A DNA stretch of 51,976 nt from Phycisphaerales bacterium. GTDB taxonomy: Bacteria; Planctomycetota; Phycisphaerae; Sedimentisphaerales; Anaerobacaceae. The position numbers and the translations under genes are program-made. The notes below the pieces were generated by a model. The model did not search any database. It had not been told where the DNA came from and saw only the letters and a program-made list of their open reading frames with translations. This document shows positions 1-51,976 of the stretch, piece after piece (within the stretch, counting starts at the first letter, position 1; each line of letters opens with the position of its first letter). The DNA lies in the NCBI GenBank assembly GCA_030602885.1, contig JAUVYV010000024.1, forward strand, positions 1 to 51,976. The letters run 5' to 3'.

Positions 1-1293
1 CAAAATAATCCGTTTGTTATCAAGCTGGCCATCCCGGCGCCCGGGGACTCAGCCGGCGGAATAATAGTGGCGGATGTTACCAATGACGGCAAGATGGACT
101 ACCTGGTTACTGTGCCGGGGCATCTGGCGGTCTACAGTAACAACGGCAAAAAGCTGTGGGTCAAGAAAACCAACATCGTGGTAGGCGGCTCGAGCGAAAA
201 CCAGGGTCTGCCGGGCCATCACGGGCCGGGTGCAGCAGCCGGTGACGTAGACGGAGACGGGAAATGCGAAGTAGTTTTCCTCACCGGGAACTCTGTCGTC
301 CACATTGTGGACGGGGCGACCGGGCGTGAAGAGGCCACCGCCAAAGTACCCCATCCTGAAGGCACGACCCAGTGGGAAGTGGCTATGATTGCCGACTTGC
401 GCGGCACCGGCGGCGACCGTGACATCCTGCTTCAGACAACAAACGAGCAGGGCTACCGGATGGGAAAGTTCTTAGCCGCTTACGCCGTGGACCGGCTCCT
501 TACCGGCGGCAAGCCGCTGTGGCGGAGCGACAAGTTTGTCTGCTGCGCGCACAATTGCGCCCGGCTGGCCGACATCAACGGTGACGGACGGGACGAGGTG
601 CTTGGTGCGACGATTTTCTCGGCCGACGGCAAGCTGCTGACCCGCGCGGTCAGCGGACGCTGGCATATGGACAGTGTTTTTGTGGCTGACGTTTCCCCCG
701 ATGTACCGGGCCTGGAAGTGATACTGCTGGAAGAGGGCAGCAACCAGATACAGGTGCTCGGAGTTAAAGGGCCTCTGTGGCGGCGCCATTTCAAGAAGCA
801 GGAGCCACAGAATGCTGCGATAGGACGATTCAAAGAAGGCTCAGAAGAGATTTTCATCTGGTGCAGGTCCCGTTACAACGAGCATCAAAAGCCGTTCGTG
901 TTCGACTCATCCGGCAAGAAGGTCTTCGATTACAAAATGGACGACGTTGCCCCGCCGGACTGGACGACCAGCGGCGTAGAGGTGATTCATACCATCGACT
1001 GGACCGGCAAACGACGGCAGTTGGCTTGCGCCAAGGAACGACACAAGAGCGGGGATGTGTGTATCTTCGAGCCGCTGACGGGCAAGTTTGTGGCGCACTT
1101 TAAGGAAAAGGCGGACCGCCTGTACGTGGCAGATGTGACGGGAGACTGGCGGGAGGAGATAATTGTTTTGAACGGCAGCGAGCTGCACATATATCAAAAC
1201 ACCGGCCGTAATCGGCGACCCAATCAAGAACGCTTATGGGCTAATCGAAATTACCGCCGGTTGAAGCAATGTCACAATTATTATTCGCCCTAA
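1..1293 (+). CDS. FG-GAP/PL11-like beta-propeller protein (5' partial)
   Basis: The frame is open from base 1, so the true start lies upstream and only the C-terminal ~430 residues are seen. Several FG-GAP/EF-type calcium loops are visible, such as DVTNDGKMD, DVDGDGKCE and DINGDGRDE. The stretch LADINGDGRDEVLGA, followed about 30 residues later by a DSVFVADVSPDVPGLEV segment, resembles the propeller of rhamnogalacturonan lyases (polysaccharide lyase family 11). That suggests a secreted, calcium-stabilised sugar-binding or sugar-cleaving propeller. The signal peptide and any catalytic part lie outside the window, so enzyme activity cannot be claimed. An imperfect inverted repeat at 1312-1344 follows the stop codon. 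The fold is well supported; the substrate is inference. Confidence 0.75.
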   Translation, partial: QNNPFVIKLAIPAPGDSAGGIIVADVTNDGKMDYLVTVPGHLAVYSNNGKKLWVKKTNIVVGGSSENQGLPGHHGPGAAAGDVDGDGKCEVVFLTGNSVVHIVDGATGREEATAKVPHPEGTTQWEVAMIADLRGTGGDRDILLQTTNEQGYRMGKFLAAYAVDRLLTGGKPLWRSDKFVCCAHNCARLADINGDGRDEVLGATIFSADGKLLTRAVSGRWHMDSVFVADVSPDVPGLEVILLEEGSNQIQVLGVKGPLWRRHFKKQEPQNAAIGRFKEGSEEIFIWCRSRYNEHQKPFVFDSSGKKVFDYKMDDVAPPDWTTSGVEVIHTIDWTGKRRQLACAKERHKSGDVCIFEPLTGKFVAHFKEKADRLYVADVTGDWREEIIVLNGSELHIYQNTGRNRRPNQERLWANRNYRRLKQCHNYYSP

Positions 1294-1433
1294 AGAAAAA
1301 TTGTATAAACAGGCCAAATTCCCAAAAAGTGCGCAATTTTGGCCCGTCATGCGTAGTTGCCAACAAAACCGAATATAGAATAATCGTGGCTCGTTACCGC
1401 TGACTTTCGGAGCTCCGGCAACGAAAATTGCAC

Positions 1434-1461
1434 TTGACAGTCAGAAACTACTCGGTATTGT
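1434..1461 (+). promoter_or_regulatory. Sigma70-type promoter for the SPFH pair
   Basis: A perfect -35 TTGACA (1434-1439) is followed after 16 nt by TATTGT (1456-1461). It lies about 100 bp upstream of the hflK-like start and is the best promoter-like match in the 250-bp gap after the propeller gene. The rest of the gap shows only an AT-rich inverted repeat at 1312-1344 (GGCCAAATT / AATTTTGGCC), which could end the upstream transcript but lacks a T-run. Confidence 0.55.
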
Positions 1462-1558
1462 GATAGTCCGAGAGTTAGATATTGTGGTCTGTAAATGTTT
1501 GGGAGAAATATCCACCTTGCAGACTATTTAGTAACCCTTTTATGTGGCAGGGCTAATT

Positions 1559-2677
1559 ATGGAAATTAGGGATTTCATGGAAGCTATAATGGGACATCAA
1601 ACGCGCAAAATAAATATAAGTTACACACCAGAAGTATCAAAATGGGTCATGGTAGCGGTTTTAGTTGTGGTGGCAGTCATCGGACTTAGCACAGCGATTT
1701 ACACCATACCCACTGATTCCGCCGGCGTGGTAAAAAGATTCGGAAAATACAGCCGAACAACCGAGCCGGGCATACACTTGATGCTGCCTTTTTGGATCGA
1801 AACTGCTACCGACGTTCCGGTCAAAAGGGTGCAAAAGGAGGAATTCGGCTTTAGAACACTCAGAGCGGGTGTGGATTCGCAATATCTCGGTGTCGAAGAA
1901 ATAGACGCCGGGAGAACGAACGCCGAAGATTTAATCAGATTAATAGAAGGAAGTGGCGAAAGGGCCTCAAGAAGCGGAGCTCGCCGGTTGGCGGAAGCAG
2001 CCAAAGAGGTACTCAGAGGCGAATACGTAATGCTGACCGGAGACCTGAATATAACCGACGTTGAATGGATCGTTCAGTACAAAATAAAGAACGCCAGGAA
2101 CTACCTGTTCAATGTGAAAAATCCCAACCAGACCATAAGGGACGCCAGCCAAGCAATGATGAGGCAGCTTATAGGAAACGGCAGTGTGGACGAGGCCATA
2201 ACCATCGGAAGAATAGAATATGAAAATGATGCCAAGGAATTGTTACAGAAGCTGCTCGATGAGTACGAGACCGGAATAGATATCGTTGCGGTCAAACTGA
2301 AATCGTCCAACCCTCCTCAGAGAGTAAGGCCTGCCTTCAACGAAGTAAACAAGGCCCTGCAGGAGAAGGAGCAGAAAATCAACGAAGCAATGAAGGAGTA
2401 CAACGAGGCAATTCCGAAAACCAAAGGCGAGGCGCAAAAGCTGATCGAGTCCGCCAGAGGTTATGCCGCCGAGAGAGTCAACAAGGCAGAGGGCGATATT
2501 GACAAATTTAAGAAAATATACGAGGAATATAAAAAAGCGCCGGACATAACAAAGCAGAGAATGTATCTGGAGACAATGTCCATACTCCTGCCTCAGATAC
2601 CCGAAAAATGGATTATTGAACAAGGTGGGGCTGAAGGCGGAATCTTGATGAACCTCAACCTTGAAAGTCAGAAATGA
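1559..2677 (+). CDS. hflK: HflK-like SPFH/band-7 membrane protein
   Basis: One N-terminal membrane helix (about 20 residues, ending in LSTAIYTIP) is followed by an SPFH domain. Family-typical features are SAGVVKRFGKYSRTTEPGIH and the segment VEWIVQYKI. A charged coiled-coil region (about residues 260-330) comes next. In the HflK/HflC complex such proteins form a membrane cage around the FtsH protease. An insertion of roughly 50 charged residues separates the first SPFH strands from the LTGDLNITDVEW segment. The ATG at 1559 has AGGG six bases upstream. GTG 1544 (no clear SD) and ATG 1589 (GGAAG five bases upstream) are alternative starts. The gene is followed 59 bp later by the hflC-like gene, so the two are probably co-transcribed. 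The subfamily call rests on pairing and order, so a generic SPFH protein remains possible. Confidence 0.8.
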   Translation: MEIRDFMEAIMGHQTRKINISYTPEVSKWVMVAVLVVVAVIGLSTAIYTIPTDSAGVVKRFGKYSRTTEPGIHLMLPFWIETATDVPVKRVQKEEFGFRTLRAGVDSQYLGVEEIDAGRTNAEDLIRLIEGSGERASRSGARRLAEAAKEVLRGEYVMLTGDLNITDVEWIVQYKIKNARNYLFNVKNPNQTIRDASQAMMRQLIGNGSVDEAITIGRIEYENDAKELLQKLLDEYETGIDIVAVKLKSSNPPQRVRPAFNEVNKALQEKEQKINEAMKEYNEAIPKTKGEAQKLIESARGYAAERVNKAEGDIDKFKKIYEEYKKAPDITKQRMYLETMSILLPQIPEKWIIEQGGAEGGILMNLNLESQK

Positions 2678-2736
2678 AAAACTCAATGAACGCTTTCAAA
2701 GAAAACAAGGCAAACTAAAAGAGAGGAAATAGAAAA

Positions 2737-3780
2737 ATGGCTCGCATCATCACAATAGTGCTTCTTGTAATCCTTGCCATCCTGCTGTCTTCTTCGATGT
2801 ACACAGTAGACCAGACACAACAGGCAGTCGTAACTCAGTTCGGAAAGCCTGTAAGAGTAATAATTAATCCGATTGAAGGCCGAAGAAAGCAGGAAACCCT
2901 AACAAGACTGAAGGACAAATACACCAAAGAGGGAATTGTCGTTGCCGAAGGCGCGGGACTGAGACTCAAAGTACCTTTCATACAGAGCGTACGGAAATTT
3001 GAGAGAAGACTGTTAAGGTGGAATGGCTATCCTGAAGAAATCCCGACAAAAGACTTGAAATATATCTGGGTCGATACTACCGCAAGATGGTACATCGAAG
3101 ACCCGCTGCAATTCCTCAGGACGGTCGGCACAGAAGAGCAGGCCCATGGACGGCTTGACGACATCATTGACTCAAGCACAAGAAACTCTATTACGAAAAG
3201 AGACCTTATCGAGATAGTCAGGACGGATAACCGCGAGATGAGGGTGGCCGAAGAGGAGCTCCGCGAAACAACCAAAGTAAGCCGGGTAACAGAAGGGCGA
3301 CCAAAAATTGTGGCTGAAATAACAGAAGTTTCCGGAAAGGCCTGCGAGGAATATGGTATAAGAATACACAGTTCCGGTGTTTTAATCAAGGGGCTTACCT
3401 ACGTACAGGACGTTAAAATAAAAGTGGAAGACAGAATGATCGAGGAGAGACTGAGGATTTCCAAGAAATATATTTCGGAGGGGGAGGGAGAATACGAGAA
3501 GATTATGGGAGACAAGGAGAGGGAAGTGAAAACGATTTTGTCTGAGGCGTACAAGACCGCCAAAGGGATTGAAGGAGCTGCTGATGCTAATGCAACGCGG
3601 ATTTACGCAGAGGGTTTTGGGGTAGCCCCCGACTTCTACAGATTTTGGAAGACCCTCGAACTTTACGAGCAGCATATAGGCGGAGAAAAAACCAGACTAA
3701 TCCTCGGTACAGACAACCCTCTCCTTGAAATAATCAAGGGTGAAATACTTAAAACTAAGGACGAAACTGTAGAACAGTGA
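2737..3780 (+). CDS. hflC: HflC-like SPFH/band-7 membrane protein
   Basis: The first ~20 residues form a membrane anchor. The SPFH domain starts with YTVDQTQQAVVTQFGKPV, a classic HflC opening, and continues through VPFIQSVRKFERR and VDTTARWYIEDPLQFL. The C-terminal half is a helical region rich in E, K and R, with the AYKTAKGIEGAADANATRIY segment seen in HflC-type proteins. At 347 residues it is slightly longer than typical HflC, with insertions after GKPVRVI (KQETLTRLKDKYTKE) and before the EYGI segment. It would pair with the preceding HflK-like protein as a modulator of membrane proteolysis. A GAGAGGAAAT Shine-Dalgarno region precedes the ATG. Confidence 0.85.
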   Translation: MARIITIVLLVILAILLSSSMYTVDQTQQAVVTQFGKPVRVIINPIEGRRKQETLTRLKDKYTKEGIVVAEGAGLRLKVPFIQSVRKFERRLLRWNGYPEEIPTKDLKYIWVDTTARWYIEDPLQFLRTVGTEEQAHGRLDDIIDSSTRNSITKRDLIEIVRTDNREMRVAEEELRETTKVSRVTEGRPKIVAEITEVSGKACEEYGIRIHSSGVLIKGLTYVQDVKIKVEDRMIEERLRISKKYISEGEGEYEKIMGDKEREVKTILSEAYKTAKGIEGAADANATRIYAEGFGVAPDFYRFWKTLELYEQHIGGEKTRLILGTDNPLLEIIKGEILKTKDETVEQ

Positions 3781-3910
3781 GAATTTTTCCCTGCGGATTT
3801 GCTATGTCGTCACCTACAGTCGTGTACTACTCTGCGAAGTAGGCTACGAAGCACGTGCTAACGCCGGGGCCACATAAGGACCCTGAAGTATTTTCCAGAG
3901 GTCGGCAATA

Positions 3911-4111
3911 GTGTTCTTCGTCAAACTAATCAAAATCCTGACCGGTATCTTTGTCATCTGGCTGATTTTTCACTCTTTGCATCAGCTCGTCAGAAAGAAC
4001 ACGACGGCACGTACGATAAAGCAAGGTGATACTAACCATACACGCAGAAAATTCGTCGAGTCTCACGTAGTAGAAGGGTCAAGCCAGACCGACGACGAAG
4101 CCCAATCTTGA
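3911..4111 (+). CDS. Small single-helix membrane protein, unknown
   Basis: A 66-codon frame begins with GTG, with AGAGG about nine bases upstream. Residues 2-23 are a hydrophobic helix (KILTGIFVIWLIFHSL). The rest is a polar basic then acidic tail ending TDDEAQS. I do not recognise a family. It lies 130 bp downstream of hflC on the same strand and could be its third, membrane-associated member, but no SD-coupled overlap supports that. The 130 bp before it and the 200 bp after it (4112-4312) hold nothing I can interpret beyond the hairpin at 4271-4296. Confidence 0.45.
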   Translation: MFFVKLIKILTGIFVIWLIFHSLHQLVRKNTTARTIKQGDTNHTRRKFVESHVVEGSSQTDDEAQS

Positions 4112-4270
4112 TCTCTTGTCTCCTCTGCCCTCCTGCCTCTCACAAGTCGTGGTGGTACTGATAAACCCGCTCTCAGCCCGAATCAGGCAGGATTTCGCGA
4201 ACAATTACCGGCACGCCTAAACAAGCTCCAGGCAAGCCTAACCGGAAAATTGAGAGGTCTGCGCAGCAAG

Positions 4271-4296
4271 AAAGCCAGTCGCAAGAGACCGGCTTT
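4271..4296 (-). terminator. Hairpin downstream of tRNA-fMet
   Basis: AAAGCC-A-GTC / GAC-C-GGCTTT arms enclose a six-base loop. It lies 16 bp past the 3' end of the initiator tRNA, at the end of the minus-strand supercluster. The T-tract after it is weak (CTTTCTTG), so it is only a candidate intrinsic terminator. Confidence 0.4.
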
Positions 4297-4312
4297 GCTG
4301 GATTTAACGAAA

Positions 4313-4386
4313 TAGCGGGGGCAGGATTCGAACCTGCGACCTCCGGGTTATGGGCCCGACGAGCTACCAGACTGCTCTACCCCGCG
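4313..4386 (-). tRNA. tRNA-fMet (initiator, CAT)
   Basis: A 74-nt cloverleaf reads from 4386 downward, with anticodon CAT in the loop CCCATAA. Initiator hallmarks are visible. Position 1 is C and faces T at position 72, so the top acceptor pair is not Watson-Crick. The anticodon stem ends in the GGG/CCC block needed for P-site binding. The T-arm GCAGG-TTCGAAT-CCTGC is perfect. CCA is not encoded. It follows the HIT gene by about 60 bp and closes the ribosomal-protein cluster. Confidence 0.95.
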
Positions 4387-4445
4387 GTCAAAAACGTTCA
4401 AAACTGTGCAAAAGATAACAAAAAGGCGTCGTTTAGCAAGGCAAA

Positions 4446-4862
4446 TTACAGATTCTCACGAATTTTAGCGGCCAATTGTTCTGCTTTACCCTTCTCATAG
4501 GAGTATGAGGGCCAGCGGTCGAAGACACCGTCTCCGGCCATTCGTGGTATGATGTGAAAGTGCATGTGCTCGACAATCTGGCCGGCGGCCCTACCGTTGT
4601 TGCACAGAACGTTGTAGCCGTCTGAACTCACTGCGGCGGAGACGGCTTTGGCAATTTTGCCGAGGCGCGAGCCGATTTGCGCCAAGAGGTCAGCAGGGCA
4701 ATCATGAAATTTCTTAAAGTGCTGTCGGGGAATCACCAGTGTGTGGCCGTCACTGACAGGCCCTGTATCGAGAAAGGCCACCACAACCTGGTCTTCATAA
4801 ATCCTGACAGCAGGAATCTCGCCGCCGGCAATTTTGCAAAAGATACAATCGTCTGCGCTCAT
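4446..4862 (-). CDS. HIT-family nucleotide hydrolase/transferase
   Basis: A compact protein with the histidine-triad motif HMHFHIIP near residues 99-106. An N-terminal CIFC pair and downstream histidines fit the zinc-binding subtype (HinT/PKCI-like). Such enzymes hydrolyse nucleoside phosphoramidates or AMP-linked compounds in the cytoplasm. The ATG at 4862 gives the usual short lead before CIFCKIAGGEIPA. A GTG at 4883 would add seven residues and start just after the rplQ stop. The gene lies immediately downstream of rplQ and was probably co-transcribed with it. Substrate is unknown. Confidence 0.9.
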   Translation of the reverse strand: MSADDCIFCKIAGGEIPAVRIYEDQVVVAFLDTGPVSDGHTLVIPRQHFKKFHDCPADLLAQIGSRLGKIAKAVSAAVSSDGYNVLCNNGRAAGQIVEHMHFHIIPRMAGDGVFDRWPSYSYEKGKAEQLAAKIRENL

Positions 4863-4889
4863 AGGATAATTCTCAAGAGACACTTACTG

Positions 4890-5420
4890 CTATTTCTGCT
4901 GTTCAGAGACTTGTGCTGTCTCTGTGTCTTCGGTGTCCTTTTGAGGGGGTCGTTCAGTCTGCTCGGCTTTGTGGCGCGATTTCTTTTTGCCTGTCTTGTG
5001 GCTCTTCGGGGAGGTTTTGCCCTCGCCGAGCAACTGCAGCAGTACCAGAGTTCCGTTGTCACCGAGCCGTCTCTGGGCCAGGCGAATGATTCTGGTATAA
5101 CCGCCCGGTCTGTCAAGATAGCGTGGCCCGAGCTCGCTGAACAGCTTTCCAATAACGGTACCCTTTTTGACGAGCTTTCCGTCTTCGTCACTAATGATAT
5201 CTCGATTACCGAGCAGAGAGATTGCCCGACGCCTGGCAGCCAAAGTACCCTTCTTTGCGAGCGTAATCAGCTTCTCCGCAAAGGGCTTTACCTCCTTGGC
5301 CTTTTCGATGGTCGTTGAGATAGTCTCGTGCTCGAAAAGCGAGGCGACCAAATTCCGGCGCATAGCCAAACGATGCTCACTTGTTCGACTTAAGTGACGT
5401 CCTGCAACTCTGTGACGCAT
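4890..5420 (-). CDS. rplQ: Ribosomal protein L17 (bL17)
   Basis: The N-terminus MRHRVAGRHLSRTSEHRLAM is diagnostic for L17, a large-subunit protein near the exit-tunnel side. The conserved core ends around residue 132 (LLQLLGEG). A ~44-residue lysine-, glutamate- and threonine-rich tail follows that ordinary L17s of about 120-130 residues lack. It sits at the end of the alpha operon after rpoA, as in most bacteria. The tail is probably disordered. Confidence 0.97.
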   Translation of the reverse strand: MRHRVAGRHLSRTSEHRLAMRRNLVASLFEHETISTTIEKAKEVKPFAEKLITLAKKGTLAARRRAISLLGNRDIISDEDGKLVKKGTVIGKLFSELGPRYLDRPGGYTRIIRLAQRRLGDNGTLVLLQLLGEGKTSPKSHKTGKKKSRHKAEQTERPPQKDTEDTETAQVSEQQK

Positions 5421-5472
5421 ATGCTAATTCCTATTACCTAAGACATTATTCGAAGGAGCCTGTCAGAAGGGG

Positions 5473-6474
5473 TCAACTCTCAATATCCGTCATGCCCAGA
5501 GACAAGCCAATATCAGCAAGCTTTCTCTTGACCTCTCTGAGACTGGTCTTGCCGAAGCTGCGAACTTTGAGCAGGTCCGCTTCAGTCATTTTCACCAGTT
5601 GCCCCACAGTTTCGACCTTTACCGACTCAAGGCAATTGCCGGCTCTGACTGAAAGCTCGAGCTCCTGAATGGGGATGCTGAGTTTTTGTGCAAGCTCCTT
5701 ATCAACTTCTTCTTCGGTTTCATCGGCGGCGATCTCGCCAGCAACCGTTTCTTCGCCAATTTCACAATACTGAACGAACGGATTTACGTGCTTACGAAGT
5801 ATCTTGGCGCCCTCAACAAGCGCCATATCAGGCGTTATCGTTCCGTTTGTCCAGATTTCGAGTATGAGCTTATCGTAGTTGGTCCGCTGTCCGACGCGTG
5901 TGTCAACGGTGGCATATCGCACCCTTGTAACGGGAGAATAAACGGCATCGAGTATAATTACCCCTACCTCCTGCTCATACCTGTCGGCATCGGCGATACG
6001 CTCGGAGGCAGGGACATAACCCCGCCCGTTTTCAACGACCATCTCCATCTCGAATTTCACATCTTTTGTCAGAGTTGCGACAACTTTATCCTGGTCGACA
6101 ATTTCAATTACGGGGTCTGCCTGTATTTGCGCGGCCGTTATGACACCTGCCTTGTTGGCCGAGACCTTCATAACCCTGGGCTCATCGCCCTCGAGGCGAA
6201 CGGTAAGATTCTTAACGTTCAATACGATATCCGTGACATCTTCCATTACGCCGCTTATGGACGTGAACTCGTGGTCCACACCCGCTATTTTTATAGAGGT
6301 TACGGCACTGCCTTCCAGAGAACTAAGTAATACGCGTCGAAGACTGTTGCCAATGGTAGTTCCGAAACCGCGTTCGAACGGCTCTATGTAGAATCGACAG
6401 TATCGGTCGTTAGCTACTCTTGCGTCCCGTTCTACGCGTGTGGGCAACTCCAAACCACGCCATGTAACTCGCAT
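5473..6474 (-). CDS. rpoA: RNA polymerase subunit alpha
   Basis: At 333 residues it is the usual length. The N-terminal dimerisation domain carries FGTTIGNSLRRVLLSSLEG, the conserved assembly motif. A linker around residue 240-265 leads to the C-terminal domain, which binds UP elements and activators (LELSVRAGNCLES and the helix-hairpin-helix around VRSFGKTSLREVK). It assembles the polymerase with RpoB and RpoC, which are encoded in the same cluster. It lies between rpsD and rplQ, the standard alpha-operon position. Confidence 0.98.
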   Translation of the reverse strand: MRVTWRGLELPTRVERDARVANDRYCRFYIEPFERGFGTTIGNSLRRVLLSSLEGSAVTSIKIAGVDHEFTSISGVMEDVTDIVLNVKNLTVRLEGDEPRVMKVSANKAGVITAAQIQADPVIEIVDQDKVVATLTKDVKFEMEMVVENGRGYVPASERIADADRYEQEVGVIILDAVYSPVTRVRYATVDTRVGQRTNYDKLILEIWTNGTITPDMALVEGAKILRKHVNPFVQYCEIGEETVAGEIAADETEEEVDKELAQKLSIPIQELELSVRAGNCLESVKVETVGQLVKMTEADLLKVRSFGKTSLREVKRKLADIGLSLGMTDIES

Positions 6475-6553
6475 ACAGGTCTCCTCTGACTAACAATTAC
6501 TAGTCATTCATCATTCTTGTAAAAACAAAAAATCGAAACAGCCAAACCACAGA

Positions 6554-7186
6554 CTATCGTGAGCAGAATTCCACAACCAACTGTTCTTCGACAGGGATCT
6601 GAACGTCGTCGCGCGTCGGCAGTGCGACTATTGTTGCCGCCGGTTTTGTCCTGTCCAGCTGCAACCAGCCTTGCGTTGTAAAGTTGGGATTGCTATCGAG
6701 CTGCTGCTTTATTCTCTTTGCGCTTTTCTCAGAACCCTTTATCGTAATCTTATCACCTATGTTAATAGTGTAGTCACTGATATCAACCTTTCGGCCGTTG
6801 AGATAAATGTGGCCGTGAGCAATCAACTGTCTGGCCGCCTTTCGGGACGGGGCGAAATTCAACTTGTACACGACATTGTCGAGGCGCCGTTCGAGCAACT
6901 GGAGCAACGTTTCGCCCGTGTTTCCTCGCAAGCGTTCGGCCTTGTGAAAATACCTCATGAACTGGCGTTCCAGGAGTCCGTAGTATCTTTTAACTTTCTG
7001 CTTCTCTCTCAGGCGGACGCCGTATTCGCTTACTCTGCCTCGCCGCCAGCCATGCATACCGGGTGCAAGGTTTCGCTGTCGTTTCTCTACGGGGCATTTA
7101 GCAGTTTCACAGCGTATGCCCTTGAGCATCAGTTTGACGCCTTCTCGGCGACAATATTTACAAGCTGAACCAAGATACCTTGCCAT
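6554..7186 (-). CDS. rpsD: Ribosomal protein S4 (uS4), zinc-binding type
   Basis: Starts MARYLGSACKYC and has four cysteines at residues 9, 12, 26 and 31, the zinc-finger form of S4. The S4 RNA-binding domain (RRLDNVVYKLNFAPSRKAAR and HGHIYLNGRKVDI) is intact. S4 nucleates 30S assembly and in many bacteria represses its own operon by binding mRNA; no such site was identified here. It lies between rpsK and rpoA. Confidence 0.98.
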   Translation of the reverse strand: MARYLGSACKYCRREGVKLMLKGIRCETAKCPVEKRQRNLAPGMHGWRRGRVSEYGVRLREKQKVKRYYGLLERQFMRYFHKAERLRGNTGETLLQLLERRLDNVVYKLNFAPSRKAARQLIAHGHIYLNGRKVDISDYTINIGDKITIKGSEKSAKRIKQQLDSNPNFTTQGWLQLDRTKPAATIVALPTRDDVQIPVEEQLVVEFCSR

Positions 7187-7262
7187 TCTTTGTTATTTAT
7201 CTCCCAACAGAAACTCTTACCAACCTCACAAATCCATTAGCTATCACAAAACCGCATTTGTT

Positions 7263-7643
7263 TTATACTCGTCTTCGTTTCGGGGGCCTGCACCCGTTGT
7301 GCGGCAGTGGTGTCACATCCTCTATAGAAGAAATGCGCAGACCCGCCTGCTGCAAAGCGGAGATTGCGGACTCGCGGCCAGGGCCCGGGCCTTTTACCCT
7401 GACCTCAACTTCGCGCACGCCGTTGCGCATAGCAGCGCCGGCACAGCGTTGCGCTGCCTGCTGAGCTGCAAAAGGCGTGCTCTTTCGAGAACCCTTGAAG
7501 CCGACACAACCGGCTGAACCGCAGCAAATCGTGTCGCCGTCGGGGTCGGTAACAGTAATCAAGGTGTTATTGAATGTGGCCTTTATACAGACTATTGCTT
7601 TTACAACATTCCTTCTGATTTTTCTCTTACCAGCCTTTGCCAT
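7263..7643 (-). CDS. rpsK: Ribosomal protein S11 (uS11)
   Basis: A platform protein of the 30S subunit. [18 protein letters not shown] and [12 protein letters not shown] are family-diagnostic, and the C-terminus [12 protein letters not shown] is typical. The start at [12 protein letters not shown] (7643) fits homologues; an in-frame start 21 bases upstream adds seven residues with no family support. It lies between rpsM and rpsD in the alpha operon. Confidence 0.97.
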
Positions 7644-7691
7644 TATTAGAGAAATCTCCGTCAAAAAACCCGGCTAAACTCATGTATGCGA

Positions 7692-8075
7692 TTAGCGCAT
7701 TTCCTTGACACCCTTCTTGCCCGCCACAGTTTTCCTAGGTCCCTTACGTGTACGGGCATTGCTTTGGGTACACTGGCCCCTGACAGGCAAACCCTTTCTG
7801 TGACGAATTCCACGGTAACAACCGATATCACGCAAGCGTGCGATATTTTGTGTAATCTGGCGACGAAGCTGACCACCGACAATGTAATTTCGGTCGATAA
7901 TCTGTGTTATTCGGCTAAGCTCATCTTCACTGAGCTTTCCGGCCCTGGCCCGCTCGTCAATTTTTGCCTCTTTCAAAATCTGCCTGGAGGTATACTTGCC
8001 TATACCATGAATATAAGTCAGGGAAATCCAAACTGACTTATTGTCCGGTATATCAACACCAACTACACGCGGCAT
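7692..8075 (-). CDS. rpsM: Ribosomal protein S13 (uS13)
   Basis: Begins [20 protein letters not shown] and includes the helix-hairpin-helix segment [14 protein letters not shown]. The C-terminal tail [20 protein letters not shown] contacts tRNA in the P site. At 127 residues it has normal length. It lies head of the alpha block after rpmJ, with about 40 bp between them. Confidence 0.98.
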
Positions 8076-8118
8076 AACAACTCCTTAACTCATACCCGAG
8101 AACAGTACCTTAGAGAAA

Positions 8119-8232
8119 TCAACCCTGGCGTTGTTTGTGGCGCGGATTGGTACATATCACGCGCACAACGCCCTTGCGTCGAATAACTTTGCAGTTCTCA
8201 CAAATACGTTTTACCGAACTTCTGACTTTCAT
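8119..8232 (-). CDS. rpmJ: Ribosomal protein L36 (bL36)
   Basis: A 37-codon gene read directly from the sequence: it starts [16 protein letters not shown] and ends NPRHKQRQG with a TGA stop. The zinc ligands Cys11, Cys14, Cys27 and His32 are all present, so this is the zinc-binding form. L36 is the smallest large-subunit protein and stabilises 23S rRNA structure. It sits between infA and rpsM, the standard spc/alpha junction. Confidence 0.96.
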
Positions 8233-8283
8233 TTTTTTATCTTCAATTACTTTCGCTACGTCAACAGCATTAATGTGGACCAG

Positions 8284-8499
8284 TTAGTTTCGCAGGACTA
8301 TCCGGCCTCTGTTCAGGTCATACGGCGACATTTCAACGGTTACGGTATCTCCGGGCAGTATGCGAATGAAATGCATTCGCATTTTACCCGACACATGAGC
8401 CAGGATTTCATGGCCGTTTTCCAGCTTTACCTTGAACATAGCGTTGGGCAAAGCTTCTGTCACTTCGGCCTGCAATCTAATTGCATCCTTCCTTGCCAT
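8284..8499 (-). CDS. infA: Translation initiation factor IF-1
   Basis: A 71-residue single OB-fold protein. [20 protein letters not shown] and the end [12 protein letters not shown] are diagnostic. It binds the 30S A site during initiation and works with IF-2 and IF-3. The gene begins six bp after the map stop codon, so translation may be coupled. It lies between map and rpmJ. Confidence 0.97.
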
Positions 8500-8505
8500 A
8501 ACCTG

Positions 8506-9285
8506 CTATTTCCCTGTCAATACCTCACAACCGTCTCGGGTTATCGCAATCGTATGCTCAAAATGAGCAGACGTTTTCCCGTCACGCGTAACAACGGTCC
8601 AGCCGTCTTTCAAGGTGCGGACATCGCTGCTGCCGCTGTTAATCATCGGCTCAACCGCCAGAACCATGCCCTCGGCCAGGACGATATCATCAGCCAGTAA
8701 CTCCGGGCTGACAAAATTCGGCACCCTGGGCTCTTCGTGCATCTCTCTGCCGATGCCGTGCCCTACGAAGTCCTTCACCACCGAGAACCCTGCCGACTCA
8801 GCGTAGCGCTGTATCTGGCCGGCTATCCGGCTCCACTTGACGCCAGGCGCCGCTTTGGTGACAGCCATGTCCAGAACACCCCTGGTGACATCGATAAGTC
8901 TGCGGTTGTCATCCGATATTTCGCCGATACCAACAGTAATGGCGGCATCACCGCAATACCCGTTAAGTCTGACACCGAAATCGATGCTGAGGACATCACC
9001 CGACTTAAGTCTGACGCTCTGAGAAGGAATACCGTGAACGACCTGTTCATTTATCGAGGCACAGACCGCTCCAGAGAAGGCCCTTCGAGCGTGCGGATTG
9101 GTGACCCCCTTGAACAAGGGCACTGCCCCCGCTTCGGCCGCCATTTGAACAGCCACACTGTCCAGCTCGGCGGTGGTAACCCCGGGCATTGAAATCTCTT
9201 GTAATTTTGAAAGAACGTCGGCCACAACAGCGCCGGCTTCACGCATCAAGTCAATTTCTCTTCGGCTGCGAAGCGTTATAGCCAT
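8506..9285 (-). CDS. map: Methionine aminopeptidase, type I
   Basis: Removes N-terminal methionine from nascent proteins. The five metal ligands are visible: Asp102 (SIDFGV), Asp113 (YCGDAAIT), His176 (GHGIGREMHEEP), Glu212 (AVEPMI) and Glu243 (HFEHTIAI). The substrate histidine lies in VVHGIP near residue 84. The 259-residue length matches type Ia enzymes. The gene lies in the usual secY-adk-map-infA order. Confidence 0.98.
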   Translation of the reverse strand: MAITLRSRREIDLMREAGAVVADVLSKLQEISMPGVTTAELDSVAVQMAAEAGAVPLFKGVTNPHARRAFSGAVCASINEQVVHGIPSQSVRLKSGDVLSIDFGVRLNGYCGDAAITVGIGEISDDNRRLIDVTRGVLDMAVTKAAPGVKWSRIAGQIQRYAESAGFSVVKDFVGHGIGREMHEEPRVPNFVSPELLADDIVLAEGMVLAVEPMINSGSSDVRTLKDGWTVVTRDGKTSAHFEHTIAITRDGCEVLTGK

Positions 9286-9298
9286 CTATATTCATCGC

Positions 9299-9949
9299 TC
9301 ATCGAACCAGAGCGTCCAATTTCTCGAACAGCGCTTCTCTGACGATTTCGGCATCGGCATCAGCATCGAGCTGATGCAGATTATTCTTCTGCCTATAATA
9401 ATCGACCAGTGGTGCCGTCTGCTCACAGTAGTTCCTGAGTCGATTCCTGACCACGTCAACAGTATCGTCAGGTCGCTGGACGAGCCCTGCTCTGTCGTGA
9501 TCGCAAATCCCTTCTACCTTTGGCTTTAAGCTCTCAATATGGTAAACGGCTCCACACTTCGGGCAGCTTCTTCTACCCGTAATCCTTTTGATGACGACTT
9601 CGTCACCGGCCTTCAGATTAACAACAGCATCAATAGTCTGGCCGTGTTCTGCCAACGATTTATCAAGCTCGGCGGCCTGATTAACCGTTCTGGGAAAACC
9701 ATCCAGCACAAAGCCGCCCTTGGGGGCCTTGCCAATTTCATCAATCATCATCTCAACAATCAACTCATCGGGGACAAGTGCTCCCGAATCCATATAGCTT
9801 TGCGCCTGTTTGCCCAATTCGGTATCTTCAGCCCTGCCTCGCCGCAGTATGTCTCCGCTTGACAGATGCAGCAAGTCGTATCTTGCCGCTATGTACTTAC
9901 ACTGCGTTCCTTTGCCTGCTCCCGGCGCACCCAACAAGACTACTCTCAT
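9299..9949 (-). CDS. adk: Adenylate kinase
   Basis: Converts AMP plus ATP to two ADP. The P-loop GAPGAGKGTQ spans residues 7-16 and the AMP-binding DGFPRT segment is near 83-88. The long LID domain carries Cys129, Cys132, Cys149 and Asp152, a zinc-binding Cys3-Asp set as in many Gram-positive-type enzymes. Its start overlaps the secY stop by four bases (ATGA), indicating translational coupling. Confidence 0.98.
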   Translation of the reverse strand: MRVVLLGAPGAGKGTQCKYIAARYDLLHLSSGDILRRGRAEDTELGKQAQSYMDSGALVPDELIVEMMIDEIGKAPKGGFVLDGFPRTVNQAAELDKSLAEHGQTIDAVVNLKAGDEVVIKRITGRRSCPKCGAVYHIESLKPKVEGICDHDRAGLVQRPDDTVDVVRNRLRNYCEQTAPLVDYYRQKNNLHQLDADADAEIVREALFEKLDALVR

Positions 9950-11301
9950 CCATACGCTCCTTTTATTCTGCCGGTCTCGCTGAAGCCCTCATAGCTGTGC
10001 ATCAACAAGCTCGCCTCGGTTCTCTGCACCAGATCCAGGGAGACGCTGACTACGATCAGCAAACCGGTCCCTCCGAGGAACGTTGCGATGCGCCAGTCCA
10101 CACCCAACAATATGGTAATGACGGAAGGCACGACAGCAATGATAGCCAGAAACGCGCCGCCAAAATATGTTACTCTTGTCATGACCGTTTCGAGATACTC
10201 AGCCGTTCTTCGGCCAGGCCTGAGCCCGGGAATGAAACTGCCCGAATCGCGCAGGCTTTTGGCCATCTCTTTCGGCTGAAACTGGACGGTAACCCAGAAG
10301 TACGTGAACAGGAAAATCAACAACATGTAAAGCACGTTGTAGGTATAGGCGCCCGGCCCCAAAGCATTTTGGATGCTGAGAAAGATCGCCGAATCCCTGA
10401 TTGCTTCTATGTGCGCAAGCTGCTGAACGAGGACGGGCAGAAAGGTCATAAAAGCCGACGCAAAGATAATGGGCATGACGCCGCCGTGATTGACACGAAG
10501 CGGCAGATAGTGTCTTTGCCCGCCGTAAACCCTTCGACCGCGCATCTGCTTTGCCTGCTGAATGGGTATGCGACGCTGGCCCTGCGTAATCAGTATAGCA
10601 CCGGCCACAACAAAGACAAATGCGAGAACCAGGAACAAGACCTTTGTGGGACCTATCGTACCTACGGGGGCGCCAAATCTGAAATCTATGTTGGCCCAAA
10701 GTGCCCTTATGGCCCACGGCATCCTCGCGATGATACCAGCCATGATTATCAAACTGATACCATTGCCGATGCCGTACTCATCTATCTGCTCTCCGAGCCA
10801 CATCAGGAAGATAGTACCGGCCGTCATGCCGATGACACCCATAATAACCGCCTGGGTGTACATACCGGGATAAATGAACCGGCCCAGCAAGCGCATATAC
10901 ATCAAAGACTGGATAACGCATATAAAAACCGCCAGGTAACGAGTATATTCCTGTATCTTCTTATGACCGCTCTGGCCTTCCTGTCGCAGTTTTTTCAAGG
11001 CGGGGACAATTTCACCCAGGAGCATCAGAATAATCGATGCGGTGATGTAAGGCATAATCCCCAGGCCGAACAGACTGCTGTTGTTCAGCGTGCCGCCGGT
11101 AAACATCTGCATCATCTCTGCAGCTCTGCCGAACGGACTGTCCGTATCGCGCGCGCCAACCGCTTCGGCTATCTTCTGAAGGTCAAAGCCGGAATTAGGT
11201 ATATGAAAACCTATCCTGTATATCATCAGCAACGCGACCGTAAACAGAATCTTGTTCCGTAAGTCGGAAACCTTAAATATATTGAATACCGCTGCAAGCA
11301 T
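9946..11301 (-). CDS. secY: Protein translocase subunit SecY
   Basis: The channel-forming subunit of the Sec translocon. Multiple membrane helices are visible through 451 residues. Family motifs include FHIPNSGFDL early, GIGNGISLIIMAGI in the middle and PGLRPGRRTAEYL near the C-terminal cytoplasmic loop that contacts the ribosome and SecA. It lies after rplO, as in spc operons. The partner SecE is encoded near the head of the same cluster (35848-36231). Confidence 0.98.
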   Translation of the reverse strand: MLAAVFNIFKVSDLRNKILFTVALLMIYRIGFHIPNSGFDLQKIAEAVGARDTDSPFGRAAEMMQMFTGGTLNNSSLFGLGIMPYITASIILMLLGEIVPALKKLRQEGQSGHKKIQEYTRYLAVFICVIQSLMYMRLLGRFIYPGMYTQAVIMGVIGMTAGTIFLMWLGEQIDEYGIGNGISLIIMAGIIARMPWAIRALWANIDFRFGAPVGTIGPTKVLFLVLAFVFVVAGAILITQGQRRIPIQQAKQMRGRRVYGGQRHYLPLRVNHGGVMPIIFASAFMTFLPVLVQQLAHIEAIRDSAIFLSIQNALGPGAYTYNVLYMLLIFLFTYFWVTVQFQPKEMAKSLRDSGSFIPGLRPGRRTAEYLETVMTRVTYFGGAFLAIIAVVPSVITILLGVDWRIATFLGGTGLLIVVSVSLDLVQRTEASLLMHSYEGFSETGRIKGAYG

Positions 11302-11350
11302 CTTATTCGCTTTTCAAAAATTACCAATCACACAAATTATTAACCGTCGG

Positions 11351-11794
11351 CTATAGTATTTCTGCAGTACCCCCACAACCAGTAATTTTCTGTTCGGCAG
11401 TTTTACTGAACCTGTGGGCGTTAACCTGCAGTCTCTTGGTGAGTTCACCATCGCCAAGAATCTTTACCATGCTTTTACCGCTTGGGATCAGGCCGGCATC
11501 GGAGAGCTGCTCCAGGCCGACGGAGCTGCCGTCGTCGAATCTTTCCAACTGCGAAACATTGACAATCTCATAACGAGCTGCAAACTTGAAATTGCTGAAA
11601 CCCCGTTTCGGTAGACGTCGGAACAAAGGTATCTGGCCGCCCTGATAGAGCGACAGCGACTTCGCCCCGGCCCGACTGCCGGCGCCTTTATGGCCACGAC
11701 CGGAGGTCTTGCCATGCCCGCTGCCGGTGCCTCTGCCAACACGTTTCCTTGCTTTGTACCCACCTGCAACAGAAGTTATCTGGAACTCGGACAT
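11351..11794 (-). CDS. rplO: Ribosomal protein L15 (uL15)
   Basis: The glycine-rich N-terminus KRVGRGTGSGHGKTSGRGHK is diagnostic. The start at MSEFQITS (11794) is chosen because AAGGTGGTGAT, a near-perfect anti-SD match, lies seven bases upstream. ATG 11803 and GTG 11809 lie inside or beside that SD. The SD region itself overlaps the rpsE stop codon. In most bacteria rpmD stands between rpsE and rplO, but here there is no room for it. Confidence 0.97.
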   Translation of the reverse strand: MSEFQITSVAGGYKARKRVGRGTGSGHGKTSGRGHKGAGSRAGAKSLSLYQGGQIPLFRRLPKRGFSNFKFAARYEIVNVSQLERFDDGSSVGLEQLSDAGLIPSGKSMVKILGDGELTKRLQVNAHRFSKTAEQKITGCGGTAEIL

Positions 11795-11802
11795 CAGAAT
11801 CA

Positions 11803-12321
11803 TCACCACCTTTTTATAATCTCAACTTCCACACCCCGCAGAGATTCTATCGTTTCCCTGCTTCGTAGTCTAAGCAGCCCATCGAGGGTTGCCTTGACTA
11901 CATTCTTGGCCGAGGTGCTACCGTATATCTTGGTAAGAACATCCTGCACACCCGCGTATTCCAGCACGGCACGGGCACTTGAACCGGCTATAACTCCCGT
12001 ACCCGGGCTGGCAGGAACCAGGATCACCTTTGTCGCTCTGTACTTGCCTGTCACCTGATATGGAATTGTCCGGCCTATCAAAGGTATCTTGTTCAAGGAC
12101 TTCTTGGCATCCTTCACTGCTTTTTCAACCGCCAAAGGAACTTCCTTGGCCTTGCCGTAGCCAAACCCGACCGTACCGGCGCGATCGCCGACAACAACCA
12201 ATGCGGCAAAGCTAAAACGCCGACCACCCTTGACTACCTTTGAACAGCGAAAAACCTTTACAACCGTATCCTCTAACGGCGCTTCTTCCTGACCAGATGA
12301 TAAAACCGATTCCAATGCCAA
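11803..12321 (-). CDS. rpsE: Ribosomal protein S5 (uS5)
   Basis: A decoding-fidelity protein of the 30S subunit. VVKVFRCSKVVKGGRRFSF and GKAKEVPLAVEKA belong to the double-stranded RNA-binding half. The C-terminal half has PASPGTGVIAGSSARAVLE. Length (172) is normal. It sits between rplR and rplO, with the next gene's Shine-Dalgarno overlapping its stop codon. Confidence 0.97.
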   Translation of the reverse strand: MALESVLSSGQEEAPLEDTVVKVFRCSKVVKGGRRFSFAALVVVGDRAGTVGFGYGKAKEVPLAVEKAVKDAKKSLNKIPLIGRTIPYQVTGKYRATKVILVPASPGTGVIAGSSARAVLEYAGVQDVLTKIYGSTSAKNVVKATLDGLLRLRSRETIESLRGVEVEIIKRW

Positions 12322-12356
12322 TTTTTTTCTCCAGACAATTCCGTATTAGAATCCTG

Positions 12357-12722
12357 TCAAAACACAAGGCCGCCTTTTCTCGCCGCCTCGGCAAGACTCT
12401 TAATCCTGCCGTGATACTTGAACCTGCCTCGGTCAAAACAAACACACTTGATGCCAACACCGAGTGCCTCTTTTGCAAGCGTCTCTCCTACGACCTCTGC
12501 CGCTTTCCTATCTCCGCCGCTCGGCAACTGCCCCAGCAGAGGCTTGCTTCTCGTGCTCGCCGAGACAAGCGTAGCACTCGCGACGTCGTCAATTATCTGG
12601 GCATATATGTGCCTGGTCGACCGAAACACGGACAACCTGGGTCTTTCCGGTGTGCCAAAGACCTTGTTTCGCACATGATGCTTACGCCGCAATGCCGTCT
12701 TCTTTATACTTTTATCTGCCAT
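12357..12722 (-). CDS. rplR: Ribosomal protein L18 (uL18)
   Basis: A 121-residue 5S rRNA-binding protein. The N-terminal [20 protein letters not shown] and [13 protein letters not shown] motifs are typical. The C-terminus [20 protein letters not shown] matches the family. It works with L5, also in this cluster, to dock 5S rRNA. It lies between rplF and rpsE. Confidence 0.97.
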
Positions 12723-12743
12723 TATTACGCTAACAAACCTCGA

Positions 12744-13325
12744 CTATACAGTTCCCGATGTGAAGGACTTGCCAACCTTGCGTCTTACATGCTCATCGGC
12801 ATATCGAATTCCCTTGCCCTGATACGGCTCGGGCGGTCTTATTCTGCGAATATCAGCGGCGAACTGTCCGAGCAGATGCTTGTCGGTTCCGGAAAGGGTA
12901 AACCTGGCGGGGACATCGTTGCCTCTGGTTGCAGCAACCTCAATATTTACGTTTATCCCCTTCGGCACCTGTATCTGGACGGGGTGGCAGAAGCCGATCT
13001 GAAAAACGAGCTTGCCGCCCTGGTCCTTGACGCCGTATCCGGTACCGTATATTTCCATTTTCTTCTCAAAGCCCTTGCTCACTCCCTGGACCATGTTCGC
13101 AATCAAGGCCCGCATCGTTCCGTGGAGCTGCTTGTTCTGTCTGATGTTCGGCCTGTCGTTCTCAACGACTATTCTTTTCGCGGCTTCGTCGATGTTAACC
13201 TGTATAAGAGGGTGACAGTCCATCTCGAGAGCGCCGAGCGGCCCGGCGACCTTAACGCGCCGGCCCTTTTGCTCAACCTTGACACCGCCCGGGACAGCTA
13301 TTGATTTTTTCCCAATACGACTCAT
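12744..13325 (-). CDS. rplF: Ribosomal protein L6 (uL6)
   Basis: A two-domain large-subunit protein near the factor-binding site. The start MSRIGKKSIAVPGGVKVEQ (13325) overlaps the rpsH stop by one base (TGATG). An upstream in-frame start (13340) adds five residues and lies inside rpsH. The C-terminal RRIRPPEPYQGKGIRYADE is diagnostic. An insertion of about 20 residues (NVNIEVAATRGNDVPARFT region) is within the normal range. Confidence 0.97.
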   Translation of the reverse strand: MSRIGKKSIAVPGGVKVEQKGRRVKVAGPLGALEMDCHPLIQVNIDEAAKRIVVENDRPNIRQNKQLHGTMRALIANMVQGVSKGFEKKMEIYGTGYGVKDQGGKLVFQIGFCHPVQIQVPKGINVNIEVAATRGNDVPARFTLSGTDKHLLGQFAADIRRIRPPEPYQGKGIRYADEHVRRKVGKSFTSGTV

Positions 13326-13723
13326 CAGCACACCGTACAAAGTATTTCGCCGCCTACCTTCTCCCTGCGGCAGCTCTTATCACTCATTACACCTTTACTC
13401 GTGGAGACAATCGCCGTGCCCATACCGTTCAAGACGTATGGCAAATCATCGACGGATGAATAGGTGCGTCGGCCGGGCTTGCTCATTCGCTTTATCTCGT
13501 CTATGACGCTGCGCCCCTGGTTATCATACTTGAGAGTAATTCTCAACACCCCCTGCTTGCCGTCGTCAATACGGTCGAAATCTTCTATGTAGCCTTCCAG
13601 CTTGAGAACAGCCGCAATACCTGCACAGATGCTCGACGCCTTTACATTTACCTGCTCAGCGTCTATTCGCACGGCATTGCGAATTCTCGTCAACATGTCC
13701 GCTATCGGGTCGCTCAAACTCAT
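13325..13723 (-). CDS. rpsH: Ribosomal protein S8 (uS8)
   Basis: Starts MSLSDPIADMLTRIRNA, the standard S8 opening, and has the C-terminal STSKGVMSDKSCRREKVGGE segment that binds 16S helix 21. It ends in ILCTVC instead of the usual LCYVW-like sequence. In E. coli S8 represses the spc operon; no mRNA target was recognised here. Its stop overlaps the rplF start. Confidence 0.97.
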   Translation of the reverse strand: MSLSDPIADMLTRIRNAVRIDAEQVNVKASSICAGIAAVLKLEGYIEDFDRIDDGKQGVLRITLKYDNQGRSVIDEIKRMSKPGRRTYSSVDDLPYVLNGMGTAIVSTSKGVMSDKSCRREKVGGEILCTVC

Positions 13724-13771
13724 AACTTGTTTCTCTTATTCACTGCCTTGTCGGGGCTTCAATTCGCAAAA

Positions 13772-13957
13772 CTACCAGCTTGCCTTTTTTACGCCGGGTA
13801 TCTTTCCTTCGTTTGCCAATGTTCTGAAACAGATTCTGCAGACTTTGAATTTTCGATAAACAGCTTTCGATCTTCCGCAAAGCTCACACCGCGTATACTG
13901 CCTGACTCGAAACTTCTGTTTCTTTTTTGCCTTGTTCTCCAGGGCCTTTGTTGACAT
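13772..13957 (-). CDS. rpsN: Ribosomal protein S14, zinc-binding type (uS14)
   Basis: A 61-residue short form of S14 with a zinc knuckle: Cys24, Cys27, Cys40 and Cys43 (CELC and CRIC). This is the type Z form found in many bacteria, unlike the longer cysteine-free S14. It lies between rplE and rpsH, as in most spc operons. Zinc-binding S4, S14 and L36 all occur in this cluster. Confidence 0.97.
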
Positions 13958-14019
13958 TTACACGCTCCAAGAAAAACTCGCGTCTGACATTTCACACACT
14001 TATTCGGCACCGCCACCGG

Positions 14020-14577
14020 CTACCGGTTCTCCGGAGTCATTTTTCTGAACGGCACACCAAACAGGGTGAGCATCCTTAGTGCCTCTTCATCTGTCCCTGC
14101 GGTTGTAACAAACGTTATATTCATACCCTGCTGAAACTCCACCTTTGCAGGATTTATCTCGGGGAAGACGCTCTGTTCACTCAAGCCCATCGAGTAATTG
14201 CCTCTGCCGTCAAAACTTTTTGGGCTGAGTCCACGAAAATCTCTGACGCGTGGTATCGCAAGACTCACCAGCCGATCCATAAACTCGTACATTCGCTCGC
14301 CGCGAATGGTTACTTTCAAGCCGGTCTCATTACCCGCTCTGACCTTAAAATTGGAAACACTCTTTTTGGCTTTACATACAAGTGGCATCTGACCGGCAAT
14401 CATCGTCAGGTCATTTTTCGCCAGCTCCAGAAACTTTTTGTCCTGAACGGCCCTGCCGACGCCCATGGAAACGATGATTTTTTCGATGCGAGGCACAGCC
14501 ATAGGATTCTTATAGCCAAATTCCTTGGTTAGCTCCGGAACCACTTTCGATTTATATAAATCTCTAAAACGCGCCAT
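14020..14577 (-). CDS. rplE: Ribosomal protein L5 (uL5)
   Basis: A 5S rRNA-binding protein of the central protuberance. The start [16 protein letters not shown] at 14577 fits homologues; a TTG 30 bases upstream extends the frame without family support. Motifs include ARPRIEKI-like [13 protein letters not shown] and [20 protein letters not shown]. Length (185) is usual. It lies between rplX and rpsN. Confidence 0.97.
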
Positions 14578-14623
14578 CAGATACTCTAAATAACAGTTAC
14601 CGACCAATATCGCTCAACTACAG

Positions 14624-14959
14624 TCACCTGCGTACCTTTCTAACGACACCGACCTCGGTTCCGTCGGTGGTAATACGCTTCTTGCTTCCGTCCTCGGCGA
14701 GCACATATCGAACGCGGCGACCCTTCGAGCTTTTGGTGCTCACCGGCAGGACATTACTGATATGTATCGGCTGCTCGACGTTTATTCGTCCTCCCTGAGG
14801 ATTGCGTCGAGAGGGCCGCACGTGCTTTTTTGCCAGATTGTGCCCCTGGATCACCACCCTGTTGGTCTCAGGGATTACACGCAGAACCTTGCCGGTAGCG
14901 CCCTTGTAGTCGCCGGCTATGATCTCGACCGTATCACCTTTTTTCACATGCAAAGCCAT
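14624..14959 (-). CDS. rplX: Ribosomal protein L24 (uL24)
   Basis: An assembly-initiator protein with a KOW motif: HVKKGDTVEIIAGDYKGATG at residues 4-23. The following PETNRVVIQGHNLAKKHVRP segment is typical. Length (111) is normal. It lies between rplN and rplE in the standard spc order. Confidence 0.97.
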   Translation of the reverse strand: MALHVKKGDTVEIIAGDYKGATGKVLRVIPETNRVVIQGHNLAKKHVRPSRRNPQGGRINVEQPIHISNVLPVSTKSSKGRRVRYVLAEDGSKKRITTDGTEVGVVRKVRR

Positions 14960-15002
14960 ATTTCTAATCTCGTGTCCTCGTTAACTGTTCGCTTGAGAAC
15001 GC

Positions 15003-15389
15003 TCAGACAACTTCGCTCGCAAGCGAGATAATCTTCATGTAATTCTTCTCACGGAGCTCGCGAGCGACAGCACCGAAGATACGCGTCCCTATAGGGTTTC
15101 CGTCATTGTCAATCATAACTGCGGCGTTGCTGTCAAATCTAACGTAGCTGCCGTCGCGGCGCTTCACAGGGCTTTTTGTACGAATAATAACACACTTATG
15201 AACTTTTTTGTCATCCAACTGGCAGCTTGGAAGCGATTTTTTGATAGCGACACAGACAATATCTCCAACGGCCGCAACGGGCCTTGTAGACTTGCCGCGA
15301 GCGGCGCCCTTGCCAAGAACCTTGATGCACAACGCCGACTTAACGCCGGAGTTGTCTGCAATCGTTAACATTGTTTCCTGCTGAATCAT
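15003..15389 (-). CDS. rplN: Ribosomal protein L14 (uL14)
   Basis: Starts [20 protein letters not shown], the universal L14 opening. [19 protein letters not shown] and [20 protein letters not shown] are conserved. L14 forms the intersubunit bridge surface and binds the anti-association factor RsfS. Length is 128 against about 122 typical. It lies first in the spc block after rpsQ. Confidence 0.98.
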
Positions 15390-15416
15390 TGCTTGCTCTC
15401 TAATCCTGCCAAACGC

Positions 15417-15677
15417 TTATTCCTGAACCGTCTTCTGTACAACACGAACGAGGCGCCAGCTCTTGGTCTTGCTTCGCGGCCTGCATTGGGAGACCTCAAC
15501 CATATCCCCGACAGTTGCCTCGTTGCGCTCATCGTGAACGCTGAGCCTGGTTCTGCGTTTTACGTACTTGCCGTATCTCGGATGCTTAATCTTGTAGTCG
15601 ATCGAGACCTTAATACTCTTGTCGCCGCTCTTGCTGACCACAACTGCATTTACTGTTTTGAACTTTGCTTCTTGCAT
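15417..15677 (-). CDS. rpsQ: Ribosomal protein S17 (uS17)
   Basis: A primary 16S-binding OB-fold protein. The start MQEAKFKTVNAVVVSKSGDK at 15677 is chosen because AAGGAAG lies seven bases upstream; the longer frame would overlap rpmC. The motifs IKHPRYGKYVKRRTRLSVHD and VGDMVEVSQCRPRSKTKSWR are diagnostic. It closes the S10 block. Confidence 0.97.
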   Translation of the reverse strand: MQEAKFKTVNAVVVSKSGDKSIKVSIDYKIKHPRYGKYVKRRTRLSVHDERNEATVGDMVEVSQCRPRSKTKSWRLVRVVQKTVQE

Positions 15678-15712
15678 TACAAACTTCCTTACCTGACGCC
15701 GGCTGCCGTAAA

Positions 15713-15910
15713 TCACCGGGCCGCAAGCTCTCTTTCTCGTATTACCGTCTTGATTCTGGCAATATCGCGTTTGACGTTCTTCACAGCATTCGAGTTCTCC
15801 AGCTTCTCTGTAACCGCCTGCGCCCGCAGGTCAAACAGATGCCTTTCAAGCTCTTCCAGCTTGCTTTCCAGCTCGTCCGGACTCATCTGGCGATAATCTT
15901 GAGCTTTCAT
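15713..15910 (-). CDS. rpmC: Ribosomal protein L29 (uL29)
   Basis: A two-helix protein near the tunnel exit. The ATG at 15910 (MKAQDYRQMSPDELESKLEE) has AAGGG about eight bases upstream and fits the family. GTG 15928 would add six residues and overlap the rplP stop by four bases. The LFDLRAQAVTEKLENSN segment is conserved. It lies between rplP and rpsQ. Confidence 0.95.
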   Translation of the reverse strand: MKAQDYRQMSPDELESKLEELERHLFDLRAQAVTEKLENSNAVKNVKRDIARIKTVIRERELAAR

Positions 15911-15924
15911 CACACCAGCCCTTG

Positions 15925-16344
15925 TCACAATGAATGCCTTCGCTTAACAAACCTGCACCTTATCGGCATCTTATGAGCGACACGAACCAATGCCTGCTTG
16001 GCCACATCCTCAGTCACGCCGCCGATCTCAAACATAACGGTTCCGGGCCTGACTCTGGCGACCCAGAACTCCGGCTCACCTTTGCCTTTGCCCATTCGCG
16101 TCTCCAACGGCTTGGAGCTTACCGGTTTGTGTGGGAATACGCGAAGGTACACCTTGCCTTCACGATGCAGAAAGTGAGTCGCCGCAACTCGTCCTGCCTC
16201 TATGTTCCGCGCTGTTATCCAACTGCTTTCGAGTGCCTGCAGACCGTATTCGCCGAACGCCACGTAGTTGCTCCGGCACGCAGTACCTTTCATCCTGCCT
16301 CGCTGGCTCTTACGGTACTTAACTCGTTTCGGCATCATTGCCAT
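15925..16344 (-). CDS. rplP: Ribosomal protein L16 (uL16)
   Basis: Contains [37 protein letters not shown] and [19 protein letters not shown], all diagnostic for L16, which supports A-site tRNA positioning. Three ATGs stand close together. The first (16344) has AAGGG eight or nine bases upstream and is kept; most homologues begin at the MPKR codon (16335). It lies between rpsC and rpmC. Confidence 0.97.
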
Positions 16345-16392
16345 TCTTCAGACCCTTCTACTTAACAAAAGTCCTTACACTACCTGTCAAAC

Positions 16393-17202
16393 TCAATTTG
16401 CATCAGTGCTCTCCGGCTGTGCAGACTGATTCTCCACAGGTGCCGCCGGCGGCACTTCCTTTGCCGAAGTTGCGCTCTTGCGTTTAGGCGCAGCCCCACG
16501 AGCCGACGGACCTGGCCCACGCCTTACAGGCCGACGCCGCCGAGCTTGCTTGACTTCAATCTCTTCGCCAAACTTGCCTTTATAAACCCAGGCCTTTACG
16601 CCAACCGCCCCGTATGTTGTCCTTGCTGTGGCAACGCCGTAGTCAACATTGGCATCCAGCGTATGCAGAGGAATACTGCCGAGCTTTTGCGTTTCACGCC
16701 GCGCCATCTCAGCGCCGGCCAATCGGCCGGAGCAGATAATCTTCACCCCCTTGGCGCCGGCATTCATCGCTGACTCGCAGTACTGCTTCATCGTCCGACG
16801 GAATGAAGCCCGTCTGCAAAGCTGCTCGGCAATCGCTTCAGCCACCAGGGTCGCATCCAGGTCCGGTTCTTTTATCTCGATGACATTGACGCTGACCTTG
16901 CGGCCGGTCAGACTTTCCAGCTCCTCTCGCAGCTTGTCGACTTCCCCGCCTCTCGGGCCAATTACGATCCCCGGGCGGGCACTTCGCAGTGTCACCTTAA
17001 CCTCGTTGCGAGTTCGCACTATTTCCACTCTGGAAACCGCTCCCTTTGGCATCCGGCGGTTGTGCTTGTTGTCCACATATTCACGAATCTTATGGTCCTC
17101 GACAAGAAAAGTTCCGTAGTCCGCCTTTGAGGCATACCAGGTACTTTGCCAGCCCAGCGTAATTCCCGTTCTAAAACCAATTGGCGACGTTTTCTGCCCC
17201 AT
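16393..17202 (-). CDS. rpsC: Ribosomal protein S3 (uS3), extended C-terminus
   Basis: Starts MGQKTSPIGFRTGITLGWQS and has the KH domain with VIGPRGGEVDKL and the C-terminal KAWVYKGKFGEE segment. S3 lines the mRNA entry tunnel and helps unwind mRNA. A tail of about 50 residues follows (RRRRPVRRGPGPSARGAAP, then alanine-, proline- and serine-rich). It takes the length to 269 compared with about 210-230. The tail is probably disordered. Confidence 0.97.
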   Translation of the reverse strand: MGQKTSPIGFRTGITLGWQSTWYASKADYGTFLVEDHKIREYVDNKHNRRMPKGAVSRVEIVRTRNEVKVTLRSARPGIVIGPRGGEVDKLREELESLTGRKVSVNVIEIKEPDLDATLVAEAIAEQLCRRASFRRTMKQYCESAMNAGAKGVKIICSGRLAGAEMARRETQKLGSIPLHTLDANVDYGVATARTTYGAVGVKAWVYKGKFGEEIEVKQARRRRPVRRGPGPSARGAAPKRKSATSAKEVPPAAPVENQSAQPESTDAN

Positions 17203-17235
17203 AATTAGTTTTCGCTTTTTCTTACAACAATTACG

Positions 17236-17787
17236 TTATTGAGCTTGTGTAACGGCCACGTATATATGGCAGGCGGTCTTGCGAATCGGATGCGCCCTGC
17301 CTCTGTCCTTGGGTATCCACCTCTTGGTGCCGATTCGAACACCGGCGTCGTCAACACGCGCCTCACTGATACGGAGATTTTCGACGTCGGCCTGCTGCTC
17401 ATCCGCATCCGCAACCGCTGCCTTCAGGACCTTGTCAACCATTGAAGCGGCTCGCTTCGGCGTAAACTTCAGAATGTCCATCGCGTCCTGAACGCTGCGG
17501 CCGACAATCAACTGCGCAACCAGTCTGGCCTTCCTTGCCGAAAGCGGCGCATATTTGTAAGACGAACGCCAATCCGACAGGTCATTTACATCAACACCCA
17601 GGGCGGCAGCCAACCGACTCATATCCTCACGGCTCGGCCTGGGCCTGAACAGGCCCTTTTGCCAGTTCCGAACGGCGGCGGCGGCGGCTTTCTTATCGAG
17701 CCGGCCTCTGATAAGCTGGTCGGCCAGCTTGTCCACAGTTACGTTTCGTTCGTCACAGATTTCTTTTAATTTACCAGCGCTCAACAT
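17236..17787 (-). CDS. rplV: Ribosomal protein L22 with N-terminal HTH-like domain
   Basis: Residues 77-183 are a normal L22: KYAPLSARKARLVAQLIVGR and the C-terminal KDRGRAHPIRKTACHIYV hairpin that reaches the exit tunnel. Before it lies a ~74-residue extension. Its pattern, LKEICDERNVTVDKLADQLI then VRNWQKG and MSRLAAALGVDVNDLSDW, resembles a Cro/C1-type helix-turn-helix fold. Normal L22 is about 110 residues. The extension begins at an ATG 17 bp after the rpsS stop and no better internal start is seen, so the fusion looks genuine. Its function is unknown; DNA, rRNA or protein contacts are all possible. Confidence 0.93.
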   Translation of the reverse strand: MLSAGKLKEICDERNVTVDKLADQLIRGRLDKKAAAAAVRNWQKGLFRPRPSREDMSRLAAALGVDVNDLSDWRSSYKYAPLSARKARLVAQLIVGRSVQDAMDILKFTPKRAASMVDKVLKAAVADADEQQADVENLRISEARVDDAGVRIGTKRWIPKDRGRAHPIRKTACHIYVAVTQAQ

Positions 17788-17803
17788 TGCGATTCAAACA
17801 CCA

Positions 17804-18073
17804 CTACCTTATTTTCTTGCTTGAGTGCCCCTTAAACGTTCGCGTCGGAGAAAACTCACCCAGCTTATGACCAACCATATCTTCCGTCACAAAGACCTTA
17901 TGAAACATCTTGCCGTTATGCACCATAAACGTAAAACTCACAAACTCAGGGATTATCGTACACCTTCTGGCCCAGGTCTTGATCGGCTCGCGCGTGCCGG
18001 ACGCAATCTGCTTATTGACCTTGGCGAAAAGCTTCTCGTCAACGTATGGGCCTTTTTTAAGGGATCTACCCAT
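17804..18073 (-). CDS. rpsS: Ribosomal protein S19 (uS19)
   Basis: [20 protein letters not shown] and the end [14 protein letters not shown] are diagnostic. S19 lies on the 30S head and bridges to the 50S. The 89-residue length is normal. It stands between rplB and rplV in S10-operon order. Confidence 0.98.
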
Positions 18074-18124
18074 CTGACTTCCTCAAATCTCGTATCAGTC
18101 CTCGGAAGATATCTTATAACACGG

Positions 18125-18976
18125 TTACAGCACCAACTGTCCCTGTCGCTTGTTTTTGCGTCTTCGAATAATCCTTTTGTTGCTCGGATTGCGTGGATTT
18201 CTGGTCTTACCACCCTTTGCGAGCACACCGGTAGGCGAGCACGGGTCTCGGCCGCCGTTAGACCTGCCTTCACCGCCGCCCATAGGATGAGCAACAGGGT
18301 TCATCGCCTTGCCTCTAACATGAGGCCGACGACCCATATGCCGCTTGCGGCCCGCCTTGCCAAGCTTAATATTCTGATGGTCGGGGTTGCTCAGCCGACC
18401 GATCGTCGCCCTGCATTCCTTACGAACCATACGCATCTCGCCGCTTGGCAGGACAATAGTAACCCAGTTACCTTCCTTGGCAACAATCCGAGCCGCATTT
18501 CCGGCCCCACGGACGAGCTTGCCGCCCTGACCGGCTGTCATCTCGACATTATGAATCTCAAGCCCGCCGGGAATCGCCTCCAGAGGCATCGCATTTCCAA
18601 CCCGCGGCTCACAGGCAGCACCGCTTTCGACCACATCGCCGGCCTTGATGCCTAAGGGAGAAAGTATGTATCGCTTCTCTCCGTCTGCGTAGTGAAGCAG
18701 TGATATAAAGCAGTTTCTGTTGGGGTCATATTCTACGGAAGCGACTTTTGCAGGCACCCCGTCCTTATTCCGCTTAAAATCGATCACACGGTATATCTTC
18801 CGTGCACCGCCACCTCTGAAGCGCGCCGTAGTGATACCGTGATGATTTCTGCCGCCGGTCTTCTTAATCCGCTTACACAGCGACTTTGCGGGCCTGGTCG
18901 TAGTCAGCTCTGCATAATCATTCACCGAGCCGTGCCTTCGTCCGGGACTGGTTGGTTTATATTTACGAACAGCCAT
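18125..18976 (-). CDS. rplB: Ribosomal protein L2 (uL2)
   Basis: A core large-subunit protein near the peptidyl-transferase centre. GGRNHHGITTARFRGGGARK is present, and the C-terminal NPVAHPMGGGEGRSNGGRDP carries the conserved functional histidine. Length (283) is slightly above the usual ~275. It lies between rplW and rpsS. Confidence 0.98.
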   Translation of the reverse strand: MAVRKYKPTSPGRRHGSVNDYAELTTTRPAKSLCKRIKKTGGRNHHGITTARFRGGGARKIYRVIDFKRNKDGVPAKVASVEYDPNRNCFISLLHYADGEKRYILSPLGIKAGDVVESGAACEPRVGNAMPLEAIPGGLEIHNVEMTAGQGGKLVRGAGNAARIVAKEGNWVTIVLPSGEMRMVRKECRATIGRLSNPDHQNIKLGKAGRKRHMGRRPHVRGKAMNPVAHPMGGGEGRSNGGRDPCSPTGVLAKGGKTRNPRNPSNKRIIRRRKNKRQGQLVL

Positions 18977-18999
18977 AACTCATTCCATCCATATTCCTG

Positions 19000-19278
19000 T
19001 CAGAACAAATCTATATGGTAATCCGACTTGAGATAGACTACTGCCTTTTTCCAGGACGACGTCTTGCCAATCGCTCTGCCTCGGCGTCTGAGCTTACCCT
19101 GGCGATTTGCAGTTCTGACCTTGTTTACCTTCACATTATATATCTTTTCAACAGCGCTCTTAATCTGCTGCTTATTTGCCTTTCTGTTAACCTCGAACGA
19201 ATAGGCGCCTTTCACATTCGCAAAGTGCATCCCCTGTTCGGTAACCAGAGGTCGAATTATCACGCTGTAATCATCCAT
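19000..19278 (-). CDS. rplW: Ribosomal protein L23 (uL23)
   Basis: A tunnel-exit protein that docks trigger factor and SRP. VIIRPLVTEQGMHFANVKGA, KANKQQIKSAVEKIYNVKV and VRTANRQGKLRRRGRAIGKT are typical. Length (92) is normal. It lies between rplD and rplB. Confidence 0.97.
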   Translation of the reverse strand: MDDYSVIIRPLVTEQGMHFANVKGAYSFEVNRKANKQQIKSAVEKIYNVKVNKVRTANRQGKLRRRGRAIGKTSSWKKAVVYLKSDYHIDLF

Positions 19279-19289
19279 ATCCGTAATCG

Positions 19290-19925
19290 TTAATTCTCAT
19301 TTGCCTCCTCTTTATTCAGAAGCGACAGAAATGCCTCTCTGGTGAACAGCACTTTCATATATGTGCAGATATCACCGGCATTGGATTCGGCCACCGGCAT
19401 CACCGCTACCTTCGGTATGTTCCTGGCCGACCTGTAGATGTTCTCGTCGTACTCGTTGATGACTACAAGACAACCGCGGTCGATCTTAAGATTGCCGAGT
19501 ATGCTCGCAAAATCCCTTGTGCGAGGTTTCTTAAACGCCAGCTCGTCCACGACCACAATGCTGTCATTCAGAAGCTTCGCCAGTATCGCAGAATCTCTGG
19601 CCAATCGTCTCTGCTTCTTGGGCATACGCTGGCTGAAATCGCGCGCCAGCTTGGCAAATGTGACTCCACCACCCACACGCTTGCCGGTCCTTCTTGTACC
19701 GGCGCGGGCGAAACCAGTCCCCTTTTGCCTGAACAGCTTCTTTGTAGAGCCGGCCACCATACCCCTGCTCTTGGTGGCGGCTGTACCAACGCGCTTGTTG
19801 GCATGGTACATAACTATCGCCTGCTTGAGCAACGGATACCGCACATATCCGCCAAAGGCCGACTCATCCACCTTCAAGCTCTCGACCTCTTGGCCGTCTA
19901 TGTTGTAAACAGGCACGTTTATCAT
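19290..19925 (-). CDS. rplD: Ribosomal protein L4 (uL4)
   Basis: A large-subunit assembly protein that, with L22, forms the tunnel constriction. RVGTAATKSRGMVAGSTKKL and QKGTGFARAGTRR belong to the conserved loop. In gamma-proteobacteria L4 represses its operon through the S10 leader; whether the leader at 20975-21343 here does this is unknown. It lies between rplC and rplW. Confidence 0.97.
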   Translation of the reverse strand: MINVPVYNIDGQEVESLKVDESAFGGYVRYPLLKQAIVMYHANKRVGTAATKSRGMVAGSTKKLFRQKGTGFARAGTRRTGKRVGGGVTFAKLARDFSQRMPKKQRRLARDSAILAKLLNDSIVVVDELAFKKPRTRDFASILGNLKIDRGCLVVINEYDENIYRSARNIPKVAVMPVAESNAGDICTYMKVLFTREAFLSLLNKEEANEN

Positions 19926-19939
19926 CTCAGAATCTCTGC

Positions 19940-20596
19940 TTATTTATCCTGCGCTTTCTGCGAACTGGATACTATCACGTAGCTGCCGGACGGGCCGGGC
20001 ACGGCACCATTGACAACCAACAGATTCTTCTCTTCGTCGATTGAAACAAGACTGTGTCCTTTTGTCGTCACACGTCGATTACCCATATGCCCCGCCATTC
20101 TCTTGCCCTTCTTCGGTCCTCCCCCCCCCCCCGCATTGCTCGCAAAACTCGATATCGAACCCGGAGCTCTGTGCTTGCGCTCCGTACCGTGGGACCCCGG
20201 GAAACCGCTGAAATTGTGCCTTTTCATCACACCTGCAAAGCCCTTGCCCTTGCTCGTACCTGACACATTCACAGACTCGACATCTGCGAAAACAGATACA
20301 GTTATGGAATCGCCAGGGCTATACTCCATCGCTGCATCGTCAGGCAGCCGCATCTCTCTGACAAATCTCTTTGGCTCCGTCTTCGCCATGGCGGCATGGC
20401 CGATTTCGGGCTTCTTACGACGCGACGCCTTGATGTCATCATAACCCAGTTGAACAGCATTGTAACCGTCCGTCTCGACCGTTTTGACCTGCGTCACCAC
20501 GCACGGCCCGGCCTGTATGACCGTGACAGGCAAAAGCTTGCCTGCCTCGTCATATACCTGGGTCATTCCAACCTTTTTGCCTAACAACATTGCCAT
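19940..20596 (-). CDS. rplC: Ribosomal protein L3 (uL3)
   Basis: Starts MAMLLGKKVGMTQVYDEAGK. The central GKGFAGVMKRHNFSGFPGSH and KGKRMAGHMGNRRVTTKG segments are diagnostic. A run of 12 G on the coding strand (complement of C at 20121-20132) encodes most of a five-glycine stretch before PKKGKRMAGH, in a loop where other L3s have mixed residues. The frame is intact with 12. It lies between rpsJ and rplD. Confidence 0.97.
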   Translation of the reverse strand: MAMLLGKKVGMTQVYDEAGKLLPVTVIQAGPCVVTQVKTVETDGYNAVQLGYDDIKASRRKKPEIGHAAMAKTEPKRFVREMRLPDDAAMEYSPGDSITVSVFADVESVNVSGTSKGKGFAGVMKRHNFSGFPGSHGTERKHRAPGSISSFASNAGGGGGPKKGKRMAGHMGNRRVTTKGHSLVSIDEEKNLLVVNGAVPGPSGSYVIVSSSQKAQDK

Positions 20597-20659
20597 CTCT
20601 GTCTAACTCGTATCGTCTGTATCGGCCTCGGGCCCCGGCCGAACAGAATACCACCAAAC

Positions 20660-20974
20660 CTATGCCTTAATCTTTACGAAAATACCTGCCGGTACCACCA
20701 AACGGTTCAGAACCTCGACCGTTCGTGGATTCGCATCTCGGATATCTATCAAGCGTTTATGCGTCCTGAGCTCAAATTGCTCACGAGACTTCTTGTCAAT
20801 GTGCGGACTCCGCAGGACAGTGTATCGTTCGATGCGCGTAGGCAGCGGTATCGGGCCGCTGACACGGGCATTTGTCCTGCGTGCGTGCTCAACTATCTCC
20901 TTCGCAGAGGCGTCAAGAGCTCTGTGGTCATAGGCCTCCATCCTTATTTTTATTCTCTCAGTCTCAGCGGCCAT
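20660..20974 (-). CDS. rpsJ: Ribosomal protein S10 (uS10)
   Basis: [40 protein letters not shown] and [19 protein letters not shown] are diagnostic. S10 is a 30S head protein and, as NusE, a partner of NusG in transcription-translation coupling. NusG is encoded in the same cluster. AGAGGCAG precedes the ATG. It is the first gene after the internal promoter at 21350-21378 and a long untranslated leader. Confidence 0.98.
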
Positions 20975-21343
20975 ATTCTGCCTCTATGCTCTAAACAAAA
21001 CAGCTTTGCTGATATACACTCTCTATCTTTGCAAAAACAAAGCTTTCTAACTTATGGCAGGCAAGGCATTGACCCGTGCCGAACGCTCGAAACCAACTCT
21101 ATCGCTCGATTCTCAGGTCACCTTCCTTAACGGACCCGGGTGCGGGCTGCTCAAAGCACCACCTTCTGAAGCTGCACAAATATAGCTGCTCTACAGCCCT
21201 TCCAAAGCTTCTGGCCGGCTTTGGTCTACCCCTCAGTTCCCAGAGTTCCTACAAAACCGTCCCTGACGACTGTTTACAGACGTGTTACAGCCCAACTCGT
21301 CTAACGCAAAGCCGTCCCTGGCAATGCTCGCTACGGCTGAAAA
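20975..21343 (-). promoter_or_regulatory. Long 5' leader of the S10 block
   Basis: This ~370-nt stretch between the predicted start site and rpsJ has no credible gene. It holds a 7-bp hairpin (CCAAAGC / GCTTTGG, 21202-21224) and a 14-bp direct repeat (CAGGGACGGCTTTG and CAGGGACGGTTTTG on the minus strand; 21307-21320 and 21252-21265, 13/14 identical). Long S10 leaders regulate by ribosomal-protein binding in some bacteria. The structure here is not one I recognise. Confidence 0.5.
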
Positions 21344-21349
21344 ACCTGA

Positions 21350-21378
21350 AGTTTATCATACTATTTTGGGCACGTCAA
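21350..21378 (-). promoter_or_regulatory. Promoter for the S10-spc-alpha block
   Basis: On the minus strand TTGACG (21378-21373) is followed after 17 nt by TAAACT (21355-21350). It lies about 50 bp downstream of the fusA stop and about 380 bp upstream of rpsJ. The same -10 hexamer occurs at the cluster-head promoter (38295-38323). Confidence 0.7.
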
Positions 21379-21424
21379 CAAAATCAGCAAAAAACTTGGT
21401 GTAAACGCAAAAAACTTTAAATTT

Positions 21425-23500
21425 TTACAGGATAATCTCCTGCGCAACCTGTTCGGGCACTTTCTCGTAGCTAAACGGCTCCATTGTAAAGGTGCCGCGG
21501 CCCGCTGTGGCACTTCTGATTTCGCCCGAGTATCCAAACATCTCGCTCAGGGGCACATTTGCGTCGATTATACGTATCTTGCCATGAACCCTGCTGTCGG
21601 TAATAACCCCTCTCTTACCCAATAAACTGCTTTGGACCACGCCAAAATACGCCTCAGGAGCTGCGACCTGGATACGCATCACCGGCTCGAGCAGAACGGG
21701 GCCTGCCTTTTCAATGACCTCCTTTATCGCTACCGATGCCGCCTGCTCGAAGGCAATGTCCGACGAATCCACCGAATGATACGAGCCATCGATTAACGTA
21801 ACCTTAACTCCCATAACGGGATAGCCCGCTAATGCCCCGCTGCCCAAAGCGTCGGTTGCCCCTTTTTCGACAGCCGAAACATACTCTCTGGGGACCTTGT
21901 CCGCCCCTGTGCTGTTTGCAAACTCAATCTCGCGGCTCCAGCGCCCATCTTCGGTCAGCAACGGCTCGATTCTCAGCACTACGCGCCCGTATTGGCCGCG
22001 GCCACCAGTTTGCCTGATGAATTTGCCTTCTGCCTCGGCCTGATGCGTTATGGCCTCCTTATAGGCGACTCTCGGCCTGCCTACGCGGATATCGAGACCC
22101 TTTTCTTTGACAAGCTTGTGCTGCAGGACCTCCAGATGAAGCTCACCCATGCCGCTAATCACGGTCTGACCGGTCTCGGGGTCTATCTTGGTTTCAAACG
22201 TCGGATCTTCCCGCCTCAAAGCTGCAAGCGCCTCGCCAAGCCTGCCCTTGTCCGCCGACGAGCGGGGTTCTATTGACATGGTAATGACCGTATGTGGGAA
22301 TGTAATGCTCGGCAGAGCCACGGGCTTTTTCGGGTCGCATATTGTATCGCCCGTGATTGTATGTTTGGGCCCGACGACGGCAACGATATCGCCGGCACCG
22401 GCCGAATCCAGAATCTTGCGCTCTTTTGCGTGCATCTCGAATATTCTGGTGACGTTTTCCCGCTTGTCGCGATTCACATTCAGGACCCTGCTGCCGGACT
22501 TCAACCGGCCCTGGTAAATCCTCAGAAAACTCAAATCGCCGTGCACGTCACCGGTAATCTTGAACGCAAGCGCCACCAGAGAGGCCTTCGGATCGCACTT
22601 GACCATTATCTTCTTATTCTCATCAGAGGGTTTATGCCCCTCTATGGGCGGCTTGTCCAGCGGCGAAGGCAGATAGGCAACTACGGCATCAAGCAGCCTC
22701 TGGACGCCGATGTACTTAAGAGCCGACCCACAAAATACAGGATGCAGCCTGCTGCCGAGTGTTCCTTTACGGACTGCTCGCTCAATCACGGCCGGTTCGA
22801 TGGGCTTGTCGTGAACGTAAAAGTCCATCAGCTCTTCATCGTGCTCGGCGGCAAGGGCTATCATCTCGTGGCGATTGTGCTCGGCTGCTGGACGGAGCTG
22901 CTGCGGAATTTCAACCTCTTCAAATGTTGCGCCCAGCTTCTCGGTCTTATAGAAGACTGCCTGCATTTTCACCAGGTCTATTATTCCCGCAAAGCAGTCC
23001 CCTGCACCGATGGGAAGCTGCAAAAGAACAGGGTTTGCGAGCAGCTTGTCATGGATACTTTCGATGCTCATCTCAAAGTCGGCGCCGACCTTGTCCATCT
23101 TGTTGATAAAGCAAAGAGACGGCAAATCATACTTTTGTCCCTGTCTCCAGACAGTCTCACTCTGTGCCTGCACCCCTTCGCTGCCGTCGAAAACCGTCAC
23201 CGCCCCGTCAAGGACCCGCAACGAACGCTCGACCTCAGCGGTGAAATCTATGTGCCCGGGGGTATCGATAAGATTGACTTCGAAGCCCTTCCAGGGGCAT
23301 TTTGTAGAGGCAGAGGTGATAGTGATGCCGCGTTTTTGCTCCTGCTCCATATAGTCCATCACGGCGGTGCCGTCGTGGACCTCGCCCATCTTGTATGTCT
23401 TGCCGGTATAGTACAGAATGCGTTCGGTCACCGTGGTCTTACCGGCATCGATATGGGCTATTATCCCGATATTGCGTATTTTTTTCCGATCGTCCGACAT
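21425..23500 (-). CDS. fusA: Elongation factor G
   Basis: The translocation GTPase. AHIDAGKTT (residues 15-23), RGITI, DTPGH (79-83) and NKMD (133-136) form the G motifs. Domain II to V features include SGMGELHLEVLQHKL and GRGQYGRVVLRIEP. Length (691) is standard. It follows rpsG, but an intrinsic terminator lies in the 140-bp gap, so its transcription may need readthrough or a weak local promoter. No tuf gene follows it, unlike in classical str operons. Confidence 0.97.
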   Translation of the reverse strand: MSDDRKKIRNIGIIAHIDAGKTTVTERILYYTGKTYKMGEVHDGTAVMDYMEQEQKRGITITSASTKCPWKGFEVNLIDTPGHIDFTAEVERSLRVLDGAVTVFDGSEGVQAQSETVWRQGQKYDLPSLCFINKMDKVGADFEMSIESIHDKLLANPVLLQLPIGAGDCFAGIIDLVKMQAVFYKTEKLGATFEEVEIPQQLRPAAEHNRHEMIALAAEHDEELMDFYVHDKPIEPAVIERAVRKGTLGSRLHPVFCGSALKYIGVQRLLDAVVAYLPSPLDKPPIEGHKPSDENKKIMVKCDPKASLVALAFKITGDVHGDLSFLRIYQGRLKSGSRVLNVNRDKRENVTRIFEMHAKERKILDSAGAGDIVAVVGPKHTITGDTICDPKKPVALPSITFPHTVITMSIEPRSSADKGRLGEALAALRREDPTFETKIDPETGQTVISGMGELHLEVLQHKLVKEKGLDIRVGRPRVAYKEAITHQAEAEGKFIRQTGGRGQYGRVVLRIEPLLTEDGRWSREIEFANSTGADKVPREYVSAVEKGATDALGSGALAGYPVMGVKVTLIDGSYHSVDSSDIAFEQAASVAIKEVIEKAGPVLLEPVMRIQVAAPEAYFGVVQSSLLGKRGVITDSRVHGKIRIIDANVPLSEMFGYSGEIRSATAGRGTFTMEPFSYEKVPEQVAQEIIL

Positions 23501-23583
23501 AGAATCGCGGTCTCTATCGTCAAATCAGCATCGCCAGGGGCCGACGCAAAGTTAAGACAAGTCCGGTTGCAACAAACACCTAT

Positions 23584-23626
23584 AAAAAAGCTGCCACGGT
23601 CATCTCAACAGAATCACCGTGGCAGC
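23584..23626 (-). terminator. Intrinsic terminator/attenuator between rpsG and fusA
   Basis: On the minus strand, GCTGCCACGGT and ACCGTGGCAGC form perfect 11-bp arms with a 15-nt loop, directly followed by TTTTTT. It starts 14 bp after the rpsG stop and ends 84 bp before the fusA start. This is the strongest canonical Rho-independent signal in the window, and it splits the supercluster. Confidence 0.85.
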
Positions 23627-23640
23627 AGTAGTTTCTTACA

Positions 23641-24114
23641 TTACCACGCAAAATGCGCGAATGCCTTATTCGCCTCCGCCATTCTGTGGACGTTTTCTCG
23701 CGTAGTCATCGCGCCGCCGCGACCGTTGTAGGCATCTGTCAACTCGGCTGCAAGCCGCTGACACATGGGCTTTCCCTTAACACCTCGCGCCGACTGCAGA
23801 ATCCAACGGAACGCCAGAGACTGCTGGCGCCTCGCATTCACCTGCATAGGCACCTGATAGCTGGCACCACCGATACGTTTGCTGCGAACTTCAAGCAGCG
23901 GCTTTACCTTGTTCACGGCGGTCTCGAAGAGGTCAAGCGGCTCGACACCTTTTTCCTTCTTCACTGCGATCTCCATCGCATCGTAGAACACCTTTTCGGC
24001 AACACTTTTCTTGCCGTCCCACATCAAACAGTTGATAAACTTGGCGACCAGCTTGCTGCTGTATCTGGGATCCGGCTTTAACTGTTCCTTCGACGCGGTA
24101 AATTTCTTCGCCAT
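23641..24114 (-). CDS. rpsG: Ribosomal protein S7 (uS7)
   Basis: Nucleates 30S head assembly. [40 protein letters not shown] and [16 protein letters not shown] are diagnostic. Length (157) is normal. It lies after rpsL and is immediately followed by the intrinsic terminator at 23584-23626, so it is probably the last gene of the upstream transcript. Confidence 0.98.
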
Positions 24115-24199
24115 TACTTTCCCTTAATTCATTTTCGTTCTTATTGCCGGATGTTACTCAATCGAGCACACGACAAAGCTCAGTCATCCATCTCAAGTA

Positions 24200-24571
24200 C
24201 TATTTGCCCTTCTTCGCACCATACTTGCTTCTGCCCTGTTTACGGCCGGCAACGCCCGCACAATCGAGCACACCACGAACAATGTGATAGCGGACGCCGG
24301 GCAAATCCCTGACCCGCCCGCCCCGTATAATCACGGTGCTGTGCTCTTGCAGGTTATGGTCGATTCCGGGTATGTAGGCCGTAACCTCCTTGCCGTTGGT
24401 GAGCCGGACACGAGCTATTTTACGCAGTGCGGAGTTCGGCTTCTTCGGCGTCTGCGTCCTTACAATCAGACAGACCCCTCTTTTCTGAGGCGAACCACTG
24501 ATTTCAGAAACGCGTTTACGGCCCTTTGACTTCGCCCTTGGACGTCTAACTAACTGACTTATTGTCGGCAT
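24200..24571 (-). CDS. rpsL: Ribosomal protein S12 (uS12)
   Basis: Part of the decoding centre. Starts [14 protein letters not shown] and carries [20 protein letters not shown], with the lysines that are the classic streptomycin-resistance positions in the wild-type state. The second loop [20 protein letters not shown] is also conserved. It lies 45 bp after rpoC, joining the rif and str blocks. Confidence 0.98.
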
Positions 24572-24616
24572 AACTTTTTACCCGCTCCACTATTATAAAT
24601 CTGAAACCAAGAATTC

Positions 24617-27600
24617 CTAACTGATGCCCAAAGCTTCCCTGATAGCGGCTTCTCTCTTTGCTTCCTCTTCTTTGGCTGTCTCGACTTCCCTAACCTCTGC
24701 GAATTCCTTCGGCAGCGGCGCCTCGGCCAGGTGTTTGACCTTCATTTCAAGATACGGCTTAAATGCCGTACCGGCCGGTATCAGATGTCCCAAAATCACG
24801 TTTTCCTTCAGACCGCACAACTCATCTACACTACCAGCCAGGGAGGCCTCAGTCAAGACTTTAGTTGTCTGCTGGAAACTCGCCGCCGCGATAAAGCTCT
24901 CGGAACGCAGTGAGGTCTTGGTTATACCTAACAACAACGTCTTCGCCGTTGCGGGCTTCGGCTTGCGTCCCTTTGCGGGTGTGCCACCTATCAATTCCAA
25001 CTTCTCATTGATACTTACAAGCTTACCCTTATCGACTACCTGGCCTTCCTGGAGGTCAGAAGCATCTCCCACGCCTGTAATTCTGACGCTGCTGGCAAGA
25101 CGCTCATTTTCCCTGCGGAACACGAACTTGTCAACAACCTCGCCAGGCAGGAAAGAGCTGTCTCCGACCGATTCAATCTCAATCTTTCGCATCATCTGAG
25201 TACAGATAATCTCGATGTGTTTGTCATTGATAGTCACATTCTGGGAACGGTAAACGTTCTGGATTTCCGCAATCAGATACCTCTGCAGGGCCTCCTCGCC
25301 CTTGATTCGCAGGATATCGTGGGGCACCAGCGGACCATCCGTCAAGGCGTCACCGGCCTCGGCCATATCACCCGTATGAACGTTGAGATGCCTGTCTCGC
25401 GGAACATGGTGTTCCTTTTCCATCCCGGACTCAGAGCGGATAGTAATCGTCATCTTGCCCTTGCGTTTATCGCTCTTGAGCTCCACTCGACCACTGATCT
25501 CGGCCATCGCAGCGGGGTCTTTGGGCTTGCGCGCCTCAAAAACCTCGGTGACTCGCGGCAGACCGCCTGTAATATCCTGCGTACCACCGGTAGCCCGCGG
25601 CTGATGTGCGAGCAACTGCCCGGCCTGGACTTTCTGGTCCTCAACGACTTCTATTCTCGCCCCGGCCGGCAGGTAATGAACGTCGAGTATCTTGCCGTCG
25701 GCATCTTCTATCATAATCTGCGGATGTTTGTCGCCCTTATGCTCGATTATCACCGGTTTTCCAACCTGACCTTTTCTCTCTTCCTCAACACGAACCGTCT
25801 CGCCTTCTATAATATCGACGAATCGAATGACTCCTGCGACCTCGGCGAGAATCGGTATTCTGTGCGGGTCCCATTCGAACAGAGTAACACCGGTTTTGAC
25901 CTTGTCACCATCGGAGACCCTGACGACGGCACCGTACGGCACTTTGAACCTGTCGAGCTCCCTGTCCTTCTCATCAAGAATTGCTATCTCGCCGTTACGC
26001 TTCAAGGCCACTATGCACTTGCCGCCATCTTCAAGCTTGAACGAGACCGCATTTATGTCACGATATTGAACCCGGCCCGCCTGCGTTGCCCTCTGCTTTC
26101 GCTCCAGAATAGCTCGCTCAGCAACACCACCGGTATGGAACGTTCGCAGCGTAAGCTGGGTACCCGGCTCGCCAATCGACTGTGCGGCAATAATGCCTAC
26201 GGGCAAACCTTCCTCGACGAGCTTACCGGTGCTCATGTCCCAGCCGTAGCACTTGGCACAAATACCAAACGGACTGTCACACGTATGCGGGCTTCTGACA
26301 CGAATAGCATCAAGCCCCAGAGCTTCTATTTTCGCGGCTGCCTTGGGATCTATGACCTCGTTTTCGCGGACTATCATCTCGTCGGTTATCGGATTACGAA
26401 TATTGTCTCTGGCTGTTCTGCCGACAATCAGCTCGCAAAGCGGAATATCAACCTGCTCGCCTCTGCTAACCGTGCTCTTGGTAATCCCCTGCAGCGTCCC
26501 GCAGTCATGCTCTGTAACAATTACGTTTTGCGCCACATCAATGAGCTTGCGCGTAAGATAACCGCTGTTGGCCGTCTTCAACGCCGTATCGGCAAGCCCT
26601 TTGCGGGCGCCGTGGGTCGAGCTGAAGTATTCCAGAACAGTCAGGCCCTCGCGGAAGTTCGATTTAATCGGGGTCTCGATAATCTCGCCGCTCGGCTTTG
26701 CCATCAGGGCGCGCATGCCGGCCAACTGCTGAATCTGGTCCACACTGCCCCGTGCCCCTGAAGAGCTCATCAGATATATCGGGTTAAGATACGGCGAACC
26801 GTCGTCCTTCCTGTCTTCCTTCAGGCCGCGCATCATCTCATTGGTAACTGCAACACGCGCATTCGTCCACGCATCGATAACCTGATTGTACCTCTCGCCC
26901 TCTGTCAGGACCCCCGCATTGTAGTTTTTATGAATCTTCTTGACCCTCTTTTCGGTCTCGTCGATGATTTCCTGCTTCTTCGGCGGTATCTTCAAGTCCG
27001 TCACACCGAAGCTCAGGCCGGCAACGGTAGCATGTCTGAAACCCAAATCCTTTATTTTATCGAGCAGATCAACCGTCTCGGCACTGCCGGCTATCTCGTA
27101 GCAGTCACTAATCACCTGGCTTAGCTGCTTTTGGCTCATCAAGTGGTTATAAAAAGGCATCTGCGACGGCAATATATCATTGAATATGCACCTGCCAACG
27201 CTGGTCTCAACAGGTTTGTATAGGCCGGTGTCTGCTGCTTTGACGTCCGCTCCACGTTGTCCCTCACTCACGACCGGTTTGTCTATCCGAACACGAACAG
27301 TGGCGTGCAGCGCAATCTTGCCCATATCGTAAGCCATCATAGCCTCAAAGGGATCTCTAAAGAGCATCCCCTCGCCCTTCTCGCCGGACATCAGAGCAGT
27401 CAAATAGTAGTTACCTATCACCATATCCTGGGATGGTCCGACCATCGGTGAGCCGTTCGCAGGCGAGAAAATATTGTTGGTTGTCATCATTAAGGTGTGC
27501 GCTTCTGTCTGTGCTTCAACACTCAAAGGCAGGTGTACGGCCATCTGGTCACCATCAAAGTCCGCATTGAATCCCTTGCACGCCAGGGGGTGCAGCATGA

Positions 27601-28924
27601 TTGCATTGCCTTCCACGAGGATTGGCTCAAACGCCTGAATACCCATGCGGTGAAGAGTCGGAGCACGGTTGAGCAGAACCGGGTGTTGATGAATGACCTC
27701 CTCAAGGATGTCCCATATCTGCTCACTTCGCCGCTCAATCATTCTCTTGGCACTCTTAATCGTGTCGGCAAGACCGTTGATTTTCAGCTTTCGAATGATA
27801 AACGGCTGATACAGTTCAAGTGCGATTCTCTTCGGCAAGCCGCATTGATTCAGCTTCAGATTAGGTCCTATCACAATCACCGAACGGGCCGAATAGTCCA
27901 CGCGCTTGCCAAGCAGGTTCTCGCGGAACCGCCCCTGCTTGCCCTTGATCATGTCACTCAAGCTCTTCAAAGGCCTGTTGTTGCTTCCGAGAACGGGCCT
28001 GCGGCACCTGCCGTTGTCCATCAGCGAATCGACCGCCTGCTGGAGCATTCGCTTCTCGTTGCGAATAATCACTTCCGGAGCATTCAGGTCTATCAGCTTC
28101 TTGAGCCTGTTGTTTCGATTGATTATTCGCCTGTAGAGGTCATTCAAATCGCTCGTTGCAAAGTTGCCGCTTTCAAGAAGAACCAGTGGACGCAAATCAG
28201 GCGGGATAACCGGTATTACTTCGAGCACCATCCATTCCGGCTTATTTGTGCTGTTCTTGATCGCATCAACCGTCTTAAGCCGTTTTGTCAAATCCCTGAC
28301 CTTTTGTGCGCTGTTTGTCTTTGATATGCCCAACCTGAGTTCCAAACTTAACGCATCCATGTCAAGGTTGGTCAGAAGCGCCTTGATTGCTTCGCCGCCC
28401 ATCAACGCCTTAAAACAAGGGCCGTACTTGTTCGTGGCTTCACGATACTCTTCCTCCGTGAGCAACTGTCCTGATTTCAACGGGCTCTGACCCGGGTCGC
28501 TGACCACATAATCCTGGAAGTAAATTATCTTCTCCAGGTTTGACGTCTTCGTGCCGAGAAAAGTGCCGAGATGATTGGGGATCGTCTTGAAGAACCATAT
28601 ATGAACACAGGACGCTGCAAGATTGATATGGCCCATTCGCTTGCGTCGGACCCTGCTGTGAGTGACCTTGACACCACAGCGGTCACAAATTATCCCCTTG
28701 AACTTAGTCCCCTTATACTTGCCGCACGCACACTCCCAGTCGCGCTCAGGCCCGAAGATACGCTCGCAGAACAAACCGTCCTTCTCAGGACGATAAGTTC
28801 GGTAGTTGATCGTCTCCGGCTTGCGGACTTCGCCAAAAGACCAGCTGCGAATATCATTGGGACTGGCCACAGAGATCTTTACCGAACCGTAATCATTTAT
28901 TCGATCGTAAATATTGCCCAGCAT
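24617..28924 (-). CDS. rpoC: RNA polymerase subunit beta'
   Basis: The catalytic subunit of RNA polymerase. The active-site [16 protein letters not shown] has Asp455, Asp457 and Asp459 for Mg binding. The N-terminal zinc finger uses Cys65, Cys67, Cys80 and Cys83 (CACGKY...CDRC); the second cysteine set is in [13 protein letters not shown]. The bridge-helix/trigger-loop region [18 protein letters not shown] is intact. The 1435-residue length is close to the bacterial norm. TAGGAGTC precedes the start. It follows rpoB by 74 bp. Confidence 0.98.
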
Positions 28925-28998
28925 TTAATCTGACTCCTATAAACGACCCCACTGTGTAAAACTGCAGCCAAAGTCATATATACTTCAGCCGCCGGTTA

Positions 28999-31900
28999 TT
29001 ACAAAACGCCGCCTCCAAGTCGTTTCTTCTCAAGTTGAATGTTAAGCCCCAATCCTCTTATTTCATTACACAAAACATCGAAAGACAGGGGTGTTCCCGC
29101 CTCAAGGACATTCTGGCCTTTCACCATTGATTCGTAGATCTTTGTGCGCCCCTCGACATCGTCGCTTTTGACGGTCAGCATCTCCTGCAGCGTGTAAGCA
29201 GCGCCATAGCCCTCGAGCGCCCAGACTTCCATCTCACCGAACCTCTGCCCGCCCGTTCTTGCCTTGCCCCCTAACGGCTGCTGCGTAATCAGACTGTAGG
29301 GGCCCGTTGAGCGGGCATGAATCTTGTCGTCAACAAGATGATGCAGTTTCATCATGTAGATGTACCCGATCGTCGCCTGCTGGTCGAACGGCTCGCCCGT
29401 CCTGCCGTCGTAAAGCTGCGTCTTGAGCGTCTTCGGAACGTTTATGAAGAACTCATCATCACCGGGCGGCTCGTTGTTCGCTTCTATCTGTTCGGCCCTG
29501 AGTTCCATAGCCTCATTGGCCTCGGCGGTCAGATGCTGGATGTCATCCTCCGTAGCACCGTCGAAAACCGGTGTGACCGCAGTGAAGCCCAACACTTTTG
29601 CCGCCCAGCCGAGATGGGTCTCCAGTATCTGCCCAACGTTCATACGACTCGGAACACCCAGGGGGTTCAACAGTATGTCAAGCGGGGTGCCATCCTCGAG
29701 AAACGGCATGTCCTCCTCAGGCAGTATCTTTGCGATAACGCCTTTGTTTCCGTGTCGGCCGGCCATCTTGTCGCCGATAGATAAGGTCCTCTTGGTTGTA
29801 GCATAGACCTTCACCATCTCGATAACGCCGCTGGGCAGCTCGTCACCGTGTTTGAGCCGCTCAATGCGCTTTTTCTTCTGTTCATCAAGCTCGGCAATCC
29901 TGACCAGGTATTTGGCCGCAGTCTTTTCCACTTTCTCGCGCAGGGCCGCCGGTCTTACCCACTTGATATTCCATCCGGCCACCTGCTCGTAGATGACTTC
30001 GTCGTCGTCACTAGCGCCAACCTTCTGCCGGGTGGATAGGTCCACAATAGTAACGTCGAATTTCTTGTGAATCGCATCTATCATCTGCCTGAAGGTCGCG
30101 CACTCCTTTTGCTGCATTTCCTTTTCGTATTGCCTTATCTGGGCTGCGAGCGCATCCTTCGCTTCATCGCCTCCCGCTCCGCGCCTGGCGAATCGCTCGG
30201 TCTTTATGACAACCCCCTCATAGCCGTTCGGCAGCTCAAGTGAATCATTCTTCACATCCTCACCGGCCCTGCCGAATATGGCGTGCAGCAGTTTCTCTTC
30301 CGGCGTCAGCTCGGTCTTGCCCTTCGGGACAACCTTGCCGACAAGAATGTCCCCCGGAACTACCCTTGTCCCCTCGCGGATGACACCGTGCTCGTCAAGG
30401 TTTCGCAATGCTTTCTCCCCGACGTTGGGGATATCGTTCGTGAATTCTTCCTTTCCGAGAGGGGTCTCCCTGATCTCAGCGGTAAATTCATTGATATGAA
30501 TGCTCGTGAAACTGTCGTTTTTCACCAGTTTCTCGCTGATAATAATTGCGTCCTCAAAGTTGAATCCCTCGTAAGAGACGAAGCCCACGAGGACATTTCT
30601 GCCCAGCGCGAGAACGCCGTGGTCCGTACCGCCGCCGTCTGCGATGATCTGGCCCTTCTCAACCTTGTCGCCGAGATTGACGACAGGCCGCTGATTCAGA
30701 CACGTCCGTTCGTTCAAGCCAAAGAACTTCTCAAGCACGTATTCGTCGGTGTGGTTGATTACTATCCTGGTGGCGTCCACATCGGTAACCGTTCCGCTCT
30801 TTTGGGCCCTGACAACCATACTCGAGTTCTGCCCGACTATTTTTTCCATGCCGGTCCCGACAAGCGGCGCTTCGGTCTCGAGCAACGGCACCGCCTGGCG
30901 CTGCATGTTCGAACCCATAAGCGCCCGGTTAGCATCGTCGTGCTCCAAAAACGGAACAAGCGATGCCGAGATACCGATAATTTGCTTCGACGAGACGTCA
31001 ACGTAGCCGACTTCTTCCCACGAGACCTGTGTCAGCTCGCCGCCCTTCATAGCAAGCACCATCCCCTTTTGAATCTCATTTGTCTGCGGGTCAAAGGTAT
31101 TTGGCGCGGCGATAACCGCCTTCATATCCTCATCGGCGCGCAGATAGTCAACCTTATTCGTGGCTTTTCCCTTCTCGACCTTTCGATACGGGGTGAGCAG
31201 GAAACCATATTCGTCGATAGTTGCAAATATTGCCAGCGAGGAAATCAGGCCGATGTTCGTTCCTTCGGGCGTCTCAATCGGACAAATCCTGCCGTAGTGG
31301 CTGATATGAACGTCACGCACTTCAAAGCCAGCCCGCCTTCTGTTCAACCCACCCGGGCCAAGAGCCGACAGACGCCTTTCGTGTGTCAACTGGCTCAACG
31401 CGTTGGTCTGGTCAACAATCTGGCTCAGCTCACCTCGCCCGAAGAAATAGTTGATACTGCTCGATACGCTCTTTGAGTTCACCAGGTCGGCCACGCGAAT
31501 CGGCTCCTCCCCGCCCCTGAACGAGCTCATTCTTTCCTGAACGGTCTTACGAAGCTTCAGCAAACCCTTTCTTATCTCAGCCGAAGCCAGCTCGTCGATC
31601 GTTCGCAGGCGTCTGTTACCTAAATGGTCGATGTCGTCCACGTTACCTTCGCCGTTGCGAAGTGCAATTATATACTTGGTCGCATTGAGAAAATCCTCAG
31701 GGCGCAAGGTCATTTCGTCCTCGCTAACCGCCTGGCCGAACTTGCGGTTCAGCCGAAATCTGCCGACTTTCCCGAGGCGATACCGATTCATATCGAAGAA
31801 CTTCTCCTTGAAGAACGTCTCGGCCTTCTCCTGATTAGGCGGGTTGCCAGGCCGCAGCCGCATGTAGAACTTCAGCAGCGCCTGCTCGTGATTTTGACAA

Positions 31901-32757
31901 TCATCCTCCGCAAGAGTAGTCAAAATCAGCAAATCCTTCGCCTCAGCAACAACTTCAATGCGCTTGACGCTGCTCTGCTGGATGAAGGAAACCTTGTCGC
32001 CAATTTGCGCGCCGGCTTTCACTATTATCTCACCGCTGTCGATATCGACAACATCGCCGACAACGTGCATATCAGGCGTCAGCCGGTGTCTCTGAACTTC
32101 CTTTGTCGGATAGAACAGCCGTATTATCTGCTCTGTTGTGCCGTAATCAGGGCTTATTGCACGCAAAAACACCGTCGCCGGTATCTTGCTCGACTGGTCA
32201 ATCTTCACAACGAGCACGTCCTTGCGGGTGACGCTGATTTCTATCCAGCTTCCGCGCTCAGGTATAACCCTGCCTCCGTGAAGCACGCGGTCGCCTTCCT
32301 TACTTTCTATCAGGAAATCGACTCCGGGACTTCGGTGCAGCTGGCTGACAATCACACGCTCGGCGCCGTTGATAATAAACTCGCCGCCGCCTATCATAAC
32401 CGGCATCTCGCCGAGATATATCGACTGCTCTGCAAGGTCTTGGCCTTCTTTAGTCCGCAGCCGGCAGGTAATCTTCAAGGGGTAGCCGTAGGTAAGACGC
32501 AACTGACGGCACTCGGTCGGGGTATAACGTGGTTCTTCAAAGTCGTAGTGCAGATACTCCAGAGACATACTCTTGTCGTAGCTGTCAACGGGGAATATCT
32601 CTCGGAACAGCCCTTCCAGACCAGTATTCGACCGCTTTGTCGGTGCAACATCGCGCTGCAGAAAATTCGCGTAGCTTTTTCTCTGTATCACCACCAGGTC
32701 GGAAATTTCAACTGCATCACGAATACTGCCAAAATCGCGAACGCTTGCCTCAGCCAT
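28999..32757 (-). CDS. rpoB: RNA polymerase subunit beta
   Basis: Pairs with beta' in the core enzyme. The rifampicin region reads LSQIVDQTNALSQLTHERRL, the sensitive form by pattern, and GRICPIETPEGTNIGLI follows. GDKMAGRHGNKGVI and MNVGQILETHLGWAAK lie towards the C-terminus. ATG 32757 is chosen over TTG 32769 because TTGGAG then lies six bases upstream as an SD. About 1252 residues. It lies between rplL and rpoC. Confidence 0.98.
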   Translation of the reverse strand: MAEASVRDFGSIRDAVEISDLVVIQRKSYANFLQRDVAPTKRSNTGLEGLFREIFPVDSYDKSMSLEYLHYDFEEPRYTPTECRQLRLTYGYPLKITCRLRTKEGQDLAEQSIYLGEMPVMIGGGEFIINGAERVIVSQLHRSPGVDFLIESKEGDRVLHGGRVIPERGSWIEISVTRKDVLVVKIDQSSKIPATVFLRAISPDYGTTEQIIRLFYPTKEVQRHRLTPDMHVVGDVVDIDSGEIIVKAGAQIGDKVSFIQQSSVKRIEVVAEAKDLLILTTLAEDDCQNHEQALLKFYMRLRPGNPPNQEKAETFFKEKFFDMNRYRLGKVGRFRLNRKFGQAVSEDEMTLRPEDFLNATKYIIALRNGEGNVDDIDHLGNRRLRTIDELASAEIRKGLLKLRKTVQERMSSFRGGEEPIRVADLVNSKSVSSSINYFFGRGELSQIVDQTNALSQLTHERRLSALGPGGLNRRRAGFEVRDVHISHYGRICPIETPEGTNIGLISSLAIFATIDEYGFLLTPYRKVEKGKATNKVDYLRADEDMKAVIAAPNTFDPQTNEIQKGMVLAMKGGELTQVSWEEVGYVDVSSKQIIGISASLVPFLEHDDANRALMGSNMQRQAVPLLETEAPLVGTGMEKIVGQNSSMVVRAQKSGTVTDVDATRIVINHTDEYVLEKFFGLNERTCLNQRPVVNLGDKVEKGQIIADGGGTDHGVLALGRNVLVGFVSYEGFNFEDAIIISEKLVKNDSFTSIHINEFTAEIRETPLGKEEFTNDIPNVGEKALRNLDEHGVIREGTRVVPGDILVGKVVPKGKTELTPEEKLLHAIFGRAGEDVKNDSLELPNGYEGVVIKTERFARRGAGGDEAKDALAAQIRQYEKEMQQKECATFRQMIDAIHKKFDVTIVDLSTRQKVGASDDDEVIYEQVAGWNIKWVRPAALREKVEKTAAKYLVRIAELDEQKKKRIERLKHGDELPSGVIEMVKVYATTKRTLSIGDKMAGRHGNKGVIAKILPEEDMPFLEDGTPLDILLNPLGVPSRMNVGQILETHLGWAAKVLGFTAVTPVFDGATEDDIQHLTAEANEAMELRAEQIEANNEPPGDDEFFINVPKTLKTQLYDGRTGEPFDQQATIGYIYMMKLHHLVDDKIHARSTGPYSLITQQPLGGKARTGGQRFGEMEVWALEGYGAAYTLQEMLTVKSDDVEGRTKIYESMVKGQNVLEAGTPLSFDVLCNEIRGLGLNIQLEKKRLGGGVL

Positions 32758-32846
32758 CGCCAACTCCAATCAAAAATAACCTGGGATTACCGCCAAATCC
32801 GCAAAACCACCATCATGCCATGCCTAACACCCTACGTACAACCGTC

Positions 32847-33323
32847 TCAGGCAATCTCAACGGTTGCGCCGACCGCCTCAAGCTGCTGCCTTGCCTGCTC
32901 GGCCTCTTCCTTGCTCACGCCTTCTTTGACCGGCTTCGGAGCTCCTTCGACCAGGTCCTTTGCCTCTTTCAGTCCCAAACCGGTCAGAGCCCTGACCTCC
33001 TTGATAACCTGAATCTTCTTGTCGCCAAAGTTCTTCAGTATCACATCAAAGGTGGTCTTTTCCTCGACTTCCTCGCCGCCGCCCGCTCCCTGGGCAGGTC
33101 CTGCAACCATCACTGCACCGCCCGCAGCCGGCTCAATACCGTATTCGGCCTTGAGATAATCACCAAGCTCCTTGGCCTGCATCAAAGTCAGCTTCACTAT
33201 CGCATCGCCGAGCTTCTTAATCCCAGCACTCCAGCTCTTTGTCTCTTTCGACTCCTCTTTGGCCTCAGCCGCTTGCTCGGCTGGCTGCTCTTGCGCCTGT
33301 GCGTCAACCTCTTCTTTTGCCAT
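32847..33323 (-). CDS. rplL: Ribosomal protein L7/L12 (bL12)
   Basis: The stalk protein that recruits translational GTPases. The C-terminal domain reads [20 protein letters not shown] and [20 protein letters not shown]. At 158 residues it is about 35 longer than the ~121-residue norm. The extra residues are an acidic, glutamine- and alanine-rich N-terminal stretch before the dimerisation domain. It follows rplJ. Confidence 0.97.
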
Positions 33324-33445
33324 CGTAAATCAACTCCTATGAAACACTGCCTGATGGTAGCCGAGACTACGCCGTCTCGTTTAACCCCACAGCAAAGGGG
33401 GCAACCACACAGGCAAACCTCATTTACATTTGCCGTATCCGGCGG

Positions 33446-33979
33446 CTAAGCCGCCTCTTTCTCGCCTTTTTCCGCCATAGTCTTTATACAGCCGGCTATG
33501 ACTGAGGCGGGACCACCAACAGCGGATGCAACCGTTGCACCCGGGGACTTGACCACCGTCACGATTTGACCAAGAAGCTCCATGCGCGTCGGCATCTTCG
33601 AAAGGTCTTCGGCGGCTTTCCCCTGAAGCACCGAGCCGTCAAGAAAAGCACCCTTGATCTCAACTGCAGCTATCTTCCTGCCCCACTCAACCAGCTCTTT
33701 GGCCACATCAACTATGCTGTCGCCCCCATAGACGATTGTACAAGGCCCGCTGAATAATGCCGCACCGGCCTGCATCCGGCAGTTGTGCAACGCCTTTTTG
33801 AAAAGCGAATTTCGTACCACAAGCAGCTTCATTGCCTTGGCCTTGAAGGCGCCGCGCATGATATTGTTGTCAACACCACTTACGCCTCTGGTGCTCACGA
33901 CCATGAATTCGCTTATCTTATCCTCGACTATTCTCTTCTCAAGCTCTGCCTGCAGCAGCTCTTTTACGTACTTACTCAT
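33446..33979 (-). CDS. rplJ: Ribosomal protein L10 (uL10)
   Basis: Anchors the L7/L12 stalk. [20 protein letters not shown] and [13 protein letters not shown] are in the N-terminal RNA-binding domain. The C-terminal helices [19 protein letters not shown] bind L12 dimers. Length (177) is normal. A GC-rich hairpin (GGCGGC-TAA-GCCGCC, 33441-33455) spans its stop codon. It lies between rplA and rplL. Confidence 0.96.
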
Positions 33980-34013
33980 CTTGCCACCCTAAAAACCTGC
34001 TTACAGCGTTTGT

Positions 34014-34691
34014 TTACACAGTAACCGTTAAGCCGGGACTCATCGTCGCTGATATGCTCATCTTCTTTATGTATGTCCCCTTGGCCGCCTGCGGCTTTAT
34101 CTTCTTTATATGCGAGACAAACGCCTCGATATTCTCTATCAGCTTCTGTGCATCGAAGCTTTGTTTGCCCACTACCGCGTGGACATTGCCCCCCGCGTCG
34201 TTTCTGAACTCCACTTTGCCCGCTGCGAATTCAGCCACCGCCGCGCTAACATCGGTCGTCACAGTCCCGTTCTTCGGTGAAGGCATCTTGCCCTGGGGCC
34301 CGAGAACTCGTCCGAGCTTACCGACCTTGCTCATAACCTTTGGCGCGGCAATTGCGACGTCGAAGTCCATCCAGCCATCCTGGATTTTCTTTACAAGCTC
34401 GTCACAACCGGCTTCTATCGCCCCAGCCTGTTTGGCCGGCTCAATATCCGCGTCTTCACAGAAGGCCACGACCTTCTTCTGCTTGCCGATGCCGTGAGGC
34501 AAAGATATCGACCCGCGAACCAGCTGGTCGGCCTGCTTCGGGTCGATACCGAGACTCAGCACACATTCGACCGTCTGATCAAACTTGACAGAATTGAACG
34601 ACTTTACCTTCTCCACCGCCTCAGCCAAACTAATCGGCTCTTTGCTCAGTTGCTCGGTTTCCTTCCTGTATCTTTTACTTTTCAATGCCAT
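34014..34691 (-). CDS. rplA: Ribosomal protein L1 (uL1)
   Basis: Forms the L1 stalk that handles E-site tRNA. VGKLGRVLGPQGKMPSPKNG is diagnostic, and FDQTVECVLSLGIDPKQADQ opens the domain. The start MALKSKRYRKETEQLS at 34691 fits homologues; a codon 15 bases upstream adds five residues. It lies between rplK and rplJ. Confidence 0.97.
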   Translation of the reverse strand: MALKSKRYRKETEQLSKEPISLAEAVEKVKSFNSVKFDQTVECVLSLGIDPKQADQLVRGSISLPHGIGKQKKVVAFCEDADIEPAKQAGAIEAGCDELVKKIQDGWMDFDVAIAAPKVMSKVGKLGRVLGPQGKMPSPKNGTVTTDVSAAVAEFAAGKVEFRNDAGGNVHAVVGKQSFDAQKLIENIEAFVSHIKKIKPQAAKGTYIKKMSISATMSPGLTVTV

Positions 34692-34730
34692 CGCTTTACA
34701 TCTCACATAAGCATATAGCGTTTGTTCCGG

Positions 34731-35156
34731 TTAGTCCGCGACATCGATGCCCATGCTTCGGGCCGTGCCCCTGATAATCTTCTCCGCCTGCTCCAGATCG
34801 TAGGCATTCAAATCCCTGAACTTGGTCTCGGCAATCTGACGAACCTGCCCGGCGGTTACCGTGGCGACCTTTTCCTTGTTGGGCACATCACTGCCTTTTG
34901 CAATTTGCGCCACCTGTTTCAACAGAACCGCCGCCGGCGGGCTCTTGACCTCGAACGTGAAACTCTTGTCCTTATAGACTGTGATCACAACCGGCACGGT
35001 AGTCCCGTTGAGGTCCTTTGTTCGCTCATTGAACTGCGAGACAAACTGACCGATATTCACCCCATTCTGGCCCAGTGCCGGACCGATCGGCGGAGCAGGA
35101 GTTGCCTGACCCCCGGGCGCCTGCAGTTTAATCTTTACCAATACTTCTTTGGCCAT
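34731..35156 (-). CDS. rplK: Ribosomal protein L11 (uL11)
   Basis: Binds the GTPase-associated centre and stringent factor. The start [20 protein letters not shown] at 35156 has AAGGGA six bases upstream; the longer frame (35192) lacks family support. [20 protein letters not shown] is diagnostic. The C-terminal [13 protein letters not shown] is normal. It lies between nusG and rplA. Confidence 0.97.
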
Positions 35157-35237
35157 CTTTCCCTTCTCGTCTTGTATTCGGGTCCCTCTCAACGAACACC
35201 ATCAGGGGCCCTCCCACGTCACATCCGCAGGTCAAGG

Positions 35238-35780
35238 TTACAGTTTTTCGATCTGCCAGTACTCGATATCCAGCGGTGTGCTCCGCCCGAATATCTCGAC
35301 AATCACCTTCACTATTCCGCGGTCCTGGTCTATAGACTCTACCGTCCCCTCAAAACTTTCAAATGCACCTTCGCGAACCTTTATAAGGTCGCCTTTCTTG
35401 AATTCGACTTTGATACTGGGCGCTTCTTCCGGCTTATCCACCTCCAAAAGCATCTTCGCCACATCGGTATCCCGCATAGCCGTCGGTAGACCCTCGGTAC
35501 CCACGAAATCACCGACACCGGGAACTTCTTTAATCATAAACCACACCTTTTCGGGAACTCTTCCATCTTCGGTCGACTCCATCTCCATAAAGACGTAGCC
35601 CGGATACAGCTTTCGCTTGTGGACGGTCTGTTTGCTGCCGCGAATCCTTTTGACTCGCTCCACCGGAACCTCTATCCTGCCGATGATATCCGTCATACCG
35701 AGCATCTGCACCTTCTGCGAAAGCACATCTTTGACGTGCATTTCCTTATTCGATGCAACTCGTAAAACATACCACTTCAT
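35238..35780 (-). CDS. nusG: Transcription termination/antitermination factor NusG
   Basis: The NGN domain begins MKWYVLRVASNKEMHVKDVL and includes KLYPGYVFMEME and VWFMIKEVPGVGDFVG. The C-terminal KOW domain contains GDLIKVREGAFESFEGTVES and can contact S10 (rpsJ, same cluster) or Rho. Length (180) is standard. It follows secE as in most bacteria. Confidence 0.97.
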   Translation of the reverse strand: MKWYVLRVASNKEMHVKDVLSQKVQMLGMTDIIGRIEVPVERVKRIRGSKQTVHKRKLYPGYVFMEMESTEDGRVPEKVWFMIKEVPGVGDFVGTEGLPTAMRDTDVAKMLLEVDKPEEAPSIKVEFKKGDLIKVREGAFESFEGTVESIDQDRGIVKVIVEIFGRSTPLDIEYWQIEKL

Positions 35781-35847
35781 TCTAATGTTCCGCCTTACAG
35801 CGACCTGCCTGTCTGTCCCTTAGACTCGTTCGCCAAACACCGAACCC

Positions 35848-36231
35848 TCAACCCAAAAGCCACGTGAAGAACAATCGAAAGCTAAAATCGGTAACACCAA
35901 GCAGCAAAGCAAAAGCAATGACCACGAAGATGACAATAAACGTCGAGACCGCTATCTCCTTTCTGCTCGACCAATTGACCTTCTTCATCTCACCTTCAGC
36001 GGCAACCATAAAATCCGCTATCGTCGCCTTATTCATTAACCATACAATCAGCAAGCTCAGAATTACAAACAGACCCGCGGGAACCATTGTTTCAACCCAC
36101 AATCCTAAGTCTGTCGCCTGCAGCGTCCTGTAGAGCTGAAGGCATCCCAGGCCCGCAATTATGCCAAAACCAAATCCGCTCCCAAGACGCGTGTATTTGC
36201 CCTGGCCACGTTTGTAAATGCTAAACAACAT
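35848..36231 (-). CDS. secE: Preprotein translocase subunit SecE
   Basis: The conserved SecE segment EMKKVNWSSRKEIAVSTFIV and a C-terminal membrane helix are present. Two further hydrophobic stretches lie before it (around residues 18-36 and 48-67), so this is a multi-helix form of about 127 residues. The start at 36231 (MLFSIYKRG) is preferred because the longer open frame would run into the tRNA-Trp gene. It lies between tRNA-Trp and nusG. Confidence 0.93.
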   Translation of the reverse strand: MLFSIYKRGQGKYTRLGSGFGFGIIAGLGCLQLYRTLQATDLGLWVETMVPAGLFVILSLLIVWLMNKATIADFMVAAEGEMKKVNWSSRKEIAVSTFIVIFVVIAFALLLGVTDFSFRLFFTWLLG

Positions 36232-36288
36232 AACTTGGAATCCTCGTCTGCCTTGACTGTTCGCAGTAAAACCAAAACCACCTACAAA

Positions 36289-36361
36289 CAGGCCAGGGAG
36301 GGATCGAACCCCCAACCTTCGGTTTTGGAGACCGACGCTCTACCAGTTGAGCTACTGGCCT
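36289..36361 (-). tRNA. tRNA-Trp (CCA)
   Basis: A 73-nt cloverleaf reads from 36361 downward. Acceptor AGGCCAG pairs with CTGGCCT and the discriminator is G, as usual for tRNA-Trp. The anticodon loop CTCCAAA has CCA. The T-arm GGGGGTTCGATCCCTC is normal. CCA is not encoded. It sits between rpmG and secE, a common position in bacterial tuf-secE regions. Confidence 0.95.
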
Positions 36362-36395
36362 ATCCTATACATAATATTCACAGGCAGCGACAAAG

Positions 36396-36566
36396 CTATT
36401 TACGTCGCAGCTTGTGTGCGGTGTGCTTGCGCTCGCTCTTACAGAACTTCTTCAGCTCCAGCTTAGGTGTGCCTTCCGCCACGCTGACACTCGTGCGGTA
36501 ATTCCTTTGACCGCACTCTTTGCACTCAAGCCAGACATATTCTCTTTTGCTCTTCTTCTTGGCCAT
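36396..36566 (-). CDS. rpmG: Ribosomal protein L33 (bL33)
   Basis: A 56-codon gene read directly from sequence: MAKKKSKREYVWLECKECG opens it and KFCKSERKHTAHKLRRK closes it, with a TAG stop. The first CxxC pair of the zinc ribbon is intact. In the second pair only one cysteine remains (C-K-S-E). The nearby histidines could substitute. It lies between tuf and tRNA-Trp, a common location. Confidence 0.93.
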   Translation of the reverse strand: MAKKKSKREYVWLECKECGQRNYRTSVSVAEGTPKLELKKFCKSERKHTAHKLRRK

Positions 36567-36696
36567 AAACCAGCCCCCGCCGCCCGGGTCCGCCCATTTT
36601 ATGAATTCTCCCTTAGCTCGCAGACATCAAATGCCAACCACCTTCTCGGCACCACCACAGTGACATCCGCACCGTTCAACCATTACTCGCCGATGT

Positions 36697-37908
36697 TTAT
36701 TCAATGATCTCAGTCACCACACCGGCGCCAACTGTTCGTCCCCCTTCTCGAATAGCGAACCGAAGACCATCCTCCATAGCAATCGGAGCTATGATTTCAA
36801 CCTCCATCGCTATATTATCGCCGGGCATGCACATCTCCGCACTCTTGCCTTCCCTGCTCTTCAACGCCTTCACTGCCCCGGTCACATCGGTCGTACGGAA
36901 GTAAAACTGCGGTTTGTAACCCGCAAAGAACGGCGTATGACGACCGCCTTCCTCTTTGGTCAGGACATAGACCTCCGCCACAAACTTCGTATGAGGCGTA
37001 ATACTGCCCGGAGCCGCAACCACCTGACCTCGCTCCAGGTCTTTCTTCTCAACGCCGCGAAGCAGAATACCGATGTTGTCACCGGCCTGACCTTCATTGA
37101 GCGTCTTATTGAACATCTCTACGCCGGTCACGACCGTCTTGCGCGTCTCGGTAAGACCGACGACCTCGATCTCCTCGCCCACGCGGACGACGCCTCGCTC
37201 GACACGGCCCGTACCAACCGTACCACGGCCCTTGATGCTGAACACATCCTCAACCGGCATAAGGAACGGTTTGTCCACGTCTCGCTCCGGAACCGGGAAG
37301 TAGCTGTCGACCGCCTCCATCAGCTCATCAACGCACTTGCACGCCTCGTCGTCCTTGCCCTCGCTCTCCATCGCCTTAAGCGCCGAACCTTTAATGATGG
37401 GAATATCGTCGCCCGGAAATTCATATTTGTTCAGCAGATCTCTTACCTCAAGCTCGACCAGCTCGAGCAGCTCCGGATCATCAACCATATCCACCTTGTT
37501 GAGAAAAACAACGACTCTCGGCACGTTCACCTGACGCGCAAGCAGGATATGCTCACGGGTCTGAGGCATCGGGCCGTCGTTGGCCGCGACTACCAGAATC
37601 GTACCATCCATCTGGGCAGCCCCGGTAATCATGTTCTTGATGTAGTCGGCATGGCCGGGACAGTCAACATGAGCATAATGACGCTTGTCTGTCTCATATT
37701 CCACGTGAGCGGTGTTTATCGTTATGCCACGCTCCTTCTCTTCCGGCGCATTGTCTATCTCCTCAAACTTCTTGATGTTGCCTTTGCCGGCTTTGCAAGC
37801 TAATCGCATCGTAATCGCCGCCGTCAATGTCGTCTTGCCGTGGTCAATGTGACCAATTGTCCCAATGTTTATATGGGGTTTCGTTCGCTCGAATACCGCC
37901 TTAGCCAT
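36697..37908 (-). CDS. tuf: Elongation factor Tu
   Basis: Delivers aminoacyl-tRNA to the ribosome. The start [20 protein letters not shown] at 37908 fits the family and has GGAGG upstream (11 nt); the longer frame adds six residues. G motifs: [17 protein letters not shown] and NKVDMVDD. Domain II and III motifs include [10 protein letters not shown] and [10 protein letters not shown]-like [17 protein letters not shown]. About 403 residues. It heads the supercluster after tRNA-Thr; no second tuf is present in the window. Confidence 0.98.
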
Positions 37909-38057
37909 CGTAATATAAACCTCCAATATGCACTGTTAGTACCTTTTCCGTATCCGACCCGATTCTGCAAATACCGCCCTCGAACCCGAATATATCTTAA
38001 CTCACAGACGGGACATGGATTCCTTCGTTGACATCCCGACCTGACCTCTCTGCACTT

Positions 38058-38129
<72 letters not shown>

Positions 38130-38294
38130 AAAACAACCATTTCCCGCGGACCCCGGCACAAGCACCAACCAACACAACCAGGCACCTTCGCCCGATTCCC
38201 GCGCCTGCTGAAAAAGCAACACAGCCGCGCCTGCCGCCCCGAAAAACTACACTGCCAGCGCAGGATATCCTGAGTAACTTAATGTGAACACAGT

Positions 38295-38323
38295 AGTTTA
38301 TAGAAATACATGCCGGAGTGCAA
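38295..38323 (-). promoter_or_regulatory. Head promoter of the tRNA-Thr/tuf/rif cluster
   Basis: On the minus strand TTGCAC (38323-38318) is followed after 17 nt by TAAACT (38300-38295). AT-tracts just upstream (about 38338-38368) could act as an UP element. A perfect 12-bp palindrome CAGGATATCCTG (38261-38272) follows the -10 by about 23 bp. The rest of the 330-bp gap between tRNA-Thr and the HEAT gene (38130-38458) shows no gene. Confidence 0.65.
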
Positions 38324-38458
38324 ACACAAAAAGTGTGGAAAAATTCAAAAAAATTAAAAATTTTTCAACTATCACGTGCATACTCAACAATCCTGAATCG
38401 CACGCCCACCATCTCCACCCGACCAAACAGGCACCGACCAATTGCCAACTGTCCCTGC

Positions 38459-40756
38459 CTATTCACCGGCCTTTCCGACCTCCACAGACACTTTGGCCCC
38501 TCTGACATGCTCAACCCAGGCCTTAATCTGCGCCTTCCACATCGGTCTGTTCTCACCGGCCTCTATCTTCTCCAGCACCTCCAAAACCTCACCAGGGTCC
38601 ACGCCACTGGCCGGATTGGCAAAAAATTGCTCAATACACCTCACAACAATATCGTCCGCGCCTAAGTCCTTCTCCAACAATCGGTTAGCAACAATCTGCC
38701 CTACCGCCCGATGATTACCCCATCGCAGGAAGACATCCACAAGCATATCCAGCATTTCATCCTTTTGCTCGGGCGTCTCGGCGGACTGAAGCAGCGAGCC
38801 TATATACTCGGCTGCACGTTCGTACTGCCCACCGCTGCTGTAAACCGAAGCCAGGTGCTTTTTCACGGCATTGAGCATCTTAGTCTTATTCTCCGCCGCT
38901 GCCTTATTCTCGGCCAGTTCCAAAAACGAGCCCCACTGTTCGTCCGACAATTGTCCGGCGGCGCGGCGGGACTCGAACCTGCTCAGCCAGGCACCCACTA
39001 CAACGCAATCGGAGCCGTCAAATATCCGCAACATTGCCTGCCACGCGGGGCCGCTCTCGGAGTTTGCGCCTATCTTCTCAAAAAGCCAGACCAAATCCTC
39101 CTTGCTGCCAACCTCACCGGCAAGGGCTATGATTTTCTTCCTGATTACTATGCTGCGGTCGTTGGTGAAGTCTTTTCTCACCAGCTTCAGCGCCCTGGTC
39201 TTGTCGATATTGGCCAATCCATCGACCGCCGCCTGCCTGACCAAATCCGCATCGTCGGCAAGCGACTTTTCGAACAAAGGCCCAAATTGCCTGGCCGCCT
39301 CCGTCTTGTAGGAGCTTTGTGCGCACAGCCCGGCCATGACACCGAGCAGCTCACCGCGGAGACCGCCACCATCGGCGTCCTTCGTTCTCTTATACCGCTC
39401 TGCCAGTAAACCAAGATACCTGCCTACTCCCTCAGCCGCCAATCCATCCGCCTCGAGCAGTTTCGCTATCACCTCGGCGCCTCTCTGAGAAGGACGGGTA
39501 TTTTCGTCCGCAAGATATGATGCGGCCCACTGCAACGTCGCGCCGCGAATCTCCGGCGCGAGCTGCACGCCTGACGTGGGCAACAGAGCATAGTGACAGG
39601 CCCCGCCCAGCGCAATAAAGAGCTCCAGTTTGACTTCTTCGTCCTGTTCGACGTTAAGACGGTCAAGGAGACGCTCGGCTGAACTCAGCTCTCCCATCAA
39701 AGACAACAATCTCGCCGTTCTTAGCCGCACCTCCCCGTTCTCGTCGGAAATCATACCTACCAGAATCGGTCCCAAATCGGCAGGCAGCTTCGACTGCGTC
39801 CCCAAACGCCACTGTGAGACCTTTTCGAGAGACCACAACCTTACCGCCGCGTCGAGACTACCGAGATGTCCGACCAGAAATGCGCCCTTGGCGCTATCGT
39901 CCTTGATGCCGCCGTATATCGTATCCAGTGCCCCCAAATACAGCTTGCGCATCCGCTCAAGCTTGCGCTCAAGCTCGCTGACGTGTGCTTCCTGAAGCAC
40001 CAGCCACTCCTGCTGGAATCGCTCTATACCCTTTTGTCGCAGCTCGGCAATGATCCGTTTCCTTGCCTCGGAGCTCTTAGCGGTCGGTATTCCAAGGGAC
40101 CTCAGCGCCTCCTCCGCAGCCTGCGCGACCTGCTGCTCGTCGTCATCCAAAAGGTTCATCAGATAAGAAATCGCCCGCATATCAAGCTGAAGCTTGAGGG
40201 CGTATATTGCGTTGAGTCTTGCCCGAACCGGCACGGACTTATCGGAAACAAGCGTCTCAAGATGTGTCGATAGCTCGTCATATTCAAAGAGCAGCGTCGC
40301 TTCGGCCGAAAGCTTCGCCACCGCCGAATCTTCGGTCCGAATCACCTCAATCAGCGGCTCGATGAATTCTCCCTTATCCATGACAGTTCTGCCGGTCCTT
40401 CTCGTCCGGCTCAGCGCTGCGCAGACGGCTGCACGCGCAACACTATTCTCAGACTGTTTTAACGCATTGAGCAGGACCCTTCTTGCGAGAGGATTATCGC
40501 TGAACAGCATTATCGCGGCGGCATCGGTCCGAATCTCTTCGCTGGCCCCTCGGAGCAATGCGTCACGATTAATTCTCAATTGCGTATCGACTTCCGCCTC
40601 GGTCACGACCTCTTCGACCGTGGGCGCCGGCTTTTGTGCGCTCACACTGACCTGCTGGCAGCCAACCGCCAACAACAACAAAACAAGATGCACCTTCCTA
40701 CCAGCCATTGCTAACGACCTCAGTATCCTTCTGCCGGGAGATTTCAAACACTTCAT
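38459..40756 (-). CDS. HEAT-repeat lipoprotein
   Basis: A 765-codon protein. A hydrophobic segment ends in the lipobox LLAVGC, so it is probably exported and lipid-anchored. If translation starts at the internal ATG 40708, this segment forms a short, canonical 17-residue signal. The rest is alpha-helical with repeats such as LARRVLLNALKQSENSVARA and RTARLLSLMGELSSAERLLD, typical of HEAT-like scaffolds. Similar segments recur along the length. Late helices (AAENKTKMLNAVKKHLASVY) look TPR-like. It lies 78 bp downstream of xerD on the same strand. A ligand or partner cannot be inferred. Confidence 0.75.
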   Translation of the reverse strand: MKCLKSPGRRILRSLAMAGRKVHLVLLLLAVGCQQVSVSAQKPAPTVEEVVTEAEVDTQLRINRDALLRGASEEIRTDAAAIMLFSDNPLARRVLLNALKQSENSVARAAVCAALSRTRRTGRTVMDKGEFIEPLIEVIRTEDSAVAKLSAEATLLFEYDELSTHLETLVSDKSVPVRARLNAIYALKLQLDMRAISYLMNLLDDDEQQVAQAAEEALRSLGIPTAKSSEARKRIIAELRQKGIERFQQEWLVLQEAHVSELERKLERMRKLYLGALDTIYGGIKDDSAKGAFLVGHLGSLDAAVRLWSLEKVSQWRLGTQSKLPADLGPILVGMISDENGEVRLRTARLLSLMGELSSAERLLDRLNVEQDEEVKLELFIALGGACHYALLPTSGVQLAPEIRGATLQWAASYLADENTRPSQRGAEVIAKLLEADGLAAEGVGRYLGLLAERYKRTKDADGGGLRGELLGVMAGLCAQSSYKTEAARQFGPLFEKSLADDADLVRQAAVDGLANIDKTRALKLVRKDFTNDRSIVIRKKIIALAGEVGSKEDLVWLFEKIGANSESGPAWQAMLRIFDGSDCVVVGAWLSRFESRRAAGQLSDEQWGSFLELAENKAAAENKTKMLNAVKKHLASVYSSGGQYERAAEYIGSLLQSAETPEQKDEMLDMLVDVFLRWGNHRAVGQIVANRLLEKDLGADDIVVRCIEQFFANPASGVDPGEVLEVLEKIEAGENRPMWKAQIKAWVEHVRGAKVSVEVGKAGE

Positions 40757-40834
40757 AATAATCTAAACACCGTCCTAAGTCAATTTCCGCCTGCTCGGCG
40801 TATGGCGTCATCATCCTCCTCGCACCATTTACTT

Positions 40835-41773
40835 TCACTGTCGCGGATGGTACTTCCTGTGAATCGCCCTAAGACGCTGCTGGTCAACGTGTGTATAAAT
40901 CTGTGTCGTGGCTATGTCCACGTGCCCTAACATTTCCTGAACGCTCCTTAAGTCTGCGCCGCCGGCCAACAGATGTGTGGCGAAGCAATGGCGCAACGTA
41001 TGCACGGTGAGATTTCGCGACATACCCGCACGGGCTGCGTATTTTTTCACGAGCCGCCAGATTTCAATACGGCCCATCGGCCTGCCTGTTCGCGAAAGCA
41101 GTAACGCCTCGCCACTAAAGGGTTTAGCGAGGGTTGGCCTGAGCCGGCGTAGATACTGCTCTGTGGCGGCTGTGGCGGGCTTATTAATGGGCACGATGCG
41201 CTCTTTGCTGCCCTTACCGATGCAGCGTAAATAACCGATATCGAGGTTCAAATCGCCGATTTTGAGCGTTGCGACCTCGCTGGCGCGGATTCCGGTGGCG
41301 TAGAGCAGCTCGAGCATTGCCCTGTCGCGGAGGTAGAATGGCTCTTTGGGCGATGGCGCATTGAGTAGATCGAGGACCTGCTTTTGGCTGGCGATGGTGG
41401 GTAGTTTTTGCCAAAGTTTAGGCCCTTCAAGGACTTGCGCGAAGTCGTTCTGGATTTGGCCGGTCATTTTGCAGTAGCGCAAGAGCATTCTGATTGCGAC
41501 GAGGGCGCGTTTCATGGAGGCCTCGGCGGTGCTGACTTTGCCTAATTTGACGAGGTACTGCTGGATAACGACTGGTTGGAGCTGCTGTAAGTTGTTGATT
41601 TTGCTGGCTTTACAGTATCGGAGGAAGTCGCGGAGGTCTCGACCATAGGCCTGGATGGTGTTGTCGGCGAGGCCGGCCTCGATTTCGAGGTAGCTGAGGA
41701 AGTCCTTTACCATTTGGCCTAAGGGGAGTGTAAGTATTTTATCGGCAATGGTTTGCGCCTGTGCGGACGGCAT
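40835..41773 (-). CDS. xerD: Tyrosine recombinase XerD-like
   Basis: A site-specific recombinase of the XerC/D family, usually acting with a partner at dif to resolve chromosome dimers. The start MPSAQAQT (41773) is preferred; the longer frame (41803) adds ten residues. Counting from that longer start, the catalytic residues are Arg173 (ATGIRASEV), Lys197 (GKGSKER), His268 and Arg271 (HTLRHCFATHLL), His294 (MLGHVDIATT) and Tyr303 (QIYTHV). The N-terminal core-binding domain is intact. XerC versus XerD cannot be separated firmly without a search. No phage genes lie nearby, so a housekeeping role is likely. Confidence 0.9.
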   Translation of the reverse strand: MPSAQAQTIADKILTLPLGQMVKDFLSYLEIEAGLADNTIQAYGRDLRDFLRYCKASKINNLQQLQPVVIQQYLVKLGKVSTAEASMKRALVAIRMLLRYCKMTGQIQNDFAQVLEGPKLWQKLPTIASQKQVLDLLNAPSPKEPFYLRDRAMLELLYATGIRASEVATLKIGDLNLDIGYLRCIGKGSKERIVPINKPATAATEQYLRRLRPTLAKPFSGEALLLSRTGRPMGRIEIWRLVKKYAARAGMSRNLTVHTLRHCFATHLLAGGADLRSVQEMLGHVDIATTQIYTHVDQQRLRAIHRKYHPRQ

Positions 41774-41993
41774 ATTGGGACCCTGTAAGAACAATGTTAC
41801 CACTGAGTTATCGGCGTCAAAAGGGGCTTGTCTTTAGCGTGTCTGCAGCGTTAATGTGGGCAAAAAACGCAATTTTAGAAGGGCGTTGGGGTAATGAGGA
41901 CCTTTGATATTGGGGAGTATTATAGAGATTATTGCCTTCCTTTATTACCAGCTTGCGCTGTAGTTTCAATATAACAGATTATGCCCTTCTGCT

Positions 41994-43391
41994 CTACTGC
42001 GCCGAGATATCCACACATATCATTCGTTTCAAATCACGCAAAATAAGCCGACCCTCCGCTGCCGTCATTGGTCCCCACGAATCAGGCCCGTCGAGCAGCT
42101 TTGCCTGTGACAACTGCACATAGCTTCTCGGCGTTGCCTCCGCAAGCGTCAGCAAACCCGAGTCATCCATCACATAAATCAGCCCGTTCACAATCATATA
42201 AGGCCCTAATCCGAACTTCTTCGCACTGCTGCTCGCCCACACAACATTGCCCGAAGTATCCAGACAGCAGAGCTGGCCGTCGGGACGAACCCCGTAGATA
42301 TAGCCCTCATAAAATATCGGAGTCTGCTGAGGCGAGCCGAACACCTCCGGCCCCAGCTTGAATGCCGTCTCAACGACTATCGTGTCCCCTTCTTTGAGAA
42401 GCCGAAGCATCATACTCCCCGAGTTGTACCCCCCTGAAAGAAAAATAAGACCGTCACCGATAACAAGAGGTGACGGAATATTCGCTATTTGAATCTTCCA
42501 TTCGTTCGTCTCCCACAAAATCGCCCCGTCCTTCGCCGAAACGCCCGCCACCCCACCGCTGCCGCAATACACATACATCCGCTCGCCGCCGAACTCCATC
42601 GGCATTATAGACGAGTGCGTCATCTTCCAGCCGTTTGGGTTCGCGCTCTCCCAGATAATCTCGCCGGTTGTGCAATCGACCGCCATCAAAAGCGCATCGG
42701 CGCCGGGTGCCAGTATTACCTTACCATCCTCAACAAGCGGGCACTGACCCGCATACCACGGCGGAACCTTCGCCCCGAACTCGCGCACCAAATCAAGCAT
42801 CCAGTAATGCTCGCCCGTATTCGCCTCAAGACAGCTCACGTGACACTTCGGCCCCATCGCCACAACAAACTTCTCCGTAACCGTAGGAACCGTCCGGCTC
42901 ATACCATGGTTCCGCTTGACCTTGACCGGATACGAGTATCGCCAAATCTCCTTGCCGTCCGCAAGCGACAGGCACCTTATCGCATCGGCTCGGCTTTCCT
43001 GGTCATAGTCAATCATAAAGACCTTGCCGTTCATAACCGCCGCCCCCGCGTACCCTTCCCCCACGTCTATAGACCAAAGAACCGCCGGCCCCGCCTCGGC
43101 CCAGCTCCGCGAAAGCTCGACATCCACTTTCGCGATATTATCGAAATTCGCACCCCTAAAGCGAGGCCAATAACCACCAAGGTCCGAGCCGGCCCCATCC
43201 GATGTCGTCAGCGTACCCTCGATCGGCCCCGAATCTGCCTCACCAGCCGTCTCAGCAGGGCTTCCATCCGCACCCGGAACTCTCAAAGCCAAATCCACCG
43301 CCGGGTCGTGATGTACCCAGCTATATAGCAGCACTCCGCCCACTACTATCAATACCGCCGCAGCCAAATTCGCAGTCCACGCATTCTTCAT
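41994..43391 (-). CDS. PQQ-like beta-propeller membrane-anchored protein
   Basis: A single N-terminal helix (about residues 8-27) is followed by a low-complexity linker and a PQQ-type/BamB-like propeller. Repeated units of the form 'GEIIWESANP', 'DGAILWETNE' and 'SGNVVWASSS' mark the blades, each followed by a new strand (for example DGLIFLSGGY). It is probably periplasmic. It lies 26 bp downstream of the permease gene and is the last gene of the ABC operon. It shares the propeller design with the operon's first gene. No catalytic motif was found. Confidence 0.8.
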   Translation of the reverse strand: MKNAWTANLAAAVLIVVGGVLLYSWVHHDPAVDLALRVPGADGSPAETAGEADSGPIEGTLTTSDGAGSDLGGYWPRFRGANFDNIAKVDVELSRSWAEAGPAVLWSIDVGEGYAGAAVMNGKVFMIDYDQESRADAIRCLSLADGKEIWRYSYPVKVKRNHGMSRTVPTVTEKFVVAMGPKCHVSCLEANTGEHYWMLDLVREFGAKVPPWYAGQCPLVEDGKVILAPGADALLMAVDCTTGEIIWESANPNGWKMTHSSIMPMEFGGERMYVYCGSGGVAGVSAKDGAILWETNEWKIQIANIPSPLVIGDGLIFLSGGYNSGSMMLRLLKEGDTIVVETAFKLGPEVFGSPQQTPIFYEGYIYGVRPDGQLCCLDTSGNVVWASSSAKKFGLGPYMIVNGLIYVMDDSGLLTLAEATPRSYVQLSQAKLLDGPDSWGPMTAAEGRLILRDLKRMICVDISAQ

Positions 43392-43416
43392 CTATAACTC
43401 TCGCCTGTGCAAAACC

Positions 43417-46400
43417 TCATTCGTCACGAAGCCCGTCAAGCAAATCACCCTTAAGTGCGAACGTCGCAGCTAACCATATCCACCCCAAACCGCTGACTAA
43501 TATCGCCGTCACCGTCAATGCCAGCGACAAATACGGAATCTGAGCACCCGGCGATGCAAGCACAGGCCCCACTGCAACCAGCGCTGCGACTGTCCCAATC
43601 GCCAGGCCCGCGACCATCAGCCCGCTGTGCTCGTAAAACACCATCCGCTTTAAGCTTGCACGCTCGAACCCAACCGCCCGCAGCATCGAAAGCTCCCCGC
43701 GCCTGTCGAGCACGTTGCGAAGCACAACAAGCCCCAGACCAATACTGCCCAAAATCATCCCCAGACCGCCTAACATCTGAAATATCGATAGATACGTATT
43801 CTCAACCGCACTGAACGCCGCAAGCCGTTCCCTGGCGCTCGTCACCTCCAGCCCGAAGTCCCTCAGTCCCCGCGAAAGCTCCTCCGAAACCTCCGCCCTT
43901 TCCTTCTCCGCCGCATCAATCAGAAAAACACGGTAACCCTCATCGGCAAACCGCTCGACAAAATCGCTCTCTGCAACCACCAAACTGCCCTGCAGTATCG
44001 AATTATTCAGCATTCCCACAAGCAAGACCTCGAAGCTGCGCCCGTTCTTGTCGGTATATACAATCGAATCCCCGACCGATTTGCCCAGCGCCCAGATAAT
44101 CGTGGCCGAGTCACCTACTGCCGCAATTACCCCCTCTCCCCACTTGCGCTCGAGCAATCCCCATCCATCCTCTATATTACCGCCTTCAATCGTTTTTGCA
44201 AATAGGAACGCCCCCCGTTTCTTCAGATGCTGCGGCTCAACGCCGAGCAGTCGCGGCCTTTGCGCACGATTCAAATTAAAACAGCTCGCGTCGTCACCGG
44301 TATGTACCTTCATCTGCACAAAATCGACATCGCCCAGCTTCTGCGAATCAAACCCGAGCCGTTCTCGACCCTCGCCGCTGTTCAAATCGTGCAAAATCGG
44401 TATCGCCGATTCTGCGTAAAATGCAAAACCACCTGTCCCCGACTCGCGTCTGTCCGCCTCTGCCAATGGATTATGCCTGTTCGCTCCCACCGCAATCACT
44501 AAAAACACACCGCACGCTAATAGCCAGACAACCGTAACGCTCCGCCCTCGCCGCCGCGTCGCATTTCGCATGCTAAGCCCCGCCACCGAATCAGCCGGCC
44601 TGCGCATCCCCGCCCCGACCAACGTCAATACCGCCTGGCTCAGACCAAGCCCGCCCACTAACAGCAGTGCACCTGCACCAAAAAAATAACCGGCAACTGC
44701 TTTGCTCGTACTGAGCGCCATCACAACCAAAAGCCCCACCGCACCCGCAAAACAAACCACCGCAAGCAGCAGTCCTCCCCTGCCCTCTGCTCGTTTGCCC
44801 GCTTGTCCCGGCACGCCGTAGGCACCGAGCCCGAAGAACTGCCACTCCGAATGTCCGGCTAACAGCTCATTGACGCTCCACCGAAACCTCCTGCGCACGC
44901 TAAGCCATATCGCAATCATCGATATCACTACCGCCGCCCCCATCCCCACAATCAGCGTCGAACCCCTCACATGAAAGACTATCTCGCTGCCGCTCACCGC
45001 TACCCGCCAGACCGTACCCAGCCCGTAAATCATCGCCCGCGTGTACAACAGCCCTGCCCCTGTCCCTGTTACCGCCCCGACAACAGCCAGAACTCCTCCT
45101 TCCAGCAGCAAAACACACCTCACCACCCGCGGCGAAAACCCCACCGCTCTCAACATTCCCATCTGCTGCGTCCGGCTCTCCACGCCAAAGACAAACAATA
45201 ATCCCATAAGAACAACCGCCGCCACTATCAAAAAGAAGCTAAAGCCCAGGAATAACTGTCCGAAATCCGTTCCCTCATCACCTGCCTTGACGCTCTGCGA
45301 ACGCACCGGCTCAAAAAACAATCCAACCGACGCCGGATTGACTGCACTCAATATCTTATTCGCCATTCCCTCTGCATCACTTTCCGCCCGATAGCGCACA
45401 GCCGTCAAGCCGCCGTACCTGTTCTGCCACATGCTCTGACCCGCCTCTAAGCTTACAAACGCCTTCGGTGTCCCCCTATACTTGTCCCAGTACGCCTCGT
45501 CTTTCGCGCGTATCTTATCTAAGTCAATCGGAATCCCCGGCTCCCAGTCCCGACAGTTCGCCACCTGCGACAGACCGGGAAACTCCGGCATCAGATTCAC
45601 ATCCGCCGCCATACCTTCAATTGCCACGACCTGCCTGACACGAAATGCGCGTTTCTCCTCGACCAGTTTGCGCATCGGCCCGACCACAAAATACCTCAAT
45701 TCAATCGTGTCCCCTGCCCCTGCCTCAAGGTCGTCGGCCAGCCACTTATTTATCACAATCTCGTCGTTTCGCATATCGGCGCCGATGATTCCGCCGGCAC
45801 CCTTTCCAATCGCACTAACCATCGAATAAGGCGTTGACTTGTCACCTAAGCGCAATTCATTTACAAAATAAGTCAGCACACCTATCGCACCGTCACCGGC
45901 CCCCGTCGCCGCCTGTGCCGGTACGTCCTCTATAAATACCCGCCTGCTGCGAAGCTCAAGACCACCGCTCGCCCCTAACCGCCTCAACTCAAGCCCGCTG
46001 TCTGCAAGCTGCCAACATTCGCCAATCGCCTTGTTCGCCGCCTCAACCGTCAGCTTGTCACCACCGTCCGCACCAGCCAAAAGCAGATTTGCCCTTCCAC
46101 CTTGCCCTATCTTATCGCCAAGCCAGCCGAGGCCCACAAAAGCATTCAACGCCGAAATCTGATTCGCCTGCAGACTGAAATTACCGAACGCCGATTCGTC
46201 CGCAACCGCCCCAACCTCCAATCGAAACGCTATCGACATATCCGTTTTCGGCGTCAGCACAATCTCCCGCGGCATCGCGCTCGGCCTGGCAATACGAAGC
46301 ACCACCTCCTCGCCCGCACCAACGCCTAACTTCTCCGCCAGTGCCGAATTCAATACAACCTTCTCGTCTGCCGCTACCGAAAGCGGATTCTCCGCCCCAC

Positions 46401-46755
46401 CAACTTTGTAGAATTGCTCGTCCACCCCCAAAACGTTGATGTTGTTCGCACGTCTCGACCCGTCACTATTCGAAATCAACCCTCGAATCTCAAGAACCGC
46501 TGCCGCCTCAGCTCCCAAATTCGTCCCGACATCACTCGCAAGAGCCGCCCTGAAGAATCTGTCCTGACCCACCACGGCAAGCTCCACCTTCCCTAAGCGT
46601 GCCTCCGCCGAGCTGACAAGCGTGTACCGAACCGAATCCCCCACAACCAAAGCGCCCGCCAGTATCGCCGTGCTCACCGCCGCCGCAAGCACAACGCCCA
46701 CATTCGTCCGCCAATAAAACAAAACGCTTCTATAGACTAACCGGAAAATATTCAT
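43417..46755 (-). CDS. FtsX-type ABC transporter permease (1112 aa)
   Basis: A MacB/LolCE-like permease with two FtsX modules in one chain. An N-terminal helix (VVLAAAVSTAILAGALVVGD) and a large periplasmic region precede the first core (FLGFSFFLIVAAVVLMGLLF with ESRTQQMGMLRAVGFSPRVV). A middle block of membrane helices follows. The second core (SIFQMLGGLGMILGSIGLGL) has DRRGELSMLRAVGFERASL. The duplicated ...MLRAVGF signature resembles the coupling segment of such permeases. It overlaps the ATPase stop codon by four bases. Expected role is mechanical, moving lipoproteins or envelope substrates rather than importing small solutes; substrate unknown. Confidence 0.88.
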   Translation of the reverse strand: MNIFRLVYRSVLFYWRTNVGVVLAAAVSTAILAGALVVGDSVRYTLVSSAEARLGKVELAVVGQDRFFRAALASDVGTNLGAEAAAVLEIRGLISNSDGSRRANNINVLGVDEQFYKVGGAENPLSVAADEKVVLNSALAEKLGVGAGEEVVLRIARPSAMPREIVLTPKTDMSIAFRLEVGAVADESAFGNFSLQANQISALNAFVGLGWLGDKIGQGGRANLLLAGADGGDKLTVEAANKAIGECWQLADSGLELRRLGASGGLELRSRRVFIEDVPAQAATGAGDGAIGVLTYFVNELRLGDKSTPYSMVSAIGKGAGGIIGADMRNDEIVINKWLADDLEAGAGDTIELRYFVVGPMRKLVEEKRAFRVRQVVAIEGMAADVNLMPEFPGLSQVANCRDWEPGIPIDLDKIRAKDEAYWDKYRGTPKAFVSLEAGQSMWQNRYGGLTAVRYRAESDAEGMANKILSAVNPASVGLFFEPVRSQSVKAGDEGTDFGQLFLGFSFFLIVAAVVLMGLLFVFGVESRTQQMGMLRAVGFSPRVVRCVLLLEGGVLAVVGAVTGTGAGLLYTRAMIYGLGTVWRVAVSGSEIVFHVRGSTLIVGMGAAVVISMIAIWLSVRRRFRWSVNELLAGHSEWQFFGLGAYGVPGQAGKRAEGRGGLLLAVVCFAGAVGLLVVMALSTSKAVAGYFFGAGALLLVGGLGLSQAVLTLVGAGMRRPADSVAGLSMRNATRRRGRSVTVVWLLACGVFLVIAVGANRHNPLAEADRRESGTGGFAFYAESAIPILHDLNSGEGRERLGFDSQKLGDVDFVQMKVHTGDDASCFNLNRAQRPRLLGVEPQHLKKRGAFLFAKTIEGGNIEDGWGLLERKWGEGVIAAVGDSATIIWALGKSVGDSIVYTDKNGRSFEVLLVGMLNNSILQGSLVVAESDFVERFADEGYRVFLIDAAEKERAEVSEELSRGLRDFGLEVTSARERLAAFSAVENTYLSIFQMLGGLGMILGSIGLGLVVLRNVLDRRGELSMLRAVGFERASLKRMVFYEHSGLMVAGLAIGTVAALVAVGPVLASPGAQIPYLSLALTVTAILVSGLGWIWLAATFALKGDLLDGLRDE

Positions 46756-47444
46756 ACCGCACCCGTCCCATCCCTCAGCGTCCCGCCCTCCAACTGCAAA
46801 AATCTTCCCATCTTCCCCGCTAACTTCGACGAATGTGTCACCACTATCAGTGTCACATCCTCGCTTCTGTTCAGCTCCACAAGCAGCTCAGCTATGTTCT
46901 CCGAGCTGTCCCTGTCAAGCGAGCCGGTCGGCTCGTCCGCAAGCAACAGCCCGGGCCGGTTGATTAGAGCACGAACCACCGCCACACGCTGTCTCTGTCC
47001 CCCTGAAAGCTCACCGGGCCGATGCAGCGAAAAACCCTTCAGCCCCACTCGCTCAAGCAATTCGACCGCCCTCGACTCCGCCTGCTCTTTTGACTCACCG
47101 CTCTTTCCCGCAATCGTCGGCAGCAGCACGTTCTCAAGAACCGTACACTGCGGCAGCAGATGATGTAATTGAAAAACAAATCCTATCCTCTTATTCCGAA
47201 CTCGCGCAAGCGCCGACTCATCCAGTCCCCCAAGGTCTACCCCGTCAAGCACCACCCTGCCGGAAGTCGGCGTGTCCAGACCGCCGATGATATTCAGCAA
47301 GGTGCTCTTACCGCTGCCCGAAGGCCCGACAATCGAAAGCGACTCCCCCTTCTCAACCTTCAGCTCAATATCCTTGAGCACCGTTACGCTCCCGCCGCCC
47401 GGAAGCCCATAATCTTTTCTCACATTCGTAACTTCAAGCATCAT
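46752..47444 (-). CDS. ABC transporter ATP-binding protein (LolD/MacB family)
   Basis: Walker A GPSGSGKST, signature LSGGQRQRVAVVRAL and Walker B LLLADEPTGSLD are all intact. The family of short ATPases (LolD, MacB N-terminal, FtsE-like) pairs with FtsX-type permeases, which is exactly what follows (4-bp overlap). GAGGTG lies just before ATG 47444, which is preferred over the upstream in-frame start at 47480. It probably drives the neighbouring permease. Confidence 0.95.
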   Translation of the reverse strand: MMLEVTNVRKDYGLPGGGSVTVLKDIELKVEKGESLSIVGPSGSGKSTLLNIIGGLDTPTSGRVVLDGVDLGGLDESALARVRNKRIGFVFQLHHLLPQCTVLENVLLPTIAGKSGESKEQAESRAVELLERVGLKGFSLHRPGELSGGQRQRVAVVRALINRPGLLLADEPTGSLDRDSSENIAELLVELNRSEDVTLIVVTHSSKLAGKMGRFLQLEGGTLRDGTGAV

Positions 47445-47504
47445 TCGCACCTCACTTGCCCGCACAGACCTTCTGAGCAATCCTCATAAAATCTGATTCG
47501 ACCT

Positions 47505-48707
47505 CTATCGCTTCGGCCCAAAGGCATACACATAGCCGTCGTCACAGCCGACAACCACCACACCGCCCGCAACCGCAGGCGACGACATCACAGGCCGACC
47601 CAGTTCATACGACCACACTTCTTTCCCGTCCCAAAGCCCTAATACGTACAGCCGACCGTCCCCCGAGCCGACAACCACCTTGTCACCGCAGATAACCGGC
47701 GAGCTGTCAACCTCGCCCTGCGTCTGAAACGTCCACACCACCTCACCCGTGCTGCGACTTACACAGTGCACGCTCTTGTCCCTCGATCCAACCACAATCG
47801 TCTCGTCTCCCACCGCCGGCGAAGAAAAGAACGGGTAATCTTTATCACTGTACTTCCACACTATCTCGCCCGCAGCAATGTCCGCGCACATAAAGACATT
47901 CTCGTAATTCCCTACATATACCCGCCCCTCAGCCAGCGCACACGATGCCGCGATATAAGAGCCGCCGTCGATAGCACCAATCTCATTGCCGTCGCTTGTC
48001 GATACAACATGAATAAGACCGTCACAGCCGCCGAACACCGCCTTACCCCCCTCAACCGCCGGCGCACCGTTCACATAGTTGTCCGTCTCATACGCCCAAA
48101 GCAATTCTCCACTCGCCGCATCCACGCAGTGCAGCTTGCTGTCATAGCTGCCCACAAGTATCATCGCACGCCCGTCATCACCGCGCGTCCAGTTCGCCGC
48201 CCCCATAATCTTACCTTCCGTCTCATACTTCCACTTCAGCGCTCCATCCTCAGCATCAAGAGCATACAAAAAGCTGTCCGTCGAACCTGCAAAGACGCTT
48301 CCCTCCAAAACACACGGACTTGCCTCAATTTCACCTTCTGTCTTGTACGACCAGAGCTTCTTACCGTCCTCGAGCCCTATCGCATAGATACTGCCGTCCC
48401 CCGACCCGACATATACAACACCTCCCGCTATCGCCGCCGACGACCGCACCTCGCCTTCCGTCTTGTACTTCCAGATTACTTCAAGGCTCTCTGCCAGTGT
48501 ACCCCTGGCCATGCCGGCCAACTGCTGCCCGCCTCGATACATGGGCCAACTGTCCTGATGGATTGATGACGCCGGAGTCTGCCTTTCTTGACGTTGCTCC
48601 TGCGTTTGGCCCACTTCCTGCATTCGCTTGAAAACAACCACAGAAAGCACCCCCACCACTACCACAAGACCAAAGACAGCCAACATCCTGAAGTACCTGA
48701 CATTCAT
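47505..48707 (-). CDS. PQQ-like beta-propeller protein (BamB-like)
   Basis: An N-terminal helix (FGLVVVVGVLSVVVF) anchors a propeller with at least seven blade repeats. Each has a tryptophan docking pattern such as LWSYKTEGEIEASP, LKWKYETEGKIMGA and VWTFQTQGEVDSSPVI, with turns like VGSGDGRLYVLGLWDGK. These match PQQ_2/BamB-like repeats, which in BamB are a protein-interaction scaffold rather than an enzyme. It is the first gene of the ABC operon, 36 bp downstream of the predicted transcription start. The propeller fold is firm; cofactor binding is not shown. Confidence 0.85.
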   Translation of the reverse strand: MNVRYFRMLAVFGLVVVVGVLSVVVFKRMQEVGQTQEQRQERQTPASSIHQDSWPMYRGGQQLAGMARGTLAESLEVIWKYKTEGEVRSSAAIAGGVVYVGSGDGSIYAIGLEDGKKLWSYKTEGEIEASPCVLEGSVFAGSTDSFLYALDAEDGALKWKYETEGKIMGAANWTRGDDGRAMILVGSYDSKLHCVDAASGELLWAYETDNYVNGAPAVEGGKAVFGGCDGLIHVVSTSDGNEIGAIDGGSYIAASCALAEGRVYVGNYENVFMCADIAAGEIVWKYSDKDYPFFSSPAVGDETIVVGSRDKSVHCVSRSTGEVVWTFQTQGEVDSSPVICGDKVVVGSGDGRLYVLGLWDGKEVWSYELGRPVMSSPAVAGGVVVVGCDDGYVYAFGPKR

Positions 48708-48749
48708 ACGCAGTCCCGAAAAAAATCAAGCCCAGGAGAGCAACAGCCC

Positions 48750-48779
48750 ATTTTACCCCCCAACCCCCGGGAATGTCAA
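48750..48779 (-). promoter_or_regulatory. Promoter of the PQQ/ABC operon
   Basis: On the minus strand TTGACA (48779-48774) is followed after an 18-nt G-rich spacer by TAAAAT (48755-48750). The start codon of the first propeller gene is at 48707, giving a short leader of about 35 nt. Confidence 0.7.
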
Positions 48780-48803
48780 ATCACCACCCCGCCACTCCAA
48801 ATG

Positions 48804-48831
48804 GTCAATAGTTAATTATCGATAGTCAATC
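48804..48831. repeat. 28-bp AT-rich repeat, left copy
   Basis: Matches 51739-51766 at 24 of 28 positions in direct orientation. It begins GTCAATAGT and contains TCGATAGTC. Related short units (CAATCGAAAATTATCAATCG) follow it to about 48860. The two copies bracket the HEPN/nuclease stretch. Confidence 0.65.
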
Positions 48832-48874
48832 GAAAATTATCAATCGTAAATCGAAAATTTTCCCTTGCCCCACC

Positions 48875-48940
48875 CTACTGTGGCACGACCCTCCGTGGCA
48901 TAGCCATCTTGCCCGTGCGTCTCATGGCCATCCTGGCCAT
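48875..48940 (-). other. 21-codon frame with very strong Shine-Dalgarno
   Basis: On the minus strand AAGGAGGTGA, an essentially perfect anti-SD match, precedes ATG 48940 by about seven bases. The frame encodes MARMAMRRTGKMAMPRRVVP, then Q and TAG. The start codon lies in an 8-bp perfect inverted repeat (CATGGCCA-TCC-TGGCCATG, 48923-48941). It could be a leader or small basic peptide, or a chance remnant. It lies about 95 bp upstream of the ABC-operon promoter. Confidence 0.4.
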
Positions 48941-48962
48941 GAAATTCTCACCTCCTTATTAC

Positions 48963-49127
48963 TTGCAAACGTCAGGAACACTTGAAATTTAGCCCCGCAA
49001 TTTTATTGCGCGGGTCATAAAAACTTTCGAAAGGCACACTCCTGTTTCGCACCCCCCGCTTGCCCCGCAAGCGACATGCTTAGCCCGTCAACCCCGAAGG
49101 GCGTTGCCGGGTTGCAAACGTGAGGAA
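48963..49127. repeat. 16-bp direct repeat pair
   Basis: TTGCAAACGTCAGGAA (48963-48978) recurs as TTGCAAACGTGAGGAA (49112-49127), 15/16 identical, 149 bp apart. Between and after them are CG-rich hairpins but no credible gene. The stretch 48941-49250 otherwise has no coding pattern I can support. The meaning is unknown. Confidence 0.5.
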
Positions 49128-49250
49128 TCCTTACCTGTCATTCCCTTGAAGCTTGCCCGCCACCTACCTCCTCGCCCACCTTCTACCATGAAACAATAAT
49201 AACCCGGATTTCCCGGATAAAGTTGTCCAAAGTCGTAGCACTAGCGCAGA

Positions 49251-49274
49251 CCCCGCACTCAGCGTAGTGCGGGG
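49251..49274. repeat. Perfect GC-rich hairpin
   Basis: CCCCGCACT and AGTGCGGGG form 9-bp arms around CAGCGT. It lies about 15 bp upstream of the -35-like element of the next promoter. No T-run follows on either strand, so it is not a standard intrinsic terminator. Confidence 0.55.
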
Positions 49275-49288
49275 GGAAAAATAAACTG

Positions 49289-49316
49289 TTGTGGCCTCGT
49301 CGATTTTGGGTATAAT
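49289..49316 (+). promoter_or_regulatory. Promoter for the HEPN gene
   Basis: A perfect -10 TATAAT (49311-49316) stands 16 bp after TTGTGG (49289-49294), a weak -35. It lies about 70 bp upstream of the HEPN start. The leader contains an additional GGAGAAG at 49341. Confidence 0.55.
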
Positions 49317-49382
49317 GGCCGGATATGAAAAAGGCTGCAAGGAGAAGATAGAAAGCTTTGCTTAAATACGGAGATTTAGAAA

Positions 49383-50069
49383 TTGGCAAATGATAAATCA
49401 CAAAGTACCTCTTCAACAAATTACTCTGTAGCAAGTATAACTTTTACAAAACAGTCTTATTCCATACATAGATTATTTACAATCCACGAGGGAATTACCG
49501 GAGATAGACCTGGTAGAAGGTACAATGTTGAAGTACTTAATAAATCTGCTTTTGTTTTTATAACAGCATATTGGGAAGCTTACATTGAAGACATATGTAG
49601 AGAATTTTCGTCTTTCCTGGTTTCAAGTTCTAATGATCACAAGAACTTTCCACAAAAAGGTAGGCTCGCGGCTACGAGAAAACTATTAGAGAATAAAGAT
49701 GAAAGAAAGGTTTGGGATTTGGCTGGAGATGGATGGAAAAAGATTATGAGCGGCTATGTTAAGAAATTGTTGAATAATTTTCATACACCTTCTACTTCTA
49801 ACGTTGATAAACTGTTTGAAAATCTTTTTAATGTATCGACTCTAAGTTCGTCATGGAAATGGGCAGGCATGTCATCAGTTAAAGCCAGAACAAAACTTGA
49901 CGAATTAATTAACATACGCCATAATATTGCACATGGCAAGGAGATGCCTAGAAGTGTAACGAAGAAAAATGCTGAGACCTATTTGAATTTGATAGAAACA
50001 CTTGTTCAAAAAACAGACAAATATCTAAGAGATTATGGAAAACAGTTAATTAATAAATATCCATGGTAA
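49383..50069 (+). CDS. HEPN-domain protein (RiboL-PSP-HEPN-like)
   Basis: A 228-residue protein beginning with TTG; an in-frame stop lies just upstream and GGAG stands nine bases before the start. The segment AFVFITAYWEAYIEDICREF matches the first helices of RiboL-PSP/MAE_28990-type HEPN domains. The C-terminal INIRHNIAHGKEM has the R-x4-H motif (Arg179, His184) that is the RNase active site in HEPN proteins. Base composition is visibly AT-rich compared with the ribosomal cluster, suggesting transfer. It is followed 19 bp later by the SNase-like gene. HEPN proteins are often toxins or defence effectors; that role here is inference. Confidence 0.75.
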   Translation: MANDKSQSTSSTNYSVASITFTKQSYSIHRLFTIHEGITGDRPGRRYNVEVLNKSAFVFITAYWEAYIEDICREFSSFLVSSSNDHKNFPQKGRLAATRKLLENKDERKVWDLAGDGWKKIMSGYVKKLLNNFHTPSTSNVDKLFENLFNVSTLSSSWKWAGMSSVKARTKLDELINIRHNIAHGKEMPRSVTKKNAETYLNLIETLVQKTDKYLRDYGKQLINKYPW

Positions 50070-50088
50070 ACAGAAAGTGGGAAAAACA

Positions 50089-50379
50089 ATGAGTAGAAAA
50101 GAAAAAGTCACAAGAGTTATTGATGGAGATACATTTATAACCGCTTCCAGGAAAAATCCTGTAAGATTAGCTGGTTATGATGCTCCGGAAAAAGGAACAA
50201 AAGGGGCAAGCAAAGCCACAAACAAATTAAACAGTGTGATCAAAGGACAAGAAGTCACAATCGACACAAAGGCTAGAGACTGCTATGGACGATCTGTGGC
50301 AAATGTCAAGATTGGGCGGGAGTCGGTTAATAAAATGATGAAGGACTTCGTCTCAAAAAAATCGGCAGCGAAAAAATAG
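50089..50379 (+). CDS. Mini staphylococcal-nuclease-like (TNase) protein
   Basis: A 96-residue SNase-fold protein with the active-site set visible: Asp12/Asp14 in VIDGDTF, Arg26, Asp31 and Glu34 in VRLAGYDAPE, and Arg68 in YGRSVANV. This matches Asp21, Arg35, Asp40, Glu43 and Arg87 of the staphylococcal enzyme in order and largely in spacing. It lacks a signal peptide and is shorter than usual (~130-150 for the domain), so it would act in the cytoplasm. ATG 50089 (GGGA upstream) is preferred to GTG 50077. The frame ends in TAG, but 34 further sense codons follow in the same frame (see findings). Confidence 0.8.
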   Translation: MSRKEKVTRVIDGDTFITASRKNPVRLAGYDAPEKGTKGASKATNKLNSVIKGQEVTIDTKARDCYGRSVANVKIGRESVNKMMKDFVSKKSAAKK

Positions 50380-50484
50380 AGAGCGGGAGCGAAGCGTAAG
50401 TCCGTCGTCATCGACCCCAGTTCCGATGAGCCGATCCCACTCGGATTCACGAAGGATTTCGCCCAGGTTCTCGGCAGTCGGTAG
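50380..50484 (+). pseudogene. In-frame coding-like tail after the SNase TAG stop
   Basis: Immediately after the TAG, the same frame continues for 34 codons, RAGAKRKSVVIDP then SSDEPIPLGFTKDFAQVLGSR-like sequence, to the next TAG at 50482. The composition is protein-like and unlike a random intergenic tail. It may be a broken C-terminus, the remnant of another gene, or a readthrough extension. Confidence 0.35.
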
Positions 50485-50492
50485 TCGGTAGG

Positions 50493-50626
50493 GTGTGCAA
50501 CTTGTTTGCACACGCGGAATCATTTAATATAAGAGAATGGACCCTCCTTCGTCCCTTAGGGACTACGGAGGACAGGCGAGTCCGCCCCCATAAGGGGTAA
50601 ATACCTGGGGCACAAGCTCCGGCGGA
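50493..50626 (+). repeat. Cluster of hairpins between the SNase-like and next gene
   Basis: Three structures follow each other. GTGTGCAA / TTGCACAC forms 8-bp arms at 50493-50513. CCTCC-GTCCC / GGGAC-GGAGG forms a nested stem at 50543-50571. TCCGCC (50581-50586) pairs with GGCGGA (50621-50626) around a CCCC/GGGG inner stem. The block resembles a REP-like mobile repeat or a structured RNA. It lies before the start of the next gene (50677). Confidence 0.5.
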
Positions 50627-50676
50627 TGAATATTGAATAATCAACGGGAATGTTAAGGCAAGGGAGTGATCGCCGT

Positions 50677-51387
50677 ATGTCAGAAGTAAAGATTGCCCGG
50701 TTCGTTGGTATTGAGGCGTGCAAGAGCATATTTTTGGAAAAGAGCACATTCGTATTGAGATCGCCTGAACACTATAGAAGGCTGTACGAGACAAACGAAG
50801 GCGGAGCCGCCAAAGGAGACAGAGCCGAGGGTTGCGCAGACACAATCGATGGCGGAACTGCCGAATTCACAGACTGGCTCGCTAGCTGTTGGACCAAACT
50901 AAAAGAAGGAAGTGAGCCGACGAGCAATGAATGGGACATATTCAAAGAGAAAGACCAGAATATTGTGGCAATCGTCAGTTCTCCCAGCAAGGTCTGCGAG
51001 TTTCTGAATAAGGCGCTTGAAACAAACAAGGAACACACAAAGCGTAGATTTCCCTTTTTGCCAGTGGAGCATGGGGAAGTAAAGTATGAAAAAGTGCATA
51101 TTGACCACACTAACATCGCTGATATTGTGCCATTCACGAAAAGTACACAATTCACCGAACAGAAAGAGTACCGTTTCGTCCTACAATATGTATGGTCACA
51201 TCTGATCGACAGTTTTATTTTCTGCGGCGGTATTAATTATATGGAAAAGTGTTTTGCCAATCCCGAAATGAGAAAAGAAAACAAGAAAGAATTACGGCTG
51301 ACCCTTATGAAGGCAAGGTGTGGCTATGGAGATTTTGCGGATAAGGAGATGGGCGACATCATCGCTAACGTAGAAGTACTCTTTTGA
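50677..51387 (+). CDS. Unrecognised protein (possibly DUF2971-like)
   Basis: A 236-residue protein from ATG 50677, preferred because AGGGAGTGAT lies upstream; ATG 50650 would add nine residues. It has no signal peptide or membrane helix. Patterns such as FVLRSPEHYRRLYETN, WLASCWTK, IVAIVSSPSKVCE, FTEQKEYRFVLQY and DSFIFCGGINYMEKCF look like a compact globular family. The order faintly recalls DUF2971-type proteins, which sometimes accompany defence genes, but I cannot confirm it. Composition is intermediate between the AT-rich HEPN gene and the core. Confidence 0.6.
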   Translation: MSEVKIARFVGIEACKSIFLEKSTFVLRSPEHYRRLYETNEGGAAKGDRAEGCADTIDGGTAEFTDWLASCWTKLKEGSEPTSNEWDIFKEKDQNIVAIVSSPSKVCEFLNKALETNKEHTKRRFPFLPVEHGEVKYEKVHIDHTNIADIVPFTKSTQFTEQKEYRFVLQYVWSHLIDSFIFCGGINYMEKCFANPEMRKENKKELRLTLMKARCGYGDFADKEMGDIIANVEVLF

Positions 51388-51434
51388 TAAGCAGCCCCCG
51401 CGGCCTGTGCCTTAGGTGCGTCTGAGCGGGGATT

Positions 51435-51639
51435 TTATAGAACAACCGCAACGGTATTACTCGGCTGGCTCTCGCCCGCCTTTATTAATGGCCTTTACAC
51501 GGTATTCTAATTGCACACCTCGCGGCTGCCTCTTTAATGAGGCCTTTGTTTCCAGCGATATTGCCGCCTGTCTCCATTCACCACCCCCGTCAACAAATAT
51601 CCACCTTCCCCACGCCCTCCTGATTTCTGACCTTCTCAC
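51435..51639 (-). pseudogene. Frameshifted Fn3-like C-terminal remnant
   Basis: On the minus strand a frame runs from about 51639 and reads QPRGVQLEYRVKAINK. It then needs one base removed (the extra G at 51479/51480) to continue as AGESQPSNTVAVVL and a TAA stop (51435-51437). The Y-x-V-x-A-x-N-x-A-G pattern is the last strands of a fibronectin type III domain. Without the shift the frame stops at 51457. Nothing upstream of it looks complete, so this is a decayed end of a larger secreted protein. Confidence 0.6.
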
Positions 51640-51738
51640 TTCCTTGTCCCCGAGTGCTGCTCACTTGGCTCCCTGCCTGCCCTCGGGGTGAGCTCCCGTC
51701 AATTCACAAACCGACGGGTCGGGGACCCAGTCAAAATA

Positions 51739-51766
51739 GTCAATAGTAAATAGTCGATAGTCGATC
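51739..51766. repeat. 28-bp AT-rich repeat, right copy
   Basis: Direct repeat of 48804-48831 (24/28). It follows a CCCGTC / GACGGG hairpin near 51692-51714. The remaining 200 bp to the window end hold a palindrome TAGTCTT-T-AAGACTA around 51865-51882 and no supported gene. Confidence 0.65.
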
Positions 51767-51976
51767 ACTACCCCTTCCCTGCACCTCCCCTCCCAGCCCC
51801 TCCAAACCTCCCAGCCAAAACTTCCCTGTCGGCCCAGCATGTTCGTAGTCCTTTCGATTAGTCTTTAAGACTACAGCCGCACCTGCCGAGTTCTCTCTTC
51901 GAACTACCTGAATTGGCCCGGCGGCACCAGCGCCTCAAATCCTCGCTCTTCGCAGCACTTCGATGAATTCCAAAAT

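Follow-up and report, generated by a model that had tools for sequence, protein, structure and literature searches.

A predicted Cro/C1-type helix-turn-helix domain fused to ribosomal protein uL22 in Sedimentisphaerales and two families of Phycisphaerales

Ribosomal protein L22 (uL22) of the Phycisphaerales bacterium studied here carries about 75 extra N-terminal residues (residues 1-75), which are predicted with high confidence to adopt a Cro/C1-type helix-turn-helix (HTH) fold, the evidence from sequence and from modeled structure being in agreement. This clade-wide domain fusion in a universal ribosomal protein is real and apparently undescribed: no earlier description pairing L22 with an HTH in Planctomycetes was found in open-access full texts. 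To our knowledge, universal ribosomal proteins in bacteria rarely gain whole folded domains. The HTH domain has probably become a lasting additional component of the ribosome close to where nascent proteins emerge, and a structural role in contact with rRNA or at the exit site is the best current reading, held with moderate confidence. A fold normally belonging to repressors would then be part of the large subunit throughout a clade, probably close to nascent proteins and targeting factors.

Gene, fold and translation of the extended L22

The L22 gene occupies positions 17236-17787 on the minus strand of the window (the whole stretch of DNA analyzed, 51,976 nt), with an ATG at 17787 and a product of 183 aa. 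The open reading frame was found where a preliminary description had placed it, and the roughly 74 extra N-terminal residues and the peptide patterns quoted there are present in it. The locus is the str-S10-spc cluster, with the gene order EF-G, S10, L3, L4, L23, L2, S19, L22, S3, L16 and onward. The L22 core (17239-17562, minus strand) is ordinary: residues 77-179 match PF00237 (E 4.9e-29, 101 bits vs. a cut-off of 28), TIGR01044 scores 97 bits across the full L22 domain (curated cut-off 73.65), and Foldseek leads to bacterial uL22. As the only PF00237 match in the genome it is the sole L22 copy; with a score over the cut-off, a single copy and a position in the S10 operon between S19 and S3, the protein is a bacterial uL22. 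Alignments to all solved L22 relatives begin only at about residue 71-82 of the window protein. Two PF00237 matches per genome were seen in three other class members (G583, G561 and G589), which may be due to assembly redundancy.

The N-terminal HTH domain extends over positions 17563-17787 (minus strand). Searched alone, the window extension matches HTH_26 (PF13443) with an E-value of 4.6e-4 and 20.8 bits, slightly below the cut-off of 22 bits, and the window protein misses the Pfam gathering cut-offs of HTH_26, HTH_3 and HTH_31, the best score being 21.1 bits vs. 22 (HTH_26); a fold is therefore claimed and not membership in a single Pfam family. Among 29 aligned homologous extensions, HTH_3 matches 13 (best E 9.7e-7), HTH_31 ten and HTH_26 ten at E ≤ 0.01, and HTH_31 matches 7 of the 14 extensions from Phycisphaerales (best E 2.7e-8). 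AlphaFold2 places helices at residues 4-14, 18-25, 32-43 and 53-63, with a mean pLDDT of 84 for the extension alone and 90.6 for the full protein. These computational models contain the four- to five-helix domain of the Cro/C1 type, with helices 2 and 3 as the helix-turn-helix; the loop between these two helices comprises six residues (26-31), as against the short turn of about four in XRE proteins. Foldseek and VIA-align returned Cro/C1-type HTH domains (CylR2, C.Csp231I, P22 c2, SinR and DdrO) and also the HTH part of HppE/HEPD, with VIA-align Z-scores of up to 10.2 (rmsd 1.6 Å over 64 residues) and 125 of 584 chains at Z ≥ 8. The Foldseek E-values were modest (best 0.016), which is usual for a domain of 75 residues.

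Profiles, predicted structure and conservation across the clade thus bear out the HTH fold and the fusion that had been proposed from the letters of the sequence, although not the exact location of the motif. The preliminary description had placed it in VTVDKLADQLI followed by MSRLAAALGVDVNDL; in the model the former is helix 2, but the recognition helix spans residues 32-43 (KKAAAAAVRNWQ), and helix 4 corresponds to MSRLAAALGV. A continuous beta strand (residues 71-80; 17548-17577, minus strand; DSSP of the model, pLDDT 90-95) passes without a break from the HTH domain to strand 1 of L22, and the junction contains no low-confidence linker, so that the two parts look rigidly joined; in the model the HTH domain is apparently held firmly on the N-terminal strand of uL22.

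Judged from 117 distinct sequences, the extension is translated and under purifying selection and is not an annotation slip, because its start codon is conserved, its dN/dS is low (0.18, compared with 0.07 for the L22 core; 22 independent close pairs) and it is present in every Sedimentisphaerales genome with a detected L22. Of these sequences, 69 start with ATG and 47 with GTG, and an aligned ATG or GTG is found in 116 of the 117. A Shine-Dalgarno-like word precedes the start in 84/117, and those sequences of the Phycisphaerales family f5 that were looked at start with GTG, usually preceded by an AGGA-like word. A true L22 start near residue 75, with the upstream frame untranslated, had been named beforehand as an outcome that would speak against the fusion. 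Some ATG, GTG or TTG codon does occur at residues 64-82 in 87/117 sequences, and the window has only a distant Shine-Dalgarno-like word and no well-placed one. However, no conserved internal start was found near residue 75 in the 117 sequences (the most frequent occurs in 29), and only 18 have a Shine-Dalgarno-like word before an internal start. The ATG follows the S19 stop codon after 16 nt (17788-17803, minus strand), a gap that a start at residue 75 would widen to about 240 nt. Together with the start-codon conservation and the dN/dS of the upstream part, this contradicts the internal start and leaves a misannotated gene with practically no probability.

Distribution and history of the extension

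All 56 Sedimentisphaerales genomes with a detected L22 have an open frame of 183 aa or longer at that gene. Of 298 class genomes, 89 gave a match to the extension profile at L22, 60 of them in the order and 29 in the families f5 and f9; a 392-genome phylum sample contained 22 such genomes, all from these same groups. Sampled members of the families f6, f7, f8 and f105-f119 and the remaining phylum sample lack it. Comparison of L22 across Planctomycetota, proposed earlier as a measure of how far the extension is conserved, thus found it throughout Sedimentisphaerales and in two Phycisphaerales families, and not in the rest of the sample. The clades were named through loci from named records and, by tree position and sequence identity, were placed as Sedimentisphaerales and Phycisphaerales MAGs including UBA5793. 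Four MAG records titled Vicinamibacteraceae, Leptolyngbya, Candidatus Kuenenia and Limnohabitans (L113, L142, L172 and L190, respectively) have S10-operon contigs that group inside Phycisphaerae and are probably mislabeled or contaminated bins. At the locus of Planctomycetota bacterium PNC21 (L118) the HTH extension is divided over two frames, with matches in two ORFs; a sequencing error and a decaying extension in an early branch are candidate readings.

Profile comparison indicates that the extensions of Sedimentisphaerales and of the Phycisphaerales families are clearly homologous: hhalign between the two clades gave a probability of 99.6% (E 9e-25, 72 columns), and a profile built from Sedimentisphaerales only matched f5 extensions at E 1e-15 to 1e-20, other HTH_3/XRE domains of the same genome reaching only E ≥ 0.07. 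In a tree of eight concatenated ribosomal proteins from 120 taxa the extension occurs in two separate clades, Sedimentisphaerales and one within Phycisphaerales, where f8, which lacks it, adjoins f5 and f9. If gain and loss are both unconstrained, two changes (both of them gains) explain the distribution; a single gain calls for about seven losses. The L22-core tree rejects a single clade of extension-bearing sequences (p-AU 0.006) and with it the idea that one clade acquired its complete L22 gene from the other by horizontal transfer. An ancestral gain with about seven losses and a transfer of the 5' part only both fit; independent gain of the same domain is a further possible history. Whether by about seven losses or by two separate gains, this history shows that lineages can dispense with the domain over evolutionary time. 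A close free-standing relative as the source was also sought; the profile gave only four weak matches away from L22 in the 298 class genomes (E 4.6e-4 to 0.0045).

Surface conservation, operon leader and proposed role

Conservation within the domain is uneven. W42 is found in 117/117 sequences, N41 and P49 in 116/117 each, and L21, A38 and A60 in more than 100 each. Helix 3 (residues 32-43; 17659-17694, minus strand) occupies the place of the recognition helix; the exposed positions of its N-terminal half, by which classical Cro/C1 proteins read DNA, are hypervariable here, with a mean entropy of 2.93 bits vs. 2.01 for the domain. In pairs that are 49% identical overall, these positions are 25% identical and form the most variable part of the domain, and residues 40, 41, 44, 45, 48, 49 and 50, at the end of helix 3 and in the following loop, are 64% identical. 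A control XRE-cupin regulator of the same order showed 53% identity at its recognition positions at 56% overall in a small set of only eight sequences; by that comparison, the conservation of base-reading positions among orthologs that marks XRE factors is not seen in the extension. The mean net charge of the extension is +4.2 (117 sequences), and residues 27, 40, 44 and 48 are basic in 59-84% of sequences. The proposed contact surface is a conserved, largely basic patch formed by the C-terminal end of helix 3 together with the next loop (residues 40-49, with N41 and W42; 17641-17670, minus strand); N41, almost invariant, looks exposed and lies beyond the hydrophobic core. Variable recognition positions combined with a conserved basic patch make a single conserved DNA site less likely and point to a fixed partner touching the end of helix 3 and the loop that follows. 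Since the domain is attached to L22, the simplest such partner would be part of the ribosome.

With 23S rRNAs from ten genomes with and ten without the extension aligned to E. coli, no indel was common to both extension-bearing clades and absent elsewhere; a loss near E. coli position 1500 in f5 and f9 also occurs in some genomes without the extension. Thus there is no visible loss of an rRNA helix that the domain would make up for. Genome-specific extra segments in 23S rRNA, likely intervening sequences or introns, were seen in four genomes: about 290 nt near position 1860 in G127 (L264), about 450 nt near 1160 in G496 (L277), and about 90 nt near 260 in G000 (L262) and near 540 in G261 (L266).

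Upstream of S10 lies a conserved structured RNA leader (core 21282-21341, minus strand, with more conserved blocks to about 21050). Its motif AGCGAGC...GCG...AGT is contained in two helices with 91% of cells paired, and 7 of 11 pairs changed on both sides, a covariation that none of 500 shuffles reached. The covariance model detected the leader in 54 of the 62 order genomes searched, and in comparable cases 3.4-3.9 kb separate it from the L22 gene downstream. The leader matches no Rfam family, is apparently undescribed and is a candidate autoregulatory leader for a ribosomal protein; its conservation upstream of S10 makes it probable that in Sedimentisphaerales the operon is leader-controlled by some ribosomal protein. 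Outside the order only weak matches were obtained within the class (E ≥ 0.008), so f5 and f9 appear to carry the extension without the leader. No evidence links the leader to the HTH. An alignment of the region upstream of S10, viewed by eye, showed no order-wide palindrome; a conserved DNA operator was rejected, the conserved element being an RNA structure.

We favor the HTH as a structural, rRNA-contacting domain of the ribosome near the tunnel exit, with a probability of about 0.55. The L22 gene would make a two-domain ribosomal protein whose HTH domain, to judge from homologous uL22 extensions, would sit on the outside of the 50S subunit beside the tunnel exit. The conserved basic patch (N41-W42 and residues 40, 44, 48 and 50) would pack on nearby 23S rRNA, and the domain would stabilize the surroundings of uL22 while the 50S subunit is assembled and alter the shape of the exit surface to which nascent-chain factors bind. 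The HTH would serve as a ribosome-binding module, as in MBF1/EDF1, and not as a DNA reader. We infer the location near the exit and the rRNA contact from MBF1/EDF1, from uL22m extensions and from the position of uL22 around the exit; counting against this reading, the two extension-bearing clades share no compensating 23S rRNA deletion, the MBF1 precedent concerns the small subunit and the domain is evolutionarily dispensable.

The preliminary description had suggested that an added domain could bind rRNA, mRNA or DNA, for example for autoregulation; rRNA is plausible among these, and autoregulation through DNA or mRNA has gained no positive support. Under the latter, free L22 in excess would bind DNA or leader RNA of its own str-S10-spc operon through the HTH and lower expression. 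XRE domains are DNA binders by default and a structured leader does sit upstream of S10 in Sedimentisphaerales, but variability in the domain peaks at the exposed recognition-helix positions, f5 and f9 have the extension and not the leader, and XRE repressors normally dimerize, whereas L22 is a single-copy protein of the ribosome. Such an autoregulator is unlikely, and DNA-binding autoregulation is less likely than a structural role at the rRNA or exit site. A combination, in which the HTH is an rRNA-binding or exit-site module beside the tunnel exit on every ribosome of these planctomycetes and possibly also links free L22 to control of the S10 operon via the leader RNA, is possible but less likely than not. 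The domain might instead mainly recruit or exclude a lineage-specific nascent-chain factor at the exit rather than hold rRNA. In E. coli ribosomes uL22, uL23, uL24 and uL29 surround the exit site, which is a docking platform for biogenesis factors, and plastid exit-protein extensions have been proposed to alter factor recruitment (PMC5071890); this role too is rather improbable. Still less probable is that a spare HTH joined L22, folds harmlessly and is kept merely to avoid misfolding. The extension does evolve faster than the core and shows apparent repeated loss or a patchy distribution, but a dN/dS of 0.18, order-wide retention and the almost invariant, apparently exposed N41 weigh against neutral accretion.

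Comparison with known systems

The XRE factors CylR2, C.Csp231I, SinR and DdrO share the predicted fold of the extension at about 20% identity. The extension differs from them in its longer helix 2-3 loop, its variable recognition surface and its fusion to a ribosomal protein. The best sequence matches among solved structures were to TniQ, with the HTH of CAST transposition (E 0.0015-0.0025; motif W....F.P.PS....A..V), of which only about 50 residues align and whose context and function differ.

Enlargement of uL22 by lineage-specific sequence is likewise known from plastid uL22c, fungal uL22m and the Mycoplasma L22 fusion model PRK12279/NF008917; no description of these extensions as an HTH was found in the open-access literature. 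PRK12279 matches the L22 core alone in the window protein (residues 82-178, 45.5 bits against 526). In fungal mitoribosomes, uL22m contributes helical elements at the exit through its N-terminal extensions (PMC7560712). The case described here is a natural experiment on how ribosomes outside organelles gain protein mass. Since the order includes named families (Sedimentisphaeraceae and Anaerohalosphaeraceae), material for cryo-EM should be obtainable.

A functional likeness is proposed to MBF1/EDF1, whose Cro/C1 HTH is sandwiched between the rRNA helices h33 and h16, archaeal MBF1 binding 30S and 70S through its HTH (PMC7486125). Both cases would place a Cro/C1-type HTH on ribosomes, the rRNA contact of the extension being proposed by analogy only. 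MBF1/EDF1 is a separate, non-stoichiometric factor of the small subunit that is reported absent from bacteria, whereas the HTH described here is fused to a protein of the large subunit; the fusion provides a natural test of whether HTH folds are more generally pre-adapted for rRNA binding, as MBF1 suggests.
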